This document shows positions 1-64,000 of a stretch of 64,000 bases of DNA, one piece after another. A program made the translations under genes and the position numbers. Within the stretch, counting starts at the first letter, position 1. Each line of letters opens with the position of its first letter. Origin of the DNA: Acidobacteriota bacterium (lineage in GTDB: Bacteria > Acidobacteriota > Terriglobia > Acidiferrales > UBA7541); assembly GCA_018268785.1 (NCBI GenBank), contig JAFDVY010000006.1, positions 1 through 64,000 on the forward strand, written 5' to 3'. The notes beneath the pieces are model-generated. The model saw only the letters and a program-made list of their open reading frames with translations. It was not told where the DNA came from and did no database searches.

Positions 1-2060
1 CGCCAGGAGTCTTGCGCATAGAACTCCAGTTCGTTGTCGCGGAAATGACGCGTGACGAATGCGCCGTTCGGTTGGTATTGGCCAGCCTTGTTCTGGACGA
101 AAACAGTGTCCGTTTCCGTAATGACTCCGGACAGCGCCATCATGGGATAGTCGTACGAGTTTGCAAAACCACCATCCACGGCCGGAAACCCAAATGCCGC
201 TGGGTCAAAACTTCCGCCTACATTGGAGATTCCGGTCGGGACCAGAAAGCCGGTATTCGTCAAGGCGCTGGTGAATGAATTTGCATTCGACTGCCGGAAA
301 TCCGTGACGCGCCGCCAATTTCCGCCAAACTGAAAAGTGTGTTTCCCCTTGGACCAACTGAAATCGTCGGTCACGTTATGCACGGGCACGATCACCGAAG
401 TCGTCCGCGTGTTCGCAGTTGGTGGCTCGAGGCCTCTAAGATTCACAAACGAATCAGTTGAGCCGCCGTTCTGGCCAACGCCTTGCCTGACATAGCCGTA
501 GTGAAAACTGTTGATTTTTGTCGGGCTCAACGTCCAGGAATAACCGGCAATGATCCCCTTGGAATTGTTTGTATCCACTTCGCGCGCCGGTTGTCCTGGA
601 TACCACTGCGCTTGGTTGGCGTGGTCGTTTTGCAGGCCCAAACGCGCGAACACTCTCTGCGTCCCGTTTTGCGTCAAGTTGTAGTCAAACTTTGCCACAT
701 AGGTGTCCAGCTTGTTCGGCGCCGGAGACGAAAACGTATAACCCGCGTAGTTCAAACCGTCTCCAGTCTGATTGGAGTTCGGCTGCGGATATTGATTCAA
801 GGTGCTGATTACGTTCGGGTCAACGCCCGGTCCCCACGGACATGTGCCAGTAGAGGAACAATGCGGGTCCATCTGTGCAATTTGCGTTGGGCTCAGCGCA
901 TTGTAGCCCGGTATGAACGAATAGTTCGCTCCGCTCAATCCTTGCACGGATCCACCGGGGCAAGCCGTCGTATCGAGGCTGCCATCCGTATGGGTCTGGC
1001 AAAGGTATTGAATGACGCCGTCGCGCAAGGATGCAGAGGGCACGGTGTGTTCGGATTGCGAGTTTTCGCGCGTTCGCTGTCCCTCATAAGCCAAGAAAAA
1101 GAAAAGGCGATCCTTTTTAATCGGGCCGCCAAAACTCCCGCCGAAAGTGTTCCGCAAGAGATTGGGAGCTGTGTTACAGCTTGGATCGCTTGAAGGAGTT
1201 CCGTTGGCGGCGCACGTTTGCTCTTGAGCATGCTTATTGAAATAGTCGTTCGCGACCAGGTTTTTCGGCCGGTTATATTCATACGCAGTCCCGTGCCAAT
1301 TGTTTGTTCCACTTTTGGTCACCAACTGAACCTGCGCACCAGAAGAACGCCCCTGATCTACGCCTGCGTTCGATGTGGTCACGCGAAATTCTTCGATCGA
1401 ATCCAGAGTCGCCCGCAGGGCGCCGACAAAAGCAGTTCCGAGAGTTTGATCGTTGTTGTCGATGCCATCCAAGGTCAGGTTCGTCTGATCGCTTCTGCTC
1501 CCATTGACTGAACCGCCCCGGCTATCACCCGTCAAATCCACTTGACCGCGATCGGCCACGGTCGTAACACCCGGCTGCAGCGCAAGAATGCCGGCGGGGT
1601 CTCTGCCTTCGAATGGCAATGCCGATATCTGCGTTTGGTTAAAGGCATTGCCAATTGTGGCGTCGGTTGTATTGATCGTCTGCGTCGTCGTAATCACTTC
1701 CACGGTCGTCGCGACGCTAGCCAACTGCATCTTCACGTCGTTTGTTGTCGGCGTGGCAACGAGCAAGATCAATCCGGTTTGCTTGTAGTTCGCGAATCCA
1801 GTGGCTGTCACCGTCAATACATACGTTGCGGGCCTTACCTCCAAAAACTGATAAGCGCCATCCTTGTCCGATTTGGTCGACAAATTAATGTTCAGCGCCG
1901 TATTGGAGATCGTAACTACCGCCTGCGGTACCGAGGCTCCATTCGGATCGACGACAGTTCCGCGCAAGGAGCTGTTGCCGGTTTGGGCCACAGAAGCAAA
2001 AGCCAGAAACAAGCACATCGAAAAAGCAAAAATGAATTTTCTATGATCGATGCGATGCAT
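1..2060 (-). CDS. Oar-like TonB-dependent receptor with carboxypeptidase-regulatory-like N-terminus (partial, 5' part)
   Basis: I translated the reverse strand by eye from the ATG at 2060. It stays open to the left edge, so about 686 codons are visible and the C-terminal barrel lies outside the window. Residues 1-25 form a signal peptide ending FASVAQ. Next comes a carboxypeptidase-regulatory-like beta-sandwich (roughly 30-115: SLRGTVVDPNGASVPQAVV, with the DKDGAYQF turn). A plug-like region follows (LTLDGIDNNDQ, then VQLVTKSGTNNWHGTAYEY) and then barrel strands (FGGSFGGPIKKDRLFFFLAY). An AGGAG Shine-Dalgarno sits 7 nt before the ATG. The family forms outer-membrane receptors for bulky substrates, often glycans or peptides in acidobacteria. 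The substrate cannot be read here. A second, complete paralogue lies at 56688-60392. Confidence 0.9.
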   Translation of the reverse strand, partial: MHRIDHRKFIFAFSMCLFLAFASVAQTGNSSLRGTVVDPNGASVPQAVVTISNTALNINLSTKSDKDGAYQFLEVRPATYVLTVTATGFANYKQTGLILLVATPTTNDVKMQLASVATTVEVITTTQTINTTDATIGNAFNQTQISALPFEGRDPAGILALQPGVTTVADRGQVDLTGDSRGGSVNGSRSDQTNLTLDGIDNNDQTLGTAFVGALRATLDSIEEFRVTTSNAGVDQGRSSGAQVQLVTKSGTNNWHGTAYEYNRPKNLVANDYFNKHAQEQTCAANGTPSSDPSCNTAPNLLRNTFGGSFGGPIKKDRLFFFLAYEGQRTRENSQSEHTVPSASLRDGVIQYLCQTHTDGSLDTTACPGGSVQGLSGANYSFIPGYNALSPTQIAQMDPHCSSTGTCPWGPGVDPNVISTLNQYPQPNSNQTGDGLNYAGYTFSSPAPNKLDTYVAKFDYNLTQNGTQRVFARLGLQNDHANQAQWYPGQPAREVDTNNSKGIIAGYSWTLSPTKINSFHYGYVRQGVGQNGGSTDSFVNLRGLEPPTANTRTTSVIVPVHNVTDDFSWSKGKHTFQFGGNWRRVTDFRQSNANSFTSALTNTGFLVPTGISNVGGSFDPAAFGFPAVDGGFANSYDYPMMALSGVITETDTVFVQNKAGQYQPNGAFVTRHFRDNELEFYAQDSW

Positions 2061-2233
2061 TAAACACTCCTTTGTGCACCCATATGAAATAGTTGGAACC
2101 TAAAGGGAGGAATTACCCAGAGGGAAAATCATCTCTGACCGGGGAGCGTACTGGAGGAGTTTGCAAGCCTCAGCACACCTCAAGAATGCCCCAGGTAACC
2201 GCCCACCACCACAACTCCGTCAGATTAATGTAG

Positions 2234-2263
2234 GTTTTAGGACAAATCGCACGCATATGTCAA
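2234..2263 (-). promoter_or_regulatory. Candidate sigma70 promoter of the Oar-like receptor
   Basis: On the minus strand a consensus -35 TTGACA (2263-2258) is followed by an 18-nt spacer and the -10-like TAAAAC (2239-2234). It would give a leader of about 170 nt before the receptor ATG at 2060. It was assigned by motif and spacing only. Confidence 0.45.
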
Positions 2264-2322
2264 GAATAGTTAAACTGATTTTGACTCTTTATTTTGCTTA
2301 TGAACAGTTATCGCTAATTGAT

Positions 2323-3915
2323 TCAGGAATTACCTAAGCGCAAGAGCTTGGCCTGGGTAATCGCCGGCAGCGCGCGCATGGGTTCCAGGATGGAGTCGGG
2401 AACCTTTCCATCAAGGCGGACCAGGGAGACAGCTTCTGCTCCGCGGGCGGCTTCCCTTCGCCCGAGGGAGAAGGTAGCAATATTCACGCCGAGCTTGCCG
2501 AGAGTGCTCCCGACGGACCCGATAACACCCGGCTCGTCGTTATTGCGCAGGAAGAGAATCGTACCGTCCAACTGGGCTTCCAGGGGGATGCCGTCGATGG
2601 CCAGGACGCGGGGAGTGCCATCAAAGAGCACCGTGCCCTCCGCCGAAAAACCCGCCGCACCCGACTTTTCGGGCAAGGCGGAGACTTCCAGCGTGTGGGG
2701 GAAACCGTGTTCACGACGGCGTGTTTCTTCTTCGACGGCCAGACCGCGAGCGGCAGCAACCGCTGGTGCGTTCACAACGTTCACTTTTTCGTCCAGCACG
2801 GCATTGAGTACGCCTGCAAGCACGGCGCTGCGAAGCAAGTGCGTCCCGACCTCTGCAACTTCTCCCGCATAGCGTATGCGGATACGCCCGGGGCGCGAAT
2901 CGGCGGCTTGTGTGACGAGCGAGCCAAGCCGTTCTGCAAGTTCGAGATACGGACGGACGCGGCGATATTGATCGGCAGAAAGCGCTGGAAGGTTCACAGC
3001 GTTGCGAATAATCCCTTCGGCTAAATAATCGCGGATTTGAACAGCGACCTGCGTACCGACCTCTTCCTGTGCTTCTTGTGTGGAGCCGGCAATGTGCGGA
3101 GTGCCGATCACGTTGTGCAAGCCGATGAGCGGACAATTTTTGGGGGGCTCTTCGATAAAAACGTCAAGGGCCGCGCCGCCGATACGCCCCGACTTCAGCG
3201 CTTCAGCCAAATCGGTTTCGTTAATCAGCTCGCCGCGGGCGGCGTTGACAATGCGCGCGCCCTTTTTCATTTTTGCAATGGAGACCGCGTTGATCATGTT
3301 CGTTGTCGCGGGACTCAGGGCCGTGTGCAGAGAGATGAAATCGCTTTCGGCATACAGCTTGTCGAGCGGTACGAGTTCTACTTGCAACTCCTTTGCGGCG
3401 GATTCGCTGATGTAAGGATCATAGGCGATCACGCGCATGTCGAACGCTTCTGCGCGGGAAGCGACCTCACTGCCGATTCGCCCCAGGCCGATTAGCCCGA
3501 GCGTTTTCTTGCGCACTTCCGTGCCGGACGAAGACTTTTCCCAGCGGCCTTCGCGAAGTGCGGAATCTAGCTTCGGCACCTGACGCGCCAGCGCCAGCAA
3601 CAATGCGAATGTATGTTCCGCGACGCTGACCGCATTGCCACCGGGGGTGCTCATCACGAGCACGCCGCGGCGCGTCGCCTCCTGCAAGTCAATATTGTCT
3701 ACTCCGACGCCGGCGCGACCCACGGCGCGGAGTTTCGGCGCCTTGGCCAGCAAATCGCGTGTGACGCGCGTGGCGCTGCGGACTATCAGGGCCTCCGCAT
3801 CGGCCAGTTCCGCGCCGATGGTGTCCTTGGTGGTGACGACGACATTCAAGCCCGGTGTTTTTTTGAGGAGATCCACTCCCCGCTCGCTGATCTTGTCCGC
3901 AACAATGACTTTCAT
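2323..3915 (-). CDS. serA: D-3-phosphoglycerate dehydrogenase
   Basis: This enzyme oxidises 3-phosphoglycerate to 3-phosphohydroxypyruvate with NAD+, the first step of phosphorylated serine synthesis in the cytoplasm. The 530-aa length is that of the long form: a catalytic domain, an NAD domain, an intervening ASB-type domain and a C-terminal ACT domain (about 450-530, including NNDEPGVIGSVGSTLGKLGV). The Rossmann motif GLGRIG is near residues 143-148. The catalytic Arg (NAARGEL, about 228), Glu (IEEPP, about 256) and His (GTPHIAG, about 274) are all present. The ACT domain suggests feedback by serine, as in relatives. It is transcribed alone and faces away from the YqeY gene. A second hydroxyacid dehydrogenase at 16249-17310 is shorter and lacks the ACT part. 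Confidence 0.96.
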   Translation of the reverse strand: MKVIVADKISERGVDLLKKTPGLNVVVTTKDTIGAELADAEALIVRSATRVTRDLLAKAPKLRAVGRAGVGVDNIDLQEATRRGVLVMSTPGGNAVSVAEHTFALLLALARQVPKLDSALREGRWEKSSSGTEVRKKTLGLIGLGRIGSEVASRAEAFDMRVIAYDPYISESAAKELQVELVPLDKLYAESDFISLHTALSPATTNMINAVSIAKMKKGARIVNAARGELINETDLAEALKSGRIGGAALDVFIEEPPKNCPLIGLHNVIGTPHIAGSTQEAQEEVGTQVAVQIRDYLAEGIIRNAVNLPALSADQYRRVRPYLELAERLGSLVTQAADSRPGRIRIRYAGEVAEVGTHLLRSAVLAGVLNAVLDEKVNVVNAPAVAAARGLAVEEETRRREHGFPHTLEVSALPEKSGAAGFSAEGTVLFDGTPRVLAIDGIPLEAQLDGTILFLRNNDEPGVIGSVGSTLGKLGVNIATFSLGRREAARGAEAVSLVRLDGKVPDSILEPMRALPAITQAKLLRLGNS

Positions 3916-4080
3916 GAGTCCCCTTCGATTTTGCCGCTGCAGGCCACCTGACGTACGGGCGGTCCCGCGCTTCTATTTGAAACTAACCAAGTTAACGGTC
4001 GGGATGCAGCGTGTCAAATTAGAAGAAGAAATGGAGCGGCCTTCGGTCTGTTATAGTGTGCAAACGGGAGAGCGCGAGCG

Positions 4081-4536
4081 ATGAGTCTGAGCGAGACGAT
4101 TCAGAAAGATATCGTGGCAGCAATGAAGGCGAAAGAAGGCATGAAGTTGGATGTCCTTCGCATGGTCAAGGCCGCCATTCAACTTAAAGAGGTTGAGAAG
4201 TTGCGCAAGCTGGACGAGCAGGAATCCATACAACTGCTGCAAACCATGGTGAAACAGCGCAAGGAATCCATCGACCAGTTCGCGAAAGGCGGTCGGCAGG
4301 ATTTGGTGGACAAAGAGAAGAATGAATTGACGATTCTGGAAGCGTATCTGCCCGCGGGGGCTTCCGCGGCAGAAATGGACGCGGCAATTAGCAAAGCAAT
4401 CGCCGAAACGAGTGCGACCTCGATCAAACAGATGGGCGCCGTTGTGAAGGCAGCAAAAACGGCTTTGGAAGGCAAGACCGTGGATGGCAAAGCGCTCAGC
4501 GACCTGGTGCGCGAGCGCCTCGCGAAACTGGGTTGA
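4081..4536 (+). CDS. GatB/YqeY domain-containing protein
   Basis: This 151-aa protein begins MSLSETIQKDIVAAMKAKE and matches the YqeY family in length and pattern: the helical N-half with DVLRMVKAAIQLKE and EKNELTILEAYLP, and the C-terminal GKTVDGKALSDLVRERL helix. The domain is the tail domain of GatB amidotransferase subunits, where it contacts tRNA. Stand-alone YqeY proteins have no firmly known function. In many bacteria yqeY follows rpsU and precedes dnaG-rpoD. Here rpsU lies 31 kb away at 35813, so that arrangement is broken. The leader contains GGGAG 10 nt before the ATG. The following gene is convergent, with only 13 nt between the stops. Confidence 0.9.
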   Translation: MSLSETIQKDIVAAMKAKEGMKLDVLRMVKAAIQLKEVEKLRKLDEQESIQLLQTMVKQRKESIDQFAKGGRQDLVDKEKNELTILEAYLPAGASAAEMDAAISKAIAETSATSIKQMGAVVKAAKTALEGKTVDGKALSDLVRERLAKLG

Positions 4537-4549
4537 GCAAGGCGGAGGT

Positions 4550-6538
4550 TTAAGATTTGGGCTTCAAAACGGCCGTGTTTCGCTCGTCGCCTGCGATTGC
4601 GCGATACATTTTCTTGAGTTCTTCCATTTTGCTGACGGGAACGCTTAGCTCTTTGATCTCAAACGTTCGCGTGTAAAGAAGAGTATCGCCGTTTTTTTCC
4701 GTTTTACTGTGATAGCTGGCGAAGCTGTAGTCCAGATCCACAGGCGGCGGCAAGTCATCCACTTCGTAACCTGCAGGCAGCGCAATCTCGAACTTGTCCG
4801 TGTCTCGGGCGGGCCCTTCGAACTCCAGCGGATATTTCCGAGGCTCTTTCGTTTCCAAAACGCTGCTGCCCTTCGATCCGATTGTTCTCGGGCGGACAAT
4901 CAACAAGTTTCCGGCTCTTTTGGCGTAGCTATCCGCAACGAGCGAATAGTTCAGGCCAAACGCCAGGTCATTCTTCTTGAGGTTGGTCACGCTTGCTTTT
5001 GTGATTTGAAACGACGAGAGAGAATGAGCAAGAAGGGATTCAATCGGCTTGATCTTGTCGGATTCCTTATCCACCGTGAGCAGGGCATGGCGTTCGACTC
5101 TGGCGCGATCTCCCTGGCGGACTTCCATGACGTCTCCCACCAAATTGCCATTTGCAGAAAGCGTGAATTTGCCGCTGCGCGAAATGCTGCTTGTGTAAGC
5201 AGGCTGTTGGGGCAACTCAAGAAGTTCGCCGCCGTCGGGTCCAACAAGCAGCCCAAAATTCGCCTGTAGTGCGCCACGCAATTGACCGAATGGCGTGGAC
5301 TCGTCGGTGGGATCAAAGAAGAGGATCTTCCCGAGCGTCGGATGGTTCAGCGTAGCAAGCAGAGAAGGATCGTTCACATCTTTCGGCAGTTTTACTGCAA
5401 GAATCGCGTGATTGAAATGTTTCTGCGGCGGCATATCCTTTGTAACATCGCCTCGCTCCACGTTGATCAGAACGTAGTAAGACTCAATACCAATTTCATG
5501 AAGCATCGAGCTGAGCAGCGTAGCTTTATCCTTACAATCGCCGTAGCGGTGCGCAAAGACTTCCGTGGCCGAATGGGGCTGAAACCCGCCAATCCCCAGC
5601 CAAATGCCTACGTAACGTATATCGCTCTGCATGAAGTCGGCGAGCATATGCATTTTCTCGATCGGGGACTGGCTCGCGTTGGTCAGTTGAGAGACCTTTT
5701 GCTTGATCTCAGGGGAGGGATCGCGGCGCCCTTTCGTCAAGTCGGCATACCAGATTCCCATGTCCCGCCAGGTTTCGAATCCCTTCGAGGATTTTCCGTC
5801 GGAACTCGGCGGAAAGAGGGCCACCGCCATGCGAGCGGCTACACCGCGCCAGGGCGGCATATCCTCTTCATATTTGATCGCGGGTAGATCCCGCAGATCC
5901 CACTCGAAGTTGTTGCCCGATATTTTCGGTTGCACATCCGCATGATTTACCCAGACGCCTCGATATTCCCAGCCTGGAGGCAATTGCAGAGTGAAGCGGG
6001 CTTCCGCGACGGGAACAGTTTGTTGCGGATTCCAGTCAGTTTCGAAAACGTACGGCCTGCCTTCCTGCTCGACTTCATAGCCCACCACGTTGCCAGGTTC
6101 GGAAGCGGGGATGCGGATGTATTTCATCTTGAAGTCGCTGGCCAATTCTCCGTTTTCGATATCGGGCGGCGCCGACACAATCGCATCCTTTTCCTTGACC
6201 TCATAATCTTTGCCGGAGGCGGGAATGGACCACGCGTGCATCGCATTGATTTTGGTTTCAGAATCGAAATAGGCGAAGACAAATCCAAATCTCTTGCCGT
6301 CAGGCCGCAGGATTTTGTATGCACGGCGGCGGAAATTCTTGATCTTGCCGTTGGGTTGAACGGTCGTAACATCTTCGGCGTACAGAAGAACCGCGTCGGT
6401 CTTTTCATCGTGGGCTGGGAGAGGCGCCGTCGCGGCGGCGTGCATCCAGGCAGGGGCGTCTGCTTTCGCGCCAGGGATAAACACAGCGCCAACTACCGCT
6501 GCTCCAAGCAACGTAAGGATCGCCAGTGTGCTCTTCAT
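4550..6538 (-). CDS. Exported DUF3857/transglutaminase-like protein, catalytic residues intact
   Basis: This 662-aa protein has a signal peptide (residues 1-27, LLGAAVVGAVFIPGAKA) and a DUF3857 domain (about 40-230). A transglutaminase-like core follows at about 290-420, and then a beta-rich C-terminal domain. The core shows the Cys of RYGDCKDKATLLSSML, a His in HFNHAILAVKL and an Asp in FFDPTDE, which is the papain-like triad of transglutaminase-fold peptidases. The family is common in Acidobacteria and Bacteroidetes, and is presumed to act on peptides or glycopeptides in the periplasm; the substrate is unknown. It is the second gene of a two-gene operon: the upstream paralogue ends 9 nt before this ATG, and the GAGG ribosome site overlaps that stop codon. 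Confidence 0.88.
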   Translation of the reverse strand: MKSTLAILTLLGAAVVGAVFIPGAKADAPAWMHAAATAPLPAHDEKTDAVLLYAEDVTTVQPNGKIKNFRRRAYKILRPDGKRFGFVFAYFDSETKINAMHAWSIPASGKDYEVKEKDAIVSAPPDIENGELASDFKMKYIRIPASEPGNVVGYEVEQEGRPYVFETDWNPQQTVPVAEARFTLQLPPGWEYRGVWVNHADVQPKISGNNFEWDLRDLPAIKYEEDMPPWRGVAARMAVALFPPSSDGKSSKGFETWRDMGIWYADLTKGRRDPSPEIKQKVSQLTNASQSPIEKMHMLADFMQSDIRYVGIWLGIGGFQPHSATEVFAHRYGDCKDKATLLSSMLHEIGIESYYVLINVERGDVTKDMPPQKHFNHAILAVKLPKDVNDPSLLATLNHPTLGKILFFDPTDESTPFGQLRGALQANFGLLVGPDGGELLELPQQPAYTSSISRSGKFTLSANGNLVGDVMEVRQGDRARVERHALLTVDKESDKIKPIESLLAHSLSSFQITKASVTNLKKNDLAFGLNYSLVADSYAKRAGNLLIVRPRTIGSKGSSVLETKEPRKYPLEFEGPARDTDKFEIALPAGYEVDDLPPPVDLDYSFASYHSKTEKNGDTLLYTRTFEIKELSVPVSKMEELKKMYRAIAGDERNTAVLKPKS

Positions 6539-6547
6539 TGTGGGGCC

Positions 6548-8524
6548 TCAGTTTGAAGCGCTGCCCGTTCCCGGCTGCAGCACGATTTGTTGGTCGTCGT
6601 TGGTTCTTACATTCGCAAAGAAATTTCGCAAAATCGGATATTGCTCCTTGCCCACCATCATCAAGTCGCAGCGGACAACGCGCTGGATGTGGAGCTTTCC
6701 GTTCTGCTTTTCGACTTTCATTGAGTATTCGGCAGCCTTCGCATCCGTATCGGTTTCCTTCGGCAGGTCGCCGATTTGCCAGCCCAACGGTAATTCCACC
6801 GTCAGGTCGTCGACTTTCTTGAAAGGGTAGTCAAAATAGACAGGCCAGGTGCGGTCGGCATGTTCAAAAAGGTGTTTCTCGGTTGCGCCGAATAGAGCGG
6901 CGGGCAAAAGGGCCCGCTTGCCTGCGGAAGAAACCCACCCGGGTACTTTCAGATCAAACTCGGCCGTAAGCGGAGTTTCCGATGCGTTCCAATCCGGTTT
7001 GTTGGTGAGATCAAGTTCAATGCCCGCGGGAATGTAGTTCTTCACCAGATCTTCGAGGTATTTTTTCCTGGCAGCTTCGTCTTCAAGGCGCTCGGTCATG
7101 CGTCGCGATAGCGCTTCGAGCCCTGTGAAGCTGAGTTTCAGCTTTCCCGACAGATCGCCTTCCGGCGTGATCTTGAGATCGGCGGTACGGTCGATCTGAG
7201 AATCGGAGCTTGGGGGCAGTGTCGTCGTTATCCAGGTGCCGCCTTCCTTGTCGAGTTTCAGTCCCGTAACGCCGGATTCATACCAGGGCAACAATCCAAA
7301 AGGGGCAAATTTGGTGCCCGGATCGTAGTAAGTATCTTTTCCATTCAGCTTGACAAGCACGACATTCGAATTGAGTTCACTCTTGTTAATCCGTTGAGGG
7401 TTGAAAAAGTACAGATTCCTGGCGGAAACAAGGCACGGATAGGCTTCGAATCCGGCGGCGCGTGCAAGTCCCAAAAACGCCCAGGTAATGTAGTACCCGT
7501 CTCCGTAACCCAGCTTCAGCAATTCCTCGGCGCTGGAAGCAATTTTTTGCTTGTCGCGCTTCTCCTCCTGCTCGGATTTCTGCGGCTCATAACTGAGATT
7601 TCTTATCTGTTGAGTGCGAATGTAGATTTTTTTGAGCTTAACTTCGGGAGGGTCGTTTGGCGAGACAGTCTGCGCCACAACCTCCTCCAAACCTTTCTTT
7701 TTCGAAACGAAGCTCTCCGCCCGGTCGGCCTGCTTTTTGCCAAAACTCTTCCAGAATTTCTGCGGATCGCGTTCCGGGAATGAATCGAAGTAGACAAAAA
7801 CAACGCGGAACTTCAACTCGTCTTCCGGCGGCATATAGTCTTCCGTGACAAACGCAGGAATGTTGTTGGAAGTCATACGAATGATGCCGTCGGCCCCTTC
7901 CTTCGGCGGATCAGTGCCTTTCGGCAATCCGGCCGGCCAATTCCATTGCACTGTCCAGCCTTCGTTAGTGTAAGGCTTGAGCGTGAACTCCCCGTGCTTG
8001 GTAAAAAGGTCGTCGCTCAGCAGCCAATACGAATCGAAAATATGCATATCCTCGAAATCGTAGTTGAAGTGGTAGTCAATGATGCTACCCACTTGCACAT
8101 CCGGCACGGTGAATGTCTTTGCGAGAACTTTTTGAGTTTTCGATTTCTCGATGGTGCTCTCATAGACCTTTCCATCGAAAGGGACGCTGGACCCGTCAGG
8201 GCGAATAAGGCGCGCACGAATGTTGCTAACCGAGATTTTGCCTCTGATAAACGGGATCTCAATGTTCGCGTGCTTGCGCCCTTCTTCCGTAAGGATTTTG
8301 ATCCGCACATAGTTGTATTCCGAAGAAGCGCGGGAGGCGTCGTTGCGATCTACCTGCCGGTAGAGATAAACCGCCGGAGCGCCGGGGGCTTCCGGCAAGC
8401 TAGTCATCTTAAGATCATCAGGGCTAACGGGCTTCCATTCGTCCGCCCTCGCGAGGCGAGCGGGAGCAGTAACCAGAACAATCATCACCGCCAGCCAAAC
8501 CATCCGATAACAGCGCATCAGCAT
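6548..8524 (-). CDS. Exported DUF3857 protein, transglutaminase fold with lost Cys and His
   Basis: I chose the ATG at 8524 because AAGGAG lies 7 nt upstream and a clean signal peptide follows (MLMRCYRM to LARADEW), giving 658 aa. An in-frame start at 8551 has no such support. The architecture matches the downstream paralogue: DUF3857, transglutaminase-like core, beta-rich C-terminus. Aligned by eye, the catalytic Cys of GDCKDK is Gly here (GYGDGYYITWAF) and the catalytic His of FNHAI is Ser (LNSNVVLVKL). The Asp is kept (YYDPGTKFAPFG). It is therefore probably a non-catalytic binding partner of the active copy rather than an enzyme. The two are co-transcribed from a putative promoter at 8661-8689. 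Confidence 0.88.
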   Translation of the reverse strand: MLMRCYRMVWLAVMIVLVTAPARLARADEWKPVSPDDLKMTSLPEAPGAPAVYLYRQVDRNDASRASSEYNYVRIKILTEEGRKHANIEIPFIRGKISVSNIRARLIRPDGSSVPFDGKVYESTIEKSKTQKVLAKTFTVPDVQVGSIIDYHFNYDFEDMHIFDSYWLLSDDLFTKHGEFTLKPYTNEGWTVQWNWPAGLPKGTDPPKEGADGIIRMTSNNIPAFVTEDYMPPEDELKFRVVFVYFDSFPERDPQKFWKSFGKKQADRAESFVSKKKGLEEVVAQTVSPNDPPEVKLKKIYIRTQQIRNLSYEPQKSEQEEKRDKQKIASSAEELLKLGYGDGYYITWAFLGLARAAGFEAYPCLVSARNLYFFNPQRINKSELNSNVVLVKLNGKDTYYDPGTKFAPFGLLPWYESGVTGLKLDKEGGTWITTTLPPSSDSQIDRTADLKITPEGDLSGKLKLSFTGLEALSRRMTERLEDEAARKKYLEDLVKNYIPAGIELDLTNKPDWNASETPLTAEFDLKVPGWVSSAGKRALLPAALFGATEKHLFEHADRTWPVYFDYPFKKVDDLTVELPLGWQIGDLPKETDTDAKAAEYSMKVEKQNGKLHIQRVVRCDLMMVGKEQYPILRNFFANVRTNDDQQIVLQPGTGSASN

Positions 8525-8860
8525 GAGGCTTCTCCTTGGAAGCAAATGCAATTCCTTTCCAAAATGCAGCTTCGTGGATTTGGACCCGGAGTCTTTTTGC
8601 GGTGATAGGACTTACCAGGGCCTGGCACACGGCTGCCGACCTTTTCCGTTTGTTGATGGCAAAGTACAAGTACGTCACTCACCTGTCAAGAGCACGTATT
8701 GGAATAACGGTTGCTTCTACGACAAGTACGCGGACCGTAGAGTTTCGACACCTCGGAGGCTCAGTTTGTTTCAGGATTCTCTTCCCCATCGGCGCTCCCT
8801 GCGGCATAATCCCCCGCGCATCTGTCCAATTTGGCTTGAGCTGCCGCGAGGGAGAATCCC
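8525..8860. other. Divergent intergenic region between the DUF3857 operon and the OPT transporter
   Basis: This stretch of 336 nt has no convincing coding sequence. The only structure I can support is the minus-strand promoter at 8661-8689. No equally good promoter for the plus-strand transporter was seen. Confidence 0.5.
8661..8689 (-). promoter_or_regulatory. Candidate promoter of the DUF3857 operon
   Basis: The minus strand carries a consensus -35 TTGACA (8689-8684), a 17-nt spacer and a weak -10 TACTTT (8666-8661). This implies a leader of about 130 nt to the ATG at 8524. The -10 matches the consensus in only three positions. Confidence 0.4.
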
Positions 8861-11059
8861 GTGAACAATCGCCCCTGGAGTTCCACTGCGCCACCAGGAG
8901 AATTTCGCCCATACATTTCCGCGGAAGAAACGCTGAAAGAATTCACGGTCCGAGCAGTGATTCTCGGCGCGCTGTTCGGGCTCCTTTTTGGAGCTGTCAC
9001 GGTCTACGTAGGTCTTCGCGCAGGTCTTACGGTCTCGGCTTCGATTCCAATTTCCGTTCTTTCCATCAGCATTCTCCGCGCTTTCGGCCGCTCGACCATC
9101 CTCGAAAACAATATCGTGCAAACAACGGGCTCGGCGGGCGAATCGCTCGCCGCCGGTGTGATGTTCACGATCCCAGCGCTTATTTTTCTGGGCTTCGGAG
9201 AGCACTTTAAGTTTGGAAGAATCTTTCCGCTCGCGCTTCTTGGAGGGTGGCTCGGCGTCTTGTTCATGGTGCCGCTTCGCAGACAGCTGGTCGTAAAGGA
9301 GCATGGCAACCTGTCTTTCCCCGAGGGCACTGCTTGTGCGGACGTCCTCGTCGCAGGGGAACGGGGTGGTTCCTTTGCAGGGCGCGTGTTCTGGGGGCTC
9401 GGTTTAGGCGGTCTCTATACGTTCCTGATGAATACAGTCCAGGCTTGGGTGTCTCAACCGGAGGCCCGGCCAAACTGGTTTCCTGGCGCTTCTTTCCGCG
9501 CTGCGATCACTTCGGAATATCTTGGAGTCGGCTACATCATTGGGCCTCGCGTTTCGGGAATTCTTTTCGCAGGCGGTATTATTTCCTGGCTCGTCATCAT
9601 GCCCGCCATCAAGTTTTACGGACAACTCGCAAACGGGCAGCCCATCTATCCTTCCACAATCCCGATTCCGCAAATGACTCCGGATCAAATCTGGGGAACA
9701 TACATACGTCCGATGGGAGCCGGGGCGGTCGCGGCGGCGGGCCTCATCACTTTGCTTCGCACCATCCCGACAATAGTTTCGGCTTTGCGCGCCGGATTAA
9801 AAGACGTGCGCACAGAAGGCGTTGGCCAGGCCACAATCGCAAGCCGCCTCGACCGCGAAGTTTCCATGCGCACCGTTGTAGTCGGTTCCATCGTGATTAT
9901 CGCTATGATGTGGGTGCTTTTGACGTTTCGACCAATTCCAGGCGCGGAAACTCACTGGTATCAGAATCTGTTTGCCGGCGTTTTCGTTGTCGTTTTTGGA
10001 TTCCTGTTTGTCACGGTCGCGGGGCGCATCAGCGGACTTCTCGGTAACTCTTCCAATCCAATCAGCGGAATGAGCATCGCCACGCTGATGGCTACCTGCG
10101 CGATCTTTTTTGTGGCTGGGTGGACCGCGCCAAACTATCAGGTCCTCGCCTTGATGATCGGCGGAGTCGTTTGCATCGCAGCGGCAATTGCCGGCGCAAC
10201 ATCGCAAGACCTGAAAACCGGTTATCTGGTCGGTGCAACTCCCTATTGGCAGCAGATCGGCCTATTGATCGGCGTTACAGTCTCCACGGTAATCATTGGC
10301 GGCACTTTATATCTGATGAATACTGGCTTGGAGAGATACCAGCCAGCGCAAATTGCTGTAAACATTGCTTCTCTTCCGTCGGGTGTAAAGATTGAAGCGC
10401 CGTCTCACGAATATCACGGAAAGACATATATGCTCGTCAACGCGCTTGGCTCTCATGAGATTCCGGACGGCGAATATTTGTACGACTCGGCCACGAAGCA
10501 AATCGAAGTTCAGTGGATCCCCGGCATTGGCAGCGACAAAGCCCCCGCTCCGCAAGCGCGTCTGATGGCCACCGTCATCAGCGGAATCTTGAATCAACGA
10601 TTGCCATGGCGTCTTGTATTGATGGGAGTCGCCCTTGTCATTGCCGTGGAAATACTTGGCGTCCGCTCTCTCGCATTTGCGACCGGTTCCTACCTTCCAC
10701 TGGGAACCACTGCGGCGATGTTCATAGGCGGCCTTGTGCGGGTGCTTGTTGAGGCTACGACGAAGAAGAAAGATGAAAGCGAGGCGAGTCCCGGCGCGTT
10801 ATTCTCAAGCGGCTTGATTGCCGCCGGGGGCGTTTTCGGGCTTCTCGGCATTATCATCAATCTATTTCAGGATCCGGAAATTTCGTCACGCGTTCCCGGC
10901 TGGATGACGACTGCGCTCCACCTTCCTTGGCGTCCTGATCTCTTGTCCTTCGGTCCCAGGTTCTGGCCAAATTTGGCAAACAGCAATCTCTTCGGCATTA
11001 TCATGTTCGCACTTCTCTGTGGATCGTTATTCTATTTCGCTCGCAAGAAACTAGACTAG
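8861..11059 (+). CDS. OPT-family oligopeptide transporter
   Basis: This 732-aa polytopic inner-membrane protein belongs to the oligopeptide transporter (OPT) family, whose members couple uptake of small peptides or metal chelates to the proton gradient. The N-terminal motif FRPYISAEETLKEFTVRA, then FGAVTVYVGLRAGLTVSASIP, is typical of the prokaryotic branch. About 14-16 hydrophobic segments can be counted. NNIVQTTGSAGES and the FPEGTACADVL loop (about residues 83-155) are the conserved elements. The start is GTG with GGGAG just upstream. A soluble loop at about 500-560 separates the two halves. The gene stands alone, 337 nt from the divergent operon and about 110 nt before a rhomboid gene. 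Peptide uptake would suit the exported peptidases nearby, but the substrate is inferred. Confidence 0.92.
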   Translation: MNNRPWSSTAPPGEFRPYISAEETLKEFTVRAVILGALFGLLFGAVTVYVGLRAGLTVSASIPISVLSISILRAFGRSTILENNIVQTTGSAGESLAAGVMFTIPALIFLGFGEHFKFGRIFPLALLGGWLGVLFMVPLRRQLVVKEHGNLSFPEGTACADVLVAGERGGSFAGRVFWGLGLGGLYTFLMNTVQAWVSQPEARPNWFPGASFRAAITSEYLGVGYIIGPRVSGILFAGGIISWLVIMPAIKFYGQLANGQPIYPSTIPIPQMTPDQIWGTYIRPMGAGAVAAAGLITLLRTIPTIVSALRAGLKDVRTEGVGQATIASRLDREVSMRTVVVGSIVIIAMMWVLLTFRPIPGAETHWYQNLFAGVFVVVFGFLFVTVAGRISGLLGNSSNPISGMSIATLMATCAIFFVAGWTAPNYQVLALMIGGVVCIAAAIAGATSQDLKTGYLVGATPYWQQIGLLIGVTVSTVIIGGTLYLMNTGLERYQPAQIAVNIASLPSGVKIEAPSHEYHGKTYMLVNALGSHEIPDGEYLYDSATKQIEVQWIPGIGSDKAPAPQARLMATVISGILNQRLPWRLVLMGVALVIAVEILGVRSLAFATGSYLPLGTTAAMFIGGLVRVLVEATTKKKDESEASPGALFSSGLIAAGGVFGLLGIIINLFQDPEISSRVPGWMTTALHLPWRPDLLSFGPRFWPNLANSNLFGIIMFALLCGSLFYFARKKLD

Positions 11060-11167
11060 CTCTGGAAATCGGCCGGTCTGCGGCAATTCCGGGTTCTTTA
11101 CATTTCCTCTTTTCACCCTTTAAGATGGAATTGTTTCGCCCTGTGCGCTCCGCACCGAGGGACTTCC

Positions 11168-11953
11168 ATGGCTTCGCGTTCTGGAGTGAAAAGCTACCGT
11201 GTCACGTTTGATTTCTATGTGACCCCGGGCGTGAAGTTGCTCCTGATCGCAAACTTCGCCGTCTTCATTCTGGAAGCACTCATTTACAAGTACGGATGGT
11301 TCGGCGGATATAAGGCGCTGATCGCAAGATTTGGGCTGATCCCCGCCGGTGTCTTTCCCGGCCTTCGCATCTGGCAGCCATTCACTTATTTATTTCTCCA
11401 CGAAGTCAGGGACGTCTGGCACATCCTCATCAATATGCTCATGCTCTGGATGTTCGGGCGTGAAGTGGAACTCGTCTGGAACCGCAACCGTTTCCTGCGC
11501 TACTACTTTTTGACCGGCGTCGGCGCCGGCTTGATCAACGTCATCGTCAATAATTTTCCGCATCTTTGGGGACGTGATTATTCCTATGTCCCGACGATTG
11601 GCGCCTCAGGCGCGATTTTCGGCGTGATGGTGGCCTGTTTCGTATTGTTCCCCGATCGCAGCCTCTATCTGCTGCCCCTGCCCGTCCCGATAAAGATGAA
11701 ATGGATCGTCGCTTTTTTTACCATCGTCGCGTTTCTGGGCACTCTCGGTATCGGAGAAAGCAAAATCAGCCACGTTTGCCATCTTGGCGGCCTTCTCGTG
11801 GGTTATCTCTATTTGCGCCGCGATTCCTATCTCTATCGTCTGCGCAACGAAGTTTCTGATTGGAAGTACCAGCGCAATCGCAAACGGTTTGAAGTTTACG
11901 TCAACAAACACAAAGGCGATCCGCCTTCGCGCCCCGACCGCTGGGTAAATTAG
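11168..11953 (+). CDS. Rhomboid-family intramembrane serine protease
   Basis: This 261-aa membrane protein has about six transmembrane segments. The catalytic Ser is in TIGASGAIFG (about S147). The catalytic His is in SHVCHLGG (about H205). The FLHEVRDVWHILINMLMLW segment in TM2 carries the conserved His/Asn of the oxyanion region. Rhomboids cleave single-pass membrane proteins within the bilayer. The soluble C-terminal tail of about 45 residues (YRLRNEVSDWKYQRNRKRF) is strongly basic. The upstream OPT gene ends about 110 nt away. The next gene, pyk, is convergent with 10 nt between stop codons. The substrate is unknown. Confidence 0.93.
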   Translation: MASRSGVKSYRVTFDFYVTPGVKLLLIANFAVFILEALIYKYGWFGGYKALIARFGLIPAGVFPGLRIWQPFTYLFLHEVRDVWHILINMLMLWMFGREVELVWNRNRFLRYYFLTGVGAGLINVIVNNFPHLWGRDYSYVPTIGASGAIFGVMVACFVLFPDRSLYLLPLPVPIKMKWIVAFFTIVAFLGTLGIGESKISHVCHLGGLLVGYLYLRRDSYLYRLRNEVSDWKYQRNRKRFEVYVNKHKGDPPSRPDRWVN

Positions 11954-11963
11954 GGATTCTCTC

Positions 11964-13388
11964 CTAGGTTCCGCCGATCACGTGAAACTTCATGAAGTTC
12001 GTTGACCCGCGCACGCCCATTGGCGTCCCCGCTACGATTCCGATTACATCCCCTTTGCGTACAAGCCGCTCCCGCAGGAGTTTCTTCTCCGTCGTCGCGG
12101 CCAAAGTATCGATGCGCTGCTGATCTTTCGTTTCGAGTGGCAACACTCCCCAAACCAGGGCCATCTTCCGCAGTGTTTCCACCTCAGGGGTGAGTGCGAC
12201 AATCGGCACCTTAGGCCGATAACGCGAAATCAGCCGGGCCGTAAAACCGCTGTGCGTAAAAACCACAATCAGCCGCATATGCAATTCGCGCGACGCATGA
12301 CACACCAATTCCGCCACCGTTTCAGCAACCTTCAGCGTTTCGTGCGGCAAAGGCTGCGAAAATTCCTGAATACTCGCTTCCGCCGCTTCGATAATGCGCG
12401 CCATCATGCTTACGGATTCCACGGGATATTTTCCGCTCGCAGTCTCCGCGGAAAGCATCACCGCATCCGACCCGTCGAAAATCGCGTTCGCCACGTCGGA
12501 CGCTTCCGCACGCGTTGGCCGCGGATTCTCCGTCATGGATTCGAGCATTTGTGTCGCGGTGATCACCGGCCTCCGAAATGCCCTGGCGCGATAAATAATC
12601 TCCTTCTGCACCACTGGCACTCTTTCCGGGCTCATTTCCACGCCCAAATCGCCGCGCGCCACCATCACGCCATCCGCAACGCGCAAAATCGCCTCGAGAT
12701 TTTCGATCGCTTCCGGTTTTTCCAGTTTCGCAATCACCGGGGTATCTTTTTTCGCTCTTCGGATCAACCGCTTCGCCAGGAGCACATCTTCCGGCCGCCG
12801 CACGAAGCTCACTGCGATATAGTCCGCGCCATGCGACAGCGCGAATCGCAAGTCCGCTTTGTCCTTGGGCGTCAGCGCAGGTACGCGCAGTTTTACGCCC
12901 GGCAAGTTAATTCCCTTGTTTTCGCCGAGCGCGCCGCCGTTCACTACTTCGCAAATCACTTCTGGCTTCCGTACGGCGCGCACCTTCAGTTCAATCAACC
13001 CATCCGAAAGCAGAATCCTGTCCCCGGCCTTCACTTCCCTCGGCAAGGGTTCGAACACGGTGCTGACACGCGTTGAATCGCCGAGAACCTTGGCGGTCGT
13101 AATCGTAAATTCCTGGCCCGTGCGCAGCAGTACCGGCCCGCCGCCGGCAAGCACACCCGTGCGAATCTTCGGCCCCTGCAGATCCGCAATGATCGCAAAG
13201 GTCTTTTTCATCGTCGCTGCGGCGCCCCGCAGTAGCGAAATGCACTTTGCGTGTTCTTCGTGAGTGCCGTGGGAAAAATTCAGGCGCGCCACGTCCATGC
13301 CCGCTTCCAGCAGCTTCTTGATGATTCTGGGCGAGCAACTGGCCGGCCCGATGGTACAGACGATTTTTGAGTGTCGAAATGAATTCAC
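11964..13388 (-). CDS. pyk: Pyruvate kinase
   Basis: This 474-aa enzyme transfers phosphate from phosphoenolpyruvate to ADP at the end of glycolysis. Visible motifs are KIVCTIGPAS at the N-terminus, RLNFSHGTHEEH (K+ and substrate site), VIAKLEKPEAIENLEAIL (catalytic Lys and Mg-binding Glu, about 220-237), ARGDLGVE and PVITATQMLESM. The C-terminal domain ends with the RKGDVIGIVAGTP nucleotide-like fold. The length is normal for the bacterial enzyme. It is a single transcription unit, convergent with the rhomboid gene. gpmI (17822) and eno (30415) are in the same window but not in one operon. Confidence 0.96.
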   Translation of the reverse strand: MNSFRHSKIVCTIGPASCSPRIIKKLLEAGMDVARLNFSHGTHEEHAKCISLLRGAAATMKKTFAIIADLQGPKIRTGVLAGGGPVLLRTGQEFTITTAKVLGDSTRVSTVFEPLPREVKAGDRILLSDGLIELKVRAVRKPEVICEVVNGGALGENKGINLPGVKLRVPALTPKDKADLRFALSHGADYIAVSFVRRPEDVLLAKRLIRRAKKDTPVIAKLEKPEAIENLEAILRVADGVMVARGDLGVEMSPERVPVVQKEIIYRARAFRRPVITATQMLESMTENPRPTRAEASDVANAIFDGSDAVMLSAETASGKYPVESVSMMARIIEAAEASIQEFSQPLPHETLKVAETVAELVCHASRELHMRLIVVFTHSGFTARLISRYRPKVPIVALTPEVETLRKMALVWGVLPLETKDQQRIDTLAATTEKKLLRERLVRKGDVIGIVAGTPMGVRGSTNFMKFHVIGGT

Positions 13389-13513
13389 GTCTAGCCCGCG
13401 TTTTGCGTCCGGGGAACCACGTAAAGCCTAACTCAAACTGTTTTGTTTCGTCGCGTGTGGTTCGATTTATTTTATGAGTTGATCAAAACAAATAATTCGT
13501 TGCTGCCGATAGC

Positions 13514-14983
13514 CTATTTTGTGACCGCAAATTCGTTCACGATGCGCACCATCAGCGCCACACCCTTGCCGAACGCCGCCACGGGAATCCGTTCGTCGTT
13601 GCCGTGCATTCGCTTCAAATCATCCTCCGTCAACGGAAATGGCACGAGCCCATACGCCTGCACGTTGTGCAGCCTCAATTGTGCGGAATCGGTGCCCCAG
13701 GTCGATTGATAGGGCAGCACGGGCGCGCCGCCAAATTCCTGCGCGGCTGATTTTACAATCGCATTGTAGAAATCGCTCTCCAGAGAAGAAGTCGGCGCCG
13801 CGAGGCCTGCATTTGACTGAATTTCCAGTTTCACCTGCGGATCGTTCACAAGTTTGTTGAGCTCATTCACCAGCACATCAATCGTGTCGCCCGGCAGCAA
13901 ACGTATGTTCAGCGTCGCACGCGCTTCCGCGGGGATCACATTCACGCGCACGCCGGCGCTCAGCATCGTCGGCGAAATCGTGTCGCGCAGCATCGCGCTC
14001 CACGCCGGATTTGACTCGGAGATTACCTTCGCTGCGTGCTCTCCTCGATCGGGTGTGTCCAGCGAACGGATCCACTTCCCGATTTCATCGTCCTGCAGCG
14101 GCGCAAGGCCTTCGAAATACCTGCGCGTCACGGCCGTCAGATGCACCGGCGCGGAATAGCCTCCGATTTTTTCAATGGCCGCCGCAAGATGCACCACCGG
14201 ATTGTCTTTGAGCGGAATCGAAGCATGCCCGGAAGTTCCGCGCGCCACAACGTCCACGTTGTACGATACTTTCTCGCTGGCCTGCACGGCGGTGTACTGC
14301 ACCTTGCCGTCCTTCGCGATCACTACTCCGCCTTCATTGATCGCAAAACCCGCGGCAAACTTGTCCCAATTCTTCGCAATCAGCGTCTTGATGCTCGACT
14401 CGCTAAAACCTTCCTCGTCGCATGTCGCCAGGAAAATCACGTCGCGATTGAGCCGCGCGCCGCTCCGCTTGAGTGAAATAAACGCCGCCAGGTTCGCGGC
14501 CAACATTCCTTTGTCGTCCACCGCGCCGCGGCCATACAGATAGCCGTCCTTCATCGTTGCGCCGAAGGGGTCGACCGTCCACTTCGACTTGTCCACGCCA
14601 ACCACGTCCATATGCGCCACAAGCAATAGTGCTCGCGAAGGATCGGCTATCGCGGAACTCTTCAGCCGGGCAACAACAGCACTGCGCCCCGGGTTCAACG
14701 GCAAAATATCGGGCGCGATTCCCTCCTTTTGCAAAATGCCCGCAATGTATTTCGCGGCAGCTTCTTCATTTCCGGGGGGATTTGTGGTGTTGATCTTGAT
14801 CAGTTCCGCGAGCCAGCCCAGGGCTTCCTGGCCAAGCGCCGAGGTTGTATTCGCGGTGGATTGCGCCGCCGGTGCTGCTTGGGCCGGAGTAACCGGCAAA
14901 CCCTGCGACTGCAGCGCACTCGCCCCGCCCAGGGCCATTGCCGCCCCAAAAATTCCCGCAAAAATCGCTTTATTCCCGCTCAC
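13514..14983 (-). CDS. Exported M20-family metallopeptidase (ArgE/DapE/carboxypeptidase-like)
   Basis: I placed the start at GTG 14983, 7 nt after a strong AAGGAGG, giving about 489 aa. A TTG seven codons upstream is also in frame. A hydrophobic export segment (IFAGIFGAAMALGGASALQ) comes first. Dinuclear-zinc ligands are visible: His/Asp in LLLVAHMDVVGVDKSKW and YLYGRGAVDDKGML, the Glu pair in ATCDEEGFSESS, and a C-terminal His in KRMHGNDERIPV. The dimerisation-domain His (GTSGHASIPLKDNPVVHL) is also present. Family members remove C-terminal residues or acyl groups from peptides. Export to the periplasm suggests peptide scavenging. It is divergent from the VWA gene. Confidence 0.93.
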   Translation of the reverse strand: MSGNKAIFAGIFGAAMALGGASALQSQGLPVTPAQAAPAAQSTANTTSALGQEALGWLAELIKINTTNPPGNEEAAAKYIAGILQKEGIAPDILPLNPGRSAVVARLKSSAIADPSRALLLVAHMDVVGVDKSKWTVDPFGATMKDGYLYGRGAVDDKGMLAANLAAFISLKRSGARLNRDVIFLATCDEEGFSESSIKTLIAKNWDKFAAGFAINEGGVVIAKDGKVQYTAVQASEKVSYNVDVVARGTSGHASIPLKDNPVVHLAAAIEKIGGYSAPVHLTAVTRRYFEGLAPLQDDEIGKWIRSLDTPDRGEHAAKVISESNPAWSAMLRDTISPTMLSAGVRVNVIPAEARATLNIRLLPGDTIDVLVNELNKLVNDPQVKLEIQSNAGLAAPTSSLESDFYNAIVKSAAQEFGGAPVLPYQSTWGTDSAQLRLHNVQAYGLVPFPLTEDDLKRMHGNDERIPVAAFGKGVALMVRIVNEFAVTK

Positions 14984-15168
14984 CGCTCTTCCTCCTTCGG
15001 CCAAAATCAGAAATTTTCCGTGCTACAACCGTTTTGCCGGGAAAGTGCTTCATACTAACATGCACAGATAGATGCCCGGCCCGTGTCAGCGGAGAGACGT
15101 TCCAAAACTTCACGGTCTGCGTCTAATTGATGCGCCACGTTTCCGGTTTGTTGAGGATGGGGGAGAGC

Positions 15169-16245
15169 ATGAGGAAAATTGCAGCGGGAGTTCTGACTGC
15201 AAGTCTGTTTTTGGGGCTCGGTGCGCTTTCTGCCCTCGCCCAGGCTCCGCCTAGTCCGCAGCCCGGCCAGTCGCCCCAGCAAACTCCGCCCCCTTCGAGC
15301 ACAAACCCGGCACAACAGCCGCAATCGCAGAGCGGCGGTGTCTCGATCTCCGTGGAAGTTCCACTCGTGACGGTCGAAGTCGGCGCAACCACGTCCGGCG
15401 GCGATATCATCACAGGCCTCAAACGCGAAAATTTCCGCATCTACGAAGACGGAGTGCCCCAGCAAATCTCCAACTTCGGGCCCAGCGATTCACCCATCAC
15501 TATGGTTCTTGTCCTGGAATTCGGCAGCCGCAGCTACGGCCTCTTTGGCTATCTCGCAAAGTATTGGTCACAATACCTTTTTTCCAATCTGAAACAGCAG
15601 GATTGGATTGCCCTCGAGACATTTGACATGCGCACGCGCGTCGAACAGGACTTCACCCAGAACAAGGAAGAAGTTCTCTCGGCTATCAACCATCTCTATT
15701 TCCCCGGCTTCAGCGAATCGAATGTATTTGACGCGCTTCTGGAAACAACGGACCGCCTCAAGGACGTGAAAGGCAAGAAGTCCATCGTGCTGATCGCCAG
15801 CGGCGTTGATACTTTTTCCAAGCACAATTTAGATCAAACGATGAAGACTTTGCGTCAGTCGGACACCACGATCTTTTGCATCGGTTTGGGAGAGTTTCTG
15901 ACAACAAGATCCCCCGGCATGGGCTCTCTCCGCGAAATGGACTATCTGCAGGCGCAGAATCAATTGAGGACCTTCTCGAAGGAAACCGGCGGTTACGCCT
16001 GGTTCCCCCGGTTCGAAGGCGAAATGCCCGAAATTTTCCGGGCGGTCACGGGATTCCTTCGCAACCAGTACAGCATTTCTTATTCGCCCAGCAATCGCAC
16101 TAGAGACGGAAAATTCCGCAAAGTGAAGGTTGAATTGGTTGCTCCGGATGGCTCGCCATTCATGATCGTCGACCAAAAAGGAAAGAAGCAGAAATACGTC
16201 GTCTATTCCCGCGAGGGTTACAACGCGCCTAAGGGCGCCGACTGA
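15169..16245 (+). CDS. Exported VWFA-related protein of the acidobacterial type, degenerate metal site
   Basis: I chose the ATG at 15169 because GGGGGAG precedes it and a signal peptide follows (MRKIAAGVLTASLFLGLG to LAQAPP), giving 358 aa. A proline/glutamine-rich linker leads to the conserved entry block (VPLVTVEVGATTSGGD, then GLKRENFRIYEDGVPQQI) that marks the VWFA-related acidobacterial family. It continues into a VWA domain (about 105-300). The usual DxSxS metal motif is replaced by EFGSRS after ITMVLVL, so Mg-dependent ligand binding may be lost. ATG-to-stop is a complete gene for this family. The function is unknown; the family is secreted or periplasmic. Confidence 0.85.
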   Translation: MRKIAAGVLTASLFLGLGALSALAQAPPSPQPGQSPQQTPPPSSTNPAQQPQSQSGGVSISVEVPLVTVEVGATTSGGDIITGLKRENFRIYEDGVPQQISNFGPSDSPITMVLVLEFGSRSYGLFGYLAKYWSQYLFSNLKQQDWIALETFDMRTRVEQDFTQNKEEVLSAINHLYFPGFSESNVFDALLETTDRLKDVKGKKSIVLIASGVDTFSKHNLDQTMKTLRQSDTTIFCIGLGEFLTTRSPGMGSLREMDYLQAQNQLRTFSKETGGYAWFPRFEGEMPEIFRAVTGFLRNQYSISYSPSNRTRDGKFRKVKVELVAPDGSPFMIVDQKGKKQKYVVYSREGYNAPKGAD

Positions 16246-16248
16246 CGT

Positions 16249-17310
16249 TCAATAACCGCGGCTGAGATCCACGACATTTTTCATGGACTGGCCGCTGAAC
16301 CAAAGTTCCAGCAGTTCAACGAGCAAGGCAGTTTCCCGCTGCCACAACCGGTTGCTCACTCCGCTCGTGTGTGGCGTAATGAACAAGTTCGGCGCTTTCC
16401 AGAGCGGAGAATTCTCGGGCAGAGGCTCGATGCCGGTCACGTCCAGCCCTGCGCCAGCCAAATGGCCGCTCTCTAGTGCCGCAATCAATGCGTCCTCATC
16501 CAGCAGCGACCCGCGGCCCACATTGATCAACCGTGCTCCGCGCTTCATTCGGGAAATTTCTGCCGCCCCCATCAACTTCTTTGTTCCGGCGGTTTCCGGC
16601 ACAGCGATCACAGCGTAGTCGGCCTCGGGCAAAACTGAGTGGAGCTCAGAACCGGCAACGATTTTTTCCGCAAGATCTCCATTACTTTGGCCGGAACGCG
16701 TTACGCCAAGCACGCGCATGTCGAAAGCTTTCGCCCGCTTCGCCAGTTCCTGGCCGATCGAACCGAATCCCACAATCAGCAATGTTTTGCCGCTGAGCTC
16801 GCTCAATTGCTGCGGCAAATCCCAAAGCTGTTGTTGGCTCCACTTTGCCTGATCCTGAAACCGGATCGAGTCCGGAAAATTCCGCGCCATTGCAATCATC
16901 ATTCCCAATGTGTGCTCTGCCACTGGCACGGAAAAAACACCGCGGGGATTGGTCACCAGGATTCCTGACTCGCGCAATTCGGGATACATCAACTGCGCCA
17001 CGCCGGTCGCTGTCGAATGAATCCATTTCAGTTTTCTCGCGTGCGTCAGTTGATCTGCACGCAGTGAATATCCGACAAAAATGTCGGTATCCGGCAATTC
17101 GGGCGGGAGCACGTCGTAGTTCGGCAAATGCACCACCCGCATTTCCGGCCACTTCGCCCGTAGCGTTTCCGCCATCGCTGGATCCGGCCGCCAAAACCGG
17201 AACGGGTGCCAGACACAAATCACCAATTTCGTCTCGCTCGGCTTAGTTCGTTTCATTCTTGTCTGAAGTTCCTGAGTGTTTCTTCGCACGCGAGAATCCA
17301 CTCCTTGCAA
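16249..17310 (-). CDS. D-2-hydroxyacid dehydrogenase
   Basis: This 353-aa NAD(P)-dependent oxidoreductase is of the D-isomer 2-hydroxyacid family. The nucleotide-binding motif is LIVGFGSIGQELAKRAKAFD. The catalytic Arg is in NVGRGSLLDED, the Glu in VTGIEPLPENSP and the His in ITPHTSG. The N-terminal substrate domain (VICVWHPFRFWRPDPAMAE) resembles glyoxylate/hydroxypyruvate reductase relatives. There is no ACT domain, unlike serA at 2323. The exact substrate cannot be told from sequence. An internal ATG at residue 19 (17256) is a plausible alternative start, since the first 18 residues look atypical. The gene is convergent with the VWA gene, with 3 nt between the two reading frames. Confidence 0.9.
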   Translation of the reverse strand: MQGVDSRVRRNTQELQTRMKRTKPSETKLVICVWHPFRFWRPDPAMAETLRAKWPEMRVVHLPNYDVLPPELPDTDIFVGYSLRADQLTHARKLKWIHSTATGVAQLMYPELRESGILVTNPRGVFSVPVAEHTLGMMIAMARNFPDSIRFQDQAKWSQQQLWDLPQQLSELSGKTLLIVGFGSIGQELAKRAKAFDMRVLGVTRSGQSNGDLAEKIVAGSELHSVLPEADYAVIAVPETAGTKKLMGAAEISRMKRGARLINVGRGSLLDEDALIAALESGHLAGAGLDVTGIEPLPENSPLWKAPNLFITPHTSGVSNRLWQRETALLVELLELWFSGQSMKNVVDLSRGY

Positions 17311-17349
17311 ATTGGTTAGCTCGGTGTGCGGCTGGATTTTCGTTAGTCA

Positions 17350-17697
17350 TTACATTGAGGTCCTTCGGCTATCTTCCTGGATAGCCTCAGGATGACACCT
17401 GTTTTGCGGTGCGCGACACCAATCTGCTGCCAGATCGTTCCATCCATGGTTTGTCTTTTCGACTAGTGTCACTTTCCTTGAACGCAGCCAGCCTTTAATC
17501 TGCTTTTCTCGAGTGATGGCTTCTCGAATGTCGCAGTACTCTTCAAAATAGACCAGCTTGAATAGGTTGTACTGAGCCGTATAACCGGGGATCAGCTTCT
17601 TTTTGTGCTGAGCGACGCGATATTGCAGATTGTTGGTAACTCCAACGTATAGCATCTTGGCTTCGTTGCTCATGAAGTAGACGTGATAAGTCTTCAT
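17350..17697 (-). CDS. Small GIY-YIG nuclease, flanked by inverted REP-like repeats
   Basis: From the ATG at 17697 this encodes 115 aa. The single GIY-YIG domain shows VYF and YVG as the two half-motifs (MKTYHVYFMS and MLYVGVTNNLQYRV), the conserved Arg, and the catalytic Glu region VYFEEYCDIREAITREKQIK. The ending GWLRSRKVTLVEKTNHGW, NDLAADW is typical of stand-alone members (COG2827 type). The family are metal-dependent nucleases; the role of these short forms is not settled. The last 15 residues, CHPEAIQEDSRRTSM, are encoded by the left repeat itself, so the gene reads into the repeat. The second, inverted repeat lies 43 nt upstream of the start. This layout suggests gene and repeats form one unit. 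Confidence 0.87.
   Translation of the reverse strand: MKTYHVYFMSNEAKMLYVGVTNNLQYRVAQHKKKLIPGYTAQYNLFKLVYFEEYCDIREAITREKQIKGWLRSRKVTLVEKTNHGWNDLAADWCRAPQNRCHPEAIQEDSRRTSM
17356..17396. repeat. REP-like hairpin repeat, left copy
   Basis: This 41-nt element begins TGAGGTCCTTCGG and ends GCCTCAGGATGAC. Its centre is a stem GGCTATC/GATAGCC around TTCCTG. It overlaps the 3' end of the GIY-YIG gene. It matches the right copy in inverted orientation at 38 of 41 positions by eye. Confidence 0.85.
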
Positions 17698-17739
17698 GGG
17701 CAGTCTCGCTTTCAAAGCAATCTACAAACCATGGGCGTT

Positions 17740-17780
17740 GTCATCCTGAGGCCATCCAAGAAGATGGCCGAAGGACCTCA
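17740..17780. repeat. REP-like hairpin repeat, right inverted copy
   Basis: This is the inverted partner of 17356-17396. Its stem reads GGCCATC/GATGGCC. Compared with the left copy, both stem partners changed together, so pairing is preserved. The third difference is in the loop. Confidence 0.85.
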
Positions 17781-17821
17781 CCTGCTCCGAGCCGGCCAAG
17801 TGAGCCAGAAGCGCGAATCGT

Positions 17822-19381
17822 TCAACTAAAGATTCTGAGATCTTGCCCGCTCATCTCTCCCGGCGACTTTTCGCCTATAACTCCAAGCAGCGTTGGCGCG
17901 ATGTCTCGCAACGCCCCTCCCTGCCGCAATTTCAGCTTGTCGTCTTCCGTCACCAGCACAAACGGCACGGGATTCGTCGTGTGGTACGTGTGCGGCCCGC
18001 CCGTTTTCGGATCAATCATCGTCTCTGCGTTTCCGTGATCCGCCGTAATAATCCAAGCGCCCCCGCGCGGCTTCAGTGTCTTGTAAATCTCTCCAAGCCC
18101 CGCGTCCACCGCTTCCACGGCCTTGATCGCTGCTTCCAGCTTTCCCGAATGTCCCACCATGTCCGCGTTCGCGTAATTCATGATGATCGCGTCGAATTCG
18201 CCCTTCTCAATCGCCTTCACCACCGTGTCCGTAATTCCCTGCGCGGACATCTCCGGCTTCAAATCGTACGTCGCCACCTTCGGCGAAGGCACCAAAATCC
18301 GCTCTTCCCCCGCAAACGGTTGCTCCACGCCGCCATTGAAAAAATAAGTCACGTGCGCGTACTTCTCCGTCTCCGCTGTCCGCAAATTTTTGTAATTCAA
18401 CCCCGCGAACACCTGCGCCAGAATATGTTCCAGTTTTTCCGGCTTGATCACCGACTGCAGCCACGGCCAGTTCTTGTCGTACTGCGTCATCGCCACGTAA
18501 AAAAGGTTCTTCGGCCGCTTGGCATCCGCAAACTTGTCGAAGCCCGGCGCTGCCAGCGCAAACGTCATCTGCCGTGCGCGATCCGCCCGGAAATTGTAGA
18601 AAATCACAGCGTCGTCATCGTGAATCAACCCAACCGGTGCAGCCGAGGCCCCCTCGCCCTTCGTGATCACCACCGGCTTCACAAACTCATCCGTCACGCC
18701 GGCTTCATAGCTCTTCGCCAGCGCCGCAACCGGATCGCTCGACTTCGACTCCGCTTCCCCATGCACCAGCGCGCGATATGCCAGCTCGATGCGCTCCCAG
18801 CGGTTGTCGCGATCCATCGCGTAGTATCGACCCACTACCGTCGCAATTTCTCCGATGCCTAGCTCGCGCATCTTCTGTTGCAATCGCTGCACAAACTGTT
18901 TCCCGCTGTGCGGAGGCGTGTCGCGTCCGTCCATGAAGCAGTGCACGAAAACCTTTTCCACGTGATGTCGTTTTGCCATCTCGAGCAACGCAAACAAATG
19001 TTCAATATGCGAGTGCACGCCGCCGTCGCTCAACAATCCCAGAAAATGCAGTTGTCGCGTGCGCCCGCGCTCCATCGCTTGACGGAACAGCGGCACTTCA
19101 TCGAGTTGTTTGTTCGCAACGAGCACGTCGATTTTCGTGATGTCCATCCGCACTACGCGCCCCGCGCCGATGTTCATGTGCCCGACTTCGCTGTTTCCCA
19201 TCTGCCCTTCCGGCAACCCCACCGCCGGCCCGGACGTGCTTATCAATGTGTTTGGAAATTTGCGTAACAACTCGTCATACGCCGGCTTCTTGGCCAGCGC
19301 AATCGCGTTCCCTTCCGTCTCCGCGCGGTATCCCCATCCATCCAGCACGGTCAGCACAATCGGTTTCGGTCGTTTTGCCAT
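17822..19381 (-). CDS. gpmI: 2,3-bisphosphoglycerate-independent phosphoglycerate mutase
   Basis: This 519-aa enzyme interconverts 3- and 2-phosphoglycerate through a phosphoserine intermediate, using two Mn2+ ions. Alkaline-phosphatase-superfamily signatures are clear: the metal-binding Asp in [11 protein letters not shown], the catalytic Ser in [17 protein letters not shown] (about S72), [11 protein letters not shown], and the metal ligands in [12 protein letters not shown] and ITADHGNAE near the C-terminus. The length is normal. The ATG at 19381 gives the conserved N-terminus [19 protein letters not shown]. It works between serA/glycolysis and enolase (30415), although these genes are not linked in one operon. 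The right REP copy lies just 3' of the stop. Confidence 0.96.
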
Positions 19382-19438
19382 AGCCCAAAAGAATACACGT
19401 CACTTGTAGGCCTTGTCACATAAGGCTTATCAAGCCTT

Positions 19439-19981
19439 CTAGTGGAGTGCGTCCGCGAGATCCCCCGCGGTCTTCATATTCCTCAGAATTTTGGTTGCGG
19501 TGGGAGTTGCAGGAACAATTAGATCCTTGTCTGGAACGCAGATGGCAAGACAAGTCTCGTCAACTAATTCGGCAATGAGTTTTCCTGTCGCTGCGTATCT
19601 TGCATCTTCGCTTAATTGGGAGTTCCTGCTGGTTATATAGTCCACGGACAGCCATGCTTTATGAGCGATAATCGCCGTCTTTACGAGCTCGTCGGAAGCC
19701 AGAGCAACAGCAAACTCGACATCCGTAATGTACGGCCTTGCGGCAGTGAGAACCTGAAAGAAATGACCATGGATCTTGACAAATCTGACCATGGCATTGA
19801 CGACCACGAAATTCTGAGCTTTTTCGCCCGTTTCCAGCTTGACGTTCCACGCGCGCTCTGCGGCTTCGCGCAGAACAGTTTCTCCAATCTTTCGAGGTTG
19901 TCGCAATAACAAAACAATCGAAATGAAGTCGTCATTCCGGTCAAACCAAGAACGGATTTCGCTCACAATTCTCTTCCACAT
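19439..19981 (-). CDS. Hypothetical protein, 180 aa
   Basis: I do not recognise the family. The protein is largely alpha-helical by composition, with an N-terminal MWKRIVSEIRSWFDRNDDF, a central helical part (FVVVNAMVRFVKIHGHFFQV) and a C-terminal ATKILRNMKTAGDLADALH. There is no signal peptide and no clear transmembrane segment. It sits 6 nt downstream of the cysteine-desulfurase-like gene on the same strand, so the two are probably co-transcribed. Codon use is more AT-rich than its neighbours by impression, which may mean later acquisition. The reading frame has no overlapping alternative of comparable quality. Confidence 0.6.
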   Translation of the reverse strand: MWKRIVSEIRSWFDRNDDFISIVLLLRQPRKIGETVLREAAERAWNVKLETGEKAQNFVVVNAMVRFVKIHGHFFQVLTAARPYITDVEFAVALASDELVKTAIIAHKAWLSVDYITSRNSQLSEDARYAATGKLIAELVDETCLAICVPDKDLIVPATPTATKILRNMKTAGDLADALH

Positions 19982-19987
19982 GAGGGT

Positions 19988-21271
19988 TCAGTTCGTGGAA
20001 GAGCAGTACTCGTTCAAAGCCGCCAACAACCTCTCTACTTCCTCTATCGTGTTGTAGTGCACCAACCCGACGCGCAACACCCCGCCCTTTTGCTCAACGC
20101 CCAGCCGCTCCGATAAATTCAGCGCATAAAAATTCCCATCCCAAGTGAAAATCCCGCGATCCCCAAGAAATTCCGCAATCTCCGTCGGATTGTGCTCTCC
20201 GATTCGAAATGAAATTGTCGAACACCGCTCTCCAAATCGTGCGCGGTCCGTGATTCCATAAATCTCGATTCCCGGCAGCGTCTCCAACCCATCCACCAAT
20301 TTCGTCAGTAAGGCTCGTTCATACGGCACGGTCGTCGCGTAAGCCGCAGCCAGCGCCTCGCGCCGCGTCTTCGCGGACGCGCCACATTTCCGTCCCAACT
20401 CCGCAATGTACTCCACCGCCGCGCCGATCCCCGCAATCAGCTCCTGCACCTGGGTTCCCGTCTCCCAACATTCCGGCGAAATATTCGTCGCTGGCCGCAC
20501 TTTGTACGGCTTGAAGCGCTCCAGGTGTTCTTTCTTCCCGTACAGCGTTCCCATATGCGGCCCAAAAAATTTGTACGGCGAGCACGCCAGAAAATCGCAG
20601 CCAATCGCCTTCACATCGATCAACCCGTGCGGAGCGTAATGCACCGCGTCAATGAACATCAGCGCCCCCGCGTCGTGCGCCATCTTCGTAATTTTCTCCA
20701 CAGGATTGACCGTCCCCACCATGTTCGACGCGTATCCAACCGCCACCAATTTCGTTTTGCTCGTAATCTTCCGCGCCAAATCCTCCAGATCTAAAGTGCA
20801 ATCGGCCACGCGAATATCCGCTTGCCGCACCATAACGCCCTTTTCTTCCAGCGCGCGCCACGGCGCGACATTCGCATCGTGGTCCAGCGTCGTTACGACA
20901 ATTTCATCGCCCGCCTTCAACTCGCGTCCAATCGCCCGCGCCAGTCCCAGTGTAATCGTCGTCATGTTCTGCCCGAACACGACCTCTTCCGCCGCGCAAT
21001 TAAAGAAATCCGCCATCGCGCCGCGCACGCCCAGGATCATTTCGTTTGTCCGCCGGCTCGTCAAAAACGCGCCATACGTATTCGCGTTTGCATTCGTCAA
21101 ATATTCTTCGATCGCGCGCATCACCCGTCGTGGCACTTGCGTCCCCGCCGGCCCATCCAGAAACGCCGCTGGTTTCCCCGCCACTTCCACTTTCAACGAT
21201 GGGAACTGCTCCCGCACCCACGCAATATCGAGCAGCCTGTTTCCCATTTCCTTCATCGCTGTTGTGCTCAT
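19988..21271 (-). CDS. Cysteine-desulfurase-like class V aminotransferase
   Basis: This 427-aa PLP enzyme of fold type I resembles the cysteine desulfurase-like branch known from TIGR01976. The Schiff-base Lys is in ACSPYKFFGPH (about K234). The PLP-contact Asp is in FIDAVHYAPHG (about D208). The His stacking on PLP is in TLDHDANVAPW (about H131). A SufS-type active-site Cys loop near residue 350-370 is not obvious; GERCSTISFRIGEH has a Cys but in a different context. Whether it makes persulfide or acts as another lyase is therefore open. No suf or isc genes are nearby. The downstream hypothetical gene follows by 6 nt. Confidence 0.88.
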   Translation of the reverse strand: MSTTAMKEMGNRLLDIAWVREQFPSLKVEVAGKPAAFLDGPAGTQVPRRVMRAIEEYLTNANANTYGAFLTSRRTNEMILGVRGAMADFFNCAAEEVVFGQNMTTITLGLARAIGRELKAGDEIVVTTLDHDANVAPWRALEEKGVMVRQADIRVADCTLDLEDLARKITSKTKLVAVGYASNMVGTVNPVEKITKMAHDAGALMFIDAVHYAPHGLIDVKAIGCDFLACSPYKFFGPHMGTLYGKKEHLERFKPYKVRPATNISPECWETGTQVQELIAGIGAAVEYIAELGRKCGASAKTRREALAAAYATTVPYERALLTKLVDGLETLPGIEIYGITDRARFGERCSTISFRIGEHNPTEIAEFLGDRGIFTWDGNFYALNLSERLGVEQKGGVLRVGLVHYNTIEEVERLLAALNEYCSSTN

Positions 21272-21426
21272 TTGTTTTCTCCGCGAATCGTCAAGCCCGA
21301 TAGTTTCTCACAACTCGTGCCCGCCCCGCGCTCCCCCGCTCTGTGTTAGTATTTTCCCAGCAATCCCCACTCATGCCGCGAGCGCCGGCTATCAACCCCG
21401 CGCTTGGTTTCATCCACGGTGTCCAC

Positions 21427-22080
21427 ATGCCGGATTCTCTCGCACCAACGGAGCGCACACGCGTCGTGCGCGAGCCGCAGCGCGCCGTCTACGATCGCGC
21501 CGAAATCTACAAAATCCTCGACGAAGCCTTCGTCTGCCATGTCGGCTTCACAAGCGATTCGCAAACCTACGTCATCCCAACCATGTTCGCCCGCGTCGGA
21601 GACTCCGTCTATTTCCACGGCTCGGCTGCCAGCCGCATGCTCCGCAATCTTGCCTCCGGACTTCCCGTCTGCATTACCGTAACGCTTGCCGACGGCTTCG
21701 TCCTCGCGCGTTCTGTCTTCAATCATTCCATGAACTATCGCTCCGTCGTCGCGCTTGGCACCGCGCAATTTGTTGATGTTCCGGCTGAAAAACTCGAAGC
21801 TCTTCACGCCTTCACGGAAAAAATCCTCCCTGGCCGCTGGAACGACGCTCGCCAGCCCAACGAAAAGGAACTCAAAGCCACCAGCCTCCTGAAATTGCCT
21901 CTCACGGAAATTTCCGCAAAAGTCCGCAGCGGCCCGGTCGAAGACGACGCCGGCGACTACTCATTGCCCGTCTGGGCCGGTATCGTCCCATTGCGCCTCG
22001 TCGCGGACACTCCCATTCGCGACGAACGTTGCGACCCGGCGCTCTCCGTTCCCCACTACGCAACAAATTTCCGGAGATAG
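21427..22080 (+). CDS. Pyridoxamine 5'-phosphate oxidase-like FMN-binding protein
   Basis: From the ATG at 21427 this encodes 217 aa. In-frame ATGs at 21373 and 21343 cannot be excluded, because none has a strong ribosome site. The split-barrel flavin fold is indicated by EAFVCHVGFTSDSQTYVIP, DSVYFHGSAASRMLRNLASG and NYRSVVALGTAQFVD, with the later GRWNDARQPNEKELKATSLL segment. This is the subgroup also called FMN-binding negative-regulator or nitroimidazole-resistance-like proteins, which bind FMN or F420 and often lack pyridoxamine oxidase activity. The gene is divergent from the desulfurase-like gene. The exact reaction is unknown. Confidence 0.85.
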   Translation: MPDSLAPTERTRVVREPQRAVYDRAEIYKILDEAFVCHVGFTSDSQTYVIPTMFARVGDSVYFHGSAASRMLRNLASGLPVCITVTLADGFVLARSVFNHSMNYRSVVALGTAQFVDVPAEKLEALHAFTEKILPGRWNDARQPNEKELKATSLLKLPLTEISAKVRSGPVEDDAGDYSLPVWAGIVPLRLVADTPIRDERCDPALSVPHYATNFRR

Positions 22081-22151
22081 CCAAATGTGCGTCTAGCGCC
22101 GCCCATCAGACGATGGGGGTTATACGATGGCGTTTTCTATGTTTTGTGGCA

Positions 22152-22172
22152 CAGCCAATCCTGGCTGCTACG
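22152..22172. repeat. Small REP-like hairpin ending CTACG
   Basis: The stem CAGCCA/TGGCTG encloses ATCC and is followed directly by CTACG. The CTACG flank is shared with the hairpins at 34061 and 34149. It lies between the converging PPOX-like and M28 genes. Confidence 0.5.
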
Positions 22173-22263
22173 ATGAATCACGCATCCAATGCCAAAATCC
22201 AAAAGGGCTTGCGGTAGCCTGAAATTGCCCGGATGCCTCTGTCTTTGGTTTTGGCTGCCGGCA

Positions 22264-24549
22264 TCAACGAGACTGCGCGTTCAGCTTCGCCGCGGCTTCG
22301 GAGATCAACGTCGCTTCATTCTGCAGCACGCGCGCCACGCGCGCCGCAGCCTCTTCCGCTTGCTTCCATTTCTTCTGTTCCAGCGCTTCCCTCACGGCAG
22401 GAATCGCTTTTGCCGCGTAACCCGTGTAGGCGCCAGGCGCGTACAGTTCGTGCTTGTACCAGAATCGTCCGGGCAATCCTTCCGGCGTTGTTAGCTTGTG
22501 CTCGCTCTGGATCAGCATCTCGTTCAGCGTGCCAAGCGATGCCTTCGCCAGGATCGCTCCGCCGTTTGCATTCGCCGCATTCAGCGCTTTCTTGTACTCT
22601 TCCGCGCTCTTGTTCAGTTTTTCCACCGCGTTATCGAGCGGCGCAAAATTGATGAATGGCGGCACCTCTTCTTTCGACGGCGGCACATACGTCTGTTTCG
22701 GGTCCGCTGTCGCCGTATACGCTCCTTCGTCAATCTGCCGGTTCCGCTCCGTCACTTCCTCCTGTTGCTCGCCCGCGAATTTCTTCACTTCTTTCACGTA
22801 CATCTGCACGTCGTCCGCGAAATCGCCGAATTCAAACGGCAGCAAATCCGCATCGGCCAGCCGCATCATTGCCGTTCCGCCAACTTGCGAAAGCGCCTTC
22901 CCATAACTGAAATCCGTATCTCCAAAATGCGTGTACCAGTAAAAATCGTCGTAGATCGAGTGATAAATTCCCCCGCCGGTCTCTCCGCCAAATCCAATTC
23001 CCAGCGCTGCTACTCCTGCAAAATTGTTGAATGGCGCGTGATCCGAGCCGCCGCCCAGCATATCCAGGCGCAAATCGCTGCGGGTTCGCGCTTCCCGCCG
23101 GTCTTCCGCGGAACCCGCGTGTCGAATGGCCTCAAGTTGGGATCTCTTCCACACCGACAATTTCGTTTCTGGATCCTGAACGTCCCGCGCCACGTCGTTC
23201 ATGAATTTTTCCAGCGTCTGCGATCCTTCAAACCCCAGGAATCCGCGTCCGTTGCTGTCCGAATTGATGTAGACCACTGCATGCTTTTTCAATTCCTCCA
23301 CATGCGTCTCCACCCATTCCGTCGAGCCCAGCAGTCCGGGTTCTTCCCCGTCCCACGCACAATAAATCAGTGTCCGTTTTGGCTTCCAGCCTTGTTTCGC
23401 CAGTTCGCCCATCGCACGCGCTTCTTCCATCACAGCAACCATTCCGGAGATCGGATCCTCAGCCCCGTTCACCCACGCATCGTGATGGTTCCCGCGAATC
23501 ACCCATTCATCCGGATTCGTTGAACCGGGAATCTTTCCAATCACGTCGTACAAACGCTTGATGTCCCAGTTCGATGCCACTTTCAAATGCACTTTCGCCG
23601 GCCCTGGGCCCAGGTGGTAGGTAATCGGCAATCCGCCGCGCCACATCCTCGGCGCCACGGGGCCGCTCATGGCTTCCAGCAGCGGTTGCGCATCTGCATA
23701 GGAAATCGGAAGCACGGGGATTTTCGTAAGCGTCTGCGCGTCTTTGATCGCCACCCGCTTCGCATCCGGCGTCGCGCCATACCCCGGCGTCAGAGGATCT
23801 CCCATAAACACCGCGCTGTCCTGCACGCTGCCGCGTTGCACGCCATCTTTCGGCCGGTACGCACCTTTCGGAAAAGTGTCTCCGCTTGTATACCCGTCGT
23901 CGCGCGGATCGGAATAAATGATGCAGCCGATCGCGCCATGCTCACCGGCCACGAGCGGTTTGATTCCCCGCCACGCATGTCCATAGCGCGCAATCACAAT
24001 CGCGCCTTTCACCGAAATGCCGCGTCGTTCCAGTTCTTCGTAATCTTCCTGCACTCCATAATTCACGTAAACCAGCGGCCCGGTCACATCCCCATCAATC
24101 GAATAAGCGTTATACGTGGGCAATTGCTCGGCGGTTTGATTTGAAGTTGGGTCTTCCGGGAGTGCGGGCTCCTGCAGTTTCGCCTTGAAATAAGGGGCGC
24201 CACCCACCAGCTCAATCAAGCGTTCTTTCGGCGTGGGAAACAGCACGTCGAAATTCTCAATCTGCGTCTCCAAACCAAATTCTTTGAACTTCGCCGCGAT
24301 CCACTCGGCATTTTCTTTGTCATACGGAGATCCCACGTTGTGCGGCCGTGCCGACAAGCGCTCCATGTATGCGCGCAGGTTCTCCTGCTTGGGAATTTCT
24401 TTGAACTTTTCCTCCCATTGCCGCTCCGCACGCGAAGATTCCGCGGTGAATCCGAAAATCGGCGTCTCGTCTCCCGCTGTAAGATTCAGCAGCGGAAAGC
24501 ACACCGCCGACACAAGAATACAAACCAACATCTTTACCGTGCGCTTCAT
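22264..24549 (-). CDS. Exported M28-family peptidase, PSMA/glutamate carboxypeptidase II-like
   Basis: I chose the ATG at 24549, with GGGGGGA just upstream, giving 761 aa. The protein starts with a signal peptide (MKRTVKMLVCILVSAVCFP). The order is M28 N-terminal part, a PA domain (about 130-270, with DVTGPLVYVNYGVQEDYEEL and GAIVIARYGHAW), the catalytic M28 part, and a C-terminal helical TFR-type dimerisation domain. Zinc ligands and the general base are seen in GNHHDAWVNGAEDPISGM, YCAWDGEEPGLLGSTEW, NSDSNGRG and GGGSDHAPFNN. The family hydrolyses C-terminal glutamate or other residues from peptides. Periplasmic action on peptides, together with the M20 enzyme at 13514, is likely. Confidence 0.93.
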   Translation of the reverse strand: MKRTVKMLVCILVSAVCFPLLNLTAGDETPIFGFTAESSRAERQWEEKFKEIPKQENLRAYMERLSARPHNVGSPYDKENAEWIAAKFKEFGLETQIENFDVLFPTPKERLIELVGGAPYFKAKLQEPALPEDPTSNQTAEQLPTYNAYSIDGDVTGPLVYVNYGVQEDYEELERRGISVKGAIVIARYGHAWRGIKPLVAGEHGAIGCIIYSDPRDDGYTSGDTFPKGAYRPKDGVQRGSVQDSAVFMGDPLTPGYGATPDAKRVAIKDAQTLTKIPVLPISYADAQPLLEAMSGPVAPRMWRGGLPITYHLGPGPAKVHLKVASNWDIKRLYDVIGKIPGSTNPDEWVIRGNHHDAWVNGAEDPISGMVAVMEEARAMGELAKQGWKPKRTLIYCAWDGEEPGLLGSTEWVETHVEELKKHAVVYINSDSNGRGFLGFEGSQTLEKFMNDVARDVQDPETKLSVWKRSQLEAIRHAGSAEDRREARTRSDLRLDMLGGGSDHAPFNNFAGVAALGIGFGGETGGGIYHSIYDDFYWYTHFGDTDFSYGKALSQVGGTAMMRLADADLLPFEFGDFADDVQMYVKEVKKFAGEQQEEVTERNRQIDEGAYTATADPKQTYVPPSKEEVPPFINFAPLDNAVEKLNKSAEEYKKALNAANANGGAILAKASLGTLNEMLIQSEHKLTTPEGLPGRFWYKHELYAPGAYTGYAAKAIPAVREALEQKKWKQAEEAAARVARVLQNEATLISEAAAKLNAQSR

Positions 24550-24574
24550 GATCCCCCCAGCCGGCAACTGAATA

Positions 24575-25018
24575 TTACTTGTAAACCACTTTTCTCAAAA
24601 CCCATCCGCCAATCAGCGGAAACTCCGCCCATTCGCCGTTGTGCGATTTGATCGCGTAAACGATTCCCAGAATTAAATTCACAATCCCTCCGCCCGCCCC
24701 GATCAACCACACGATTCCAAAAATTCCAAAAAACGCCAGCGGCGGTTTGGCGTGGTCTCCCGGCGGAAAACCCATGCTTGCAAAAAGCGAAAGGAAAGCA
24801 ATGATTATTCCGCCGATTAAGGCAACCATGTAAATGATGTGCCAGGTCAGCGATTGCAACGCATGGAACGCAACAAACTTGGAATCGCGTTTGACCAGAA
24901 AAAAAATCAGCGGCGCGATAAATCCTGAGAAAATTCCCAGCACATAGACCAGGAGAGCAAACGTCTTTTCATCCTGCGTGGGGACGTACAGACCCGGTCC
25001 TGGCGCCAACGAACTCAA
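24575..25018 (-). CDS. DUF4870 small membrane protein
   Basis: This 147-aa protein starts at a TTG (25018) that follows GGGGAG. Three to four hydrophobic segments are visible (FALLVYVLGIFSGFIAPLIF, then HIIYMVALIGGIIIAFLSL and GGGIVNLILGIVYAI). The pattern TQDEKTFALLVYVLGIFSG, VKRDSKFVAFHALQSL and the ending NGEWAEFPLIGGWVLRK match DUF4870/Tic20-like proteins. It is probably an inner-membrane protein. No function is established for the bacterial family. The M28 gene begins 25 nt downstream on the same strand, so they may be co-transcribed. Confidence 0.82.
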   Translation of the reverse strand: MSSLAPGPGLYVPTQDEKTFALLVYVLGIFSGFIAPLIFFLVKRDSKFVAFHALQSLTWHIIYMVALIGGIIIAFLSLFASMGFPPGDHAKPPLAFFGIFGIVWLIGAGGGIVNLILGIVYAIKSHNGEWAEFPLIGGWVLRKVVYK

Positions 25019-25134
25019 TCGTTTCTCCCCTGCGTCATATCTTCTTCAGCGCGCGGAGATTATTCCGCGTTCGGCACTCCATCGCAAGTCCGGATTGCTG
25101 TCCCGCGAGCCCGCGAACCTCTCAAATTGTCTTC

Positions 25135-25476
25135 TTACGATTTCTTGTGCGTGGTATTCAGGATCTCATCCGGTATACGAAGCCGTTCCACCGGTTTTCC
25201 GCCAAGGATATGCGATTCGATGATTTCATCCACATCCTCCGGTTTTACTCCGCCGTACCACACTGCTTCCGGATACACGACCACGGTCGGTCCGAGTTCG
25301 CATTGGTCCAAACAGCCTGACTTATTCGCGCGGACAAGTTTCAGGCCCTTCTGCGCCAGTTTTGTCTTGAACAGCCGTTGCAATTCGCCCTGCCCGGTTG
25401 GATCGCAGCATCCGCGCGGATGCCCTTCTTCCCGTTGATTCATGCAAATAAAAATGTGCTTTTTGAATTTCGGCAT
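25135..25476 (-). CDS. Thioredoxin-like [2Fe-2S] ferredoxin
   Basis: This 113-aa protein begins MPKFKKHIFICMNQREEGHP. Cysteines for a 2Fe-2S cluster are in FICMN, RGCCDPTG and SGCLDQCELGP. The pattern C-x(11-12)-C(C) followed by C-x3-C on a thioredoxin-like fold is characteristic of the (2Fe-2S) ferredoxin family related to NuoE C-terminal domains. The C-terminus (GGVKPEDVDEIIESHILGGKPVERL) fits the family closely. It may carry electrons or act in cobalamin or nitrogen-related redox. No partner oxidoreductase is adjacent. It lies 20 nt 5' of the next minus-strand group (two-component system). Confidence 0.9.
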   Translation of the reverse strand: MPKFKKHIFICMNQREEGHPRGCCDPTGQGELQRLFKTKLAQKGLKLVRANKSGCLDQCELGPTVVVYPEAVWYGGVKPEDVDEIIESHILGGKPVERLRIPDEILNTTHKKS

Positions 25477-25496
25477 GGTCTCTCGGTTAGGGATAT

Positions 25497-26225
25497 TTAT
25501 TGGGGGTTGGGAACGAATTCGTATCCGACTCCGCGTACCGTCAGCAAGTGCTTCGGTTTCGAAGGTTCTTTCTCGATGTATTTCCGCAACCGCACAATAA
25601 AATTGTCAATCGCCCGCGTATCCGTATCCTCGCGCAGGTTCCACACATCTTCCAGAATCGCCTTGCGTGAAACTGCCTGTCCCGCATGTTTAATCAAATA
25701 GCGCAGCAGCTCCGTTTCCATCAGCGTCAGTTGCATCGCTTGTTTTCCGACGTGCAGTTTCAGTCCCTGAAAATCAATCGTCTTCCCGGAGAACTCATAA
25801 ATCGCAGGCACATCGGATTCCGTTCCGTTTTCCGCGCCATTCTCTCGTTGCGTCCACTCTTTCCGTCGCAGCATGCTGTCCAGTCGCGCCAGCAAAATCG
25901 CCAGATTGAAGGGCTTCGGCAAATAGTCGTCCGCGCCCGCTTCAAATCCCTTCAGCACATCTTCCTGCCGTCCGCGTGCCGTCAGCATCAGTACGGGGAT
26001 AAAGTTCTGCGCTCTCCTTAATTCCCGTGCCACCGTAAATCCATCTTTTCCCGGCAACATCACGTCCAGAACCAGCGCGTCGAATTCTTTCTTTTCCTTG
26101 AGCAAAAGCTTCAGCGCCACTTCGCCCTCATCCGTCACTTCCACCGAATGTCCTTCGGCTTCCAGATTGAATTTCAATCCCTGCGCCAGATGCTCCTCAT
26201 CTTCCACCAGCAGAATGCGGCTCAT
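25497..26225 (-). CDS. OmpR/PhoB-family response regulator
   Basis: This 242-aa regulator has a receiver domain with the phosphoacceptor Asp in FDALVLDVMLPGKDG (about D54). The acidic pocket is VEDEEHL, the switch Thr is in MLTARGR and the Lys in YLPKPF. A winged-helix DNA-binding domain (about 145-240) shows LMETELLRYLIKHAGQAVSR and IVRLRKYIEKEPSKPKHLL, VRGVGYEF. An inter-domain linker rich in E, N and T is present. The kinase gene follows upstream with a 4-bp ATGA overlap, so the pair is translated together. The input signal and targets are not visible. Confidence 0.95.
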   Translation of the reverse strand: MSRILLVEDEEHLAQGLKFNLEAEGHSVEVTDEGEVALKLLLKEKKEFDALVLDVMLPGKDGFTVARELRRAQNFIPVLMLTARGRQEDVLKGFEAGADDYLPKPFNLAILLARLDSMLRRKEWTQRENGAENGTESDVPAIYEFSGKTIDFQGLKLHVGKQAMQLTLMETELLRYLIKHAGQAVSRKAILEDVWNLREDTDTRAIDNFIVRLRKYIEKEPSKPKHLLTVRGVGYEFVPNPQ

Positions 26226-27127
26226 GCCCGGTACACCCGCGGCAGCTTCACAAAAAATGTGCTGCCCTGCCCTTCTCCCGCGCTCTCCGCGTAGGCATCC
26301 CCTCCGTAGCGTCGCGCCACGGACCGCACGATGAACAATCCCAGCCCCGTTCCCTTGACCAGCTTCGTCTTCTCGGACTGCGCGCGGTAAAACCTTTTGA
26401 AAATTCGCTTCAGCTCACTCTTCGGGATTCCCGTTCCATTGTCGTGTACGCTCAGCGAAATCGTGTCCAGCGTCGGCGTGCTGACCTCCACCTTTATATC
26501 TTTCTTCGTGTCGGAATATTTCACGGCGTTGTCGAACAGATTCAACACCAGTGTCTTCAACTCTTCCGCATTCCCGCGCACAAGGAGTTCTTCCACCGGC
26601 AGGCTCTCCACGCGCAATTCTTCTTGTTTCAAGTGATGCCGCGTGCGAGACATCTCCGCCGATTCCGCCACGAGCTTCCCAAAATCCACTTCGGCCCAGT
26701 TCTTGCGCGTGCTTCGCTGCCGCACTTCGCTCGCTTTCAAAACCTGCTCCACCGTTCCCAGCAAACGGTCGGTGTCCTGCAACATGTTGTGATAGAACTC
26801 GCGCCGCCTTGCGTCGTCCAGTTGCCGGCTTTCCAGCGTTTCGATGTACAGGCGCAGCGAAGCTATCGGTGTTTTGAGTTCGTGAGTGACTGCGTTGAGG
26901 AAACTGTCGTGTTGCTCGTTGCGGCGGATTTCACGCACGAGAAAAATCGTGTTGATCACCACTCCCGCAATGATGACTCCGAAGAGAATTACGCCCAGAA
27001 CCAGAGGCACGACTTCGCGCCAGTTGAGCACAATCCAACTGACGTTCAGGGCGATCGTCAGCGCAACGAGACAGGCGCCCAGCGTGATGAAAAATGCGGT
27101 CGCTTTGGCGCGGCTCGTGATTTTCAC
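26222..27127 (-). CDS. Membrane sensor histidine kinase
   Basis: This 301-aa kinase has two transmembrane helices near the N-terminus (about 10-35 and 40-62) with hardly any periplasmic loop, so sensing is probably within the membrane or cytoplasm. The phosphoacceptor His is in NAVTHELKTPIASLRL (about H86). The ATP-binding domain shows the N box (LVLNLFDNAVKYSD), G1 (VHDNGTGIPKSEL), the F box (FKRFYR) and G2 (KGTGLGLFIVRSVA). It pairs with the overlapping response regulator. It has no HAMP or PAS domain, and the length is short for the family. Confidence 0.94.
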   Translation of the reverse strand: MKITSRAKATAFFITLGACLVALTIALNVSWIVLNWREVVPLVLGVILFGVIIAGVVINTIFLVREIRRNEQHDSFLNAVTHELKTPIASLRLYIETLESRQLDDARRREFYHNMLQDTDRLLGTVEQVLKASEVRQRSTRKNWAEVDFGKLVAESAEMSRTRHHLKQEELRVESLPVEELLVRGNAEELKTLVLNLFDNAVKYSDTKKDIKVEVSTPTLDTISLSVHDNGTGIPKSELKRIFKRFYRAQSEKTKLVKGTGLGLFIVRSVARRYGGDAYAESAGEGQGSTFFVKLPRVYRA

Positions 27128-27182
27128 GGGAGCTGCTCTTGCTCAGCAATCCCAATGATAGATGAAGATGGGAACGAATGTC

Positions 27183-28088
27183 CTAGTCGCCGGAGATTGC
27201 GGTGGTCATCTCTGGAGGTTCCGCGCCGGCAAGAGGGGCCGAGGCCAGATCCGCCGCCGTTTGCTTTGCCTTCTGCACTTTTATGTCCCAGGCAAGCCCA
27301 AGCGCCTTTAGAGCCCGGATTCCATACCAATTGAGGTCGATTTCGTACCATGCCAGCCCATGCTTCGCCGCTTGCGGTGACGCGTGGTGATTGTTGTGCC
27401 AGCCTTCCCCAAACGTGAGCATCGCCACCCAAAAACTGTTTGTCGAAGTGTCTCCCGTAAGAAACCGCTGCGAACCCCACATGTGCGTCGCGGAATTTAC
27501 GAGCCAAGTGGAATGCAATCCCACCACGGTGCGGAGAAAAACCGCCCAAAGTAAAGCGGACCAGCCGAACAAAGCAAAAATGACAACGGCCAAAACAACC
27601 GGCGGTACCCAATGATACTTGCTGACCCAGACGTAATATTTGTCCTTGCGAAGATCGGGAACGAACGGAAGCAATTCTTCCGCGCGCGCGTGCATCGCTT
27701 TTCCCGTGATGATCCAGCCCATGTGCGCGAAAAATCCGCCGTCATTCGGAGAATGTGGATCGCCCTCTTTGTCCGTATTCTGGTGATGCACACGATGCGT
27801 CGCAACCCACGCAATCGGCCCGCCTTCAATCGCCAGCGTCCCGCACGTCGTCAAAATATATTCGACCCACTTCGGAGTCTTGTAGCCGCGGTGCGTCAGT
27901 AAACGGTGGTAGCCCATTCCGATGCCGAGGCTGCCCGCAATCCAGTAGGTGATGACGGCGAGGATGAGCGCTTTCCAGGAAAAGAAGAAAAACGCGGTGA
28001 TGGCGAGAATATGCAGCGCGATAAAGAAAATCGTAACGCCCCAAATGACCGGGCGCGAAAAAGTTTTGTCGTTTTCCAGAAAGCTCAT
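27183..28088 (-). CDS. Delta-9-type acyl-CoA/acyl-lipid desaturase
   Basis: I chose the ATG at 28088 after AGGGGA, giving 301 aa and an N-terminus MSFLENDKTFSRPVIWG. This membrane di-iron enzyme introduces a cis double bond into acyl chains. The three histidine boxes are GMGYHRLLTHRG, WVATHRVHHQNTDKEGDPHSP and FGEGWHNNHHASPQAAKHG. Hydrophobic segments at about 15-35, 40-60 and 175-210 anchor it in the membrane. The length is that of bacterial stearoyl-CoA-desaturase-like enzymes. Its neighbour upstream is an exported hypothetical protein. It is likely to act in membrane fluidity; the electron donor is not identified here. Confidence 0.94.
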   Translation of the reverse strand: MSFLENDKTFSRPVIWGVTIFFIALHILAITAFFFFSWKALILAVITYWIAGSLGIGMGYHRLLTHRGYKTPKWVEYILTTCGTLAIEGGPIAWVATHRVHHQNTDKEGDPHSPNDGGFFAHMGWIITGKAMHARAEELLPFVPDLRKDKYYVWVSKYHWVPPVVLAVVIFALFGWSALLWAVFLRTVVGLHSTWLVNSATHMWGSQRFLTGDTSTNSFWVAMLTFGEGWHNNHHASPQAAKHGLAWYEIDLNWYGIRALKALGLAWDIKVQKAKQTAADLASAPLAGAEPPEMTTAISGD

Positions 28089-28185
28089 GAGTCCCCTGCG
28101 TGCGGAAGTGGCCAACAACCTAAAATTATCACGCAAGAGAAAATCGCTCTGTAATACCTGTGTAATCCTTGCGGAAGGTGCACTC

Positions 28186-28201
28186 CTGTCCGTTAGGACA
28201 G
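28186..28201. repeat. Short perfect hairpin, possible terminator/REP
   Basis: The stem CTGTCC/GGACAG is closed around GTTA. It lies just 3' of the exported hypothetical gene on the minus strand. No U-tract follows, so termination is uncertain. Confidence 0.35.
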
Positions 28202-28212
28202 ATGCCCGGCGA

Positions 28213-28941
28213 TCAAAGATCGGGCACGTTTTGCGCGCGCATCTCTTTTGGATGGAAATCCACGCGAATTGCGATGGCGTTTTGACGATTCGGCAATTCT
28301 TTTTTTGCAGTTGCGCGCAAATGGAAGATCACTTTTTCGCTGTCGGTATCAATCGCTGGTTTTCCTTCGATCTCCCGCAGAAAATGAAATTCCGTGCGGA
28401 GCGGATCGGCGTCCGGACCATCAATATATTGAACACTGGCCAGGTCCAGGGTGAAACCGTTGTCGAGTTCGACGAACACCGTGTCATGCAAGTCTTCCTT
28501 TGCATCGCGAATGATGCGCATCGGTTCATCGCCTTCGATGGCAATCACGTAGTCCGGGGATTCTTCGACTTTGAGCGGAAGTTGTGCACCCGCGGCGTTA
28601 GTTCGCATGCGGTGCATTTTTTCAAGCGCCAGCCGCATCGTTTTTGCCGACATCCACTTCACGTAATAGTCCGGCGTTCCGCCTTTGCTGAGTTGCACCC
28701 CGCGAATGTTGTTTGTGTTTTGGGTGTTGATCGACGAATCAGAAATCAGACCAGTTGGAAGATCCGTGTGTTTCTGCGTAAATTTCGCTTCAATCGTGAC
28801 TTTGCCCGGAGCCCAGGGGGAGTCTTCGAGAATTTTGTTCGTGTCGGCGGCAGTCCATTGATTTGCGGGCTTATCCCACGGCGTGTTGCTGGGAAAGGAA
28901 AACGCCAGAACGGATGCGAGAGTGACGCGTGCGAGAAACAT
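28213..28941 (-). CDS. Exported hypothetical protein (acidobacterial)
   Basis: I chose the ATG at 28941, which has GAGG upstream, giving 242 aa with a signal peptide (MFLARVTLASVLAFSFPSNTP). The mature part begins with WTAADTNKILEDSPWAPGKV. The TNKIL-x2-SPWA pattern is one I associate with acidobacterial exported proteins of unknown function. The rest is beta-rich, with a Phe/His ending (AIAIRVDFHPKEMRAQNVPDL). No catalytic motif is evident. It is separate from the NIF3 gene by about 90 nt. A weak hairpin lies downstream of its stop. Confidence 0.75.
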   Translation of the reverse strand: MFLARVTLASVLAFSFPSNTPWDKPANQWTAADTNKILEDSPWAPGKVTIEAKFTQKHTDLPTGLISDSSINTQNTNNIRGVQLSKGGTPDYYVKWMSAKTMRLALEKMHRMRTNAAGAQLPLKVEESPDYVIAIEGDEPMRIIRDAKEDLHDTVFVELDNGFTLDLASVQYIDGPDADPLRTEFHFLREIEGKPAIDTDSEKVIFHLRATAKKELPNRQNAIAIRVDFHPKEMRAQNVPDL

Positions 28942-29029
28942 GGCTGGAAACCTCAAGCTATCTGCTGTGACGCGCAGCGAACGGAGCGGGTTGTATCTTT
29001 GTATTCATAAAGCATGCTGATAACGCCGA

Positions 29030-29917
29030 CTATTTTGCAGGCGCTTTCAGCGGCGCGAACGGATCCTTGGCTGGAACGAATTCTACTGGTACTTCCGTCA
29101 CAAATGTCTTGAGCCAGGTTGCGCATTCGTCCATTCCGGGTTGCTCGCTGGGAATGTGGCTAAGAACGATGAGCGCCTTGTGGCGGCCTTGCGCGATGGC
29201 GTCGGCAACGTACTCCACTGTTTCCCATTCTCGCGTTTCGCCCACGATCAGGAGCTCGATGTCCGGCATTTCCAACGCACCCGCTTCAGACTTGAATCCG
29301 GTCGCGCCGGGACTGAGCGCAAGGCGCTTTAATTTCATGTCGCGATCGGCGACAACTCGCATGGCGTTGATTCCGAGTTTGTTCTTTAGTTCCTCGGAAA
29401 GCTGCCCAACCGTCGTTTCCGGAATCGTAAAGAGATACGGGTTCTTCGCGTCCTGATATTTCTCCCAGCCGAGCTTTTTTACGACTCCGGTGAGAATTCC
29501 GTCCGGCTTGCGCATGTGCCAGTGGTCATGAAACCTCCACACAACCAGGTGGTGGTCTTCGATGAATTTACGTTTTTCTGCGTAGACCGGATCGCTGTCA
29601 CCTTGTGGTAATTCTTTGGTCGTATCGAGGTGATCGTAGAAAGTCGGCTCGTGCGTGATGATGAGGTTTTCATTTTTCGCCACAGCTCGTTGCAGGACGT
29701 CCATGGTGGCCATCATGGTAACGGCTATGCCCGTAACTTTCGTGTTGGGATCGCCGCCGCCCTTGATGGTGTCTACGGTGTCGCTGTGCCATTCCACGCC
29801 GACATTTTTCTTGATGCGTCCAATCACTTCGTTCGCAGTGATTTCTTTTTTCTCCTGCGCAAACGCCGCAGACGCAAGAAAGAAAATTGCGGAAGAAAAG
29901 ATGGCGAATCGCTTCAT
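29030..29917 (-). CDS. Exported NIF3-family dinuclear metal protein
   Basis: This 295-aa protein has a signal peptide (MKRFAIFSSAIFFLASAAFA, cut near residue 20) followed by a NIF3-like fold. The family metal-binding signature appears as NLIITHEPTFYDH (about 85-97). C-terminal elements include LIVGETREWETVEY, LSHIPSEQPGMDEC and WLKTF. NIF3 proteins form hexamers with a dinuclear metal site and are usually cytoplasmic; GTP cyclohydrolase 1 type 2 is one name. Export is unusual and implies another substrate. It overlaps the GNAT stop by 4 bp, so the two are translationally coupled, and the eno gene lies upstream. The exact reaction is unknown. Confidence 0.83.
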   Translation of the reverse strand: MKRFAIFSSAIFFLASAAFAQEKKEITANEVIGRIKKNVGVEWHSDTVDTIKGGGDPNTKVTGIAVTMMATMDVLQRAVAKNENLIITHEPTFYDHLDTTKELPQGDSDPVYAEKRKFIEDHHLVVWRFHDHWHMRKPDGILTGVVKKLGWEKYQDAKNPYLFTIPETTVGQLSEELKNKLGINAMRVVADRDMKLKRLALSPGATGFKSEAGALEMPDIELLIVGETREWETVEYVADAIAQGRHKALIVLSHIPSEQPGMDECATWLKTFVTEVPVEFVPAKDPFAPLKAPAK

Positions 29918-30378
29918 TGTGCCCCCTGCGCTCTCCCAATCGGTTTCGACATAACTACAAAGTGGAACGGCACTTTCACGGGAATCGCCGTCGCAACAGC
30001 CTCGACGGCTACCGCGGCATATCCGAGCCGCTCATAAAATGGGCGGATATCCGCGCGTTCGCTGATGACGCGCAGATCGATCGCGACGCAACCTTCCTTC
30101 GCCGCGTATCGTTCCGCGGCGTCCATCAATTTGCGGCCCCATCCTTTGCCCTGCTCCGAACTGGCGACGCTGAGAAGACCGAGATACATGTGATCCCCGC
30201 GTCTCTCCAGGTAAACGCAGCCGATGAGCGACTGATTCCGTTCGAGGAGGAGGAATTTTCCGGTGGCCAGATACTTAAGAACGCCGGCATGATCCACGCG
30301 GTCGCCCTCGACGAATGGACGTTCAGCGAGAAAGGCTTCATTGATAAGCCTGGTGAGGGCGTCCGCATCGGAAATCAC
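29914..30378 (-). CDS. GNAT-family N-acetyltransferase
   Basis: This acetyltransferase of about 154 aa has the acetyl-CoA loop in SVASSEQGKGWGRKLMDAAE and the later RPFYERLGY motif. The frame from GTG at 30378 gives MISDADAL, but the family N-terminus continues upstream in frame (S-I-R-L-A-V). An ATT at 30390 sits 9 nt after a perfect GGAGGA, so the true start may be that rare ATT codon. There is no ATG in the upstream open part before the eno stop at 30415. The substrate (amino group or protein) is unknown. It is coupled to the NIF3 gene by a 4-bp overlap. Confidence 0.88.
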   Translation of the reverse strand: MISDADALTRLINEAFLAERPFVEGDRVDHAGVLKYLATGKFLLLERNQSLIGCVYLERRGDHMYLGLLSVASSEQGKGWGRKLMDAAERYAAKEGCVAIDLRVISERADIRPFYERLGYAAVAVEAVATAIPVKVPFHFVVMSKPIGRAQGAQ

Positions 30379-30414
30379 CGCAAGGCGAATTGAGAAAGCT
30401 CCTCCGTGAAAAAC

Positions 30415-32323
<1,909 letters not shown>

Positions 32324-32596
32324 ATGAAAATTTTATTGGCAGTTGGCGCGATGATGTTGGTGCCGGCGTGCAGTCATGCGCAAGGCGCGAAGGCTTGTGA
32401 GGAATTGAAGACGGAGATTGCCGCGAAGCTCGATGCAAAAGGCGTGAAGAACTACACGCTGGACATTGTGGCGAAAGATGCGGATGCAGGAGACGCGAAG
32501 GTGGTTGGGACCTGCGAAGGCGGGACGAAGAAGATTTTGTATAAGCGGGGAGAGGCGGCGGCGAAGGGCGAGAAAAAGGAGCCGGGGAAGGGATAA
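32324..32596 (+). CDS. DUF1161-type small exported protein
   Basis: This 90-aa protein has a signal peptide (MKILLAVGAMMLVPACSHAQ, cut around residue 20). The mature sequence CEELKTEIAAKLDAKGVKNY, VVGTCEGGTKKILYKR matches the DUF1161 pattern seen in E. coli YnfD. Two conserved Cys (CEEL and GTCEGG) could form a disulfide. The C-terminal tail is Lys/Glu-rich. The ribosome site AAGGAG precedes the ATG by about 10 nt. No function is established. It is a single gene, with REP-like repeats starting about 50 nt after its stop. Confidence 0.8.
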   Translation: MKILLAVGAMMLVPACSHAQGAKACEELKTEIAAKLDAKGVKNYTLDIVAKDADAGDAKVVGTCEGGTKKILYKRGEAAAKGEKKEPGKG

Positions 32597-32647
32597 GGCC
32601 AAGACTGAAATTTGCTGGCCTTGTGTGATTTCCAAGATCCGAAAAGG

Positions 32648-32730
32648 GGTTTCTCCACTCCATGAACGGACCGATTCCTCAGAAGGAATCGGAGAAGCAG
32701 AATCATCGGTTCATTTCGGTCGAAATGACA
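32648..32730. repeat. 83-nt REP-like repeat, copy 1
   Basis: It begins GGTTTCTCCACTCCATGA and ends GGTCGAAATGACA. It contains the 8-bp stem CCGATTCC/GGAATCGG, an outer ATGAAC/GTTCAT pair and TCATTTCG/CGAAATGA. It matches copy 2 at about 72 of 83 positions by eye. Confidence 0.85.
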
Positions 32731-32775
32731 ATGCTTAGGTTTGGTGCATGTGGGATTCAGTTGAGGTTGGCTGAA

Positions 32776-32807
32776 ATCGAAGATGCCGCCCTGAAGGGAC
32801 GGCTCTA
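32776..32807. repeat. REP-like element of the ATCGAAGA family
   Basis: The first 23 nt (32776-32798) are identical to 34061-34083. The hairpin core GCCGCCC TGAA GGG is imperfect here (GGGACGGC instead of GGGCGGC). Confidence 0.7.
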
Positions 32808-32813
32808 CACAGG

Positions 32814-32996
32814 CTACACGGTTGAGGATCTTGGCGATTCCTTTGAGTCGTCACCCCGTAGACGATTCACGTATTCATCGGCGGGTTCGCCGGCCCAAAC
32901 GTGTTTGCCGGAACCAGCGAGGCGCAGGAGTGGGTCGTCAGAAGCTTCGGAAGTAGTAGTTTCCCTTTCTGGCTGTGCCTTGGGTGTCTTGTCCAT
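32814..32996 (-). CDS. Orphan VapB-like antitoxin fragment or small conserved protein
   Basis: This 60-aa ORF is MDKTPKAQPERETTTSEASD followed by DPLLRLAGSGKHVWAG, then EPADEYVNRLRGD. The D-P-L-L-x-LAGSGK-x-W-x-E-ADEYV-x-RLR motif resembles the C-terminal block of antitoxins of VapBC-type systems, from memory. The N-terminal DNA-binding part is absent and no PIN toxin is adjacent. It could be a relic or an independent small protein. AGGA lies close to the ATG but with poor spacing. It sits between the two 83-nt repeats, which supports a mobile or remnant origin. Confidence 0.45.
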   Translation of the reverse strand: MDKTPKAQPERETTTSEASDDPLLRLAGSGKHVWAGEPADEYVNRLRGDDSKESPRSSTV

Positions 32997-33050
32997 GTCC
33001 TAAAGTCTAACGCGAATTCGAAGGTTGAGGGCTGGCTTCAATCGAGGAGA

Positions 33051-33133
33051 GGTTTCTCCACTCCATGAGCCGACCGATTCCTCGGAAGGAATCGGAACAG
33101 CAAGGGCGTCGGTTCATTCCGGTCGAAATGACA
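33051..33133. repeat. 83-nt REP-like repeat, copy 2
   Basis: This is a direct repeat of 32648-32730, with the same 83-nt length and both main stems. A G-U-type change (ATGAGC against GTTCAT) keeps the outer stem. It precedes the DUF1080 gene's 3' end by about 70 nt. Confidence 0.85.
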
Positions 33134-33201
33134 GCAAGTGTGTTGGTTGCTTGGATCAATGCGTAGAAACGCCGGCAAGATGTCGTCATTACGAAATAAA
33201 G

Positions 33202-33963
33202 TCAGGAAGCCAGTTCGCGGAGCCAGATGTTGCGATAGCGAACAGGGTGGCTGTGGTCCTGCAGGGCGAGGGGGAGTTTGTCCGGGCCTGCGGTGTACGG
33301 TGGGCGGACGTGATGGCCGGTGGGACCGGTGAGTTCGACGTTGTCCTGCGTGAGGACTCCGTTGTGCAGGACGGTGACATGCGCGGGACGAGTGAGTTTG
33401 CCGGAGGCATCAAAGCGCGGGCCGTGCCAGATGATGTCGTAGGTCTGCCACTGGCCGGGGGCGCGTGAAGCATTGACTAACGGCGGATATTGGCCATAAA
33501 CGGCGGACGCCTGGCCGTCGGCGTAGGTCTTGCTGTGGTAGGAATCGAGCACCTGAATTTCGTAGAGCCCCATCAGAAAGACGCCGCTGTTGCCGCGGTC
33601 CTGGTCTTCGCCCTTGGGAGGATCCGGTTCGCGAAATTCAACGTGGAGCTGGCAATCGCCAAAGCTGCCTTTGGTGCGGATGTCGCCGGTTTTGGGGGCA
33701 ACTTCAAAGTAGCCATTTTCGACTTTCCACTGCGCGGCCCTTCCGTCCTTTTCTTGCACCCATTTGGAAAGGTCTTTGCCGTCGAAGAGGACGATGGCGT
33801 CCGAAGGCGGTTTGCCGGGCGTGTCCTGCGTGCTGGCTGTGCCGGAGGTGACGACGGGCGGATTGGGCCGGTTGCGGTCGTGGATTTCCCATTTGGGATC
33901 GACTTGGGCGGAGCACGCTGATGCGGCGAAAAGGGCTGCGAAGAGAAAGAGCGAGTTTTTCAT
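33202..33963 (-). CDS. Exported DUF1080 (3-keto-disaccharide hydrolase-like) protein
   Basis: This 253-aa protein has a signal peptide (MKNSLFLFAALFAASACSAQ). The Cys-18 context ASAC is a weak lipobox because -3 is Ala. The domain of unknown function 1080 runs from about 55 to 250. Its hallmark elements are IVLFDGKDLSKWV, WKVENGYFEVAP, SFGDCQLHVEFREP, NSGVFLMGLYEIQVLDS and WQTYDIIWHGPRFDASGK, with HVTVLHNGVLTQDNVEL near the end. This concanavalin-like fold includes 3-keto-glycoside hydrolases, so a periplasmic role in sugar processing is plausible but unproven. REP-like repeats lie on both sides. Confidence 0.87.
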   Translation of the reverse strand: MKNSLFLFAALFAASACSAQVDPKWEIHDRNRPNPPVVTSGTASTQDTPGKPPSDAIVLFDGKDLSKWVQEKDGRAAQWKVENGYFEVAPKTGDIRTKGSFGDCQLHVEFREPDPPKGEDQDRGNSGVFLMGLYEIQVLDSYHSKTYADGQASAVYGQYPPLVNASRAPGQWQTYDIIWHGPRFDASGKLTRPAHVTVLHNGVLTQDNVELTGPTGHHVRPPYTAGPDKLPLALQDHSHPVRYRNIWLRELAS

Positions 33964-34060
33964 GGGAGATCCTCGACGGGATTTATGACCAGGGAATAGA
34001 TAGCAGAGAGCGGAGAGAGAGACAAATGGTTTTGTTCGCGCCTTGGTGCGCAGCGTATAG

Positions 34061-34093
34061 ATCGAAGATGCCGCCCTGAAGGGCGGCGCTACG
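34061..34093. repeat. REP-like hairpin, ATCGAAGA-core-CTACG type
   Basis: The unit is ATCGAAGAT, then GCCGCCC TGAA GGGCGGC (perfect 7-bp stem), then GCTACG. Its first 23 nt equal those at 32776-32798. It sits between the DUF1080 and glgC genes. Confidence 0.75.
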
Positions 34094-34148
34094 TAGAATC
34101 ACAAGGACGGCATCGCTGTGGTTCAGGGGTAGTCTGAGCGTGGGCAAC

Positions 34149-34182
34149 ATCGAAGAGGGGCACGATATATCGTGCCCCTACG
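34149..34182. repeat. REP-like palindrome with the same flanks
   Basis: ATCGAAGA is followed by a perfect 22-bp palindrome (34157-34178: GGGGCACGATA and its complement) and then TACG. Flanks match the neighbour at 34061 while the core differs. It is 3' of glgC, so it could also stop transcription, but no U-tract follows. Confidence 0.7.
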
Positions 34183-34198
34183 CAAAAAACCGCAAATA

Positions 34199-35437
<1,239 letters not shown>

Positions 35438-35479
35438 TGCGGAGACCTCCGGGGTGGGAAGGTTAGCGGCGCGGGCCAT

Positions 35480-35617
35480 TCTGCGCCAGAAGAGGGATGG
35501 GAAGCAAGAGAGAGACGGAAACGAAAAAGAGGGAGGTAATGAGGAAGGCAAGGGGTTGACGAAAGAGGTAAGAAAAGAGCGGAACGACGGAAAAATGCGA
35601 AAAATCGTAAAGATTGC
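35480..35617. other. Polypurine-rich intergenic tract
   Basis: Between the glgC start and the rpsU promoter the plus strand is strongly biased to A and G over about 130 nt. No ORF here has family support. The rest of the 35438-35812 gap holds the rpsU promoter and leader. Confidence 0.45.
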
Positions 35618-35646
35618 TTGACAGTGGGTGGGGAATTGAATAGAAA
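35618..35646 (+). promoter_or_regulatory. Sigma70-type promoter of rpsU
   Basis: A consensus -35 TTGACA (35618-35623), an exact 17-nt spacer and -10 TAGAAA (35641-35646) precede the rpsU GTG by about 165 nt. This is one of the best promoter matches in the window. Confidence 0.6.
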
Positions 35647-35812
35647 GTGCGCATAAACCGGCAGGGTGCGAAGAACAGCGTAAAAACTGGGCAGTTGGCC
35701 GTTCGCGAAGGTGACCTCGCGCGGCTTGGCGTGCGATAATTGCAGTGGGCAAGGCCCGCAACGGCGAGGCTTTGCAAGCAGCTATTGACCGGAATTGGGG
35801 TGAAGTTACCAA

Positions 35813-36010
35813 GTGGCAGAAGTCATCATTCAAGAGAGTGAGTCTCTGGAAAATGCACTGCGCCGTTTCAAGCGCAAGGTGCAACAGGAAGACATCATCA
35901 AGGAAATCAAGAAGCATAGCTTCTACATGAAGCCCGGCGAGAAGCGACGGGCAAAGGAAGCGCTTTCGCGGAAGCGTTTGCGCAAAAAGCAGCGGCGCGA
36001 ACAGGAGTAA
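35813..36010 (+). CDS. rpsU: 30S ribosomal protein S21
   Basis: This small basic protein (65 aa) begins GTG-AEVIIQESESLENALRRF. The pattern KRKVQQEDIIKEIKKHSFYM, KPGEKRRAKEALSRKR, and the basic tail LRKKQRREQE is that of S21. It binds the 3' region of 16S rRNA and aids initiation. The gene starts at GTG, with GGGGTGAAG about 10 nt upstream. In many bacteria rpsU is followed by yqeY, dnaG and rpoD; here a structured intergenic region and a zinc-ribbon gene follow instead. The leader is long (about 165 nt). Confidence 0.95.
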   Translation: MAEVIIQESESLENALRRFKRKVQQEDIIKEIKKHSFYMKPGEKRRAKEALSRKRLRKKQRREQE

Positions 36011-36029
36011 TCCCGTTCGTACTGCGGCT

Positions 36030-36190
36030 CGGCGCCGTTTCCGTGATTCAGGCCCCGGTCAGGTAGACGATTGGTGGAAGTTAAGCACTTTCCGTGCCCG
36101 CAGGCTCAAGGGACCCAGCCCGGTTTCCTACGGCTACAGGTATCCCGGATTACCCACGCCTATCGAGCAAACTGTGCGCGTCCCCGGATC
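36030..36190 (+). ncRNA. Candidate structured RNA between rpsU and a zinc-ribbon gene (family unknown)
   Basis: This 160-nt gap has unusually many complementary segments that nest. CGAT (36068) pairs with ATCG (36162), and GTGG (36074) pairs with CCAC (36154). Inside are GCAC/GTGC around TTTCC (36085-36097), GGCT/AGCC (36103-36120) and CCGG/CCGG around CCT/AGG (36120-36148). The result would be a rod with branching, and the region is GC-rich with no coding sense. It recalls a 6S-like or other small RNA, but I cannot name it. It may also be part of the rpsU transcript's 3' region or a leader of the next gene. Confidence 0.35.
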
Positions 36191-36216
36191 GAGGCAGGTC
36201 AAGGGGGAAGCGGCAG

Positions 36217-36513
36217 ATGGAATTCCATGACAAGGTCCTGAAGTGTTCGGAATGCGGCGCCGAGTTTGTATTTACGTCCGGGGAGCAGATGTTCTTCGCG
36301 GACAAAGGCTTCAAGAACGAACCGAAGCGGTGCAAAGGCTGCAAAGCGAAGCGAGCAGAAGGCAGCGGCGGTGGCGGGCAGATGAGGGCAGAGACGAAGA
36401 CGTCCTGCTCACAATGCGGGAAAGAGACCACAGTTCCCTTCCGGCCAACCCAGGGGCGGCCGGTGTTTTGCAGGGAATGTTTCCAGCAGCGGAGAGCGCT
36501 GGGAGCGGCGTAA
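36217..36513 (+). CDS. Zinc-ribbon protein with CxxC-x17-CxxC domain
   Basis: I chose the ATG at 36217, after AGGGGGA, giving 98 aa. The N-terminal half is a zinc-ribbon (LKCSECGAEFVFTSGEQMFF, closing with KRCKGC). After a Gly-rich hinge the second half carries two CxxC pairs exactly 17 residues apart (CSQCGKET to FCREC). This is the spacing that defines the CxxC-x17-CxxC family. Eight Cys would bind two zinc ions. The function of the family is unknown; a nucleic-acid or chaperone role is only a guess. It is 203 nt after rpsU and about 165 nt before the carboxylate-amine ligase gene. Confidence 0.88.
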   Translation: MEFHDKVLKCSECGAEFVFTSGEQMFFADKGFKNEPKRCKGCKAKRAEGSGGGGQMRAETKTSCSQCGKETTVPFRPTQGRPVFCRECFQQRRALGAA

Positions 36514-36680
36514 AGCGAAGAGTTTGCAGAAAATTCACGAAAAAAACGCAAAGCCCCTGCGAACGATGAAGTATTTTCGAAGACGCGCTTGGCAGGTAAC
36601 GAAAGTGTCCTTTTTGTGCGGGCAGGCGTATGATACCCGCGCAGTCCCCAGTAAAGCCTAACGACCCGGAGGGCCACCCC

Positions 36681-37817
36681 ATGGCTCACCGCTTCACCAT
36701 CGGTGTCGAAGAAGAGTTCCAGATCATCGATCCCGCAACGTGCGAGCTGCGTTCGCATGTGATGCAACTGGTGTCTGCGGCTTCGCCTTCGATCGTGGAC
36801 CAAGTGAAGCACGAGATGCACCAGTCGATCGTGGAGACCGGCACGAATATCTGCGAGAACGTGGCGGAGCTGCGGATCGAAATGCACCGGACGCGCGGCG
36901 AACTGGTGGCGGCTGCGGAGCGGGCGGGATTGCAAGTGGCAGCGGCGGGAACGCATCCCTTTTCCAGCTGGATCGACCAGGTGATTTCGCCGGGCGAGCG
37001 CTACCAGAACATCGTGGAAGAGTTGCAGCAACTGGCACGGTCGCTGCTGATTTTCGGCATGCACATCCACGTGGCGATGCCGGACAAGCAAACGACGATC
37101 GACATGATGAATATGGTGCGGTATTTCGTGCCGCATTTGCTGGCGCTCTCGACGAGCTCGCCGTTCTGGATGGGGCGAAATACGGGATTGAAATCGTTTC
37201 GAACGACGGTGTTCCGACGGTTTCCGCGGACGGGAATTCCGGAGCAATTCGAATCGTGGAGCGCGTACGAGAATTTTGTGAATTTATTGGTGAAGCTAAA
37301 TTGCATCGATACGGGAAAAAAGATCTGGTGGGATGTGCGGCCGCATCCGACGTTCGGGACGCTGGAATTCCGGATGTGCGACGTGACAACCAAAGTGGAA
37401 GAAGCGGTGGCGATTGCCGCGCTGACGCAAGCACTGGTCGTGAAGCTGCACCGGCTTTACAAGAGCAACCAGAGCTGGCGAATCTACCGGCGCGCATTGA
37501 TTGAAGAGAACAAGTGGCGCGCGGCGCGATACGGAATCGAAGGCAAGATGATTGATTTGGGCAAGGAAGAAGAAGTGCCGATGCGTTCGCTGATTCCGGA
37601 ATTATTGGAACTCGTGGATGATGTGGTGGACGATTTGGGAAGCCGCAGCGCGGTGGAGTACGTGAACACGATCATGGCGCACGGCACAAGCGCGGAGCGG
37701 CAGATGCGCGTATATGAGCACACCGGCGATTTGAAAGCCGTGGTGAGACACATTGTGGCGGAGACGCGCGGCGGAGTTGTGGAGCCGATGCAGTCGACGG
37801 CGCGTGGAATGGACTGA
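36681..37817 (+). CDS. GCS2-type carboxylate-amine ligase (YbdK/glutamate-cysteine ligase family 2)
   Basis: From the ATG at 36681, with GGAGG 8 nt upstream, this encodes 378 aa. The GCS2 signature FTIGVEEEFQIIDPATCELR is at the N-terminus. The fold continues with HEMHQSIVETGTNICENVAE, GTHPFSSWIDQVISPGERYQ and FGMHIHVAMPDKQ. Catalytic-site acids and the His of this ATP-dependent family are conserved. Family members join an amino acid amine to a glutamyl or other carboxylate; E. coli YbdK shows weak gamma-glutamyl-cysteine synthesis. Two ATP-grasp genes and an aminopeptidase follow on the same strand with short gaps. This suggests a pathway making an unusual amide or peptide rather than just glutathione. 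Confidence 0.92.
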   Translation: MAHRFTIGVEEEFQIIDPATCELRSHVMQLVSAASPSIVDQVKHEMHQSIVETGTNICENVAELRIEMHRTRGELVAAAERAGLQVAAAGTHPFSSWIDQVISPGERYQNIVEELQQLARSLLIFGMHIHVAMPDKQTTIDMMNMVRYFVPHLLALSTSSPFWMGRNTGLKSFRTTVFRRFPRTGIPEQFESWSAYENFVNLLVKLNCIDTGKKIWWDVRPHPTFGTLEFRMCDVTTKVEEAVAIAALTQALVVKLHRLYKSNQSWRIYRRALIEENKWRAARYGIEGKMIDLGKEEEVPMRSLIPELLELVDDVVDDLGSRSAVEYVNTIMAHGTSAERQMRVYEHTGDLKAVVRHIVAETRGGVVEPMQSTARGMD

Positions 37818-37861
37818 GTTTTCCAGGCAACTTCGGGCAAAGACAACCTCAGGAGCACGCC

Positions 37862-38902
37862 ATGAAAAAAGTGGGACTGCTGTGCGGTCGGGAGTACGCG
37901 TTTCCTCCGGCGTTTTTGGCGCGGGTGAATGAGGTTGGGAAGAAAGATGGAGTGACAGCGGAATTTGTGAAGCTTGGCGGAACGAAGATGAATGAGCCGG
38001 CCGAGTACGACGTGATCGTGGACAGGATTTCGCATGAAGTGGAGTATTACCGCGGATATTTGAAGCACGCTGTGCTGCAGGGGACGTACGTCATCAACAA
38101 TCCCTTTTGGTGGACCGCAGACGACAAATATTTCAATTATTCAGTGATGGCAAAGCTTGGGCTTGCGATTCCGAAAACGGTACTGCTGCCGCAGAAGGGT
38201 TATCCGAGCAATGTGGATATCACTGCGGAGTCTTTGCACAATCTGAAATACCCGATTGATTGGGACGGACTGCTGGACTATGTGGGGCGTCCGGCGATTT
38301 TGAAACCGTTTTCGGGTGGCGGGTGGAAGCACGTATATAAGGTCAACAACAAGGAAGAGCTTTGGGCGGCGTACGACCAGACTTCGCCGGTGTGCATGAC
38401 GCTGCAAGAGTTCATTGACTTCGACAAGTACGTGCGATGCTTTACGTTCGGGAAGCTGGACATTGTGCCGGTGCATTACGACCCGAAAGAGCGGAAGTAT
38501 CTGGTGGAGCACGATTATTTGGCGGCAAACCTGACTCACCGCGTTGTAAAAGATGCGCAGACGATCAATCAGGCGCTGGGCTACGAGATGAACACGATCG
38601 AGTTTGCCGTGAAGGACGATGTGCCGTATGCAATCGATTTTCTGAATCCGGCGCCGGATTTCGAACGCGACCGCATTACGGACTATTACTTCGAGATGGT
38701 GCTGGACAAGATGTCGCGGCTGGTCATTGAGCGGGCGCTGAATGGTGCGCCGTCAAATCCGTGGCCAAGATGGGAAGAGATGCTAGGAATTGGCGCGCCG
38801 GGAGGGTTTATTGGAGCCCCGAAAGCAGCGGCACAATCGGCTGGCGCACAAACTATGACGGCGCACGTGAAAACAGTTGTTCCCGACACGAAAGCAAAAT
38901 GA
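37862..38902 (+). CDS. ATP-grasp ligase-like protein
   Basis: This 346-aa protein has an ATP-grasp fold. The ATP-binding loop is RPAILKPFSGGGWKHVYKV (about 142-160). The second loop is CMTLQEFIDFDKYVRCF. The Mg-binding end is NTIEFAVKDDVPYAIDFLNP, APDFE. The N-terminal domain starts MKKVGLLCGREYAFPPAF and includes VDRISHEVEYYRGYLKHAVL. It probably phosphorylates a carboxylate and joins it to an amine. AGGAG is 7 nt before the ATG. The last 60 residues are Ala/Gly-rich. It is coupled to the next gene through an ATGA overlap at 38899-38902. The substrate is unknown. Confidence 0.85.
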   Translation: MKKVGLLCGREYAFPPAFLARVNEVGKKDGVTAEFVKLGGTKMNEPAEYDVIVDRISHEVEYYRGYLKHAVLQGTYVINNPFWWTADDKYFNYSVMAKLGLAIPKTVLLPQKGYPSNVDITAESLHNLKYPIDWDGLLDYVGRPAILKPFSGGGWKHVYKVNNKEELWAAYDQTSPVCMTLQEFIDFDKYVRCFTFGKLDIVPVHYDPKERKYLVEHDYLAANLTHRVVKDAQTINQALGYEMNTIEFAVKDDVPYAIDFLNPAPDFERDRITDYYFEMVLDKMSRLVIERALNGAPSNPWPRWEEMLGIGAPGGFIGAPKAAAQSAGAQTMTAHVKTVVPDTKAK

Positions 38903-40284
38903 GCAGCGGAACATCACCGATGGCGAGCCCGAAAGACCCCGCGGAACATTGGCACGCGTTGCTGAAGCCTTACGTGGCGAGCTCGCGTGAATTCACGGAA
39001 AAGTTTTACGCGACTCTTCGAGCGCACAAGCTGACGTTTGGCAATCGCGTGCACTGTCCTTTTCTGCGGCCGTTTTTTCTTTCTCCTGAAGATGAACAGC
39101 GCGTTCGAACCGTCGCCGAAAAAATGGCGGAGCTTGGGGAGCGGGTGGCGGCGGCAGCGCTGAGTGACCCAGCTTTGTTTAAGCAACTTCGCTTGCGCGA
39201 AGGCGAAGAGCGGCTGGCGCGAATGCACACGGGATTTGGGCCGGCGAGTACGGCTTCACGACTGGATGCTTTTCTATTGCCGGATTCGCTCAAGTTTGCG
39301 GAGTACAACGGGGAGTCTCCAGCGGGCTCGGGGTACACGGAGACTTTGTCTGAAGTCTTTCGCGATTTGCCGGTGATGAAGGAGTTTGCGAGGAGTTTTG
39401 AAATTCATAGCTATCCGCTGAGCGCAAAACTGCTCGACGCCCTGATTGCCACCTATCTGGATTGGGGCGGGGATTCGAAACGGCCGCAGATGCTGATTAC
39501 GGATTGGCGGGAAGTTCCGACGTGGAGCGAATTTGAGATTTTGAAAGCGCGATTTGAAAAGATGGGCGTGCCCGTTGAGATTGCAGACCCGCGGGATCTG
39601 GTGTTTGACGGGAAGACGCTGAGCGCAAACGGGAAGAAAATCGATCTGGTGTACCGACGCGTATTGATCAACGACATTCTGGCACGACCGGCGGAATGCA
39701 AGGCGCTGGTGGATGCGTACCAGGCGAATGTCGTCTGCGTCGCGAACAATTTCCGGTGCAAGATTCCCCATGTGAAGGCGTTTTTCGCCGTTTTGACAGA
39801 TGAGAAGAATGGCGGGATATTCTCGTTTGATGAGCGAGAGATGATTAAAAAGCATGTGCCGTGGACGCGCGTGATGGCAGATGTGCAGACGGCGCATTAT
39901 GGGGAGCACATCGAATTGCTGGCTTACGTTAGGCGGGAACGGGAACGCATGGTGTTGAAACCGAGTGATGAATACGGGGGAACCGGCGTGACGCTCGGCT
40001 GGGAGACAAATGAAGCTGCATGGGATGCGGCTATCGAGAAAGCGATTTCCACGAAAGACGGGGCGTGGATCGTACAGGAGCGGATTCCCATTCGGCGGGA
40101 GGTTTATCCGTGGGTGAAGCCGGACGGGAATGTGGAGTTCCGCGACATGCTGGTGGATTTTGCGCCGTATTTGTTCCGCGGGAAGCTGGCCGGATTCTTG
40201 ACTCGATTGAGCGCCACCGGCCTCGCAAATGTAACGAGCGGCGGCGGACAGGTGCCGGCGTTTCGGGTGTGTGCGAAAAACTAA
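38899..40284 (+). CDS. Circularly permuted ATP-grasp protein
   Basis: I chose the ATG at 38899, which overlaps the previous stop as ATGA, giving 461 aa. The metal-binding block appears first (LKFAEYNGESPAGSGYTETL, about 133-152). The ATP loop (MVLKPSDEYGGTGVTLGWE, about 351) and the WIVQERIPIRREVYPW element come later. This order is the reverse of a normal ATP-grasp and marks the circularly permuted type. These proteins are thought to make amide bonds. Here the gene is coupled to a canonical ATP-grasp partner, and a GCS2 ligase lies upstream. It may join a second substrate or form a heteromeric ligase. Confidence 0.85.
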   Translation: MSSGTSPMASPKDPAEHWHALLKPYVASSREFTEKFYATLRAHKLTFGNRVHCPFLRPFFLSPEDEQRVRTVAEKMAELGERVAAAALSDPALFKQLRLREGEERLARMHTGFGPASTASRLDAFLLPDSLKFAEYNGESPAGSGYTETLSEVFRDLPVMKEFARSFEIHSYPLSAKLLDALIATYLDWGGDSKRPQMLITDWREVPTWSEFEILKARFEKMGVPVEIADPRDLVFDGKTLSANGKKIDLVYRRVLINDILARPAECKALVDAYQANVVCVANNFRCKIPHVKAFFAVLTDEKNGGIFSFDEREMIKKHVPWTRVMADVQTAHYGEHIELLAYVRRERERMVLKPSDEYGGTGVTLGWETNEAAWDAAIEKAISTKDGAWIVQERIPIRREVYPWVKPDGNVEFRDMLVDFAPYLFRGKLAGFLTRLSATGLANVTSGGGQVPAFRVCAKN

Positions 40285-40331
40285 CGCCTAAGAATTGACA
40301 CAGAACTGTAAAATCCCATTAAAATATTGAG

Positions 40332-41357
40332 ATGCCCTTTGGACCTGTACGAACGGAGTTGATGCCGGGCGCAAGGAACGCCGTGGAAACATGCCTCGCT
40401 GTGCGTCCGGAAGAGCATGTGGCCCTGATTGCGGATAAAGCCAGCGCGGCGGTAGCTGCGAGCCTGGCGGAAGCGCTGCGCGAACGGAAAGCGGCTTACA
40501 CCGGATTGCTGCTGGAAGATTTTGGGCCGCGGCCGATGCACGGAGCGCCGAAGCCTGTTTTGGATGCGCTGGAAACCGCGGATGTTGGAATTCTTTGCAT
40601 GAACCCGCAGCCGGGGGAACTCGGCGCGCGGATGGCGATTGTGCAGGTAGTGGAGCGACGACGGATTCGCTATGCACACATGGTGGGCGTGACACCGCAG
40701 ATCATGCAGATGGGCATGCGGACGGATTATAAAAAGGTGGACCAACTAAGCGATCGTTTGCGCGAAAGAATGTTGCGCGCGGAGACGCTAACCGTGAAGA
40801 CGGAAGCTGGCACCTCATTTGCCGCGCACTTCAGCCGTGATCTGGATTGGGTGAAGACGAGCGGGCTGATCAGTCCGCGGTATTGGTCGAATTTGCCAGC
40901 CGGGGAAGTTTTTACAACGCCAGCAAGGGTGGATGGCACGTTTGTTTGCGATGCGACGGCGGGCGACTATTTTAACGGGAAGTACGGCGATTTGCAGGCG
41001 ACGCCGATGAAGCTGACGATTGAAGGTGCGCGCCTGACGAAGGTGGAATGTAAGCGCAAGGATTTGGAAAAGGAGTTCTGGGACTACTGCCACACGGATG
41101 AGAACAGCGACCGCATCGGGGAGCTGGCGTTCGGGACCAACCTGGGGCTTTCGGAGATGATCGGAATTCTGCTGCAGGACGAGAAATTCCCAGGAGTTCA
41201 TATTGCGTTTGGCGACCCCTACGGAAGCCAGACGCATGCGGATTGGAAATCGAAGACGCACGTGGACGTGCTGACGCGCAATTGCGACGTTTGGATCGAT
41301 AGCGACCAGATTATCGAGAAGGGGCACTACCAGCTCGACCACCTCGGCTTGGCCTAG
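40332..41357 (+). CDS. M29-type aminopeptidase-like metalloprotein
   Basis: This 341-aa protein has the C-terminal metal-binding signature of the aminopeptidase T/AmpS (M29) family: ELAFGTNLGLSEM, LLQDEKFPGVHIAFG, DPYGSQTHADWKSKTHVD. The N-terminal domain (MPGARNAVETCLAVRPEEHV, LIADKASAAVAASLAEALRE) fits too. Relatives release N-terminal residues using Co or Zn. An in-frame ATG at 40362 is another possible start, because no clear ribosome site precedes 40332. It follows the circularly permuted ATP-grasp gene by 47 nt on the same strand. In this cluster it may trim or recycle the product. Confidence 0.88.
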   Translation: MPFGPVRTELMPGARNAVETCLAVRPEEHVALIADKASAAVAASLAEALRERKAAYTGLLLEDFGPRPMHGAPKPVLDALETADVGILCMNPQPGELGARMAIVQVVERRRIRYAHMVGVTPQIMQMGMRTDYKKVDQLSDRLRERMLRAETLTVKTEAGTSFAAHFSRDLDWVKTSGLISPRYWSNLPAGEVFTTPARVDGTFVCDATAGDYFNGKYGDLQATPMKLTIEGARLTKVECKRKDLEKEFWDYCHTDENSDRIGELAFGTNLGLSEMIGILLQDEKFPGVHIAFGDPYGSQTHADWKSKTHVDVLTRNCDVWIDSDQIIEKGHYQLDHLGLA

Positions 41358-41378
41358 GCCACTCTCTTAATAGGAAAA

Positions 41379-41798
41379 TCAGTCAGTCCATGGATTCACA
41401 ACGGGCGTAGAAAGATCCGAGAAGTGGGAGATGTTTCGCGTCGCCAGAGTTGCACGGTTGGCAAGAGCAATCCCAGCAATCAGTGTGTCGCGAAAGTCCA
41501 TTTGACGTCCTCTAACTCGTCGTGCTGCCATCAGTGAGGCAGTGTGCTCCGCGGCCCCCAGGTCAAAAACAGCCAAGCGGCCCTCCAGCTCTTTGTTCAA
41601 GACTACTTCCAGCGCCGCGGCCATGCGATCGCGTCGCGCTCCTGCTGGCATGATTTGCAATCCATAACGAAGTTCTATCAGCGTGATTGAAGTCGTCCAG
41701 ATGGAACCAGATGGCTGTCGATTGAGCCAATCAAGAACCACTGGTTCGGGTTGAGGGTGCATCAGAGCGGAGATGACATTCGTATCCAGAAGGACCAT
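41379..41798 (-). CDS. PIN-domain toxin (VapC/FitB type)
   Basis: This 139-aa ribonuclease toxin has the PIN acids in MVLLDTNVISALMHP (Asp-5), SITLIELRYGL (Glu), and MDFRDTLIAGIALANRATLA (two Asp). C-terminal RNISHFSDLSTPVVNPW, typical of the FitB branch, follows. It starts 6 nt after the antitoxin stop, so both are from one operon. It is convergent with the M29-type gene, with 21 nt between stops. The complete motif set suggests an active toxin that cleaves RNA when antitoxin is depleted. Confidence 0.93.
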   Translation of the reverse strand: MVLLDTNVISALMHPQPEPVVLDWLNRQPSGSIWTTSITLIELRYGLQIMPAGARRDRMAAALEVVLNKELEGRLAVFDLGAAEHTASLMAARRVRGRQMDFRDTLIAGIALANRATLATRNISHFSDLSTPVVNPWTD

Positions 41799-41804
41799 CG
41801 GGGA

Positions 41805-42065
41805 TCATTCACCAAAGTCCGGAGGCTCAAGCGTAAATCCCTTGAATTCAGGAATCTCCTCTCCCGGACGGAGGCCGCAATCCCGAAAGTGCGCCGCTAT
41901 CCGGGTACCTAGTCCCTCTTTCGGCGGCGCCTCTTTTTCTGCTTTCGCTGCATCGCGCAGAATTTCGCGGACTTCTTCTTCCATGCTGCGACCGTGGCGC
42001 TTGGCTCGTTTTTGAAGCTTCGTTTTGACGGAATTTTCGAGATTGCGAACGATAAGCTGGGCCAT
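41805..42065 (-). CDS. FitA-type ribbon-helix-helix antitoxin
   Basis: I chose the ATG at 42065, giving 86 aa, with AGG 6 nt upstream. A GTG four codons earlier is also in frame. The N-terminal ribbon-helix-helix (MAQLIVRNLENSVKTKLQKR, RAKRHGRSMEEEVREILRDA) is the FitA-like DNA-binding part. The C-terminal tail (GEEIPEFKGFTLEPPDFGE) would wrap the PIN toxin. It is expected to neutralise VapC and repress its own operon. The 18-bp palindrome at 42084-42101 is a natural operator. Confidence 0.92.
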   Translation of the reverse strand: MAQLIVRNLENSVKTKLQKRAKRHGRSMEEEVREILRDAAKAEKEAPPKEGLGTRIAAHFRDCGLRPGEEIPEFKGFTLEPPDFGE

Positions 42066-42083
42066 GAGGCACCTCACTATTCA

Positions 42084-42101
42084 ATGCTATCATGATAGCA
42101 T
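42084..42101. promoter_or_regulatory. Perfect 18-bp palindrome, likely FitA/VapB operator
   Basis: ATGCTATCATGATAGCAT is fully self-complementary. It starts 19 nt 5' of the antitoxin ATG. Such sites bind ribbon-helix-helix antitoxin dimers, so autoregulation is likely. Confidence 0.65.
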
Positions 42102-42129
42102 CATTCCGAAAGACGAGGCGTTCCACACG

Positions 42130-42231
42130 TTAGCTGCCTCTAGCTAACCATTTCTGTATCCATCTCCGAATAAGAACCTTGAGTCCGATCAAAGCCAAAA
42201 TCCCGACAGCGATCAGAAGAAGGTCTCTCAT
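42130..42231 (-). CDS. Predicted 33-aa single-pass membrane peptide
   Basis: A short frame encodes MRDLLLIAVGILALIGLKVL and then IRRWIQKWLARGS. A hydrophobic helix of about 17 residues precedes a strongly basic tail, so the topology would be N-out with the tail in the cytoplasm. It begins 6 nt after the esterase stop on the same strand, so co-transcription is likely. There is no strong ribosome site. The TM-plus-basic-tail pattern is seen in small membrane proteins and type I toxins. It is a guess supported only by composition and position. Confidence 0.35.
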   Translation of the reverse strand: MRDLLLIAVGILALIGLKVLIRRWIQKWLARGS

Positions 42232-42237
42232 CGGAAG

Positions 42238-42966
42238 CTAATACAAATGTGCGATGTACTCCCTCATCTGATGCTTCCAGTAGGGCCAGTCGTGGCCACC
42301 TTGGGGACCCCAATTGTCCAATGAGTGGCGAATACCCTTGTGGGCGAGGATTCCGGAAAAATGATAGGTGGGACCGGAATTTTCCCACGGGCCGGTGCCG
42401 GTGGACAGGTGAATGTCGCAGGAAGAGAGCTGGCCGTAGACCCAGGGGTCAGAAAGATTGGAGATATAGTCCACAGGATTGTTGAAATAGAAATTGTCGT
42501 CGTACATGCCGTCCATGAAATTGCGCAGGTCGTAGACGCCGGACATGGCGAAGCAACGCTTGATAACGTCGGGATGCTTGAAGAGAGAATTTGCGGCGTG
42601 ATAGGCGCCGAAAGATGCGCCCATTGTGGCGATCGGAGGCTGCGATTTGCAATTGTCCCAGATGAAAGGAACGACTTCCTCGCGTAAATAAGAATCGAAC
42701 ACGGATTGGACATAGCTGCGATGAAAAGGGTGCGCGCCTTTGTTATAAAAACTGAGGCCGTTGATGGAATTAACGGAGTAAAACTTGATGCGGCCCGCGT
42801 CAATGAAGTCGGCGAGCGCGCCGATCATTCCCTGCCCTTCGAGCTCCCATTCGTCGCCCGCGCTCGTGGGAAAGCCCAGGATGGGAAAGCCATAGTGGCC
42901 GTACACCACGACACCCAGTTCGATGCCGAGCCGATGCGAATACCAATGGTGATAGTCGCGCTGCAT
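42238..42966 (-). CDS. Esterase of the alpha/beta-hydrolase (COG4947-like) type
   Basis: I chose the ATG at 42966, with AAAGG 8 nt upstream, giving 242 aa. The nucleophile elbow is ATMGASFGAYHAAN (G-x-S-x-G). The likely Asp is in the GMYDDNFYFNNPVDY or neighbouring segment. The His is in GPQGGHDWPYWKHQM. The N-terminal strand pattern (HRLGIELGVVVYGHYGFPIL, FPTSAGDEWE) and MSGVYDLRNFMDGMYDD resemble the esterase/lipase superfamily called COG4947. Relatives of this family are reported beside ATP-grasp or GCS2 genes in amidoligase clusters, from memory. Here it faces the cluster at 36681-41357 from the other strand, so any link is inferential. It is divergent from the methyltransferase gene. Confidence 0.85.
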   Translation of the reverse strand: MQRDYHHWYSHRLGIELGVVVYGHYGFPILGFPTSAGDEWELEGQGMIGALADFIDAGRIKFYSVNSINGLSFYNKGAHPFHRSYVQSVFDSYLREEVVPFIWDNCKSQPPIATMGASFGAYHAANSLFKHPDVIKRCFAMSGVYDLRNFMDGMYDDNFYFNNPVDYISNLSDPWVYGQLSSCDIHLSTGTGPWENSGPTYHFSGILAHKGIRHSLDNWGPQGGHDWPYWKHQMREYIAHLY

Positions 42967-43128
42967 GAAAGAACCTTTCAATTTACCGGCAATGGGGAGT
43001 GGAACAGGCAAAAGTATGCCAGTCGAGGCAGGTAAAGAGCAACGGAACGCCATGGAAAAAGACTGAGCTATCTTTCCGCGGGATTGCGCGTATAAAGAGA
43101 AGGCGTAAATCGAGCGGAGGATAGAGAG

Positions 43129-44145
43129 ATGGCAACGACGGTTTCGGCAAAAGCCCCCAGTCCCGAGGGAATATTTCAAATGTTAAACGCTTACCAGCAG
43201 ACGGCGGTGCTGCGGGCGGCGATTGAACTGGACCTTTTCAGCGCCATCGGAGAGGGTGCGACAACCGCGGAAGCGATTGCAGCGAGGGTCAATGCGAAAA
43301 CGCGAGGAGTGCGGATTTTGTGCGATGCGTTGTGTGTTGCAGGATTGTTGACAAAAAATGGCTTGGAATACGGGCTGTCTGTGGATGCAGCGACTTTCCT
43401 CGATCGCAAATCGCCTGCGTGCATTGCTTCGATCGCGGGGTTCCTGGGCCGCTCGGAGCTGACCAAGAATTTCAGCGTGCTGACAGAAACGATACAGAAC
43501 GGTGCGCCACCTGCCGACACGGTCGCGGAAGCGGAAAATCCGATTTGGGTTTCGTTTGCGCGGTCCATGGCGCCATTGACGGTGCCTTCCGCAAATTTCA
43601 TTGCCGACCTGCTTGGCGCGCAAAACGGCCAACCGATGAAAGTGCTGGACATCGCGGCGGGTCACGGCAATTTTGGAATTACGATTGCCAAGTTGAACCC
43701 AAAGGCGCAAATCGTGGCCCAAGATTGGGCGCCGGTGCTGACGGTCGCGTTGGAGAACGCACAGAGAGCGAATGTAGAAGCGCGCGTGCAAGTCTTGCCA
43801 GGGAGTGCGTTTGAAGTTGAGTTCGGCGAAGGGTACGACGTGGTGTTACTGACGAATTTCCTGCACCATTTCGATGCGGCGACGAATGAGAGTCTGCTAA
43901 AGAAGATTCACACGGCGCTAAGACCTGGCGGAAGAGTCGTGACGCTGGAATTTGTGCCGAATGAAGACCGCGTGAGTCCGCCCGTTGCTGCGCTATTCAG
44001 CGTGGTAATGCTGGCTTCCACGGCGACGGGTGACGCGTATACTTATTCGGAGTTTGACGGTATGTTTCGAAACGCGGGATTCGCGAAGACGACGGCGTAT
44101 CCCGTGCCGGGAATGCCACAGTCGGTGCTGCTCTCGGAGAAGTAA
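43129..44145 (+). CDS. SAM-dependent O-methyltransferase with dimerisation domain
   Basis: This 338-aa enzyme begins with a winged-helix dimerisation domain (about 15-100: [40 protein letters not shown]). A Rossmann methyltransferase domain follows, with the SAM loop [20 protein letters not shown] (about 171-190). Later motifs are [13 protein letters not shown] and [18 protein letters not shown]. This is the family of plant-type O-methyltransferases such as hydroxyneurosporene methyltransferase. The substrate is unknown. GGAGG lies about 8 nt before the ATG. A DinB gene starts 1 nt after its stop, so both form an operon. It is divergent from the esterase. Confidence 0.92.
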
Positions 44146-44146
44146 C

Positions 44147-44671
44147 TTGAAGAAAAAGACGGCCAAGAAAAAAGTTAGCGGAAACGGAAATAAGAATGGC
44201 AAAGCGTTGCGCGAACACCTTGTATACATGCTAAAGGGCGGCGGGGCGCATGTGCATTTTGAGGATGCGCTGGAAGGATTTCCCGAGAGCAAGCGCGGCG
44301 TGTTCGCCAAGGGGCTGCCGCATACCGGTTGGCAATTGTTGGAACATGTCCGGATTGCGCAGTGGGACATTCTGGAGTTCAGCCGCAACAAGAAGCATGT
44401 GTCGCCGGATTTTCCCGGTGGATATTGGCCGAAGACGCCCTTGCCCGCGGACGACGCCGCTTGGGAGAAAAGCCTGAGATCGTTCTTGAGCGATTTGAAA
44501 GAAATGATCGCGCTGGTGAACGATCCGAAGACGGATTTATACGCGAAGATTCCACACGGAGACGGGCAGACGCTCTTGCGGGAGGCGCTGCTGCTGGCAG
44601 ACCACAATGCGTATCATTTGGGTGAACTCGTGTACTTGAGAAGGGCGCTGGGCGCCTGGCCGGAAGAGTAA
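44147..44671 (+). CDS. DinB/YfiT-like four-helix protein
   Basis: From TTG at 44147, with GGAG 7 nt upstream, this encodes 174 aa. The sequence has the DinB-superfamily pattern: [20 protein letters not shown] (first His ligand), [12 protein letters not shown], and [19 protein letters not shown] with the other two His. These ligate a divalent metal in a four-helix bundle. The family covers thiol-dependent transferases and proteins of unknown role. The N-terminal stretch ([18 protein letters not shown]) is Lys-rich and looks unstructured. It is coupled with the methyltransferase by 1 nt of spacing. Confidence 0.87.
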
Positions 44672-44692
44672 CCAGGATTCAGCCAGCGGTCT

Positions 44693-44824
44693 ATGCAAAA
44701 CGCAAAAGCCTTCCTGTTTTCTATTCGCTGGAATTACCAGCACAAGCGAATCGCGTTGGCGCGGGCGCACATGCTCGTGTTCAACCGCCCGGACTTGCAA
44801 GAATATGGATTCGCGCTAGGATAG
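44693..44824 (+). CDS. Possible 43-aa small protein of unknown function
   Basis: The frame reads MQNAKAFLFSIRWNYQHKRI and continues ALARAHMLVFNRPDLQEYGF, ALG. It has a basic helical middle, and third positions are mostly G or C like nearby genes. There is no clear ribosome site, and no family is recognised. It lies in the gap between the DinB and molybdenum-hydroxylase genes. It is offered as possible only. Confidence 0.25.
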   Translation: MQNAKAFLFSIRWNYQHKRIALARAHMLVFNRPDLQEYGFALG

Positions 44825-44855
44825 GGCTGGAAATCGCCGAAAAATCGGAGGGCGC

Positions 44856-47129
44856 ATGGTGCAGATTGGCGTCGAAGACGTAGGCCGTCGTGGATTCCTC
44901 AAGGGAATGTTAGGCACGGGCGCTTTTGTGCTGGGCGTTCATATCCTGGGTGGCTGCGGGCCGAGCAACACTACGACAGCCCAGGCTGCTGCCGGATTAA
45001 AAGGGCCGTTCTCCCCGAATATTTGGCTGGCCATTGACACGGACGGAACTGTTTACGTGATTGCGCATCGAAGCGAAATGGGAAGCGGGAGCCGCACTGC
45101 TGTGCCGCGAATTGCCGCCGATGAACTGGACGCGGACTGGAATCGGGTGAAGATCGTGCAAGCGGTCGGCGACGAAAAATATGGAGATCAGGATACGGAT
45201 GGCTCTCACTCGGTGCGCGGTTCTTTCGACGCGATGCGGGAAGCGGGAGCGACGGCGCGATTGATGTTGGTGCGGGCGGCGGCAAAGCAATGGGGCGTGC
45301 CGGAGGGCGAATGCTCGACGGATTTGCACACGGTGGTTCACAAAGCGAGCGGAAAAAAACTGGGTTACGGGGAACTCGCCAGTGCAGCGGCGAAAATTGC
45401 GGTTCCAAAAAAGGAAGAGCTCAAGCTGAAGCAGAAAAGCGAATGGCGCTACATCGGCAAGGGCACGCCAAGCTATGACTTGAAGGAAATGGTGACCGGC
45501 AAAGCGGGATACGGGATCGACGGGCACATAGACGGCATGTTGTACGCAAACGTGGCGCATCCGCCGGTCCTTGGAAGCACCGTGAAGTCTGTGGACGATT
45601 CGGGAACGCTGGCCGTGAAGGGCGTGAAGAAGACAAAAGTGCTGGACACTTTCAAAGGCCCGGTGATGTTTCAGGCGCTGGGCGGCGTAGCCGTGATTGC
45701 GGACAACACGTGGGCGGCGATCGAGGGCAAAAAGAAACTGAAGGTTGAGTGGAACGAAAGCGACCACAAGGGCTATTCCTCGGAGGAATATCGAAAAGAG
45801 CTGACGGCGACTTCCCGGAAGCCCGCGAAAGTTGTACGCGAAATCGGCAATGTGGACGCTGCATTCGCCAAGGGCGGAAAAATTGTCGAGGCGGACTATT
45901 ACGCGCCAATGCTCGCGCACGCTTCGATGGAACCGCCGGCGGCATTGGCAAGTTACAAAGACGGGAAAGCGGAAGTATGGGCAGCGACCCAGAACCCCCA
46001 GGGGGCACGTGAGGCGGTTGCGGCCGCTCTGGGGCTGAAGAAGGACGCAGTGACAGTGAATGTGACGCTCCTGGGCGGCGGTTTCGGACGCAAGTCTTTT
46101 CCGGATTTTGCCGTCGAAGCGGCCGTGCTTTCAAAAGACACCGGAAAGCCGGTCAAAGTGACCTGGACGCGAGAAGACGATATCCAGTTCGACTGTTTTC
46201 ATTCGTGCGCGGCAATGTATTTGAAAGCGGCTCTGGGCAAAGACGGCAAGCCGACAGCATGGTTGCAACGGAGCACGTTTCCGCCGATCGCTTCCACGTT
46301 CGATGACAAGACGCAGGTTGCGGACGCCGGCGAAATTGGCCTGGGCTGGAGCGATCTGCCGTATGCGATTCCGAATCATCGTGCGGAAAATGGCGCTGCG
46401 CCGCCGCACGTTCGAATCGGCTGGCTGCGCAGCGTCTGCAACGTGTTCCACGCGTTTGCCGAACATTCGTTCGCGGACGAACTCGCCCACGCGGCGGGAA
46501 AAGATCCGCGCGAATATATCCTTGCCCTGCTGGGACCGGATCGAAAAATCCCAAAGGAAGAGCTGGCAAAAGATTACACAAACTACGATGGCGACTACGC
46601 GCAATATCCGATTGATACGGCACGCTTTCGGCGCGTAGTGGAAATTGCAACAGAGAACGCCGGATGGGGCAAAAGGAAAAATGGAAATGGATTCGGCATG
46701 GGTCTCGCGATGCACCGCAGCTTTTTGACCTATGCCGCAACCGTAGTCCAGGTGGAAGTAGGCAAAGACGGCAAAGTGAAAATCGGGCGAGTGGACACCG
46801 CAGTGGACGCGGGAACAATTGTGAATCCGGAAATGGCGCGCCAACAATTCGAAGGCGCGGCGACGTTCAGCACGAGCATTGCGCTCTATGGCGAAATCAC
46901 CGCGAAGAATGGCGTAATTCAACAATCCAACTTTGACGGCTACAAGATGGCGCGCATGAACGAGTATCCGCGTGAAACGCATGTGCACCTGGTGGAGAGC
47001 GACGCGCCGCCAGCGGGAATCGGCGAGCCTGGTGTTCCTCCATTTACTCCGGCCCTGTGCAACGCGATTTTTGCCGCCACAGGGAAACGCCACCGCGAAT
47101 TGCCGCTGTCCAAAGCGGGATTGGCGTAG
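44856..47129 (+). CDS. Tat-exported molybdopterin hydroxylase large subunit (IorB-like)
   Basis: This 757-aa protein starts with a twin-arginine signal (VGRRGFLKGMLGTGAFVLG) that ends in a lipobox-like LGGC, so it is probably a Tat-exported lipoprotein. It belongs to the xanthine-dehydrogenase family, isoquinoline 1-oxidoreductase beta-subunit branch. Conserved elements include ATQNPQGAREAVAAALGL, VTLLGGGFGRKSFPDFAVEA, VKVTWTREDDIQFD and the late VGIGEPGVPPFTPAL (as GIGEPGVPPFTPAL), which carries the active-site Glu. The usual partner, a small 2Fe-2S subunit, is not adjacent. The gene for it may be elsewhere. The molybdopterin cytosine dinucleotide cofactor is implied by family. The oxidised substrate is unknown. 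Confidence 0.92.
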   Translation: MVQIGVEDVGRRGFLKGMLGTGAFVLGVHILGGCGPSNTTTAQAAAGLKGPFSPNIWLAIDTDGTVYVIAHRSEMGSGSRTAVPRIAADELDADWNRVKIVQAVGDEKYGDQDTDGSHSVRGSFDAMREAGATARLMLVRAAAKQWGVPEGECSTDLHTVVHKASGKKLGYGELASAAAKIAVPKKEELKLKQKSEWRYIGKGTPSYDLKEMVTGKAGYGIDGHIDGMLYANVAHPPVLGSTVKSVDDSGTLAVKGVKKTKVLDTFKGPVMFQALGGVAVIADNTWAAIEGKKKLKVEWNESDHKGYSSEEYRKELTATSRKPAKVVREIGNVDAAFAKGGKIVEADYYAPMLAHASMEPPAALASYKDGKAEVWAATQNPQGAREAVAAALGLKKDAVTVNVTLLGGGFGRKSFPDFAVEAAVLSKDTGKPVKVTWTREDDIQFDCFHSCAAMYLKAALGKDGKPTAWLQRSTFPPIASTFDDKTQVADAGEIGLGWSDLPYAIPNHRAENGAAPPHVRIGWLRSVCNVFHAFAEHSFADELAHAAGKDPREYILALLGPDRKIPKEELAKDYTNYDGDYAQYPIDTARFRRVVEIATENAGWGKRKNGNGFGMGLAMHRSFLTYAATVVQVEVGKDGKVKIGRVDTAVDAGTIVNPEMARQQFEGAATFSTSIALYGEITAKNGVIQQSNFDGYKMARMNEYPRETHVHLVESDAPPAGIGEPGVPPFTPALCNAIFAATGKRHRELPLSKAGLA

Positions 47130-47156
47130 AATTCGCGCCAGAGGAATGAGAAAATT

Positions 47157-47172
47157 CCGGCCTGACGGCCGG
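47157..47172. repeat. Hairpin downstream of the hydroxylase gene
   Basis: CCGGCC and GGCCGG enclose TGAC in a perfect 6-bp stem. It lies between the IorB-like stop and the start of the next gene. Form and TGA-type loop resemble the REP-like cores at 34070. Confidence 0.45.
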
Positions 47173-47193
47173 TGCTGCACTGCCCGGCCACGG

Positions 47194-49731
47194 GTGGGCG
47201 AATTGTTCAAACGACTGGTTGTTTTCTTGTGTGCACTGCTGTGCGCAGGATTTCCCGCGCTGGGACAGCGGCGGCCGGTGCTGCCGCAAATCAAACTTCC
47301 CCATCCTTACTACTATCGCGAACTGTATTTGCCGCAACTAACGAGTGGTCCGAGCAGCCTGGCGTGGGCGCCGGATTCGAAGGAGCTGGTGTTTTCGATG
47401 GCCGGTTCGCTCTGGCGGCAAAAGATGGATTCGCGGGAAGCGGTACAACTGACGGACGGGCCCGGCTACGACTATCAGCCGGATTGGTCGCCGGATGGAA
47501 AGAGCGTGATTTACACGTCGTATCAAAAAGATGCGATGGAATTGTGGCTTGTGGACACGACAAGTGGGAAGACAACGCAACTAACTACTAGCGGCGCAGT
47601 GAATCTGGAACCGCGCTGGTCGCCGGATGGGAAGAAAATTGTATTTGTTTCGACGCAATTCAATGGGCGGTTTCACATTTTTCGCGCGGACTTCTCCGGC
47701 GGGAAGTTGGAAAACGTGGTGCGGCTCACAGGCGAATCAAAGAGCGATCTGCCGCGATATTACTACAGCGCCTACAACACGGAGATCAATCCCGTCTGGA
47801 CTCGCGATAGCAAAGAGATTTTATTCGTTTCGAATCGCGGCCACATACATGGCACTGGCGGATTTTGGCGCATGAGGGCGGAGCCCGGCGCAGAGGCGCG
47901 CGAAATTCACTATGAAGAGACAAACTGGAAAGCGCGCCCGGATTTCTCTCCCGATGGTTCGCGGATGGTTTACAGCTCGTACCTGGGGCGGCAGTGGCAC
48001 AACTTATGGGTGATGCCGGCAAACGGCGGCGACGCGTTTCCTATCTCGTATGGAAATTGGGACGAAACGTGCGTTCGCTGGTCGCCCGACGGAGGGCAGC
48101 TTGCATTTATTTCGAATCGCGACGGCGGGACAAAAATAGTAGTCCAAGAAGCAGTCGGTGGCATGCGTTATGAAATGGCCACTGAGATCCGCAAATATCT
48201 TTATCCGAGAAAAACGCTCACGATTTGGGCCAAGAGCGAAACTGATTCCGATGTGCCAGCAAGAATCTCGCTCACCGATTCGGCAGGGCGTTCTTACGCT
48301 CCGGATGACGCCTGGATCTATGCGGACGATGGATTTGACCGTAGCGAGCGCGCATTTGAACGCCACTACTTTCAGGGAGGCGGAGAAGTCAGCGTACCGG
48401 CCGGCCCGATCACAATCGAAGTAAGTCGCGGATATGGATACAAACCCGAGCGGTTGATTGTTGATTCGAGCAAGGTCCAATCCGACATCGAAATCAAATT
48501 GAAAAAACTCGGCCGCATTGATCCTGGAGAAGGCGAATGGGTGGGCAGCGATCTGCATGTTCACCAAAATTACGGCGGAACCTACAGGAACGACCGCGCA
48601 ACGTTGATAAAACAGGCTGAAGCGGAAGGACTGGACATTGTCAACAATCTGGTCGTAAACAAGGAGCAGCGATTCCCGGACTTGATTCGCGCAGCGGAAC
48701 CCGACACTCCGACGGATCCCGAAACGCTTGTGATTGCCGGGCAGGAATTTCACACAAGCTACTGGGGCCATCGCGGTCTGCTGAATATGAAGGACCGCCT
48801 CCTTCTGCCTGGATACGCGGGATATCCAAACACTGCTGCAGCGAGCCTGTTTCCGATGAACGCCGATGTTTACGACATGGCGCATGATCTGGGAGCCATA
48901 GTCGGCGCCGTGCATCCGTTTGACGAGGAACCGGACCCCTTTGCCAACCCGCCGCAAAAAATGACCGACGAATTGCCAGTGGATGTTGCTCTCGGGAAAT
49001 TGGACTATCTCGAAGTCGTGGGGTTCAGCGATCACAAAGCGACAGCAGCCGTTTGGTACCGGCTTCTGAATCTGGGATTCCACATTCCCGCTGGAGCCGG
49101 TACCGATGCGACGGCAAATTACGCCGCGCCGATCCGCGGAATGGTGGGAATGGATCGCGTCTACGCGTGGGTTCCCGCTTGGCCGCTGACTTTGGGAATG
49201 TGGATGAATGGTTTGCGGCATGGACATACTTTCGCCACGAATGGTCCGCTAATCAATTTCACCCTGGGAAAAGAAATGGTCGGAAACGAGTTGAAATTGC
49301 CTGGCCCGGGAGATGCCGTTTCATTCACGGCTCATTTGCGATCTGTGGTGCCCATGGATCATTTGGAAATCGTATGCAACGGAAAAGTTGCGAAGAATCT
49401 CCCTTTGGATGGAAAACGGGACGCGGCCGACTTCACCGGGGCGATTCCCGTCCCGGAGAGCGGGTGGTGCGTGCTTCGCACATGGAGCGAAAAACCGGAA
49501 TATCCGGTAATGGACAGCTATGCGTACGCCACAACAAGCCCCGTATACATCACGGTCGGAAACAAGAAGCCAAACTCTCCTGACGATGCAAACTATTTTG
49601 CCGCATGGATTCAACGAACGATCGAGGTAACGGAAAAATATCCCGACTGGAATTCCGCCGCCGAAAAAGATCTCGTATTGAGGCGTTTGCATGAAGCAAA
49701 GAAAGTCTACGAGGATTTGGAGCAGAAATAG
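47194..49731 (+). CDS. Exported TolB-type beta-propeller fused to a CehA/McbA-like PHP metallohydrolase
   Basis: The start is uncertain: GTG 47194 gives 845 aa and a hydrophobic segment (ELFKRLVVFLCALLCAGFPA). A TTG at 47203 is equally possible. The N-terminal half has repeated WD40-like blades with WSPDG (YQPDWSPDGKSVIYTS, LEPRWSPDGKKIVFVS, ARPDFSPDGSRMVYSS). The C-terminal half shows metal-binding motifs of PHP-type enzymes (GSDLHVHQNYGGTYRND, VIAGQEFHTSYWGHRG, VGAVHPFDEEPDP, FHIPAGAGTDATANYA). CehA/McbA members hydrolyse esters or carbamates. The fused propeller could bind a polymer or partner in the periplasm. The length is long for CehA alone. Confidence 0.87.
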   Translation: MGELFKRLVVFLCALLCAGFPALGQRRPVLPQIKLPHPYYYRELYLPQLTSGPSSLAWAPDSKELVFSMAGSLWRQKMDSREAVQLTDGPGYDYQPDWSPDGKSVIYTSYQKDAMELWLVDTTSGKTTQLTTSGAVNLEPRWSPDGKKIVFVSTQFNGRFHIFRADFSGGKLENVVRLTGESKSDLPRYYYSAYNTEINPVWTRDSKEILFVSNRGHIHGTGGFWRMRAEPGAEAREIHYEETNWKARPDFSPDGSRMVYSSYLGRQWHNLWVMPANGGDAFPISYGNWDETCVRWSPDGGQLAFISNRDGGTKIVVQEAVGGMRYEMATEIRKYLYPRKTLTIWAKSETDSDVPARISLTDSAGRSYAPDDAWIYADDGFDRSERAFERHYFQGGGEVSVPAGPITIEVSRGYGYKPERLIVDSSKVQSDIEIKLKKLGRIDPGEGEWVGSDLHVHQNYGGTYRNDRATLIKQAEAEGLDIVNNLVVNKEQRFPDLIRAAEPDTPTDPETLVIAGQEFHTSYWGHRGLLNMKDRLLLPGYAGYPNTAAASLFPMNADVYDMAHDLGAIVGAVHPFDEEPDPFANPPQKMTDELPVDVALGKLDYLEVVGFSDHKATAAVWYRLLNLGFHIPAGAGTDATANYAAPIRGMVGMDRVYAWVPAWPLTLGMWMNGLRHGHTFATNGPLINFTLGKEMVGNELKLPGPGDAVSFTAHLRSVVPMDHLEIVCNGKVAKNLPLDGKRDAADFTGAIPVPESGWCVLRTWSEKPEYPVMDSYAYATTSPVYITVGNKKPNSPDDANYFAAWIQRTIEVTEKYPDWNSAAEKDLVLRRLHEAKKVYEDLEQK

Positions 49732-49946
49732 TTGTAGTGGACTTTCTATAGATAGAGGATAGAATTCAAGGACGGGCGGTGGTTCACGGGACAAATGCTT
49801 CGTCCGCGACGAGTGAGCAAGCTTTTCCGGAGCAAGGCAGTTCGCAGTGCAGCGCAGAGCAAAACACGGCGCGGCGCTCATTCCTTCCTGTTGCTAGATA
49901 AATCGGTTTACTACTGGAGATTTTGCACGTCCGGGAGGGCGCAACG

Positions 49947-51128
49947 ATGATTTTGGGTGTGCCACGCGAGAGCTATCCCGGCGAACGGCGGGTGGCGATT
50001 GTGCCCGGGGTGATTGCCGCCCTCGCAAAAGCTGGCATCGAAGTAGTCGTTCAAGCAGGCGCTGGAGTCGAAGCCGGCTATCCGGATCGCGAATATACGG
50101 ACAAGGGCGCCAAACTAGCGCCGGATCGAACCGAAGTTTTCCGCGCTGCGGACATTGTCGCTCAGGTATTGTGCCACGGCTCGAATGACTTGACCGGCAA
50201 AGCGGATTTGCCTTTGATGCGGAGCGGGCAAGCGATCGTTGGATTCCTCCGGCCCATGGGCAAACTGGAAGATCTGCAGGATCTCGCAAAAACGGGTGCA
50301 ATTTCGTTTGCCGTGGAATTGATGCCGCGTACAACGCGCGCTCAGAGCATGGATGCCCTTTCCTCGATGGGCACAATCTGTGGGTACAAAGCGGTAGTGA
50401 TGGCCGCCGACACTTTGCCGCGCATTTTCCCCATGCTGACCACCGCGGCGGGAACGATTACGCCCGGCCGGGTCTTCATCATTGGAGCGGGCGTGGCCGG
50501 ACTTCAGGCAATCGCTACGGCGCGTCGCTTGGGCGCTGTGGCTTCAGCCTACGACATGCGGCCCGCGGCGAAAGAGCAGGTGCAGAGCCTGGGCGGGCGT
50601 TTTGTCGAGCTGCCGATTGAAGCGAAAGACGCACAAGACGCGCGGGGATATGCAACAGCGCAAGGCGAAGAGTTTTACAAAAAACAGCGTGAATTGTTGG
50701 GCAAAGCTGTAGCCGGAAGCGACGTCGTGATTACCGCGGCCGTGATTCCAGGAAAAAAATCTCCGGTACTGGTAACGAAAGAAATGGTAGCGCAAATGGC
50801 GCCGGGATCGGTGATTGTGGATTTGGCCGCCGAGCGCGGAGGGAATTGCGAGCTGACACAAGCGGGGAAGATTGTAAGGGAACATGGCGTAACGATCATT
50901 GGGCAGCTCAACCTGGCTAGTTCCGTTCCCTATCATGCAAGCCAGATGTATGCGAAAAATATTTCGGCGTTTCTCCTGAATCTGGTGAAAGACGGGAAAC
51001 TGCAGATCAACGAGAAAGACGAAATACACCGCGAAACGCTGCTGACTCAGGGCGGCGAAATCGTAAACGCACGGGTTCGCGAATTCCTTGGATTGAAACC
51101 GCTAACGGCGGAAGCGGGGGTGAAATAG
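49947..51128 (+). CDS. pntAA: NAD(P) transhydrogenase subunit alpha, soluble domain I
   Basis: From ATG 49947, with GGGAGGG upstream, this encodes 393 aa of the alanine dehydrogenase/PNT fold. NAD-binding motifs are VFIIGAGVAGLQAIATARRL (about 177-196) and VASAYDMRPAAKEQ. The N-terminal domain begins MILGVPRESYPGERRVAIVP. This is domain I of the proton-pumping transhydrogenase, which passes hydride from NADH to NADP+ across the membrane and supplies NADPH. Split alpha subunits (PntAA, PntAB, PntB) are known in several bacteria. The three genes are tightly packed: 2 nt, then a 4-bp overlap. Confidence 0.95.
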   Translation: MILGVPRESYPGERRVAIVPGVIAALAKAGIEVVVQAGAGVEAGYPDREYTDKGAKLAPDRTEVFRAADIVAQVLCHGSNDLTGKADLPLMRSGQAIVGFLRPMGKLEDLQDLAKTGAISFAVELMPRTTRAQSMDALSSMGTICGYKAVVMAADTLPRIFPMLTTAAGTITPGRVFIIGAGVAGLQAIATARRLGAVASAYDMRPAAKEQVQSLGGRFVELPIEAKDAQDARGYATAQGEEFYKKQRELLGKAVAGSDVVITAAVIPGKKSPVLVTKEMVAQMAPGSVIVDLAAERGGNCELTQAGKIVREHGVTIIGQLNLASSVPYHASQMYAKNISAFLLNLVKDGKLQINEKDEIHRETLLTQGGEIVNARVREFLGLKPLTAEAGVK

Positions 51129-51130
51129 GC

Positions 51131-51427
51131 GTGAAGATCGATTTGCTGTCGAGTCTGTACGTATTCATGCTGGCTGCGTTTATCGGATTTGAAGTGATCA
51201 AACGAATCACGCCGCTCCTGCACACTCCCCTGATGTCCCTCACCAACGCGCTGGACGCGATTGCCGTGGTTGGCGCAATCCTTCTGGCCGGAGAGCACAA
51301 GACAACTTTTGCCGCCATTTTGGGGACGATCGCGATTGTCTCCGCTACGAGCAACATCGTGGGCGGATTTCTGATTACGGATCGCATGCTGAGAATGTTC
51401 AAGCCGAGCGGAGCGAAAAAAGCATGA
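51131..51427 (+). CDS. pntAB: NAD(P) transhydrogenase subunit alpha, membrane part
   Basis: This 98-aa protein begins GTG-KIDLLSSLYVFMLAAF. Three hydrophobic segments (LYVFMLAAFIGFEV, NALDAIAVVGAILLAG, FAAILGTIAIVSATSNIVGG) match the short membrane alpha2 subunit. FEVIKRITPLLHTPLMSLTNA is conserved. With PntB it forms the proton channel. It lies 2 nt downstream of pntAA and overlaps pntB by 4 bp. Confidence 0.93.
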   Translation: MKIDLLSSLYVFMLAAFIGFEVIKRITPLLHTPLMSLTNALDAIAVVGAILLAGEHKTTFAAILGTIAIVSATSNIVGGFLITDRMLRMFKPSGAKKA

Positions 51428-52824
51428 ATGGGTTTGCCGGAAGCGATCTGCTGATCGAAGTTGCTTACTTGATCGCTACGGCGCTCTTCATTTTTTCATT
51501 GATGTGGATGAGTTCGCCGACGACCGCGCGGCGCGGCGTATTTGCCGGCGAATTGGGCATGATTCTGGCGATTGCAGGCACGCTTCTGCATCGCGGGATT
51601 GTGGATTACAAACTCATTGTCATTGCGCTCGTGCTGGGCACAATCATTGGTATTCCGCTGGGCAAAGTGCAAATGACGGCTGTGCCCCAGCGGACCGCAC
51701 TGAGCCACTCTTTTGGCGCACTCTGCGTAACGCTGGTCGGCACGGCCGAGTTTTATTTGCCGCGCGAAGTGCCCATGACCCGCTTCATGATGGGCGTGCT
51801 CTGCATGGAAGTGATCCTCGGCGCGCTGACCATCACAGGCAGCCTGATGGCCGCTGGAAAGCTGCAGGAATGGTTGCCGCAACGGCCAATCACGTACAAA
51901 GGGCAAAATTTCGTCAATCTTGGACTTCTCGGCGTCGCCGTTGTCGTCGCAATCGTTCTTGTCATTCATCCGGAGCGCACTCATCTCTTCCCTGTCATCG
52001 TGGGGATTCCGCTTGTGTTCGGCGTGATGATGATTGTTCCCATCGGCGGAGCGGACATGCCAACCGTGATTTCGCTGCTCAACTCTTATGCCGGGCTTTC
52101 CGCGGCGGCGATGGGATTCGTGTTGAACAGCAAGCTGCTGATCGTCGCGGGCTCTTTGGACGGAGCATCGGGTTTCATATTGTCCGTGAACATGTCGAAA
52201 GCGATGAACCGCTCATTTTCGAACGTGTTGTTTGGTGCGTTTGGGCAAGAGCAAACCGCGGCGACCGGCACAGCCGAAGCAAAGCCCGTGCGCAGTGCCA
52301 CCGCGGAAGAAGCTGCAGCCATTCTTTCCGCGGCAAACAAGGTGGTGATCGTTCCCGGGTACGGGATGGCCGTGGCGCAAGCTCAGCACAAAGTGCGCGA
52401 ACTCTTCGACGCGCTGTCAAAGCGCGGCGTAGATGTAAAGTTCGGAATTCATCCCGTAGCGGGGCGCATGCCGGGTCATATGAACGTCCTTCTGGCAGAG
52501 GCGGACATCCCTTACGACAAATTGCTCGACATGGATGAAATCAATGGAGATTTTCCGCAGACGGACGTGGCTCTGATTATTGGCGCGAACGACGTGACAA
52601 ACCCGGCCGCCAGAAACGAGCCAAGTAGCCCGATTTACGGAATGCCGATTCTCGACGTGGACAAAGCACGGACTGTGATGGTGATCAAGCGCGGTATGGG
52701 AGCGGGGTTTGCCGGCATTGAAAACCCGCTCTATTTCCTGGATCGCACGCTCATGCTGTTCGGCGATGCGAAGGGCTTTGTAGGAAATATCGTACGGGAA
52801 TTGAGCGGCGGAAGTGGTCACTAA
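51424..52824 (+). CDS. pntB: NAD(P) transhydrogenase subunit beta
   Basis: This 466-aa subunit has about nine membrane helices, then the NADP-binding domain III (about 290-466). Domain III motifs are VVIVPGYGMAVAQAQHKVRE, FGIHPVAGRMPGHMNVLLAE, ADIPYDKL, DEINGDFPQTDVALIIGAND and VIKRGMGAGFAGIENPL. In the membrane part, VPQRTALSHSFGALCVTLVG and GADMPTVISLLNSYAGLSAA are conserved. It completes the proton-translocating enzyme. The overlap with pntAB indicates translational coupling. Confidence 0.96.
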   Translation: MNGFAGSDLLIEVAYLIATALFIFSLMWMSSPTTARRGVFAGELGMILAIAGTLLHRGIVDYKLIVIALVLGTIIGIPLGKVQMTAVPQRTALSHSFGALCVTLVGTAEFYLPREVPMTRFMMGVLCMEVILGALTITGSLMAAGKLQEWLPQRPITYKGQNFVNLGLLGVAVVVAIVLVIHPERTHLFPVIVGIPLVFGVMMIVPIGGADMPTVISLLNSYAGLSAAAMGFVLNSKLLIVAGSLDGASGFILSVNMSKAMNRSFSNVLFGAFGQEQTAATGTAEAKPVRSATAEEAAAILSAANKVVIVPGYGMAVAQAQHKVRELFDALSKRGVDVKFGIHPVAGRMPGHMNVLLAEADIPYDKLLDMDEINGDFPQTDVALIIGANDVTNPAARNEPSSPIYGMPILDVDKARTVMVIKRGMGAGFAGIENPLYFLDRTLMLFGDAKGFVGNIVRELSGGSGH

Positions 52825-52911
52825 GTTGACCGTTTTCTACCCCATTTTCTCGCCATTTTGAACGCCTAGAAAATCAACTAAGTCCTTTCCTTTTCAATAA
52901 GTTGGAGCTAT

Positions 52912-52939
52912 CCTAGCCAGGACGGTCGAGCTGACTAGG
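52912..52939. promoter_or_regulatory. Inverted repeat just upstream of trehalase
   Basis: CCTAGCCAG (52912-52920) and CTGACTAGG (52931-52939) pair at 8 of 9 positions across a 10-nt loop. The arm ends 13 nt before the trehalase ATG. It may be an operator or a hairpin that shapes the ribosome site. Confidence 0.35.
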
Positions 52940-52952
52940 AAGGCGCTTTCCG

Positions 52953-54683
52953 ATGCAAAAATGGGTCAAGAAAGCCGGGTGCAAACGGAGCTTGGTGTGC
53001 CTCGCGGGGAGCTTACTATTGGCGACGATTGCGTACGGCGGACAAGCGGAAAGTTCCAAAAAGCCTGCGGAAAAAGACGCGCTCACTCCGATTCGCGAAT
53101 ACATTTTCAAAAGTTGGGACACACTGACGCGTTCCATGGAAGATTGCAGCACGGTAGTCGATTCAAAGCTCGCTGAAAATTCCGTGCTCTATTTGCCGGC
53201 GGACTTTGACGTTCCCGCCAGCGTTGTGGAACTGCAGAAGCGCTGCCATGTGCAGGTAAAAAAACTCCCCAAGAAAATTACCGGACCGGGCCAAATCGAT
53301 ACAACCGCGCTCAGCCCTCAGGGCTTGCTCTATCTCGAACATAAATACGTTGTGCCGGGCGGAAGATTCAACGAGATGTATGGCTGGGACAGTTACTTCA
53401 TTGTCCGCGGCCTCTTGCAGGACGGAAAAGTCGAGCTTGCGAAAAGCATGGTCGAGAATTTCTTTTTTGAAATTGAGCATTACGGAAGCATTTTGAACGC
53501 GAACCGCAGTTACTATCTGAGCCGCTCGCAACCGCCATTTTTGACTTCCATGATTTCTGGGGTATACGAAGCGGAAAAAGCCGCCGGTCGCGAGGACAAA
53601 AAATGGCTGGAGCGCGCCTATGATTACGCGAAGCGCGATCACGCGATGTGGGTGCGCGAGCCGCATCTCGCGGCGGACACCGGACTTTCGCGCTATTACG
53701 ATTTTGGAGATGTTCCCGCCCCGGAAAGCCTGAAGGACGAAACGGACCATTATCGAAAAGTCGCAGCGTATTTCCTGAATCATCCGGAACAGGATCATGG
53801 GTATCTCGTAAGGAAGCAGGCGAACTCTTCCGAGCCCGGAGTCGGCAAGACTTATGTCGTGCAAATCTGCGACGCGGGCCAGGCAACTGGAAATGCTGGA
53901 TGCGATAGCGCGGAAGAAATCACCCTCAGCAAGGACTTTTACCGCGGCGACCGCTCCATGCGCGAATCGGGTTTCGACGTTTCCTTCCGATTTGGACCAC
54001 ACGGTGCCGCCACGCACCACTTCGCGCCTGTCTGCCTGAACAGCCTGCTCTACAAAGCGGAAAAAGATCTGGAAGCGATGGCAAAAATGCTCGGCAAACC
54101 CGGTGAAGCAGCCGATTGGGCCAAACAAGCGGATATCCGAAAGCAAAACATCCAGAAATATCTGTGGGACGAACAGCACGGCTTTTATTTCGACTACAAC
54201 CTCGACAAAAAAGAGCGCTCAACCTATATCTATATAACTGCGTATTACCCCTTGTGGGCGGGGCTGGCGACTCCGGAACAAGCCGCGGCTTTAGTGAAAA
54301 ATATTTCAAAGCTCGAGCAACCGGGCGGCCTCGTGATGAGCCCATACGAAACAGAAGGACAATGGGATTTTCCGTATGCCTGGGCGCCAACGCAAATGAT
54401 TGCCGTCGAAGGTCTCCGCAAGTACGGATTCAACAAGGATGCGGACCGCATCTCCTTCAATTTTGCGGCCATGATCGCAGAGAATTTTCGCCGCGATGGA
54501 ACCATCCGTGAGAAATACAACGCCGTGACGCGCTCTTCCGAAACCGCCGTAAAAGCCGGCTACAACATCAACGTAGTAGGGTTCGGTTGGACGAATGCGG
54601 CATTTGTCGTATTTCTAAGCGAACTGCCAAAGGAACTCCGTGAAAAACTGGCGCACGAGCAAACGATTGCGTCCGTGAACTGA
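52953..54683 (+). CDS. treA: Periplasmic trehalase (GH37)
   Basis: This 576-aa enzyme hydrolyses trehalose to two glucose molecules. A signal peptide (LVCLAGSLLLATIAYGGQA) begins about residue 16. Both trehalase signatures are present: PGGRFNEMYGWDSYFIVRGL (about 135-154) and QWDFPYAWAPTQ (about 470-481). Other conserved elements are the acid residue region ESGFDVSFRF and NRSYYLSRSQPPFLTSM. Length and order match bacterial GH37 enzymes. It is a single gene, convergent with a PfkB-type kinase. Glucose products fit the glycolytic genes nearby. An inverted repeat lies upstream. Confidence 0.95.
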   Translation: MQKWVKKAGCKRSLVCLAGSLLLATIAYGGQAESSKKPAEKDALTPIREYIFKSWDTLTRSMEDCSTVVDSKLAENSVLYLPADFDVPASVVELQKRCHVQVKKLPKKITGPGQIDTTALSPQGLLYLEHKYVVPGGRFNEMYGWDSYFIVRGLLQDGKVELAKSMVENFFFEIEHYGSILNANRSYYLSRSQPPFLTSMISGVYEAEKAAGREDKKWLERAYDYAKRDHAMWVREPHLAADTGLSRYYDFGDVPAPESLKDETDHYRKVAAYFLNHPEQDHGYLVRKQANSSEPGVGKTYVVQICDAGQATGNAGCDSAEEITLSKDFYRGDRSMRESGFDVSFRFGPHGAATHHFAPVCLNSLLYKAEKDLEAMAKMLGKPGEAADWAKQADIRKQNIQKYLWDEQHGFYFDYNLDKKERSTYIYITAYYPLWAGLATPEQAAALVKNISKLEQPGGLVMSPYETEGQWDFPYAWAPTQMIAVEGLRKYGFNKDADRISFNFAAMIAENFRRDGTIREKYNAVTRSSETAVKAGYNINVVGFGWTNAAFVVFLSELPKELREKLAHEQTIASVN

Positions 54684-54691
54684 GAACGCGT

Positions 54692-55585
54692 TTACCTGAT
54701 CTCGGAAAGCACGCTCTCATCCCCGATCGGCATTGCGCCTTCCTGCGAAGCAACCCAGGCTCCCATCCGATTTGCAGCAATATTAATTTCTCGCAGTGGC
54801 GTCTGGCGCAGCCAGTGATGAGCGAGGGCAGCCGTGAATGCATCTCCCGCCCCAACTGTATCCGCAACTTTCACGGTAAATCCGGCATGCTCGTCAATCT
54901 GTTCGCCGCAAACGAGCAAGCTGCCTTGATGACCGCGCGTAACACACATCAGCTTGACGCCGAACTCACGCGCCAGCCAGCAGGCTGCATCCCTCTCGCC
55001 GCTGAATTTTTCCCGGAACAGTTCAATAATGCGCAGCAGTTCCTCGTGATTCACCTTCACGATGTTGGCGTGAAGCAGCGCGATACGCAATATTTCTGCT
55101 GAAAAAAAGGATTGCCTCAAATTGACGTCGAAGATTCGCGCCACGTCCGTTCCAACCGACTGCAAGAATTTGCGAATCGTGGCGCGCGAAGCTTCCGAAC
55201 GCTGCGCCAGCGATCCGAAACAGACAGCATCCGCGGATTTCGCCAGCGCTTCCCACTCCGGTGTCCAGGCAAGGTGATCCCAGGCGACATTTTCGTTGAT
55301 GGAATACTCCGGCTGCCCTTTCGAATCGACTTTGACCTGCACTGTTCCGGTGTCGTGCGCTGGATCAATCTGAATTTCCGAAGTGTCGAGCCCCGAAGAC
55401 TTAAGCGTCCAGAAAGCTTCCTGACCGAGACGGTCCTGCCCAACACGGCTCGCGACTATCCCGCGGTCGCCAAGCAGAGCGGTCATGTATGCAAAATTTG
55501 CAGGAGCGCCTCCGAGCTGTTTCCCCTCTGGAAAGATGTCCCACAGCAATTCGCCAAGACCAACGATGGTAAACGAAGATTTCAC
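54692..55585 (-). CDS. PfkB-family sugar kinase (fructokinase-like)
   Basis: This 297-aa ribokinase-fold enzyme has the first PfkB signature in PEGKQLGGAPANFAYMTALL (about 19-38). The second, with the catalytic Asp, is in VADTVGAGDAFTAALAHHWL (about 240-259). Length and GELLWDIFPEG at the N-terminus resemble bacterial fructokinases. It probably phosphorylates fructose or a similar sugar with ATP. It overlaps the upstream TPR gene by 4 bp (ATGA at 55582-55585), so the two are coupled. Its stop is 9 nt from the trehalase stop. Confidence 0.92.
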   Translation of the reverse strand: MKSSFTIVGLGELLWDIFPEGKQLGGAPANFAYMTALLGDRGIVASRVGQDRLGQEAFWTLKSSGLDTSEIQIDPAHDTGTVQVKVDSKGQPEYSINENVAWDHLAWTPEWEALAKSADAVCFGSLAQRSEASRATIRKFLQSVGTDVARIFDVNLRQSFFSAEILRIALLHANIVKVNHEELLRIIELFREKFSGERDAACWLAREFGVKLMCVTRGHQGSLLVCGEQIDEHAGFTVKVADTVGAGDAFTAALAHHWLRQTPLREINIAANRMGAWVASQEGAMPIGDESVLSEIR

Positions 55586-56601
55586 GGCTTGGCGTCGTCG
55601 CGCGATTGCAATTGCTCCGCGAGTCTTAGTTCGCGCTCCGCGTCTTCCGTGCGGCCCAAATCGCGATAAGCCTGTCCAAGCAGATGATGTGGAATAGCGT
55701 TATTGGGATCCATGGAAATCGCGCGCTGGAGCGACCGCACCGCAAGGGCCGGTTCTCCTTTTTTCTGAAGCACTTTCCCCATCAGGACGTACGGGCCAGT
55801 TGCTGTCGGGTCAAGCCAGATGGAGCGCTGCAGAAGCTTTTCAGCCTCATCGAACTTCTGCACTCTCGAATCGGCGTCGGCAAGTTTGTAATAGGAAGCC
55901 GCGTGAGCCGGGTTTATGGCAAGTTCCTGCTGAAACTGCGCAATCGCATCGGGGATCTTTGATTGATAGAGATACAGCTCTCCCAGAAGAAAATGGGCAA
56001 GCGGCAGTTTCGGATCAAGTTCAGTCGCTTTTTTCCCATACTCTTCGGCGACCGGCCCAAAATCCAGCCGAAGCAACATTCGCGCAGTGAACAGGTAGCT
56101 TGCCGCCGAATCCGGCGGAACGCCGAACATTTTTGCGAAAGCGCCGCGCGCTTGCGGATAATTCTTCGTTTGAATGTACGAAACTCCGAGAATGTATGCC
56201 GCATCCACATTCGCGCTGGGATACCACGATTGAACTTTCTCGAGATATGGAATCGCATCGCCAGGTTTGCCGGCAAGATAAAGGGACAGCCCCGTAAGCT
56301 GCGTGGCTTCGCCGTCTTCAGGATTTTCCTTCAGTGCTTTCTGGAGATTTGCAACTGCATTCAGAAAATCGCCTTTCCGGTAGTAGGCGATTCCCAGTTC
56401 GCGCGAGAGGCCTTTGAGGTCAGGGTTTGTTTTTGCAAGAGCGTTCAGCGAATCGATCGCTTCCGCGAACTTTCCCTGCTCCAGAAGATGCCGGGAGGAC
56501 ACAAACGGGGCATCCGGTTGCTGTGCAGAAGACTTTGGAACAATGAGAAGAATTGCGAAAAGAGAGAGATAAATTGCCGGGAGTGACCAGAGTCTGCGCA
56601 T
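55582..56601 (-). CDS. Exported TPR-repeat protein
   Basis: From ATG 56601 this encodes 339 aa. A signal peptide (SLPAIYLSLFAILLIVPKSSA) comes first. About seven tetratricopeptide repeats follow, such as LSRELGIAYYRKGDFLNAVA, NLQKALKENPEDGEATQLTG and HAASYYKLADADSRVQKFDE. TPRs are scaffolds for protein binding, so a periplasmic or envelope assembly role is likely. No catalytic domain is fused. It is translated with the sugar kinase. The strong terminator at 56635-56670 separates it from the TonB receptor. Confidence 0.85.
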   Translation of the reverse strand: MRRLWSLPAIYLSLFAILLIVPKSSAQQPDAPFVSSRHLLEQGKFAEAIDSLNALAKTNPDLKGLSRELGIAYYRKGDFLNAVANLQKALKENPEDGEATQLTGLSLYLAGKPGDAIPYLEKVQSWYPSANVDAAYILGVSYIQTKNYPQARGAFAKMFGVPPDSAASYLFTARMLLRLDFGPVAEEYGKKATELDPKLPLAHFLLGELYLYQSKIPDAIAQFQQELAINPAHAASYYKLADADSRVQKFDEAEKLLQRSIWLDPTATGPYVLMGKVLQKKGEPALAVRSLQRAISMDPNNAIPHHLLGQAYRDLGRTEDAERELRLAEQLQSRDDAKP

Positions 56602-56634
56602 GAGCAAGCGATGAACCGGAGAAGATTAGAGCAT

Positions 56635-56670
56635 AAAAAACGGGGAGCCCGCGAGGGCTCCCCGTTTTTT
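56635..56670. terminator. Strong bidirectional intrinsic terminator
   Basis: A 16-bp perfect stem (AAAAAACGGGGAGCCC and its complement) closes a GCGA loop and ends in six U on either strand. It lies 18 nt after the stop of the large TonB receptor, whose transcription it would end. Confidence 0.88.
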
Positions 56671-56687
56671 GTCGGGGTGTAGCAGGG

Positions 56688-59600
56688 TTAGAAAGTGAAC
56701 CGCGCGCCGAACTGCAATTGACGCATGCCGTTCGGTGCGTTGGGTGAAGCATCCGCTTCGATATTGGTGATCTGGCCGCCGCCGCTGCAGTCGATGCAAG
56801 TGTTGCCTTGCGTCGAGCTGAAGCCCAGCACTGGATGGTTGAATACGTTATATGCATCAAACCGGAATTGTGCTTTGTACTTTTCCGTGATGCTGAACGT
56901 CTTGGACAAAGACAAATCGGAGAAAAATGCACGCGGTCCGCGATACGAATTGCGGCGTGCGTTGCCAATTTGGCCGCAGGCAGGCAGCGCCCATGGGCCG
57001 CCAGTTGTACGAGCCACAGCGCACGTGTCCGTTCCGGTCAAATCAGTTGCGGAAATAATTGTTGGAATTCCGAGCGAAGATACCGGCGTGAACCAGGTGA
57101 TGTTCCCGCTGGAATCGGTGTGTTTTCCAACATGAAACGATTGTCCGCTCAGCAAATCCGGCCGGCACGGCCCTGCATCGCTGATCTGATTGCATTCGCC
57201 GATGGACGGAGTGAACGGCAAGCCGCCGCTCCAGTTCGTGGTGTTCGCAACTTGCCATCCACCGATCAGAAAATCGGCGGCGCGGCCAATGTCGCTCATA
57301 TACTTCCGGCCATGTCCGAAGGGCAGTTCGTACACAGTGCTGATCACAAACACGTGGTTACGGTTGAAGTCGTCTGGTCCGTACGCAACGCGTGGATTAA
57401 CCGAATAGTAGCTGCTGTCGAAGTTATACGCATGTGCATAGGTGTAGTGCCCGAGGAACTGCAGGCCCCCGGCAAACCGCTTCTCCACCTTCACTTGCAG
57501 TGCATTGTAATGCGAGCTTGAATCGTTTCCGAAGTAGTTGCCCACATCCGTTGAGCAGCAAGTCAAGCCGGCAAAAGCGCCGGAGTAAGTGAACGCTGGC
57601 ACGCCGTTCAAGTTCAGGCGACGGCGATTGTTCGCTGGGATTGCGGCTGCAAAACCGGCGGGTTTGCAAGAAAAATTGCCAGGTACGCCAGTGCAAGTAT
57701 ATGGATCGAATCCGCCACCCACCGCAACTTCGTTCGCGTTGTAGGCGGGTCCGTTACCGGCAAAGCCGTGCGTGCCTTTGTTTCCAATGTACGCAACTTC
57801 GATGTTCATTGTCGAAGTAACCTGCCGCTGCAGCGTTACGTTCCAAGCGTCCAGAGTGGGCAGACGTTGCACAGTCGGCCGCACGCGCGGGTCTACGTTG
57901 TTGTTCGGGCCGCGCAACGGCAAGATACCGTCGGACGGAACCGCAACCGGTGTAAATGCAGGCGGGCCTTGCGCCAGAGTGAAGATGGCACTACGGTCGT
58001 TGTTTCCGCCGTTCACGCTTGAATCGGACAAGTCCTGGTTCGCCAGAACCGGCAGGTTCTGCGTGACCACGTGCCCGAAATTCGATCCGAACACGCCGAT
58101 GTCAAAGCTGCGCCCGTAACCAAGCCGGATCACGGTCTTCGGATTGTATTGATAGGCGATACCGATGCGCGGAGCAAACGCCTTGTACGTATTGTCCACA
58201 TTTCCATTCATGCTGTTGCTGCCAATTCCGGCAACGCGAATGATGCCGGTGTCGATGTTGGCGAAGCCGCCGTTGGCCTTGCCGTTCACGGATTCTGGGA
58301 AGTACATCTCCCACCGCAAACCATAGTTAAACGTCAGTTTGTTTGTCATCCGCCAGGTGTCCTGGCCGTAGAAGAACCACCGCCTCTGGCGCTCGGCTGC
58401 ATCGAGGCTCGTGCTGACGAATCGATTGAAGCTCGTGACATCTCCCAACAAGAATGTAGCAAGGTCAAGTCCGTTGTTGCCGCCCTGGCCAGTACCGGCG
58501 GAGTTGAAGTTGAGAATGCCCGTACGGTTTGCATCGCTAGGCACGCGCAGGTTCTTCGCATACCGGATGTCCGCGCCGAACTTGATCGTGTGGTTGCCCT
58601 GAATCCTCGTCCAGTTGTTCACCACCTGGAATTGGTCTTCTTTTTCGGTCAGCGGGCAGTTGCAACGACCTACGTTCAAACCGTCGCCGAAGTGGCCGTT
58701 GTTGTTCCCTTGGTTCAGCCCATTGCCGCCGAAGAAGAATGACGAAAGTCCCGTCGAGTCCGGTCCAACATTTAGGCCGGGAACGTTGAACAGGTCTTTC
58801 ATCGGATTCGTGTTCGCATCCGAATACGCTGTTTGCGGATTGTACCGGAACCATCCGAAGCGCACGTCCGTCAGCCACTTCGTCCCGATTGCCTTATCGA
58901 AACCGGTCGCCAAGCTGTAGTTATGTACGTCTGACGTTCCGTTCAGACCGCCGGGGCCGAATCCGTCGGCTCCCAAAACGCCGAGCGCGCCCTTGCCCGA
59001 CAGCGAGAAGTAATCCAGGCTGAAACGCCCGAACACCTGGAAGCCCCGTGGCGCGCTGTAGTCAATGCGCGTATCGAAGCTGTTCTGGTTATAGGGCCCA
59101 GATCCGCTCCCAACAAAGTTGTTAATCAAGTTGCTATTCGTCGGCTGTGGGAACGCCGCCAGTATCGCCCGTGCCTGTGGCGAAATCATCGAGTTTGGAA
59201 TCAGGTTGCCCGTGAACTCCGCCCGGCAACTCCCCGAAAGTAACGCAGCTTGTGTCTGCGCTGCTGTAGGAACGAACGGGCATGCAGTGCTGCCGTCCCC
59301 TTGATAGCTTCCCGGCTGATAGATCTGTCCCGTGCCATTGATCCCCGTGCCGCCAAGATACTCGCTTAGGTCGCAATTCCCAGTGGTCTGCGCGCAAGTC
59401 GAAAGAATTTTCGCGCTCGGAATCGTCAATTGCTGCGTGATGCCGCCTTCCTGCCGCGTTCCCTGGTAATCTCCAAAGAAAAACAACTTGTTCTTGATGA
59501 TCGGGCCGCCAACCGCTCCGCCAAATTGCTTGAAGCTCGCGTGCGGCAGTGGATCAGTCGGCTTGTTCGTGAACGGGTTGCGTGCTTCCTGCCCATCCCC

Positions 59601-60392
59601 GCGGTAATCATAAAAAGCCGATCCGTGGAGTTCATTCGAACCGGACTTCGTCTGCACCGTCACAACGCCGGCGACCGCCTTGCCGAATTCCGCGTCGTAA
59701 TTCTGCAGCGCGATCTTCGATTCCTGAATCGCATCCAGATTCGGGTTCACCACGATAATTCCCAGAATCGGATCCTGGTTGTCCGTTCCATCCAGTTCGA
59801 ACGCCGTCCCGCTGAAGTGCTGGCCATTTACGAAAATCTGCTGGCCGCCCTGCGGATTTTCCGTAGCCGCATGGCTCCAACCGACAAGTTTCTGCGTGCC
59901 CGGCGAAAGCAATTCAAAATTCGTAAAATTGCGGTTCAAAATCGGGAGTTCCGTAACGTATTTCTGGTTGAATGTAATCGATACGTCCGACCGGTCTGTT
60001 TTCAATTGCGGAATTTCCCCGGTCACTTCGATCGATTGCGTAATCGCGCCAACAGCCATCGTGGCATCCACTCTCGCGGAAGTGTCGGCGGAAACCTGAA
60101 TGTTCTTTACGTCATAGGACTTGAAGCCTTGAGCTTCCACGTGAATGTTGTATGAATCTGGGATTAGGTGGGTGACCGTGTAATTTCCACTGTCATTGGT
60201 GACTGCCGTATCGGTCGTGCCTTTGGAGAGTGAAGTCACTGTGACTTTGGCTCCAACGACCGCCGAACCTTGTGAATCCACTACTGTACCGATAATGCTT
60301 CCATAGACTGCCTGCCCGTGAGCCCCAGGAACCGCAAGCCCAACCATTAGACAAAGCGCAGTCAAACACCCCAAAACAAAACGTTTCTTCAT
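56688..60392 (-). CDS. Oar-like TonB-dependent receptor, complete
   Basis: From ATG 60392, with AGGAGG 7 nt before it, this encodes 1234 aa. A signal peptide (MKKRFVLGCLTALCLMVGLA to GAHGQ) is followed by a carboxypeptidase-regulatory-like domain (SIIGTVVDSQGSAVVGAKVT). A plug region (QIFVNGQHFSGTAFELDGTD, VVTVQTKSGSNELHGSAFYD) and a long beta-barrel come next, ending in a terminal Phe (RQLQFGARFTF), as expected for outer-membrane insertion. No TonB box is obvious. Substrates of Oar-type receptors are not well known. A ToxR-like regulator is divergent and may control it. Confidence 0.95.
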   Translation of the reverse strand: MKKRFVLGCLTALCLMVGLAVPGAHGQAVYGSIIGTVVDSQGSAVVGAKVTVTSLSKGTTDTAVTNDSGNYTVTHLIPDSYNIHVEAQGFKSYDVKNIQVSADTSARVDATMAVGAITQSIEVTGEIPQLKTDRSDVSITFNQKYVTELPILNRNFTNFELLSPGTQKLVGWSHAATENPQGGQQIFVNGQHFSGTAFELDGTDNQDPILGIIVVNPNLDAIQESKIALQNYDAEFGKAVAGVVTVQTKSGSNELHGSAFYDYRGDGQEARNPFTNKPTDPLPHASFKQFGGAVGGPIIKNKLFFFGDYQGTRQEGGITQQLTIPSAKILSTCAQTTGNCDLSEYLGGTGINGTGQIYQPGSYQGDGSTACPFVPTAAQTQAALLSGSCRAEFTGNLIPNSMISPQARAILAAFPQPTNSNLINNFVGSGSGPYNQNSFDTRIDYSAPRGFQVFGRFSLDYFSLSGKGALGVLGADGFGPGGLNGTSDVHNYSLATGFDKAIGTKWLTDVRFGWFRYNPQTAYSDANTNPMKDLFNVPGLNVGPDSTGLSSFFFGGNGLNQGNNNGHFGDGLNVGRCNCPLTEKEDQFQVVNNWTRIQGNHTIKFGADIRYAKNLRVPSDANRTGILNFNSAGTGQGGNNGLDLATFLLGDVTSFNRFVSTSLDAAERQRRWFFYGQDTWRMTNKLTFNYGLRWEMYFPESVNGKANGGFANIDTGIIRVAGIGSNSMNGNVDNTYKAFAPRIGIAYQYNPKTVIRLGYGRSFDIGVFGSNFGHVVTQNLPVLANQDLSDSSVNGGNNDRSAIFTLAQGPPAFTPVAVPSDGILPLRGPNNNVDPRVRPTVQRLPTLDAWNVTLQRQVTSTMNIEVAYIGNKGTHGFAGNGPAYNANEVAVGGGFDPYTCTGVPGNFSCKPAGFAAAIPANNRRRLNLNGVPAFTYSGAFAGLTCCSTDVGNYFGNDSSSHYNALQVKVEKRFAGGLQFLGHYTYAHAYNFDSSYYSVNPRVAYGPDDFNRNHVFVISTVYELPFGHGRKYMSDIGRAADFLIGGWQVANTTNWSGGLPFTPSIGECNQISDAGPCRPDLLSGQSFHVGKHTDSSGNITWFTPVSSLGIPTIISATDLTGTDTCAVARTTGGPWALPACGQIGNARRNSYRGPRAFFSDLSLSKTFSITEKYKAQFRFDAYNVFNHPVLGFSSTQGNTCIDCSGGGQITNIEADASPNAPNGMRQLQFGARFTF

Positions 60393-60741
60393 TACACCCC
60401 TCCTGAGCACGCCCTAATACTGCACTTGGCCGCTGAAGTTACCCCGGTTCAACGCCAGTGCGTTTCGTTTCGAATCTCGGCAGGCAATCCGACGGACACG
60501 ATCTCTATTCAGGAAACCGGTACCCGCCCCCTAGTTCTTGCCTTCCGAGGCCGCCATGGAGTGGTAAGCATCGAAACTGTATCGCTACAGTCCCGAGCCT
60601 GCTGGACAATACAAAGACACCCCTCGCGACACTTCAAACGAAACCAAAATATGCTGCGAGTTATCCGTCTTTTCGCCTGGTGAGGTAAGTCTCAGAAGGT
60701 TTGATACTGTTACATAGAATAAATCTATATATTGCAAGCAG
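60393..60741. other. Divergent regulatory region between receptor and regulator
   Basis: About 350 nt with no supported gene. It becomes AT-rich near 60690-60740 (TTGATACTGTTACATAG), where a promoter for the plus-strand regulator could lie. I see no perfect inverted repeat. Confidence 0.45.
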
Positions 60742-62028
60742 ATGCGGAAGTTGGTACGCTCATGTTACATTCGAGTCACCGGAGTCACATTGGCTGACCG
60801 AGCCCAATTCTTAGCCGAAGTGGAACGTTTGGTAGCGAGCCATACCCTGCATGGCTCAGAGTCCCTCTGTAAACTTTTGCGTTATCTGGCAAAACAGGCC
60901 GTTGAACACCCCGGCGTTCCCGTCAAGGAATATCAAATCGCAACCGAAGTTTTTGGGCGGCAGGCGGATTTTGACCCTCAACTTGATTCCATGGTCCGCG
61001 TGCAGGTCGGTCGCCTCAGGTCCAAGCTCTCCGAATATTACAGCTCGGAAGGGATTAACGACCTGACCGGCGTCGAGATCCCGAAAGGAAGCTACGCGGT
61101 CGTAATTCATGACCGGCAGGGTGGGGCAACCGCGTCCAACGGTCATTTGGAAGCTTCCCATAACGGCCAAAAGGAAACACGGGTTCCCAGGTTTTGGGTT
61201 TGGGCCGTGGTGCTTCTCAGTGTTGCGCTGACCGCCTCGTTGGCGTTACTCGCTAGAACCTATGCAATGCGGCAAGGAGTCAGCGACGGATCCCAGCAGG
61301 CGCAACAGGTCCCCGCGCCAATTCGAATTTTCTGGAAGGGCTTTGTCACCGGGCCGGAAGAACCGTGGGCAATCTTCAGCAATGCGGAATTCGTCGGACG
61401 GCCCGACTCCGGCATGCGCTATTACGATGCGGCGAAGGATGGAAAAAGCCCGATCCTGGATCACTACACCGGCGTAGGAGAAGTGCTGGCGGTGCACAAT
61501 CTCGATCGCGTGTTCAGCTCGCTGCGCCAATCGCTGCGCGTGAAACGCGGAAGCCTTTTTTCCCTGGATGACGCAAAAAATAACGATCTGATTTTTATCG
61601 GCTCTCCGTCCGAGAATTTGACGCTAAAGGAAATCCCCAGCACCCGGGAATTCGTATTTCAGCAAGTGCAATCGGGGCCCCGCGCCGGAAACATGGAAAT
61701 CATCAACAAATCGCCGCGGCCCGGAGAGCCCAGCCAATACCTTGCGACCCCCGGAGTGCCGCTGACCGAGGATTTCGCCATTGTTGCACTCGTCCGCGCC
61801 ATCAATCCCGAACACTCGGAACTCATCTTGGCGGGTACTTCCACTTTGGGAACGCAAGCCGCGGTGGAATTCGTTACGAGGGAGAATTACCTCGCCGAGT
61901 TGCTGAAGTCGCTGGACGTCACGGAACCCGCTCAATTGGCCCCATTTGAAGCAGTGATTCGCGTGAAAGTAGCGAAAGGCGTTCCTGTCGAGTCAGAAAT
62001 CGTCGCGCTCCGTAAGCTCAAGAATTAG
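60742..62028 (+). CDS. ToxR-like membrane-anchored winged-helix regulator
   Basis: This 428-aa protein has an N-terminal conserved DNA-binding-like block: FLAEVERLVASHTLHGSESL, KEYQIATEVFGRQADFDPQL, DSMVRVQVGRLRSKLSEYY and EIPKGSYAVVI. A transmembrane helix (VWAVVLLSVALTASLALLA, about 152-170) leads to a periplasmic C-terminal part of about 255 residues. The layout is that of ToxR/CadC-type regulators. It may sense an envelope signal and regulate the divergent receptor. The TTG at 60790, with GGAG nearby, is an alternative start. The periplasmic part has no recognised domain. Confidence 0.85.
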   Translation: MRKLVRSCYIRVTGVTLADRAQFLAEVERLVASHTLHGSESLCKLLRYLAKQAVEHPGVPVKEYQIATEVFGRQADFDPQLDSMVRVQVGRLRSKLSEYYSSEGINDLTGVEIPKGSYAVVIHDRQGGATASNGHLEASHNGQKETRVPRFWVWAVVLLSVALTASLALLARTYAMRQGVSDGSQQAQQVPAPIRIFWKGFVTGPEEPWAIFSNAEFVGRPDSGMRYYDAAKDGKSPILDHYTGVGEVLAVHNLDRVFSSLRQSLRVKRGSLFSLDDAKNNDLIFIGSPSENLTLKEIPSTREFVFQQVQSGPRAGNMEIINKSPRPGEPSQYLATPGVPLTEDFAIVALVRAINPEHSELILAGTSTLGTQAAVEFVTRENYLAELLKSLDVTEPAQLAPFEAVIRVKVAKGVPVESEIVALRKLKN

Positions 62029-62034
62029 CCTGGC

Positions 62035-63846
62035 TCAATTCGCTGGTGGAACGAGCTTCGGATCGAGCGATCTTGCCGCTTCAAATTCCTTTTGTGCCTC
62101 GTCCTTTTTCCCCTGCTGCAGCAAGGTGATCCCTAATTCAAAGTGAGCCGGGGCGAAATCCTTTGCCGCGTTGATGGCCGCACGAAATTGTGAAATCGCC
62201 CCATGCAGATCGCCTGCGTTGCGCAACCGCTTGCCGGAATTGGTCGCAAACACCGCGGCTTGCAAATCCGTTTTGCGCTTCGCGAGTTCGGCTCCCGTTC
62301 GCGCCTCGGCTGCGGCTCCTTCCGTATCTCCCAATTGGCGCAGCACCGCCGCGAGAGTGGTATGTGCTCCAGCAAAATCGGGCTGCAAGCGCAGGGCTTC
62401 CCGCAAAGCGGAAGCCGATTCCTGCAATTTGCCCTGCTGTTTTAGAACGGTTCCTAACGTGTAAAAGGCCTCCGCATAATCTGGCTTGGCGCGAACCGCT
62501 GTTTGGAGCTCCGTCGCGGCACTTTCGAGATCGCCTTGCTGCCAAAGCGTGACTCCCAGCGTGTATGGCGCATCCGGCTGTGAAGGATCAAGTGTTTCTG
62601 CTTTGCGAAGTTCGGCAATCGCTTCGGGAAGTTTGTCTTGCAGTTTGAGCGCGAGACCAAGGTTGTAATGGAGCGTCGCGCTATCGGGAGTTTGCCGCAG
62701 CGCAGATTCGAACTGCCCCGCCGCCGCTGCAAAGTCGGCTCGCTGTAAATAGGCTGCGCCAAGATTCGTTTGATATCCCGAATCCGCCGGCTTGAGTTCC
62801 AGAGCAGCTTGAAATTCAAGAATCGCACCGGGCGCATCCCCGGTTTGCAGCAGCGCCAGGCCAAGATTGTTGTGCGCATCGGGATCTTCCGGATTGTGCG
62901 CGGCGACATTCCGAAAAGCCGCTACAGCCTCGTCCGCCCCGCCCGCGCGCTGGAGCAACAACCCCAATTGTCTTTCCGCGTCGTAGTTAGTCGGAACCAG
63001 CTTCAGGTAAGACCGAAACGCTTCGATTGATTCGGAAGATTCTCCTAGCTCGCGCTGTATTTGTGCCAGGTAAAGCAGGACAGGCGGGTTGTTTGGAAAA
63101 GCGTTGGCAGCCTGTCGCAGCAGCGGTTTTGCGTCTGCGAATTTCTTCTGCTCGTAAAGAAGCACTCCCAAATGAAGCGCGGCTTCCGGCGATTGCGGTG
63201 CAAGGCGTACCGCTTCTCGGAATTGCGCTTCCCCTTCCGCATCCTTTGATTCGTTCATCAGCAGCACGCCGAGGTCGTCGTGAAGTTCAGCAGATTCTGG
63301 GTTGAGTTCTACGGCTTTTTGCATCGCTGCCACAGCGCCAGGCAAATCATGGCTGAGTTCCAACGCTCGCCCGAGGGCTCGGTGCGCATTGGAAGAGCCT
63401 GGCGCAAGGCGAACCGCTTCCTTTGCCTCGCGAACGGCTTCTGCAGCGCTCTTTTTTCGCCACAGTGCAACCGAAAGATTGGTGTGCGCTTGCGCGAATG
63501 TGGGCTTCAGTTTGATCGCAGCGCGCAATTCCTCGATCGCGGAGTCCACATTGTCGGTGAGAAGAAAAACTAAACCCAGTGAATTGTGCGCCTCCGCGCT
63601 ATTCGGAGCGAGTTTGACCGCCTCGGCAAACCTGGTTCTCGCCGAAACAAGATCATTCTGCTTCAGCGCCTCCACCCCTTCGGCATAGGTCCGGTTCGCT
63701 TTCGCCGCGATCGAACTTTCCTGTGCTCGGCCTTTGTCCCCGAGACACAGCGATAGCATTAGGAGAGTGAACAGTGAGCGAAAGCCCACTAAGCAAAATC
63801 GCCGCACTGGAGATCGAAGTTTCACGCGAAAACTTGGCGCTATCAT
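62035..63846 (-). CDS. Exported protein with about 14 TPR repeats
   Basis: I take the ATG at 63846 as a likely start (603 aa), since a membrane/signal segment (SLFTLLMLSLCLGDKGRA) follows. The longer frame from 63909 cannot be excluded and neither has a good ribosome site. Nearly the whole mature part consists of tetratricopeptide repeats of 34 residues, for example SAEAHNSLGLVFLLTDNVDS, DDLGVLLMNESKDAEGEAQF and YTLGVTLWQQGDLESAATEL. No enzymatic domain is fused. Such proteins form superhelical binding surfaces. The ToxR-like gene is convergent with it, with 6 nt between stops. Confidence 0.85.
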   Translation of the reverse strand: MIAPSFRVKLRSPVRRFCLVGFRSLFTLLMLSLCLGDKGRAQESSIAAKANRTYAEGVEALKQNDLVSARTRFAEAVKLAPNSAEAHNSLGLVFLLTDNVDSAIEELRAAIKLKPTFAQAHTNLSVALWRKKSAAEAVREAKEAVRLAPGSSNAHRALGRALELSHDLPGAVAAMQKAVELNPESAELHDDLGVLLMNESKDAEGEAQFREAVRLAPQSPEAALHLGVLLYEQKKFADAKPLLRQAANAFPNNPPVLLYLAQIQRELGESSESIEAFRSYLKLVPTNYDAERQLGLLLQRAGGADEAVAAFRNVAAHNPEDPDAHNNLGLALLQTGDAPGAILEFQAALELKPADSGYQTNLGAAYLQRADFAAAAGQFESALRQTPDSATLHYNLGLALKLQDKLPEAIAELRKAETLDPSQPDAPYTLGVTLWQQGDLESAATELQTAVRAKPDYAEAFYTLGTVLKQQGKLQESASALREALRLQPDFAGAHTTLAAVLRQLGDTEGAAAEARTGAELAKRKTDLQAAVFATNSGKRLRNAGDLHGAISQFRAAINAAKDFAPAHFELGITLLQQGKKDEAQKEFEAARSLDPKLVPPAN

Positions 63847-63890
63847 CGTAGCATCAGATAGAACGTGTTTTCGGGATACTGCCTTTCCAG

Positions 63891-64000
63891 ATGATCTTCG
63901 CGAAGACAAATCGATTGCCGCTTCCCCCGCGAATCTTCGCCTTTGCTTTTTCCGTTTTCCTTTTCTTCCCGCCCGCGAACGGATTCCAGGACAAAATTAA
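63891..64000 (+). CDS. 5' end of an exported protein, truncated by the window edge
   Basis: From ATG 63891 the frame reads MIFAKTNRLPLPPRIFAFAF and then SVFLFFPPANGFQDKI, open to the edge (36 codons). This is a typical signal peptide with a hydrophobic core and a likely cut after NGF or nearby. It is divergent from the TPR gene, with 44 nt between the two start codons. The rest of the gene is not in the window, so the family is unknown. Confidence 0.45.
   Translation, partial: MIFAKTNRLPLPPRIFAFAFSVFLFFPPANGFQDKI

Follow-up and report, generated by a model that had tools for sequence, protein, structure and literature searches.

Small GIY-YIG nuclease genes bracketed by GTC-tagged palindromes as a candidate repeat-enzyme unit in bacteria

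Introduction

In the window (the whole stretch of DNA analyzed here, 64,000 nucleotides of an Acidobacteriota genome), a gene for a small GIY-YIG protein sits between two inverted copies of a hairpin-forming repeat. Do gene and repeats form one unit, and could the nuclease be what spreads the repeats? A sequence-only reading of the window had suggested as much: a relationship like that of RAYTs and REPs, with a different enzyme, in a self-contained, repeat-propagating unit.

The survey by Di Nocera et al. 2013 (PMC3733652) sorts REPs into two groups. GTAG repeats go with RAYTs, whereas CGTC repeats, whose tag may also read TGTC or CCTC, “apparently lack a dedicated transposase”. The CGTC-tagged superfamily includes Neisseria dRS3 and Rickettsia RPE-4 and RPE-6. 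The term GIY has 0 occurrences in the text of that survey. Searches of open-access papers showed none that links GIY-YIG proteins with REPs; in the one paper where “GIY-YIG” and “extragenic palindrom” co-occur, they stand unlinked in a gene table and a reference. A GIY-YIG partner would be a concrete candidate for how GTC-tagged repeats spread, a point that the 2013 survey left open.

Results

The GIY-YIG gene of the window lies between two copies of one hairpin repeat

The locus contains the following features.

17356 to 17397, reverse strand: downstream repeat with TGTC tag, stem of 4 bp plus 7 bp and tail CCTCA; codes for the last 15 residues of the ORF
17739 to 17780, forward strand: upstream repeat, an inverted copy with 3 differences and one compensated stem pair
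17350 to 17697, reverse strand: GIY-YIG nuclease gene, 115 aa, ATG start
17356 to 17780, no strand assigned: whole unit (repeat, GIY-YIG gene, repeat), 425 bp
16249 to 17310, reverse strand: neighboring 2-hydroxyacid dehydrogenase-like ORF, named by eye
17822 to 19381, reverse strand: neighboring phosphoglycerate mutase-like ORF, named by eye

The inverted hairpin repeats that the sequence-only reading had described around the gene were borne out, with arms of 42 nt each that are 93% complementary and spaced 341 nt. Searching the window with up to 3 mismatches returned exactly these two arms (expected 0, from 100 dinucleotide shuffles). Two of the 3 differences between the arms, T/C and A/G, fall on the two partners of one stem pair (T-A versus C-G), so the hairpin is kept by compensation, as had been claimed; the third, G/A, lies in the loop. 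Each copy folds into a hairpin (z −3.8 and −2.7), with the layout TGTC, 4-bp stem, small internal loop, 7-bp stem, 6-nt loop and CCTCA. An Rfam search of the repeat gave no match with E up to 1. The gene does enter the left repeat, from which its residues 101-115 are coded. In congeners of the window's genome, the 2-hydroxyacid dehydrogenase-like ORF nearly abuts the next gene.

The product of the ORF is a GIY-YIG protein (Pfam PF01541, E 1.5e-15), and the Pfam score of T5orf172 for it is just below the cut-off of that family. Seven residues do not vary in an alignment of 35 relatives: Y7, Y17, G19, R27, H31, E64 and N83. The catalytic residues of GIY-YIG enzymes lie among Y7, Y17, G19, R27, E64 and N83 and are intact. 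An AlphaFold2 model had a mean pLDDT of 85, with about 95 over the domain and less than 50 over residues 96-109, a stretch that includes most of the repeat-encoded end. Among solved structures, the fold comes closest to UPF0213 protein BH0048 (1zg2, E 2.2e-4), followed by Slx1 (6seh); the sequence similarity of 1zg2 to the window protein is weak (E 0.17). Going by the titles of its structure entries, Slx1 is a branched-DNA nuclease, and since it cuts branched DNA, the resemblance would suit a hairpin or cruciform as target. With the UPF0213 / YhbQ-like and Slx1-like nucleases the window protein shares a single GIY-YIG domain; it differs from them in its weak sequence similarity and in the pairing with repeats, which is a new property of the unit.

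Similar C-terminal peptides (e.g., DSSLRSE) were also seen at seven loci from distant phyla (L027, L056, L064, L072, L076, L098 and L104), where the ORF appears to enter the downstream repeat as well.

The repeat is dispersed in the same genome

Counting copies genome-wide revealed that the repeat is not unique to this locus: the pattern GTCATCCTGAG-N4..30-GAAGGA has 14 copies in the draft genome (4.24 Mb, 316 contigs), and the reversed pattern has 0 in the same 4.24 Mb. Eight of the copies share the hairpin type of the window. In these eight, 88 of 88 pair cells hold standard pairs and 3 pairs are changed on both sides; the first A of the stem faces C, and only the T pairs. The window copies start with TGTC, and one of the eight starts with CGTC.

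The genome also carries nine Y1 transposase loci. Three of them (L020, L021 and L024) are flanked by inverted TGTAG palindromes, and GTCATCCTGAG occurs at 0 of the 9. Two unrelated repeat-enzyme pairs coexist in the genome of the window.

GIY-YIG genes are specifically paired with tagged palindromes across many phyla

A scan of GTDB, with one genome per species, yielded 79 loci with close relatives of the window protein in many phyla. The repeat-encoded peptide CHPEAIQE was one of six patterns in this first scan, a bias that was later removed. Palindromes were detected within 300 bp of the gene by a [CT]GTC tag and a stem rooted in A[TC] and its complement, and loci with too little flank were dropped (8 of 79 for GTDB, 6 of 35 for IMG/VR, 3 of 29 for Y1). 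By this detector, 70 of 71 GTDB loci have a palindrome on at least one side and 49 of 71 on both. For sham genes placed 900 bp away, both sides scored in 1 of 69 and 0 of 72 cases, and reversed, complemented and altered tags gave background counts. All 50 loci found by tail-independent matches have a palindrome on at least one side. Up to 250 bp from the gene, repeat density reaches 40.6 per 10 kb, and beyond 750 bp it is 0 to 1.3 per 10 kb. In a control restricted to intergenic DNA, the densities are 7.9 versus 0.80 per kb. GTAG palindromes around GIY-YIG genes stay at background level. Flanks of the kind seen in the window thus recur at other GIY-YIG genes, as the sequence-only reading had raised for checking: repeats on both sides were found at 56 of 76 GIY-YIG genes, and the figures for other genes, other small genes and Y1 transposase loci are 11 of 146, 3 of 49 and 0 of 26. 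The same reading had named two results that would weaken it, a repeat confined to this locus or one equally common beside unrelated genes, and neither occurred; the RAYT/REP-like relationship with a different enzyme is supported.

Within the window's phylum, 149 genomes were searched with the domain alone. Strong GIY-YIG loci there have a palindrome on at least one side in 24 of 25 cases and on both sides in 21 of 25; two weaker matches left out of the 25 (L208 and L209) have no repeats within 300 bp, and the former count becomes 24 of 27 when they are included. A further 11 weak matches have a palindrome on neither side (0 of 11) and are taken as members of other GIY families.

The pairing extends to viral and plasmid collections. 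On IMG/VR contigs, palindromes are present on at least one side in 26 of 29 loci and on both in 21 of 29, numbers that include near-identical orthologues and so do not count 29 independent events; the hairpins differ widely and the tag is the same. From the plasmid collection, 16 of 35 records were picked by hand for variety, of which 11 have [CT]GTC palindromes on a side and a further 4 a CCTC-tagged form or a G-rooted stem within 400 bp, giving 15 of 16. The one record of these 16 without a repeat near the gene is from Sphingomonas paeninsulae; its GIY-YIG gene sits between rnc and era and may be a fixed or relic copy. One other close GIY-YIG gene (G012, contig C140) also has no repeat. In a congener, G154, contig C15 carries a further GIY-YIG domain (L257) without repeats near the gene, apparently of another subfamily.

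The GIY-YIG locus of Neisseria gonorrhoeae sits in a cluster of CGTCATTCCCGC..GCGGGAAT repeats. The core sequence of dRS3 and the description by Di Nocera et al. identify these as dRS3-type.

Each enzyme lineage carries its own repeat type

On a tree of 118 proteins, of which few branches are well supported, repeat class changes 15 times versus 28.1 times after shuffling (0 of 200 shuffles as low), and the long-stem class 2 times versus 11.5. Host phylum clusters on the enzyme tree too (25 versus 33.1 changes), and within the window's phylum alone repeat type is weakly clustered (7 versus 9.4, 102 of 2000 as low); phylogenetic confounding is therefore only partly removed. Stronger evidence comes from single genomes with two enzyme-repeat pairs. 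In the congeners G154 and G157, CGTCATTTCGAG repeats accompany one GIY-YIG lineage and TGTCATTCCGAAC repeats a second, and on pSymB of S. meliloti Ak57 one lineage goes with CCTCATTCCTGTG and another with CGTCATCCTCGGG repeats. The GIY-YIG protein of G120, a genome from the window's phylum, has Neisseria, Photobacterium and Azospirillum proteins as its nearest rows in the tree, and its gene is flanked by dRS3-type repeats, with 21 copies in the genome. Only 2 of 149 genomes are rich in this type, G120 and G143 (32 copies, without a small GIY-YIG gene). In all three sets, the left repeat of a locus resembles its own right repeat more closely than it does shuffled ones (0 of 2000 for each set).

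At two IMG/VR loci (L289 and L304), the left flanks share the end of the same neighboring gene, yet the units have different repeat types; the site is possibly an insertion hot spot.

Gene and repeats behave as a unit that is present or absent between relatives

The outer ends of the nearest repeats lie a median of 442 bp apart (middle half 408-483, n = 86). Three paralogous units in G139 match from about one outer repeat end to the other and are unmatched in their flanks (for example, a match over 1367-1844 with the repeat starting at about 1369). In a deltaproteobacterial MAG, two units match over 584 bp, a stretch that takes in both repeats and reaches about 20-55 bp past them.

In 14 congeneric loci, the spacer that holds the unit in the window contains neither the gene nor a repeat of the window's type; 9 of the 14 are in the spacer alignment, and the detector's two weak hits are coding or unrelated sequence. 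Azospirillum lipoferum 4B carries the unit where it separates sufB from sufC, flanked by two repeats at either end; the corresponding sites of A. ramasamyi, A. oryzae, strain B510 and A. thermophilum (90-96% identical) lack both the gene and the repeats. With no repeat at the vacant sites of Azospirillum and of the window's congeners, homing into a repeat already present is not seen there, which speaks against it as the sole route. Together with the paralogous matches from outer end to outer end, the sites without the unit support the earlier idea of a self-contained unit. In Sphingobium, the gene is on 7 plasmids; where the gene is missing from this site, TomTYG64 and TomTYG74 show one chimeric palindrome that joins the outer half of one flanking repeat to that of the other, and in TomTYG72 and TomTYG65 there is neither palindrome nor gene.

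Smaller changes were seen among the IMG/VR loci. Of the orthologous loci L280 and L284, one lacks a repeat dimer that lies next to the gene in the other, a difference that deletion through a short repeat explains as well as insertion does. At L312, this dimer shares 97% identity with the one on the opposite side of the gene, and between L283 and L289 the unit is in opposite orientation relative to the same neighbors. No clean target-site duplication was found: the window's relatives are too diverged, and the CACCG repeat seen where one dimer is polymorphic may equally be the scar of a deletion. The G154/G157 site is too rearranged for a junction.

Genomes with the gene are richer in repeats

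Of 19 genomes with a strong GIY-YIG match, 12 have at least 10 repeats of the window's class; of 130 genomes that lack such a match, 5 do (P = 1.5e-9). When genomes are divided by Y1 transposases instead, the numbers are 15 of 94 with and 2 of 55 without (P = 0.03). Matches to GIY-YIG at any strength are patchy (34 of 149 genomes).

Six genomes are repeat-rich and have no small close GIY-YIG gene (G078, G005, G094, G143, G023 and G062, with 350, 101, 49, 32, 19 and 13 copies); their GIY-YIG genes are of UvrC length only, or none is both close and small. Loss of the enzyme after the repeats had spread would be an easy explanation, and another enzyme is possible as well. In view of such genomes, the “repeat-propagating” part of the earlier proposal is still an inference.

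The repeats resemble CGTC-tagged REPs in their tag

The repeats studied here share several features with the CGTC REP superfamily: the tag (C/TGTC or CCTC) is unpaired, the stem is rooted in AT, dimers are formed and copies are many. GIY-YIG genes of Neisseria gonorrhoeae, Azospirillum lipoferum, Novosphingobium aromaticivorans and Sinorhizobium meliloti, all species or genera named in PMC3733652, are flanked by CGTC-type repeats. The repeat of the window has one of the unpaired terminal tags of the superfamily (CGTC, TGTC or CCTC). Its first two stem positions lack the complementary AT of the superfamily, which the Azospirillum and Neisseria loci have. Where superfamily stems are 8-9 bp with loops of 4-5 nt, the window repeat has 4 plus 7 bp, an internal loop and a 6-nt loop. 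The unpaired tail of the superfamily is mostly CCA; in the window repeat, CCTCA follows the stem. Because the window repeat shares the tag and not the stem length, loop length or first pair, we do not file it in the four published families.

The REPtron (a RAYT with its GTAG REPs) is alike in having a small enzyme gene between REP palindromes that are also dispersed, a repeat matched to its enzyme, and solo non-autonomous copies. It differs in its HUH/Y1 transposase, to which the GIY-YIG fold is unrelated, and in its GTAG tag, which is unrelated to the GTC tag (TGTC in the window).

Discussion

We consider it probable that the unit is a minimal mobile module, consisting of a single-domain GIY-YIG nuclease between GTC-tagged (CGTC, TGTC or CCTC) palindromes and spread by repair-coupled copying. 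The nuclease would recognize the hairpin or cruciform of the repeat, probably when the DNA is single-stranded at the fork, and would cut at or beside the GTC tag, after which host repair may copy the repeat, a repeat dimer or the whole unit to other places. Solo repeats would then be non-autonomous copies. GIY-YIG chemistry is hydrolytic and keeps no covalent intermediate, so the enzyme alone would be unable to join DNA; for this reason we prefer a repair-coupled, homing-like spread over covalent strand transfer of the RAYT type. Against this reading we count the six repeat-rich genomes without the gene, the close GIY-YIG genes without a repeat, the lack of a clean target-site duplication, the repeat-free vacant sites of Azospirillum and of the window's congeners, the host-phylum clustering, the weak clustering of repeat type inside the window's phylum, the hydrolytic chemistry and the departures of the window repeat from the published CGTC definition.

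The gene could instead be a selfish homing-type endonuclease that cuts solo repeats spread by something else and is copied into them, and does not propagate them. The GIY-YIG fold is classical among homing nucleases, some repeat-rich genomes lack the gene, and the palindrome at the gene-free site of TomTYG64 and TomTYG74 also fits such a history, with none in TomTYG72 and TomTYG65. Like free-standing GIY-YIG homing genes, the unit has the GIY-YIG domain, is mobile and has unoccupied sites in relatives; unlike them, it is bracketed by its own inverted repeats, which are also dispersed solo. The repeat-free unoccupied sites of Azospirillum and of the window's congeners, a repeat type that tracks enzyme lineage even within one replicon, and the finding of no other enzyme tied to the repeats (Y1 transposases included) make this account unlikely in our view. 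We regard it as quite improbable that the nuclease is a host-serving resolvase, which would clear cruciforms formed by the repeats and lie next to them for regulation, with no role in their spread. Its Slx1-like fold and the stable hairpins would be in keeping with that task, but patchy presence, insertions inside operons such as sufB-sufC and several diverged copies within one genome are not.

There is very little to recommend the view that RAYT-type (Y1) transposases move the repeats and that GIY-YIG genes are cargo. The genome-level link to Y1 is weak, the motif is within 600 bp of 0 of 29 Y1 loci and on both sides of none of 26, and of the nine Y1 loci of the window's own genome three have inverted TGTAG repeats and none has GTCATCCTGAG; Di Nocera et al. 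2013 (PMC3733652) likewise found no tyrosine transposase flanked by CGTC repeats. On the 600-bp search and the own-genome loci we reject RAYT as the partner. A reading of the hairpins as terminators of transcription, or as repeats that surround an ordinary small gene by chance, would agree with their folding and intergenic position and is nonetheless close to negligible: on both sides of the gene, phyla share the tag and the base of the stem, altered tags fall to background, and compensatory changes keep the hairpin. On the tag controls and sham positions we reject chance or terminator hairpins.

Returning to the module of nuclease and palindromes, the GIY-YIG enzyme is at present the strongest candidate for the partner enzyme that has been lacking for a widespread bacterial repeat class. 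About a wider claim our belief and our doubt are evenly balanced, namely that single-domain GIY-YIG proteins are the dedicated enzymes of the GTC-tagged superfamily (CGTC, TGTC and CCTC, dRS3-type included) and make up a second, independent REP-propagating class in many phyla, spreading both the repeats and themselves through hairpin cutting and host repair. If true, GIY-YIG nucleases, known for homing and repair, would be the engine of a REP-type element, and part of the anonymous “GIY-YIG nuclease family protein” genes would be explained. The pairs of enzyme lineage and repeat type provide a ready data set on specificity.

On plasmid p1 of Planktothrix agardhii (L217), a unit with repeat clusters on both sides lies between a type IIL restriction-modification gene and the DISARM gene drmA.

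Follow-up and report, generated by a model that had tools for sequence, protein, structure and literature searches.

The window analysed in this work is a stretch of 64,000 nucleotides from an acidobacterial genome of 4.2 Mb. Four genes lie on its forward strand, at the positions given in an earlier note on this DNA: Y, encoding a GCS2/YbdK-type carboxylate-amine ligase of 378 amino acids (36681..37817); G, encoding an ATP-grasp ligase of 346 amino acids (37862..38902); C1, encoding a circularly permuted ATP-grasp ligase of 461 amino acids (38899..40284); and M, encoding an M29-superfamily metalloprotein of 341 amino acids (40332..41357). Y and G are 44 nt apart, G and C1 overlap by 4 nt (ATGA), and 47 nt separate C1 from M. 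The earlier note had closed the set with M, at 41357, which proved too short, as the conserved unit runs on to E, a gene on the reverse strand for a CE1-like alpha/beta hydrolase and putative esterase (42238..42966). E adjoins the cluster in the window; it is cut off from M here by an inserted toxin-antitoxin pair that lies outside the pathway, consisting of a PIN-domain toxin (41379..41798, reverse strand; PF01850, E = 4.4e-13) and its probable cognate antitoxin, a small ORF just upstream of the toxin gene on the same strand (41805..42065). Most relatives have no PIN toxin between M and E. A gene for a small zinc-ribbon protein lies upstream of Y at 36217-36513; outside the genus, it was not seen beside the cluster.

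The families assigned earlier to Y (GCS2), C1 (CP_ATPgrasp_2) and M (Peptidase_M29) were all recovered above the Pfam cut-offs. The three ligases had been described as three different amide-forming folds; two folds are in fact present, because a permuted ATP-grasp remains an ATP-grasp. Y gave the clearest assignment, matching PF04107 with an E-value of 1.3e-64 (218.8 bits, cut-off 21), NCBIfam PRK13515 over its full length (527.9 bits, cut-off 371) and the structure of YbdK (1r8g, E = 1.9e-51). Among the four genes originally reported, it is the only one that NCBIfam names above a cut-off. Its identity in relatives is 70-92%, and it is predicted to be an amide ligase of the gamma-glutamylcysteine-ligase type.

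G falls below all Pfam cut-offs, yet its family profile and invariant residues agree with the ATP-grasp assignment. The profile matched the structure of a D-Ala-D-Ala ligase (3r23, E = 4.5e-6) and structures of biotin carboxylase. In 23 homologues, K148, R192, E247, D259 and N262 are invariant, and the ATP-binding lysine together with the acidic and asparagine metal ligands (K148, E247, D259 and N262) aligns with the Ddl motif. The conserved catalytic part covers about residues 1-308 and is followed by a variable C-terminal tail.

C1 matched PF14403 with 44.6 bits (cut-off 32). The order of motifs reported for it as the mark of permutation was borne out, with the N-terminal metal block EYNGESPAG (residues 135-143, including E135 and N137; 39301..39327) preceding the ATP loop KPSDEYGGTGV (residues 354-364; 39958..39990). 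R121, D123, E135, N137 and E139 around the former and K354, D357, G361 and G363 in the latter are invariant in 26 of 26 sequences. The R-x-D and E-x-N spacing is, we presume, that of E. coli GspS (R316, D318, E330 and N332). In the AF2 model of C1 (pLDDT 91.8), eukaryotic-type glutathione synthetases (GSS) were the best Foldseek matches (TM 0.67-0.71), although the sequence identity to GSS is only about 15%; lower matches were 3n6x, Cp1B (9cjn), YgiC/YjfC, GspS and trypanothione synthetase. The closest structure by profile is 3n6x. Pfam recognised the ATP-grasp region only and no amidase domain in the 461 residues, which sets C1 apart from the bifunctional glutathionylspermidine synthetases.

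In some lineages, a second ligase gene, C2, was encountered. According to a profile-profile comparison of the two (P = 5.5e-5, 66% probability), it is probably related to C1, though divergent, so that it is a likely but not a certain permuted ATP-grasp. C2 appears to take the place of C1 in Terriglobia. At a locus of Ignavibacteriota, C2 appears fused to an M3 peptidase, but the fusion spans unknown bases in the assembly and was discarded.

M matched PF02073 with 41.3 bits (cut-off 27), and all 33 sequences aligned share E192, E264, E284, H290, Y297, H310 and D312. Of these, E192, E264, H290, Y297, H310 and D312 correspond to the dinuclear metal ligands and catalytic tyrosine listed for the M29 enzyme MesoAmp (PMC5587760), H310 and D312 being paired by motif position, as the alignment with AmpS ends before them. 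M thus has every residue of the dinuclear site of the M29 aminopeptidases AmpS, AmpT and PepS, and its metal residues, without the tyrosine, also correspond to the site of CgnB from crocagin biosynthesis (PMC10070186). It differs from the M29 peptidases in length (341 residues against about 410) and in having an overall fold closest to NicX: Foldseek with the AF2 model (pLDDT 88.5) gave TM scores of 0.70-0.72 for NicX, 0.66 for AmpT, 0.60-0.64 for PepS and 0.53-0.55 for CgnB and CgnE. The Fe ligands of NicX are His265, Ser302, His318 and Asp320 (PMC7910607). A role of M as a NicX-type 2,5-dihydroxypyridine dioxygenase was rejected despite the nearest fold, since E264 aligns with the Fe ligand His265 and is a glutamate in all 33 homologues of M; a metallohydrolase like the M29 enzymes and CgnB is the better reading of the protein. 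The label of "peptidase" and a role in trimming or recycling, both proposed earlier, are to be taken as suggestions, because the nearest fold is that of NicX and because no aminopeptidase activity was observed for CgnB, in which the site is intact (PMC10070186).

E matched PF00756 with an E-value of 3e-10, and S122 and H229 are invariant in 22 sequences. Among structures, it matches CE1-type esterases best, including feruloyl esterases, and S-formylglutathione hydrolase is among the weaker PDB matches.

The earlier note had named two tests on which its pathway idea could fail, namely loss of adjacency beyond this genome and degeneracy of the ATP loops and metal ligands. The latter are not degenerate, as they are invariant in the alignments of 23-33 homologues, and adjacency was found to be conserved in the genus, in another family and in the phylum. 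Of the 36 genomes of the genus, 32 have C1, this genome included and one copy being a fragment. In the 29 other loci of the genus that were examined, Y, G and C1 adjoin one another wherever the contig is long enough; M is no more than about 1.5 kb away in 24 of these 29 and a few kb beyond in 3 more. In the genus loci, C1 shares about 65-75% of its residues with the window gene, G and M share 77-86% and full-length Y 81-92%. In a genome of another family, the Y-G-C1-M set is 59-77% identical and the surroundings are different. Conservation of the cluster is far above chance, and it ruled out chance adjacency or an annotation artefact as an explanation. The idea of a pathway to a novel peptide or small metabolite therefore survived both tests, but the set of genes on which it had been built lacked E and the C2 variant.

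When 84,980 genomes were scanned with the G profile, at least 563 relatives were confirmed, of which the best 80 were examined. Among the matches listed, the closest named relative is Candidatus Acidiferrum typicum (Acidobacteriota). The linkage survives changes of gene order: among these matches, the arrangement Y-G-C1-M with convergent E is found in gp2 and gp6/Vicinamibacteria, E-G-Y-M-C2 in Terriglobia and E-G-C1-Y in Melainabacteria. Partial versions of the module occur in at least four phyla besides Acidobacteriota, and the matches listed include E-G or E-G-C1 in Chloroflexota, G-Y in Armatimonadota and G-C2 in Ignavibacteriota. Of 82 loci, at least 40 have E no further than 4.5 kb from G, and by the same measure at least 53 have Y, 40 M, 29 C1 and 18 C2, these counts being lower bounds because of contig ends. 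The recurrent neighbours recognised in 80 loci were E, M, Y and C1 or C2, and neither an exporter nor a regulator turned up repeatedly beside the genes, with part of the recurrent neighbours scanned by family. In the wider intergenic DNA of relatives, where ORFs were compared by number, size and strand rather than by family scan, these differed each time and no shared extra member was apparent. PADLOC gave no match to anti-phage defence, and no viral carriage of the cluster was found.

Co-occurrence was studied in 99 genomes, at least 90% complete and drawn evenly from the phylum. With the split between strong and weak matches set by eye at the bit-score gap, G was strong in 28 of the 99 genomes, which span 16 families, and weak in 4. 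C1 was strong in 16 genomes and C2 was present in 12, and G was strong in every one of these. One or the other was thus present in 26 of the 28 strong-G genomes (two had both) and in none of the genomes without G (p = 7e-22 by Fisher test, which, as in all comparisons here, ignores shared ancestry). E was found in 30 genomes, comprising 29 of the 32 with strong or weak G and one without G (p = 2e-20). Y was strong in 27 genomes, 22 of which belong to the 28 with strong G (p = 4e-12). Strong M was present in only seven genomes, all with G (p = 8e-5), and is missing from most G genomes, so that the co-occurrence of E with G is tighter than that of M with G. In two families of mixed content, the genes were mostly gained or lost as a set. 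The choice of C1 or C2 tracks the phylogeny of G, the label changing once on the G tree. From these counts and the tree, it follows that E and G form the tightest pair, that C1 and C2 fill one slot, that Y is frequent and that M is optional. Y also occurs in Acidobacteria without G and hence may have other uses, and in the Blastocatellia clade G may act outside the pathway, because it often stands by itself there and C1 or Y lies at another place in the genome.

Taken together, the cluster probably encodes a dedicated pathway in which amidoligases, not the ribosome, make a small peptide-like or amide metabolite, a reading to which we give somewhat more than even weight. The data establish what the genes are, that the ligase and metal sites are intact, that the genes are linked and co-occur, and that C1 or C2 follows the G tree; the substrates, the sequence of steps, the product and what E and M do are inferred. 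Three ATP-dependent ligases would work in sequence, starting from free amino acids or amines. Y would activate a carboxylate as an acyl phosphate and couple an amine to it, the substrate probably being glutamate or another amino acid. C1, with its GSS-like fold, would add a further unit, as C2 would in its place in Terriglobia, and G, a relative of D-Ala-D-Ala ligase, would add another. As hydrolases, E and M would process, deprotect or recycle the product. The scheme would follow the logic of glutathione synthesis, with one more ATP-grasp step and with two hydrolases for processing or turnover. A tentative extension, which we consider rather doubtful, is that the module makes a widespread glutathione-like pseudo-tripeptide or amide, a core molecule of soil Acidobacteria beside bacillithiol, and that the C1 and C2 lineages make two related products differing in the last unit.

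The same enzymes could instead modify a protein or carrier, as RimK does on ribosomal protein S6 and LysX on LysW, with E and M removing the modification. ATP-grasp and GCS2-like ligases are known from protein tagging, and G does match the RimK family weakly. However, its 37 bits are far under the cut-off of 143.4 (TIGR00768), C1 resembles small-molecule ligases, and the zinc-ribbon protein encoded upstream accompanies the cluster only within the genus; this explanation is hence regarded as unlikely. A glutathione-type low-molecular-weight thiol has also to be considered as the product, in which case E would be an S-acyl-thiol hydrolase like S-formylglutathione hydrolase. Plant GCL is of the GCS2 type, and the pairing of a GCS2 with a GSS-like enzyme parallels the plant glutathione pathway; S-formylglutathione hydrolase is, moreover, among the weaker matches of E. 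On the other side, E matches feruloyl and CE1-type esterases best, and this genome and 26 of the 28 strong-G genomes carry the bacillithiol gene bshC, which leaves no vacant thiol role. A thiol replacing bacillithiol is unlikely for that reason, and the thiol explanation as a whole seems improbable to us.

Utilisation of peptides or amines was also weighed, with M and E degrading an imported compound and the ligases serving in salvage, as in the catabolism of gamma-glutamylated amines. Catabolism of putrescine in E. coli begins with gamma-glutamylation, and the aminopeptidase-type dinuclear site retained by M would suit such a role. Catabolism, however, offers no ready reason for two or three ligases that consume ATP, and the recurrent neighbours that were inspected included no recognisable transporter, aminotransferase or oxidase. 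We would give this account very little weight. A RiPP or graspetide with its precursor in the operon was judged unlikely, because the packed genes leave no space for a precursor peptide: the gaps are 44, -4 and 47 nt here, and at one locus with E-G and M-C2 neighbours (L104) they are at most about 35 nt between E and G and about 7 nt between M and C2.

The non-ribosomal amidoligase pathway favoured here is of interest since Acidobacteria are abundant in soil and chemically poorly understood. Ligases and hydrolases that are tightly co-inherited, most of them outside any named functional family, offer a testable lead to a new metabolite. The lead is accessible in two cultivable species, Edaphobacter lichenicola and Acidobacterium sp. 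S8, where E-G-Y-M of the Terriglobia version is present. The cluster could also supply new biocatalysts for the formation of amide bonds.

To our knowledge, clusters mixing amidoligases and peptidases are already a known kind. Iyer and colleagues reportedly predicted such mixed systems in 2009, and the present cluster is like them in that several amidoligases are grouped with hydrolases and no NRPS. The partners of their tagging system, an alpha-E domain and the NTN-hydrolase peptidase Anbu, were not seen among the window genes scanned. A literature search, which did not take in the work of Iyer and colleagues, returned no paper describing this gene set and no characterised equivalent.

Among characterised pathways, that of the small inhibitor E-64 in fungi uses the GSS-like ATP-grasp ligase Cp1B, the structure of which (9cjn) matches C1, for the synthesis of a pseudopeptide without NRPS (PMC12568646). 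That pathway has an oxygenase and an ANL-type amide synthetase, and GCS2, M29-like and CE1 partners are not described for it (PMC12568646). The permuted ATP-grasp core of C1 is common to glutathionylspermidine and trypanothione synthetases and to YgiC/YjfC; unlike GspS, C1 is free of an amidase domain and is closer in fold to GSS. The plant or eukaryotic-type glutathione pathway differs from the present cluster, which adds the ATP-grasp ligase G and the hydrolases E and M and coexists with bacillithiol genes; the likeness lies in Y, which is of the GCS2 type as is plant GCL, and in C1, for which GSS is the best fold match.

The small double treble-clef zinc protein encoded at 36217-36513 on the plus strand (zf_Tbcl and zf_Tbcl_2) lies 5' of the amidoligase cluster across most of the genus, and none was seen upstream of the cluster in the loci of other families. 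Its LysW-like match is very weak. Between the M29-superfamily metalloprotein M and the pathway hydrolase E, the window carries a PIN-domain toxin gene and, just upstream of it, a small ORF for its probable antitoxin (together 41379-42065, minus strand); this insertion is absent at the same place in most relatives. In genome G035, the gene for the circularly permuted ATP-grasp ligase C1 (L051, 531-1897, minus strand), close to a contig end, contains two in-frame stop codons, owing either to pseudogenisation or to a mistake in the assembly.

A distinct subfamily of C1-like proteins, scoring about 200 bits, was observed in a single family, f14, in genomes G062, G076, G088, G110, G138 and G146, which were found to be without the ATP-grasp ligase G, E or the GCS2-type ligase Y. 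In genome G067, a distant G subfamily member (about 165 bits) directly adjoins an E homologue (contig C17, 169548-171484), possibly as a minimal E-G pair; the scan of phylum genomes found neither C1 nor its divergent alternative C2 in this genome. In the Blastocatellia loci L072-L101, C1 or Y is on the opposite strand, a few kb from G, or was not seen, and the recurrent neighbours of G, named by eye from sequence, include PspA-like and sigma-factor-like genes; an additional function for G is possible in this group.
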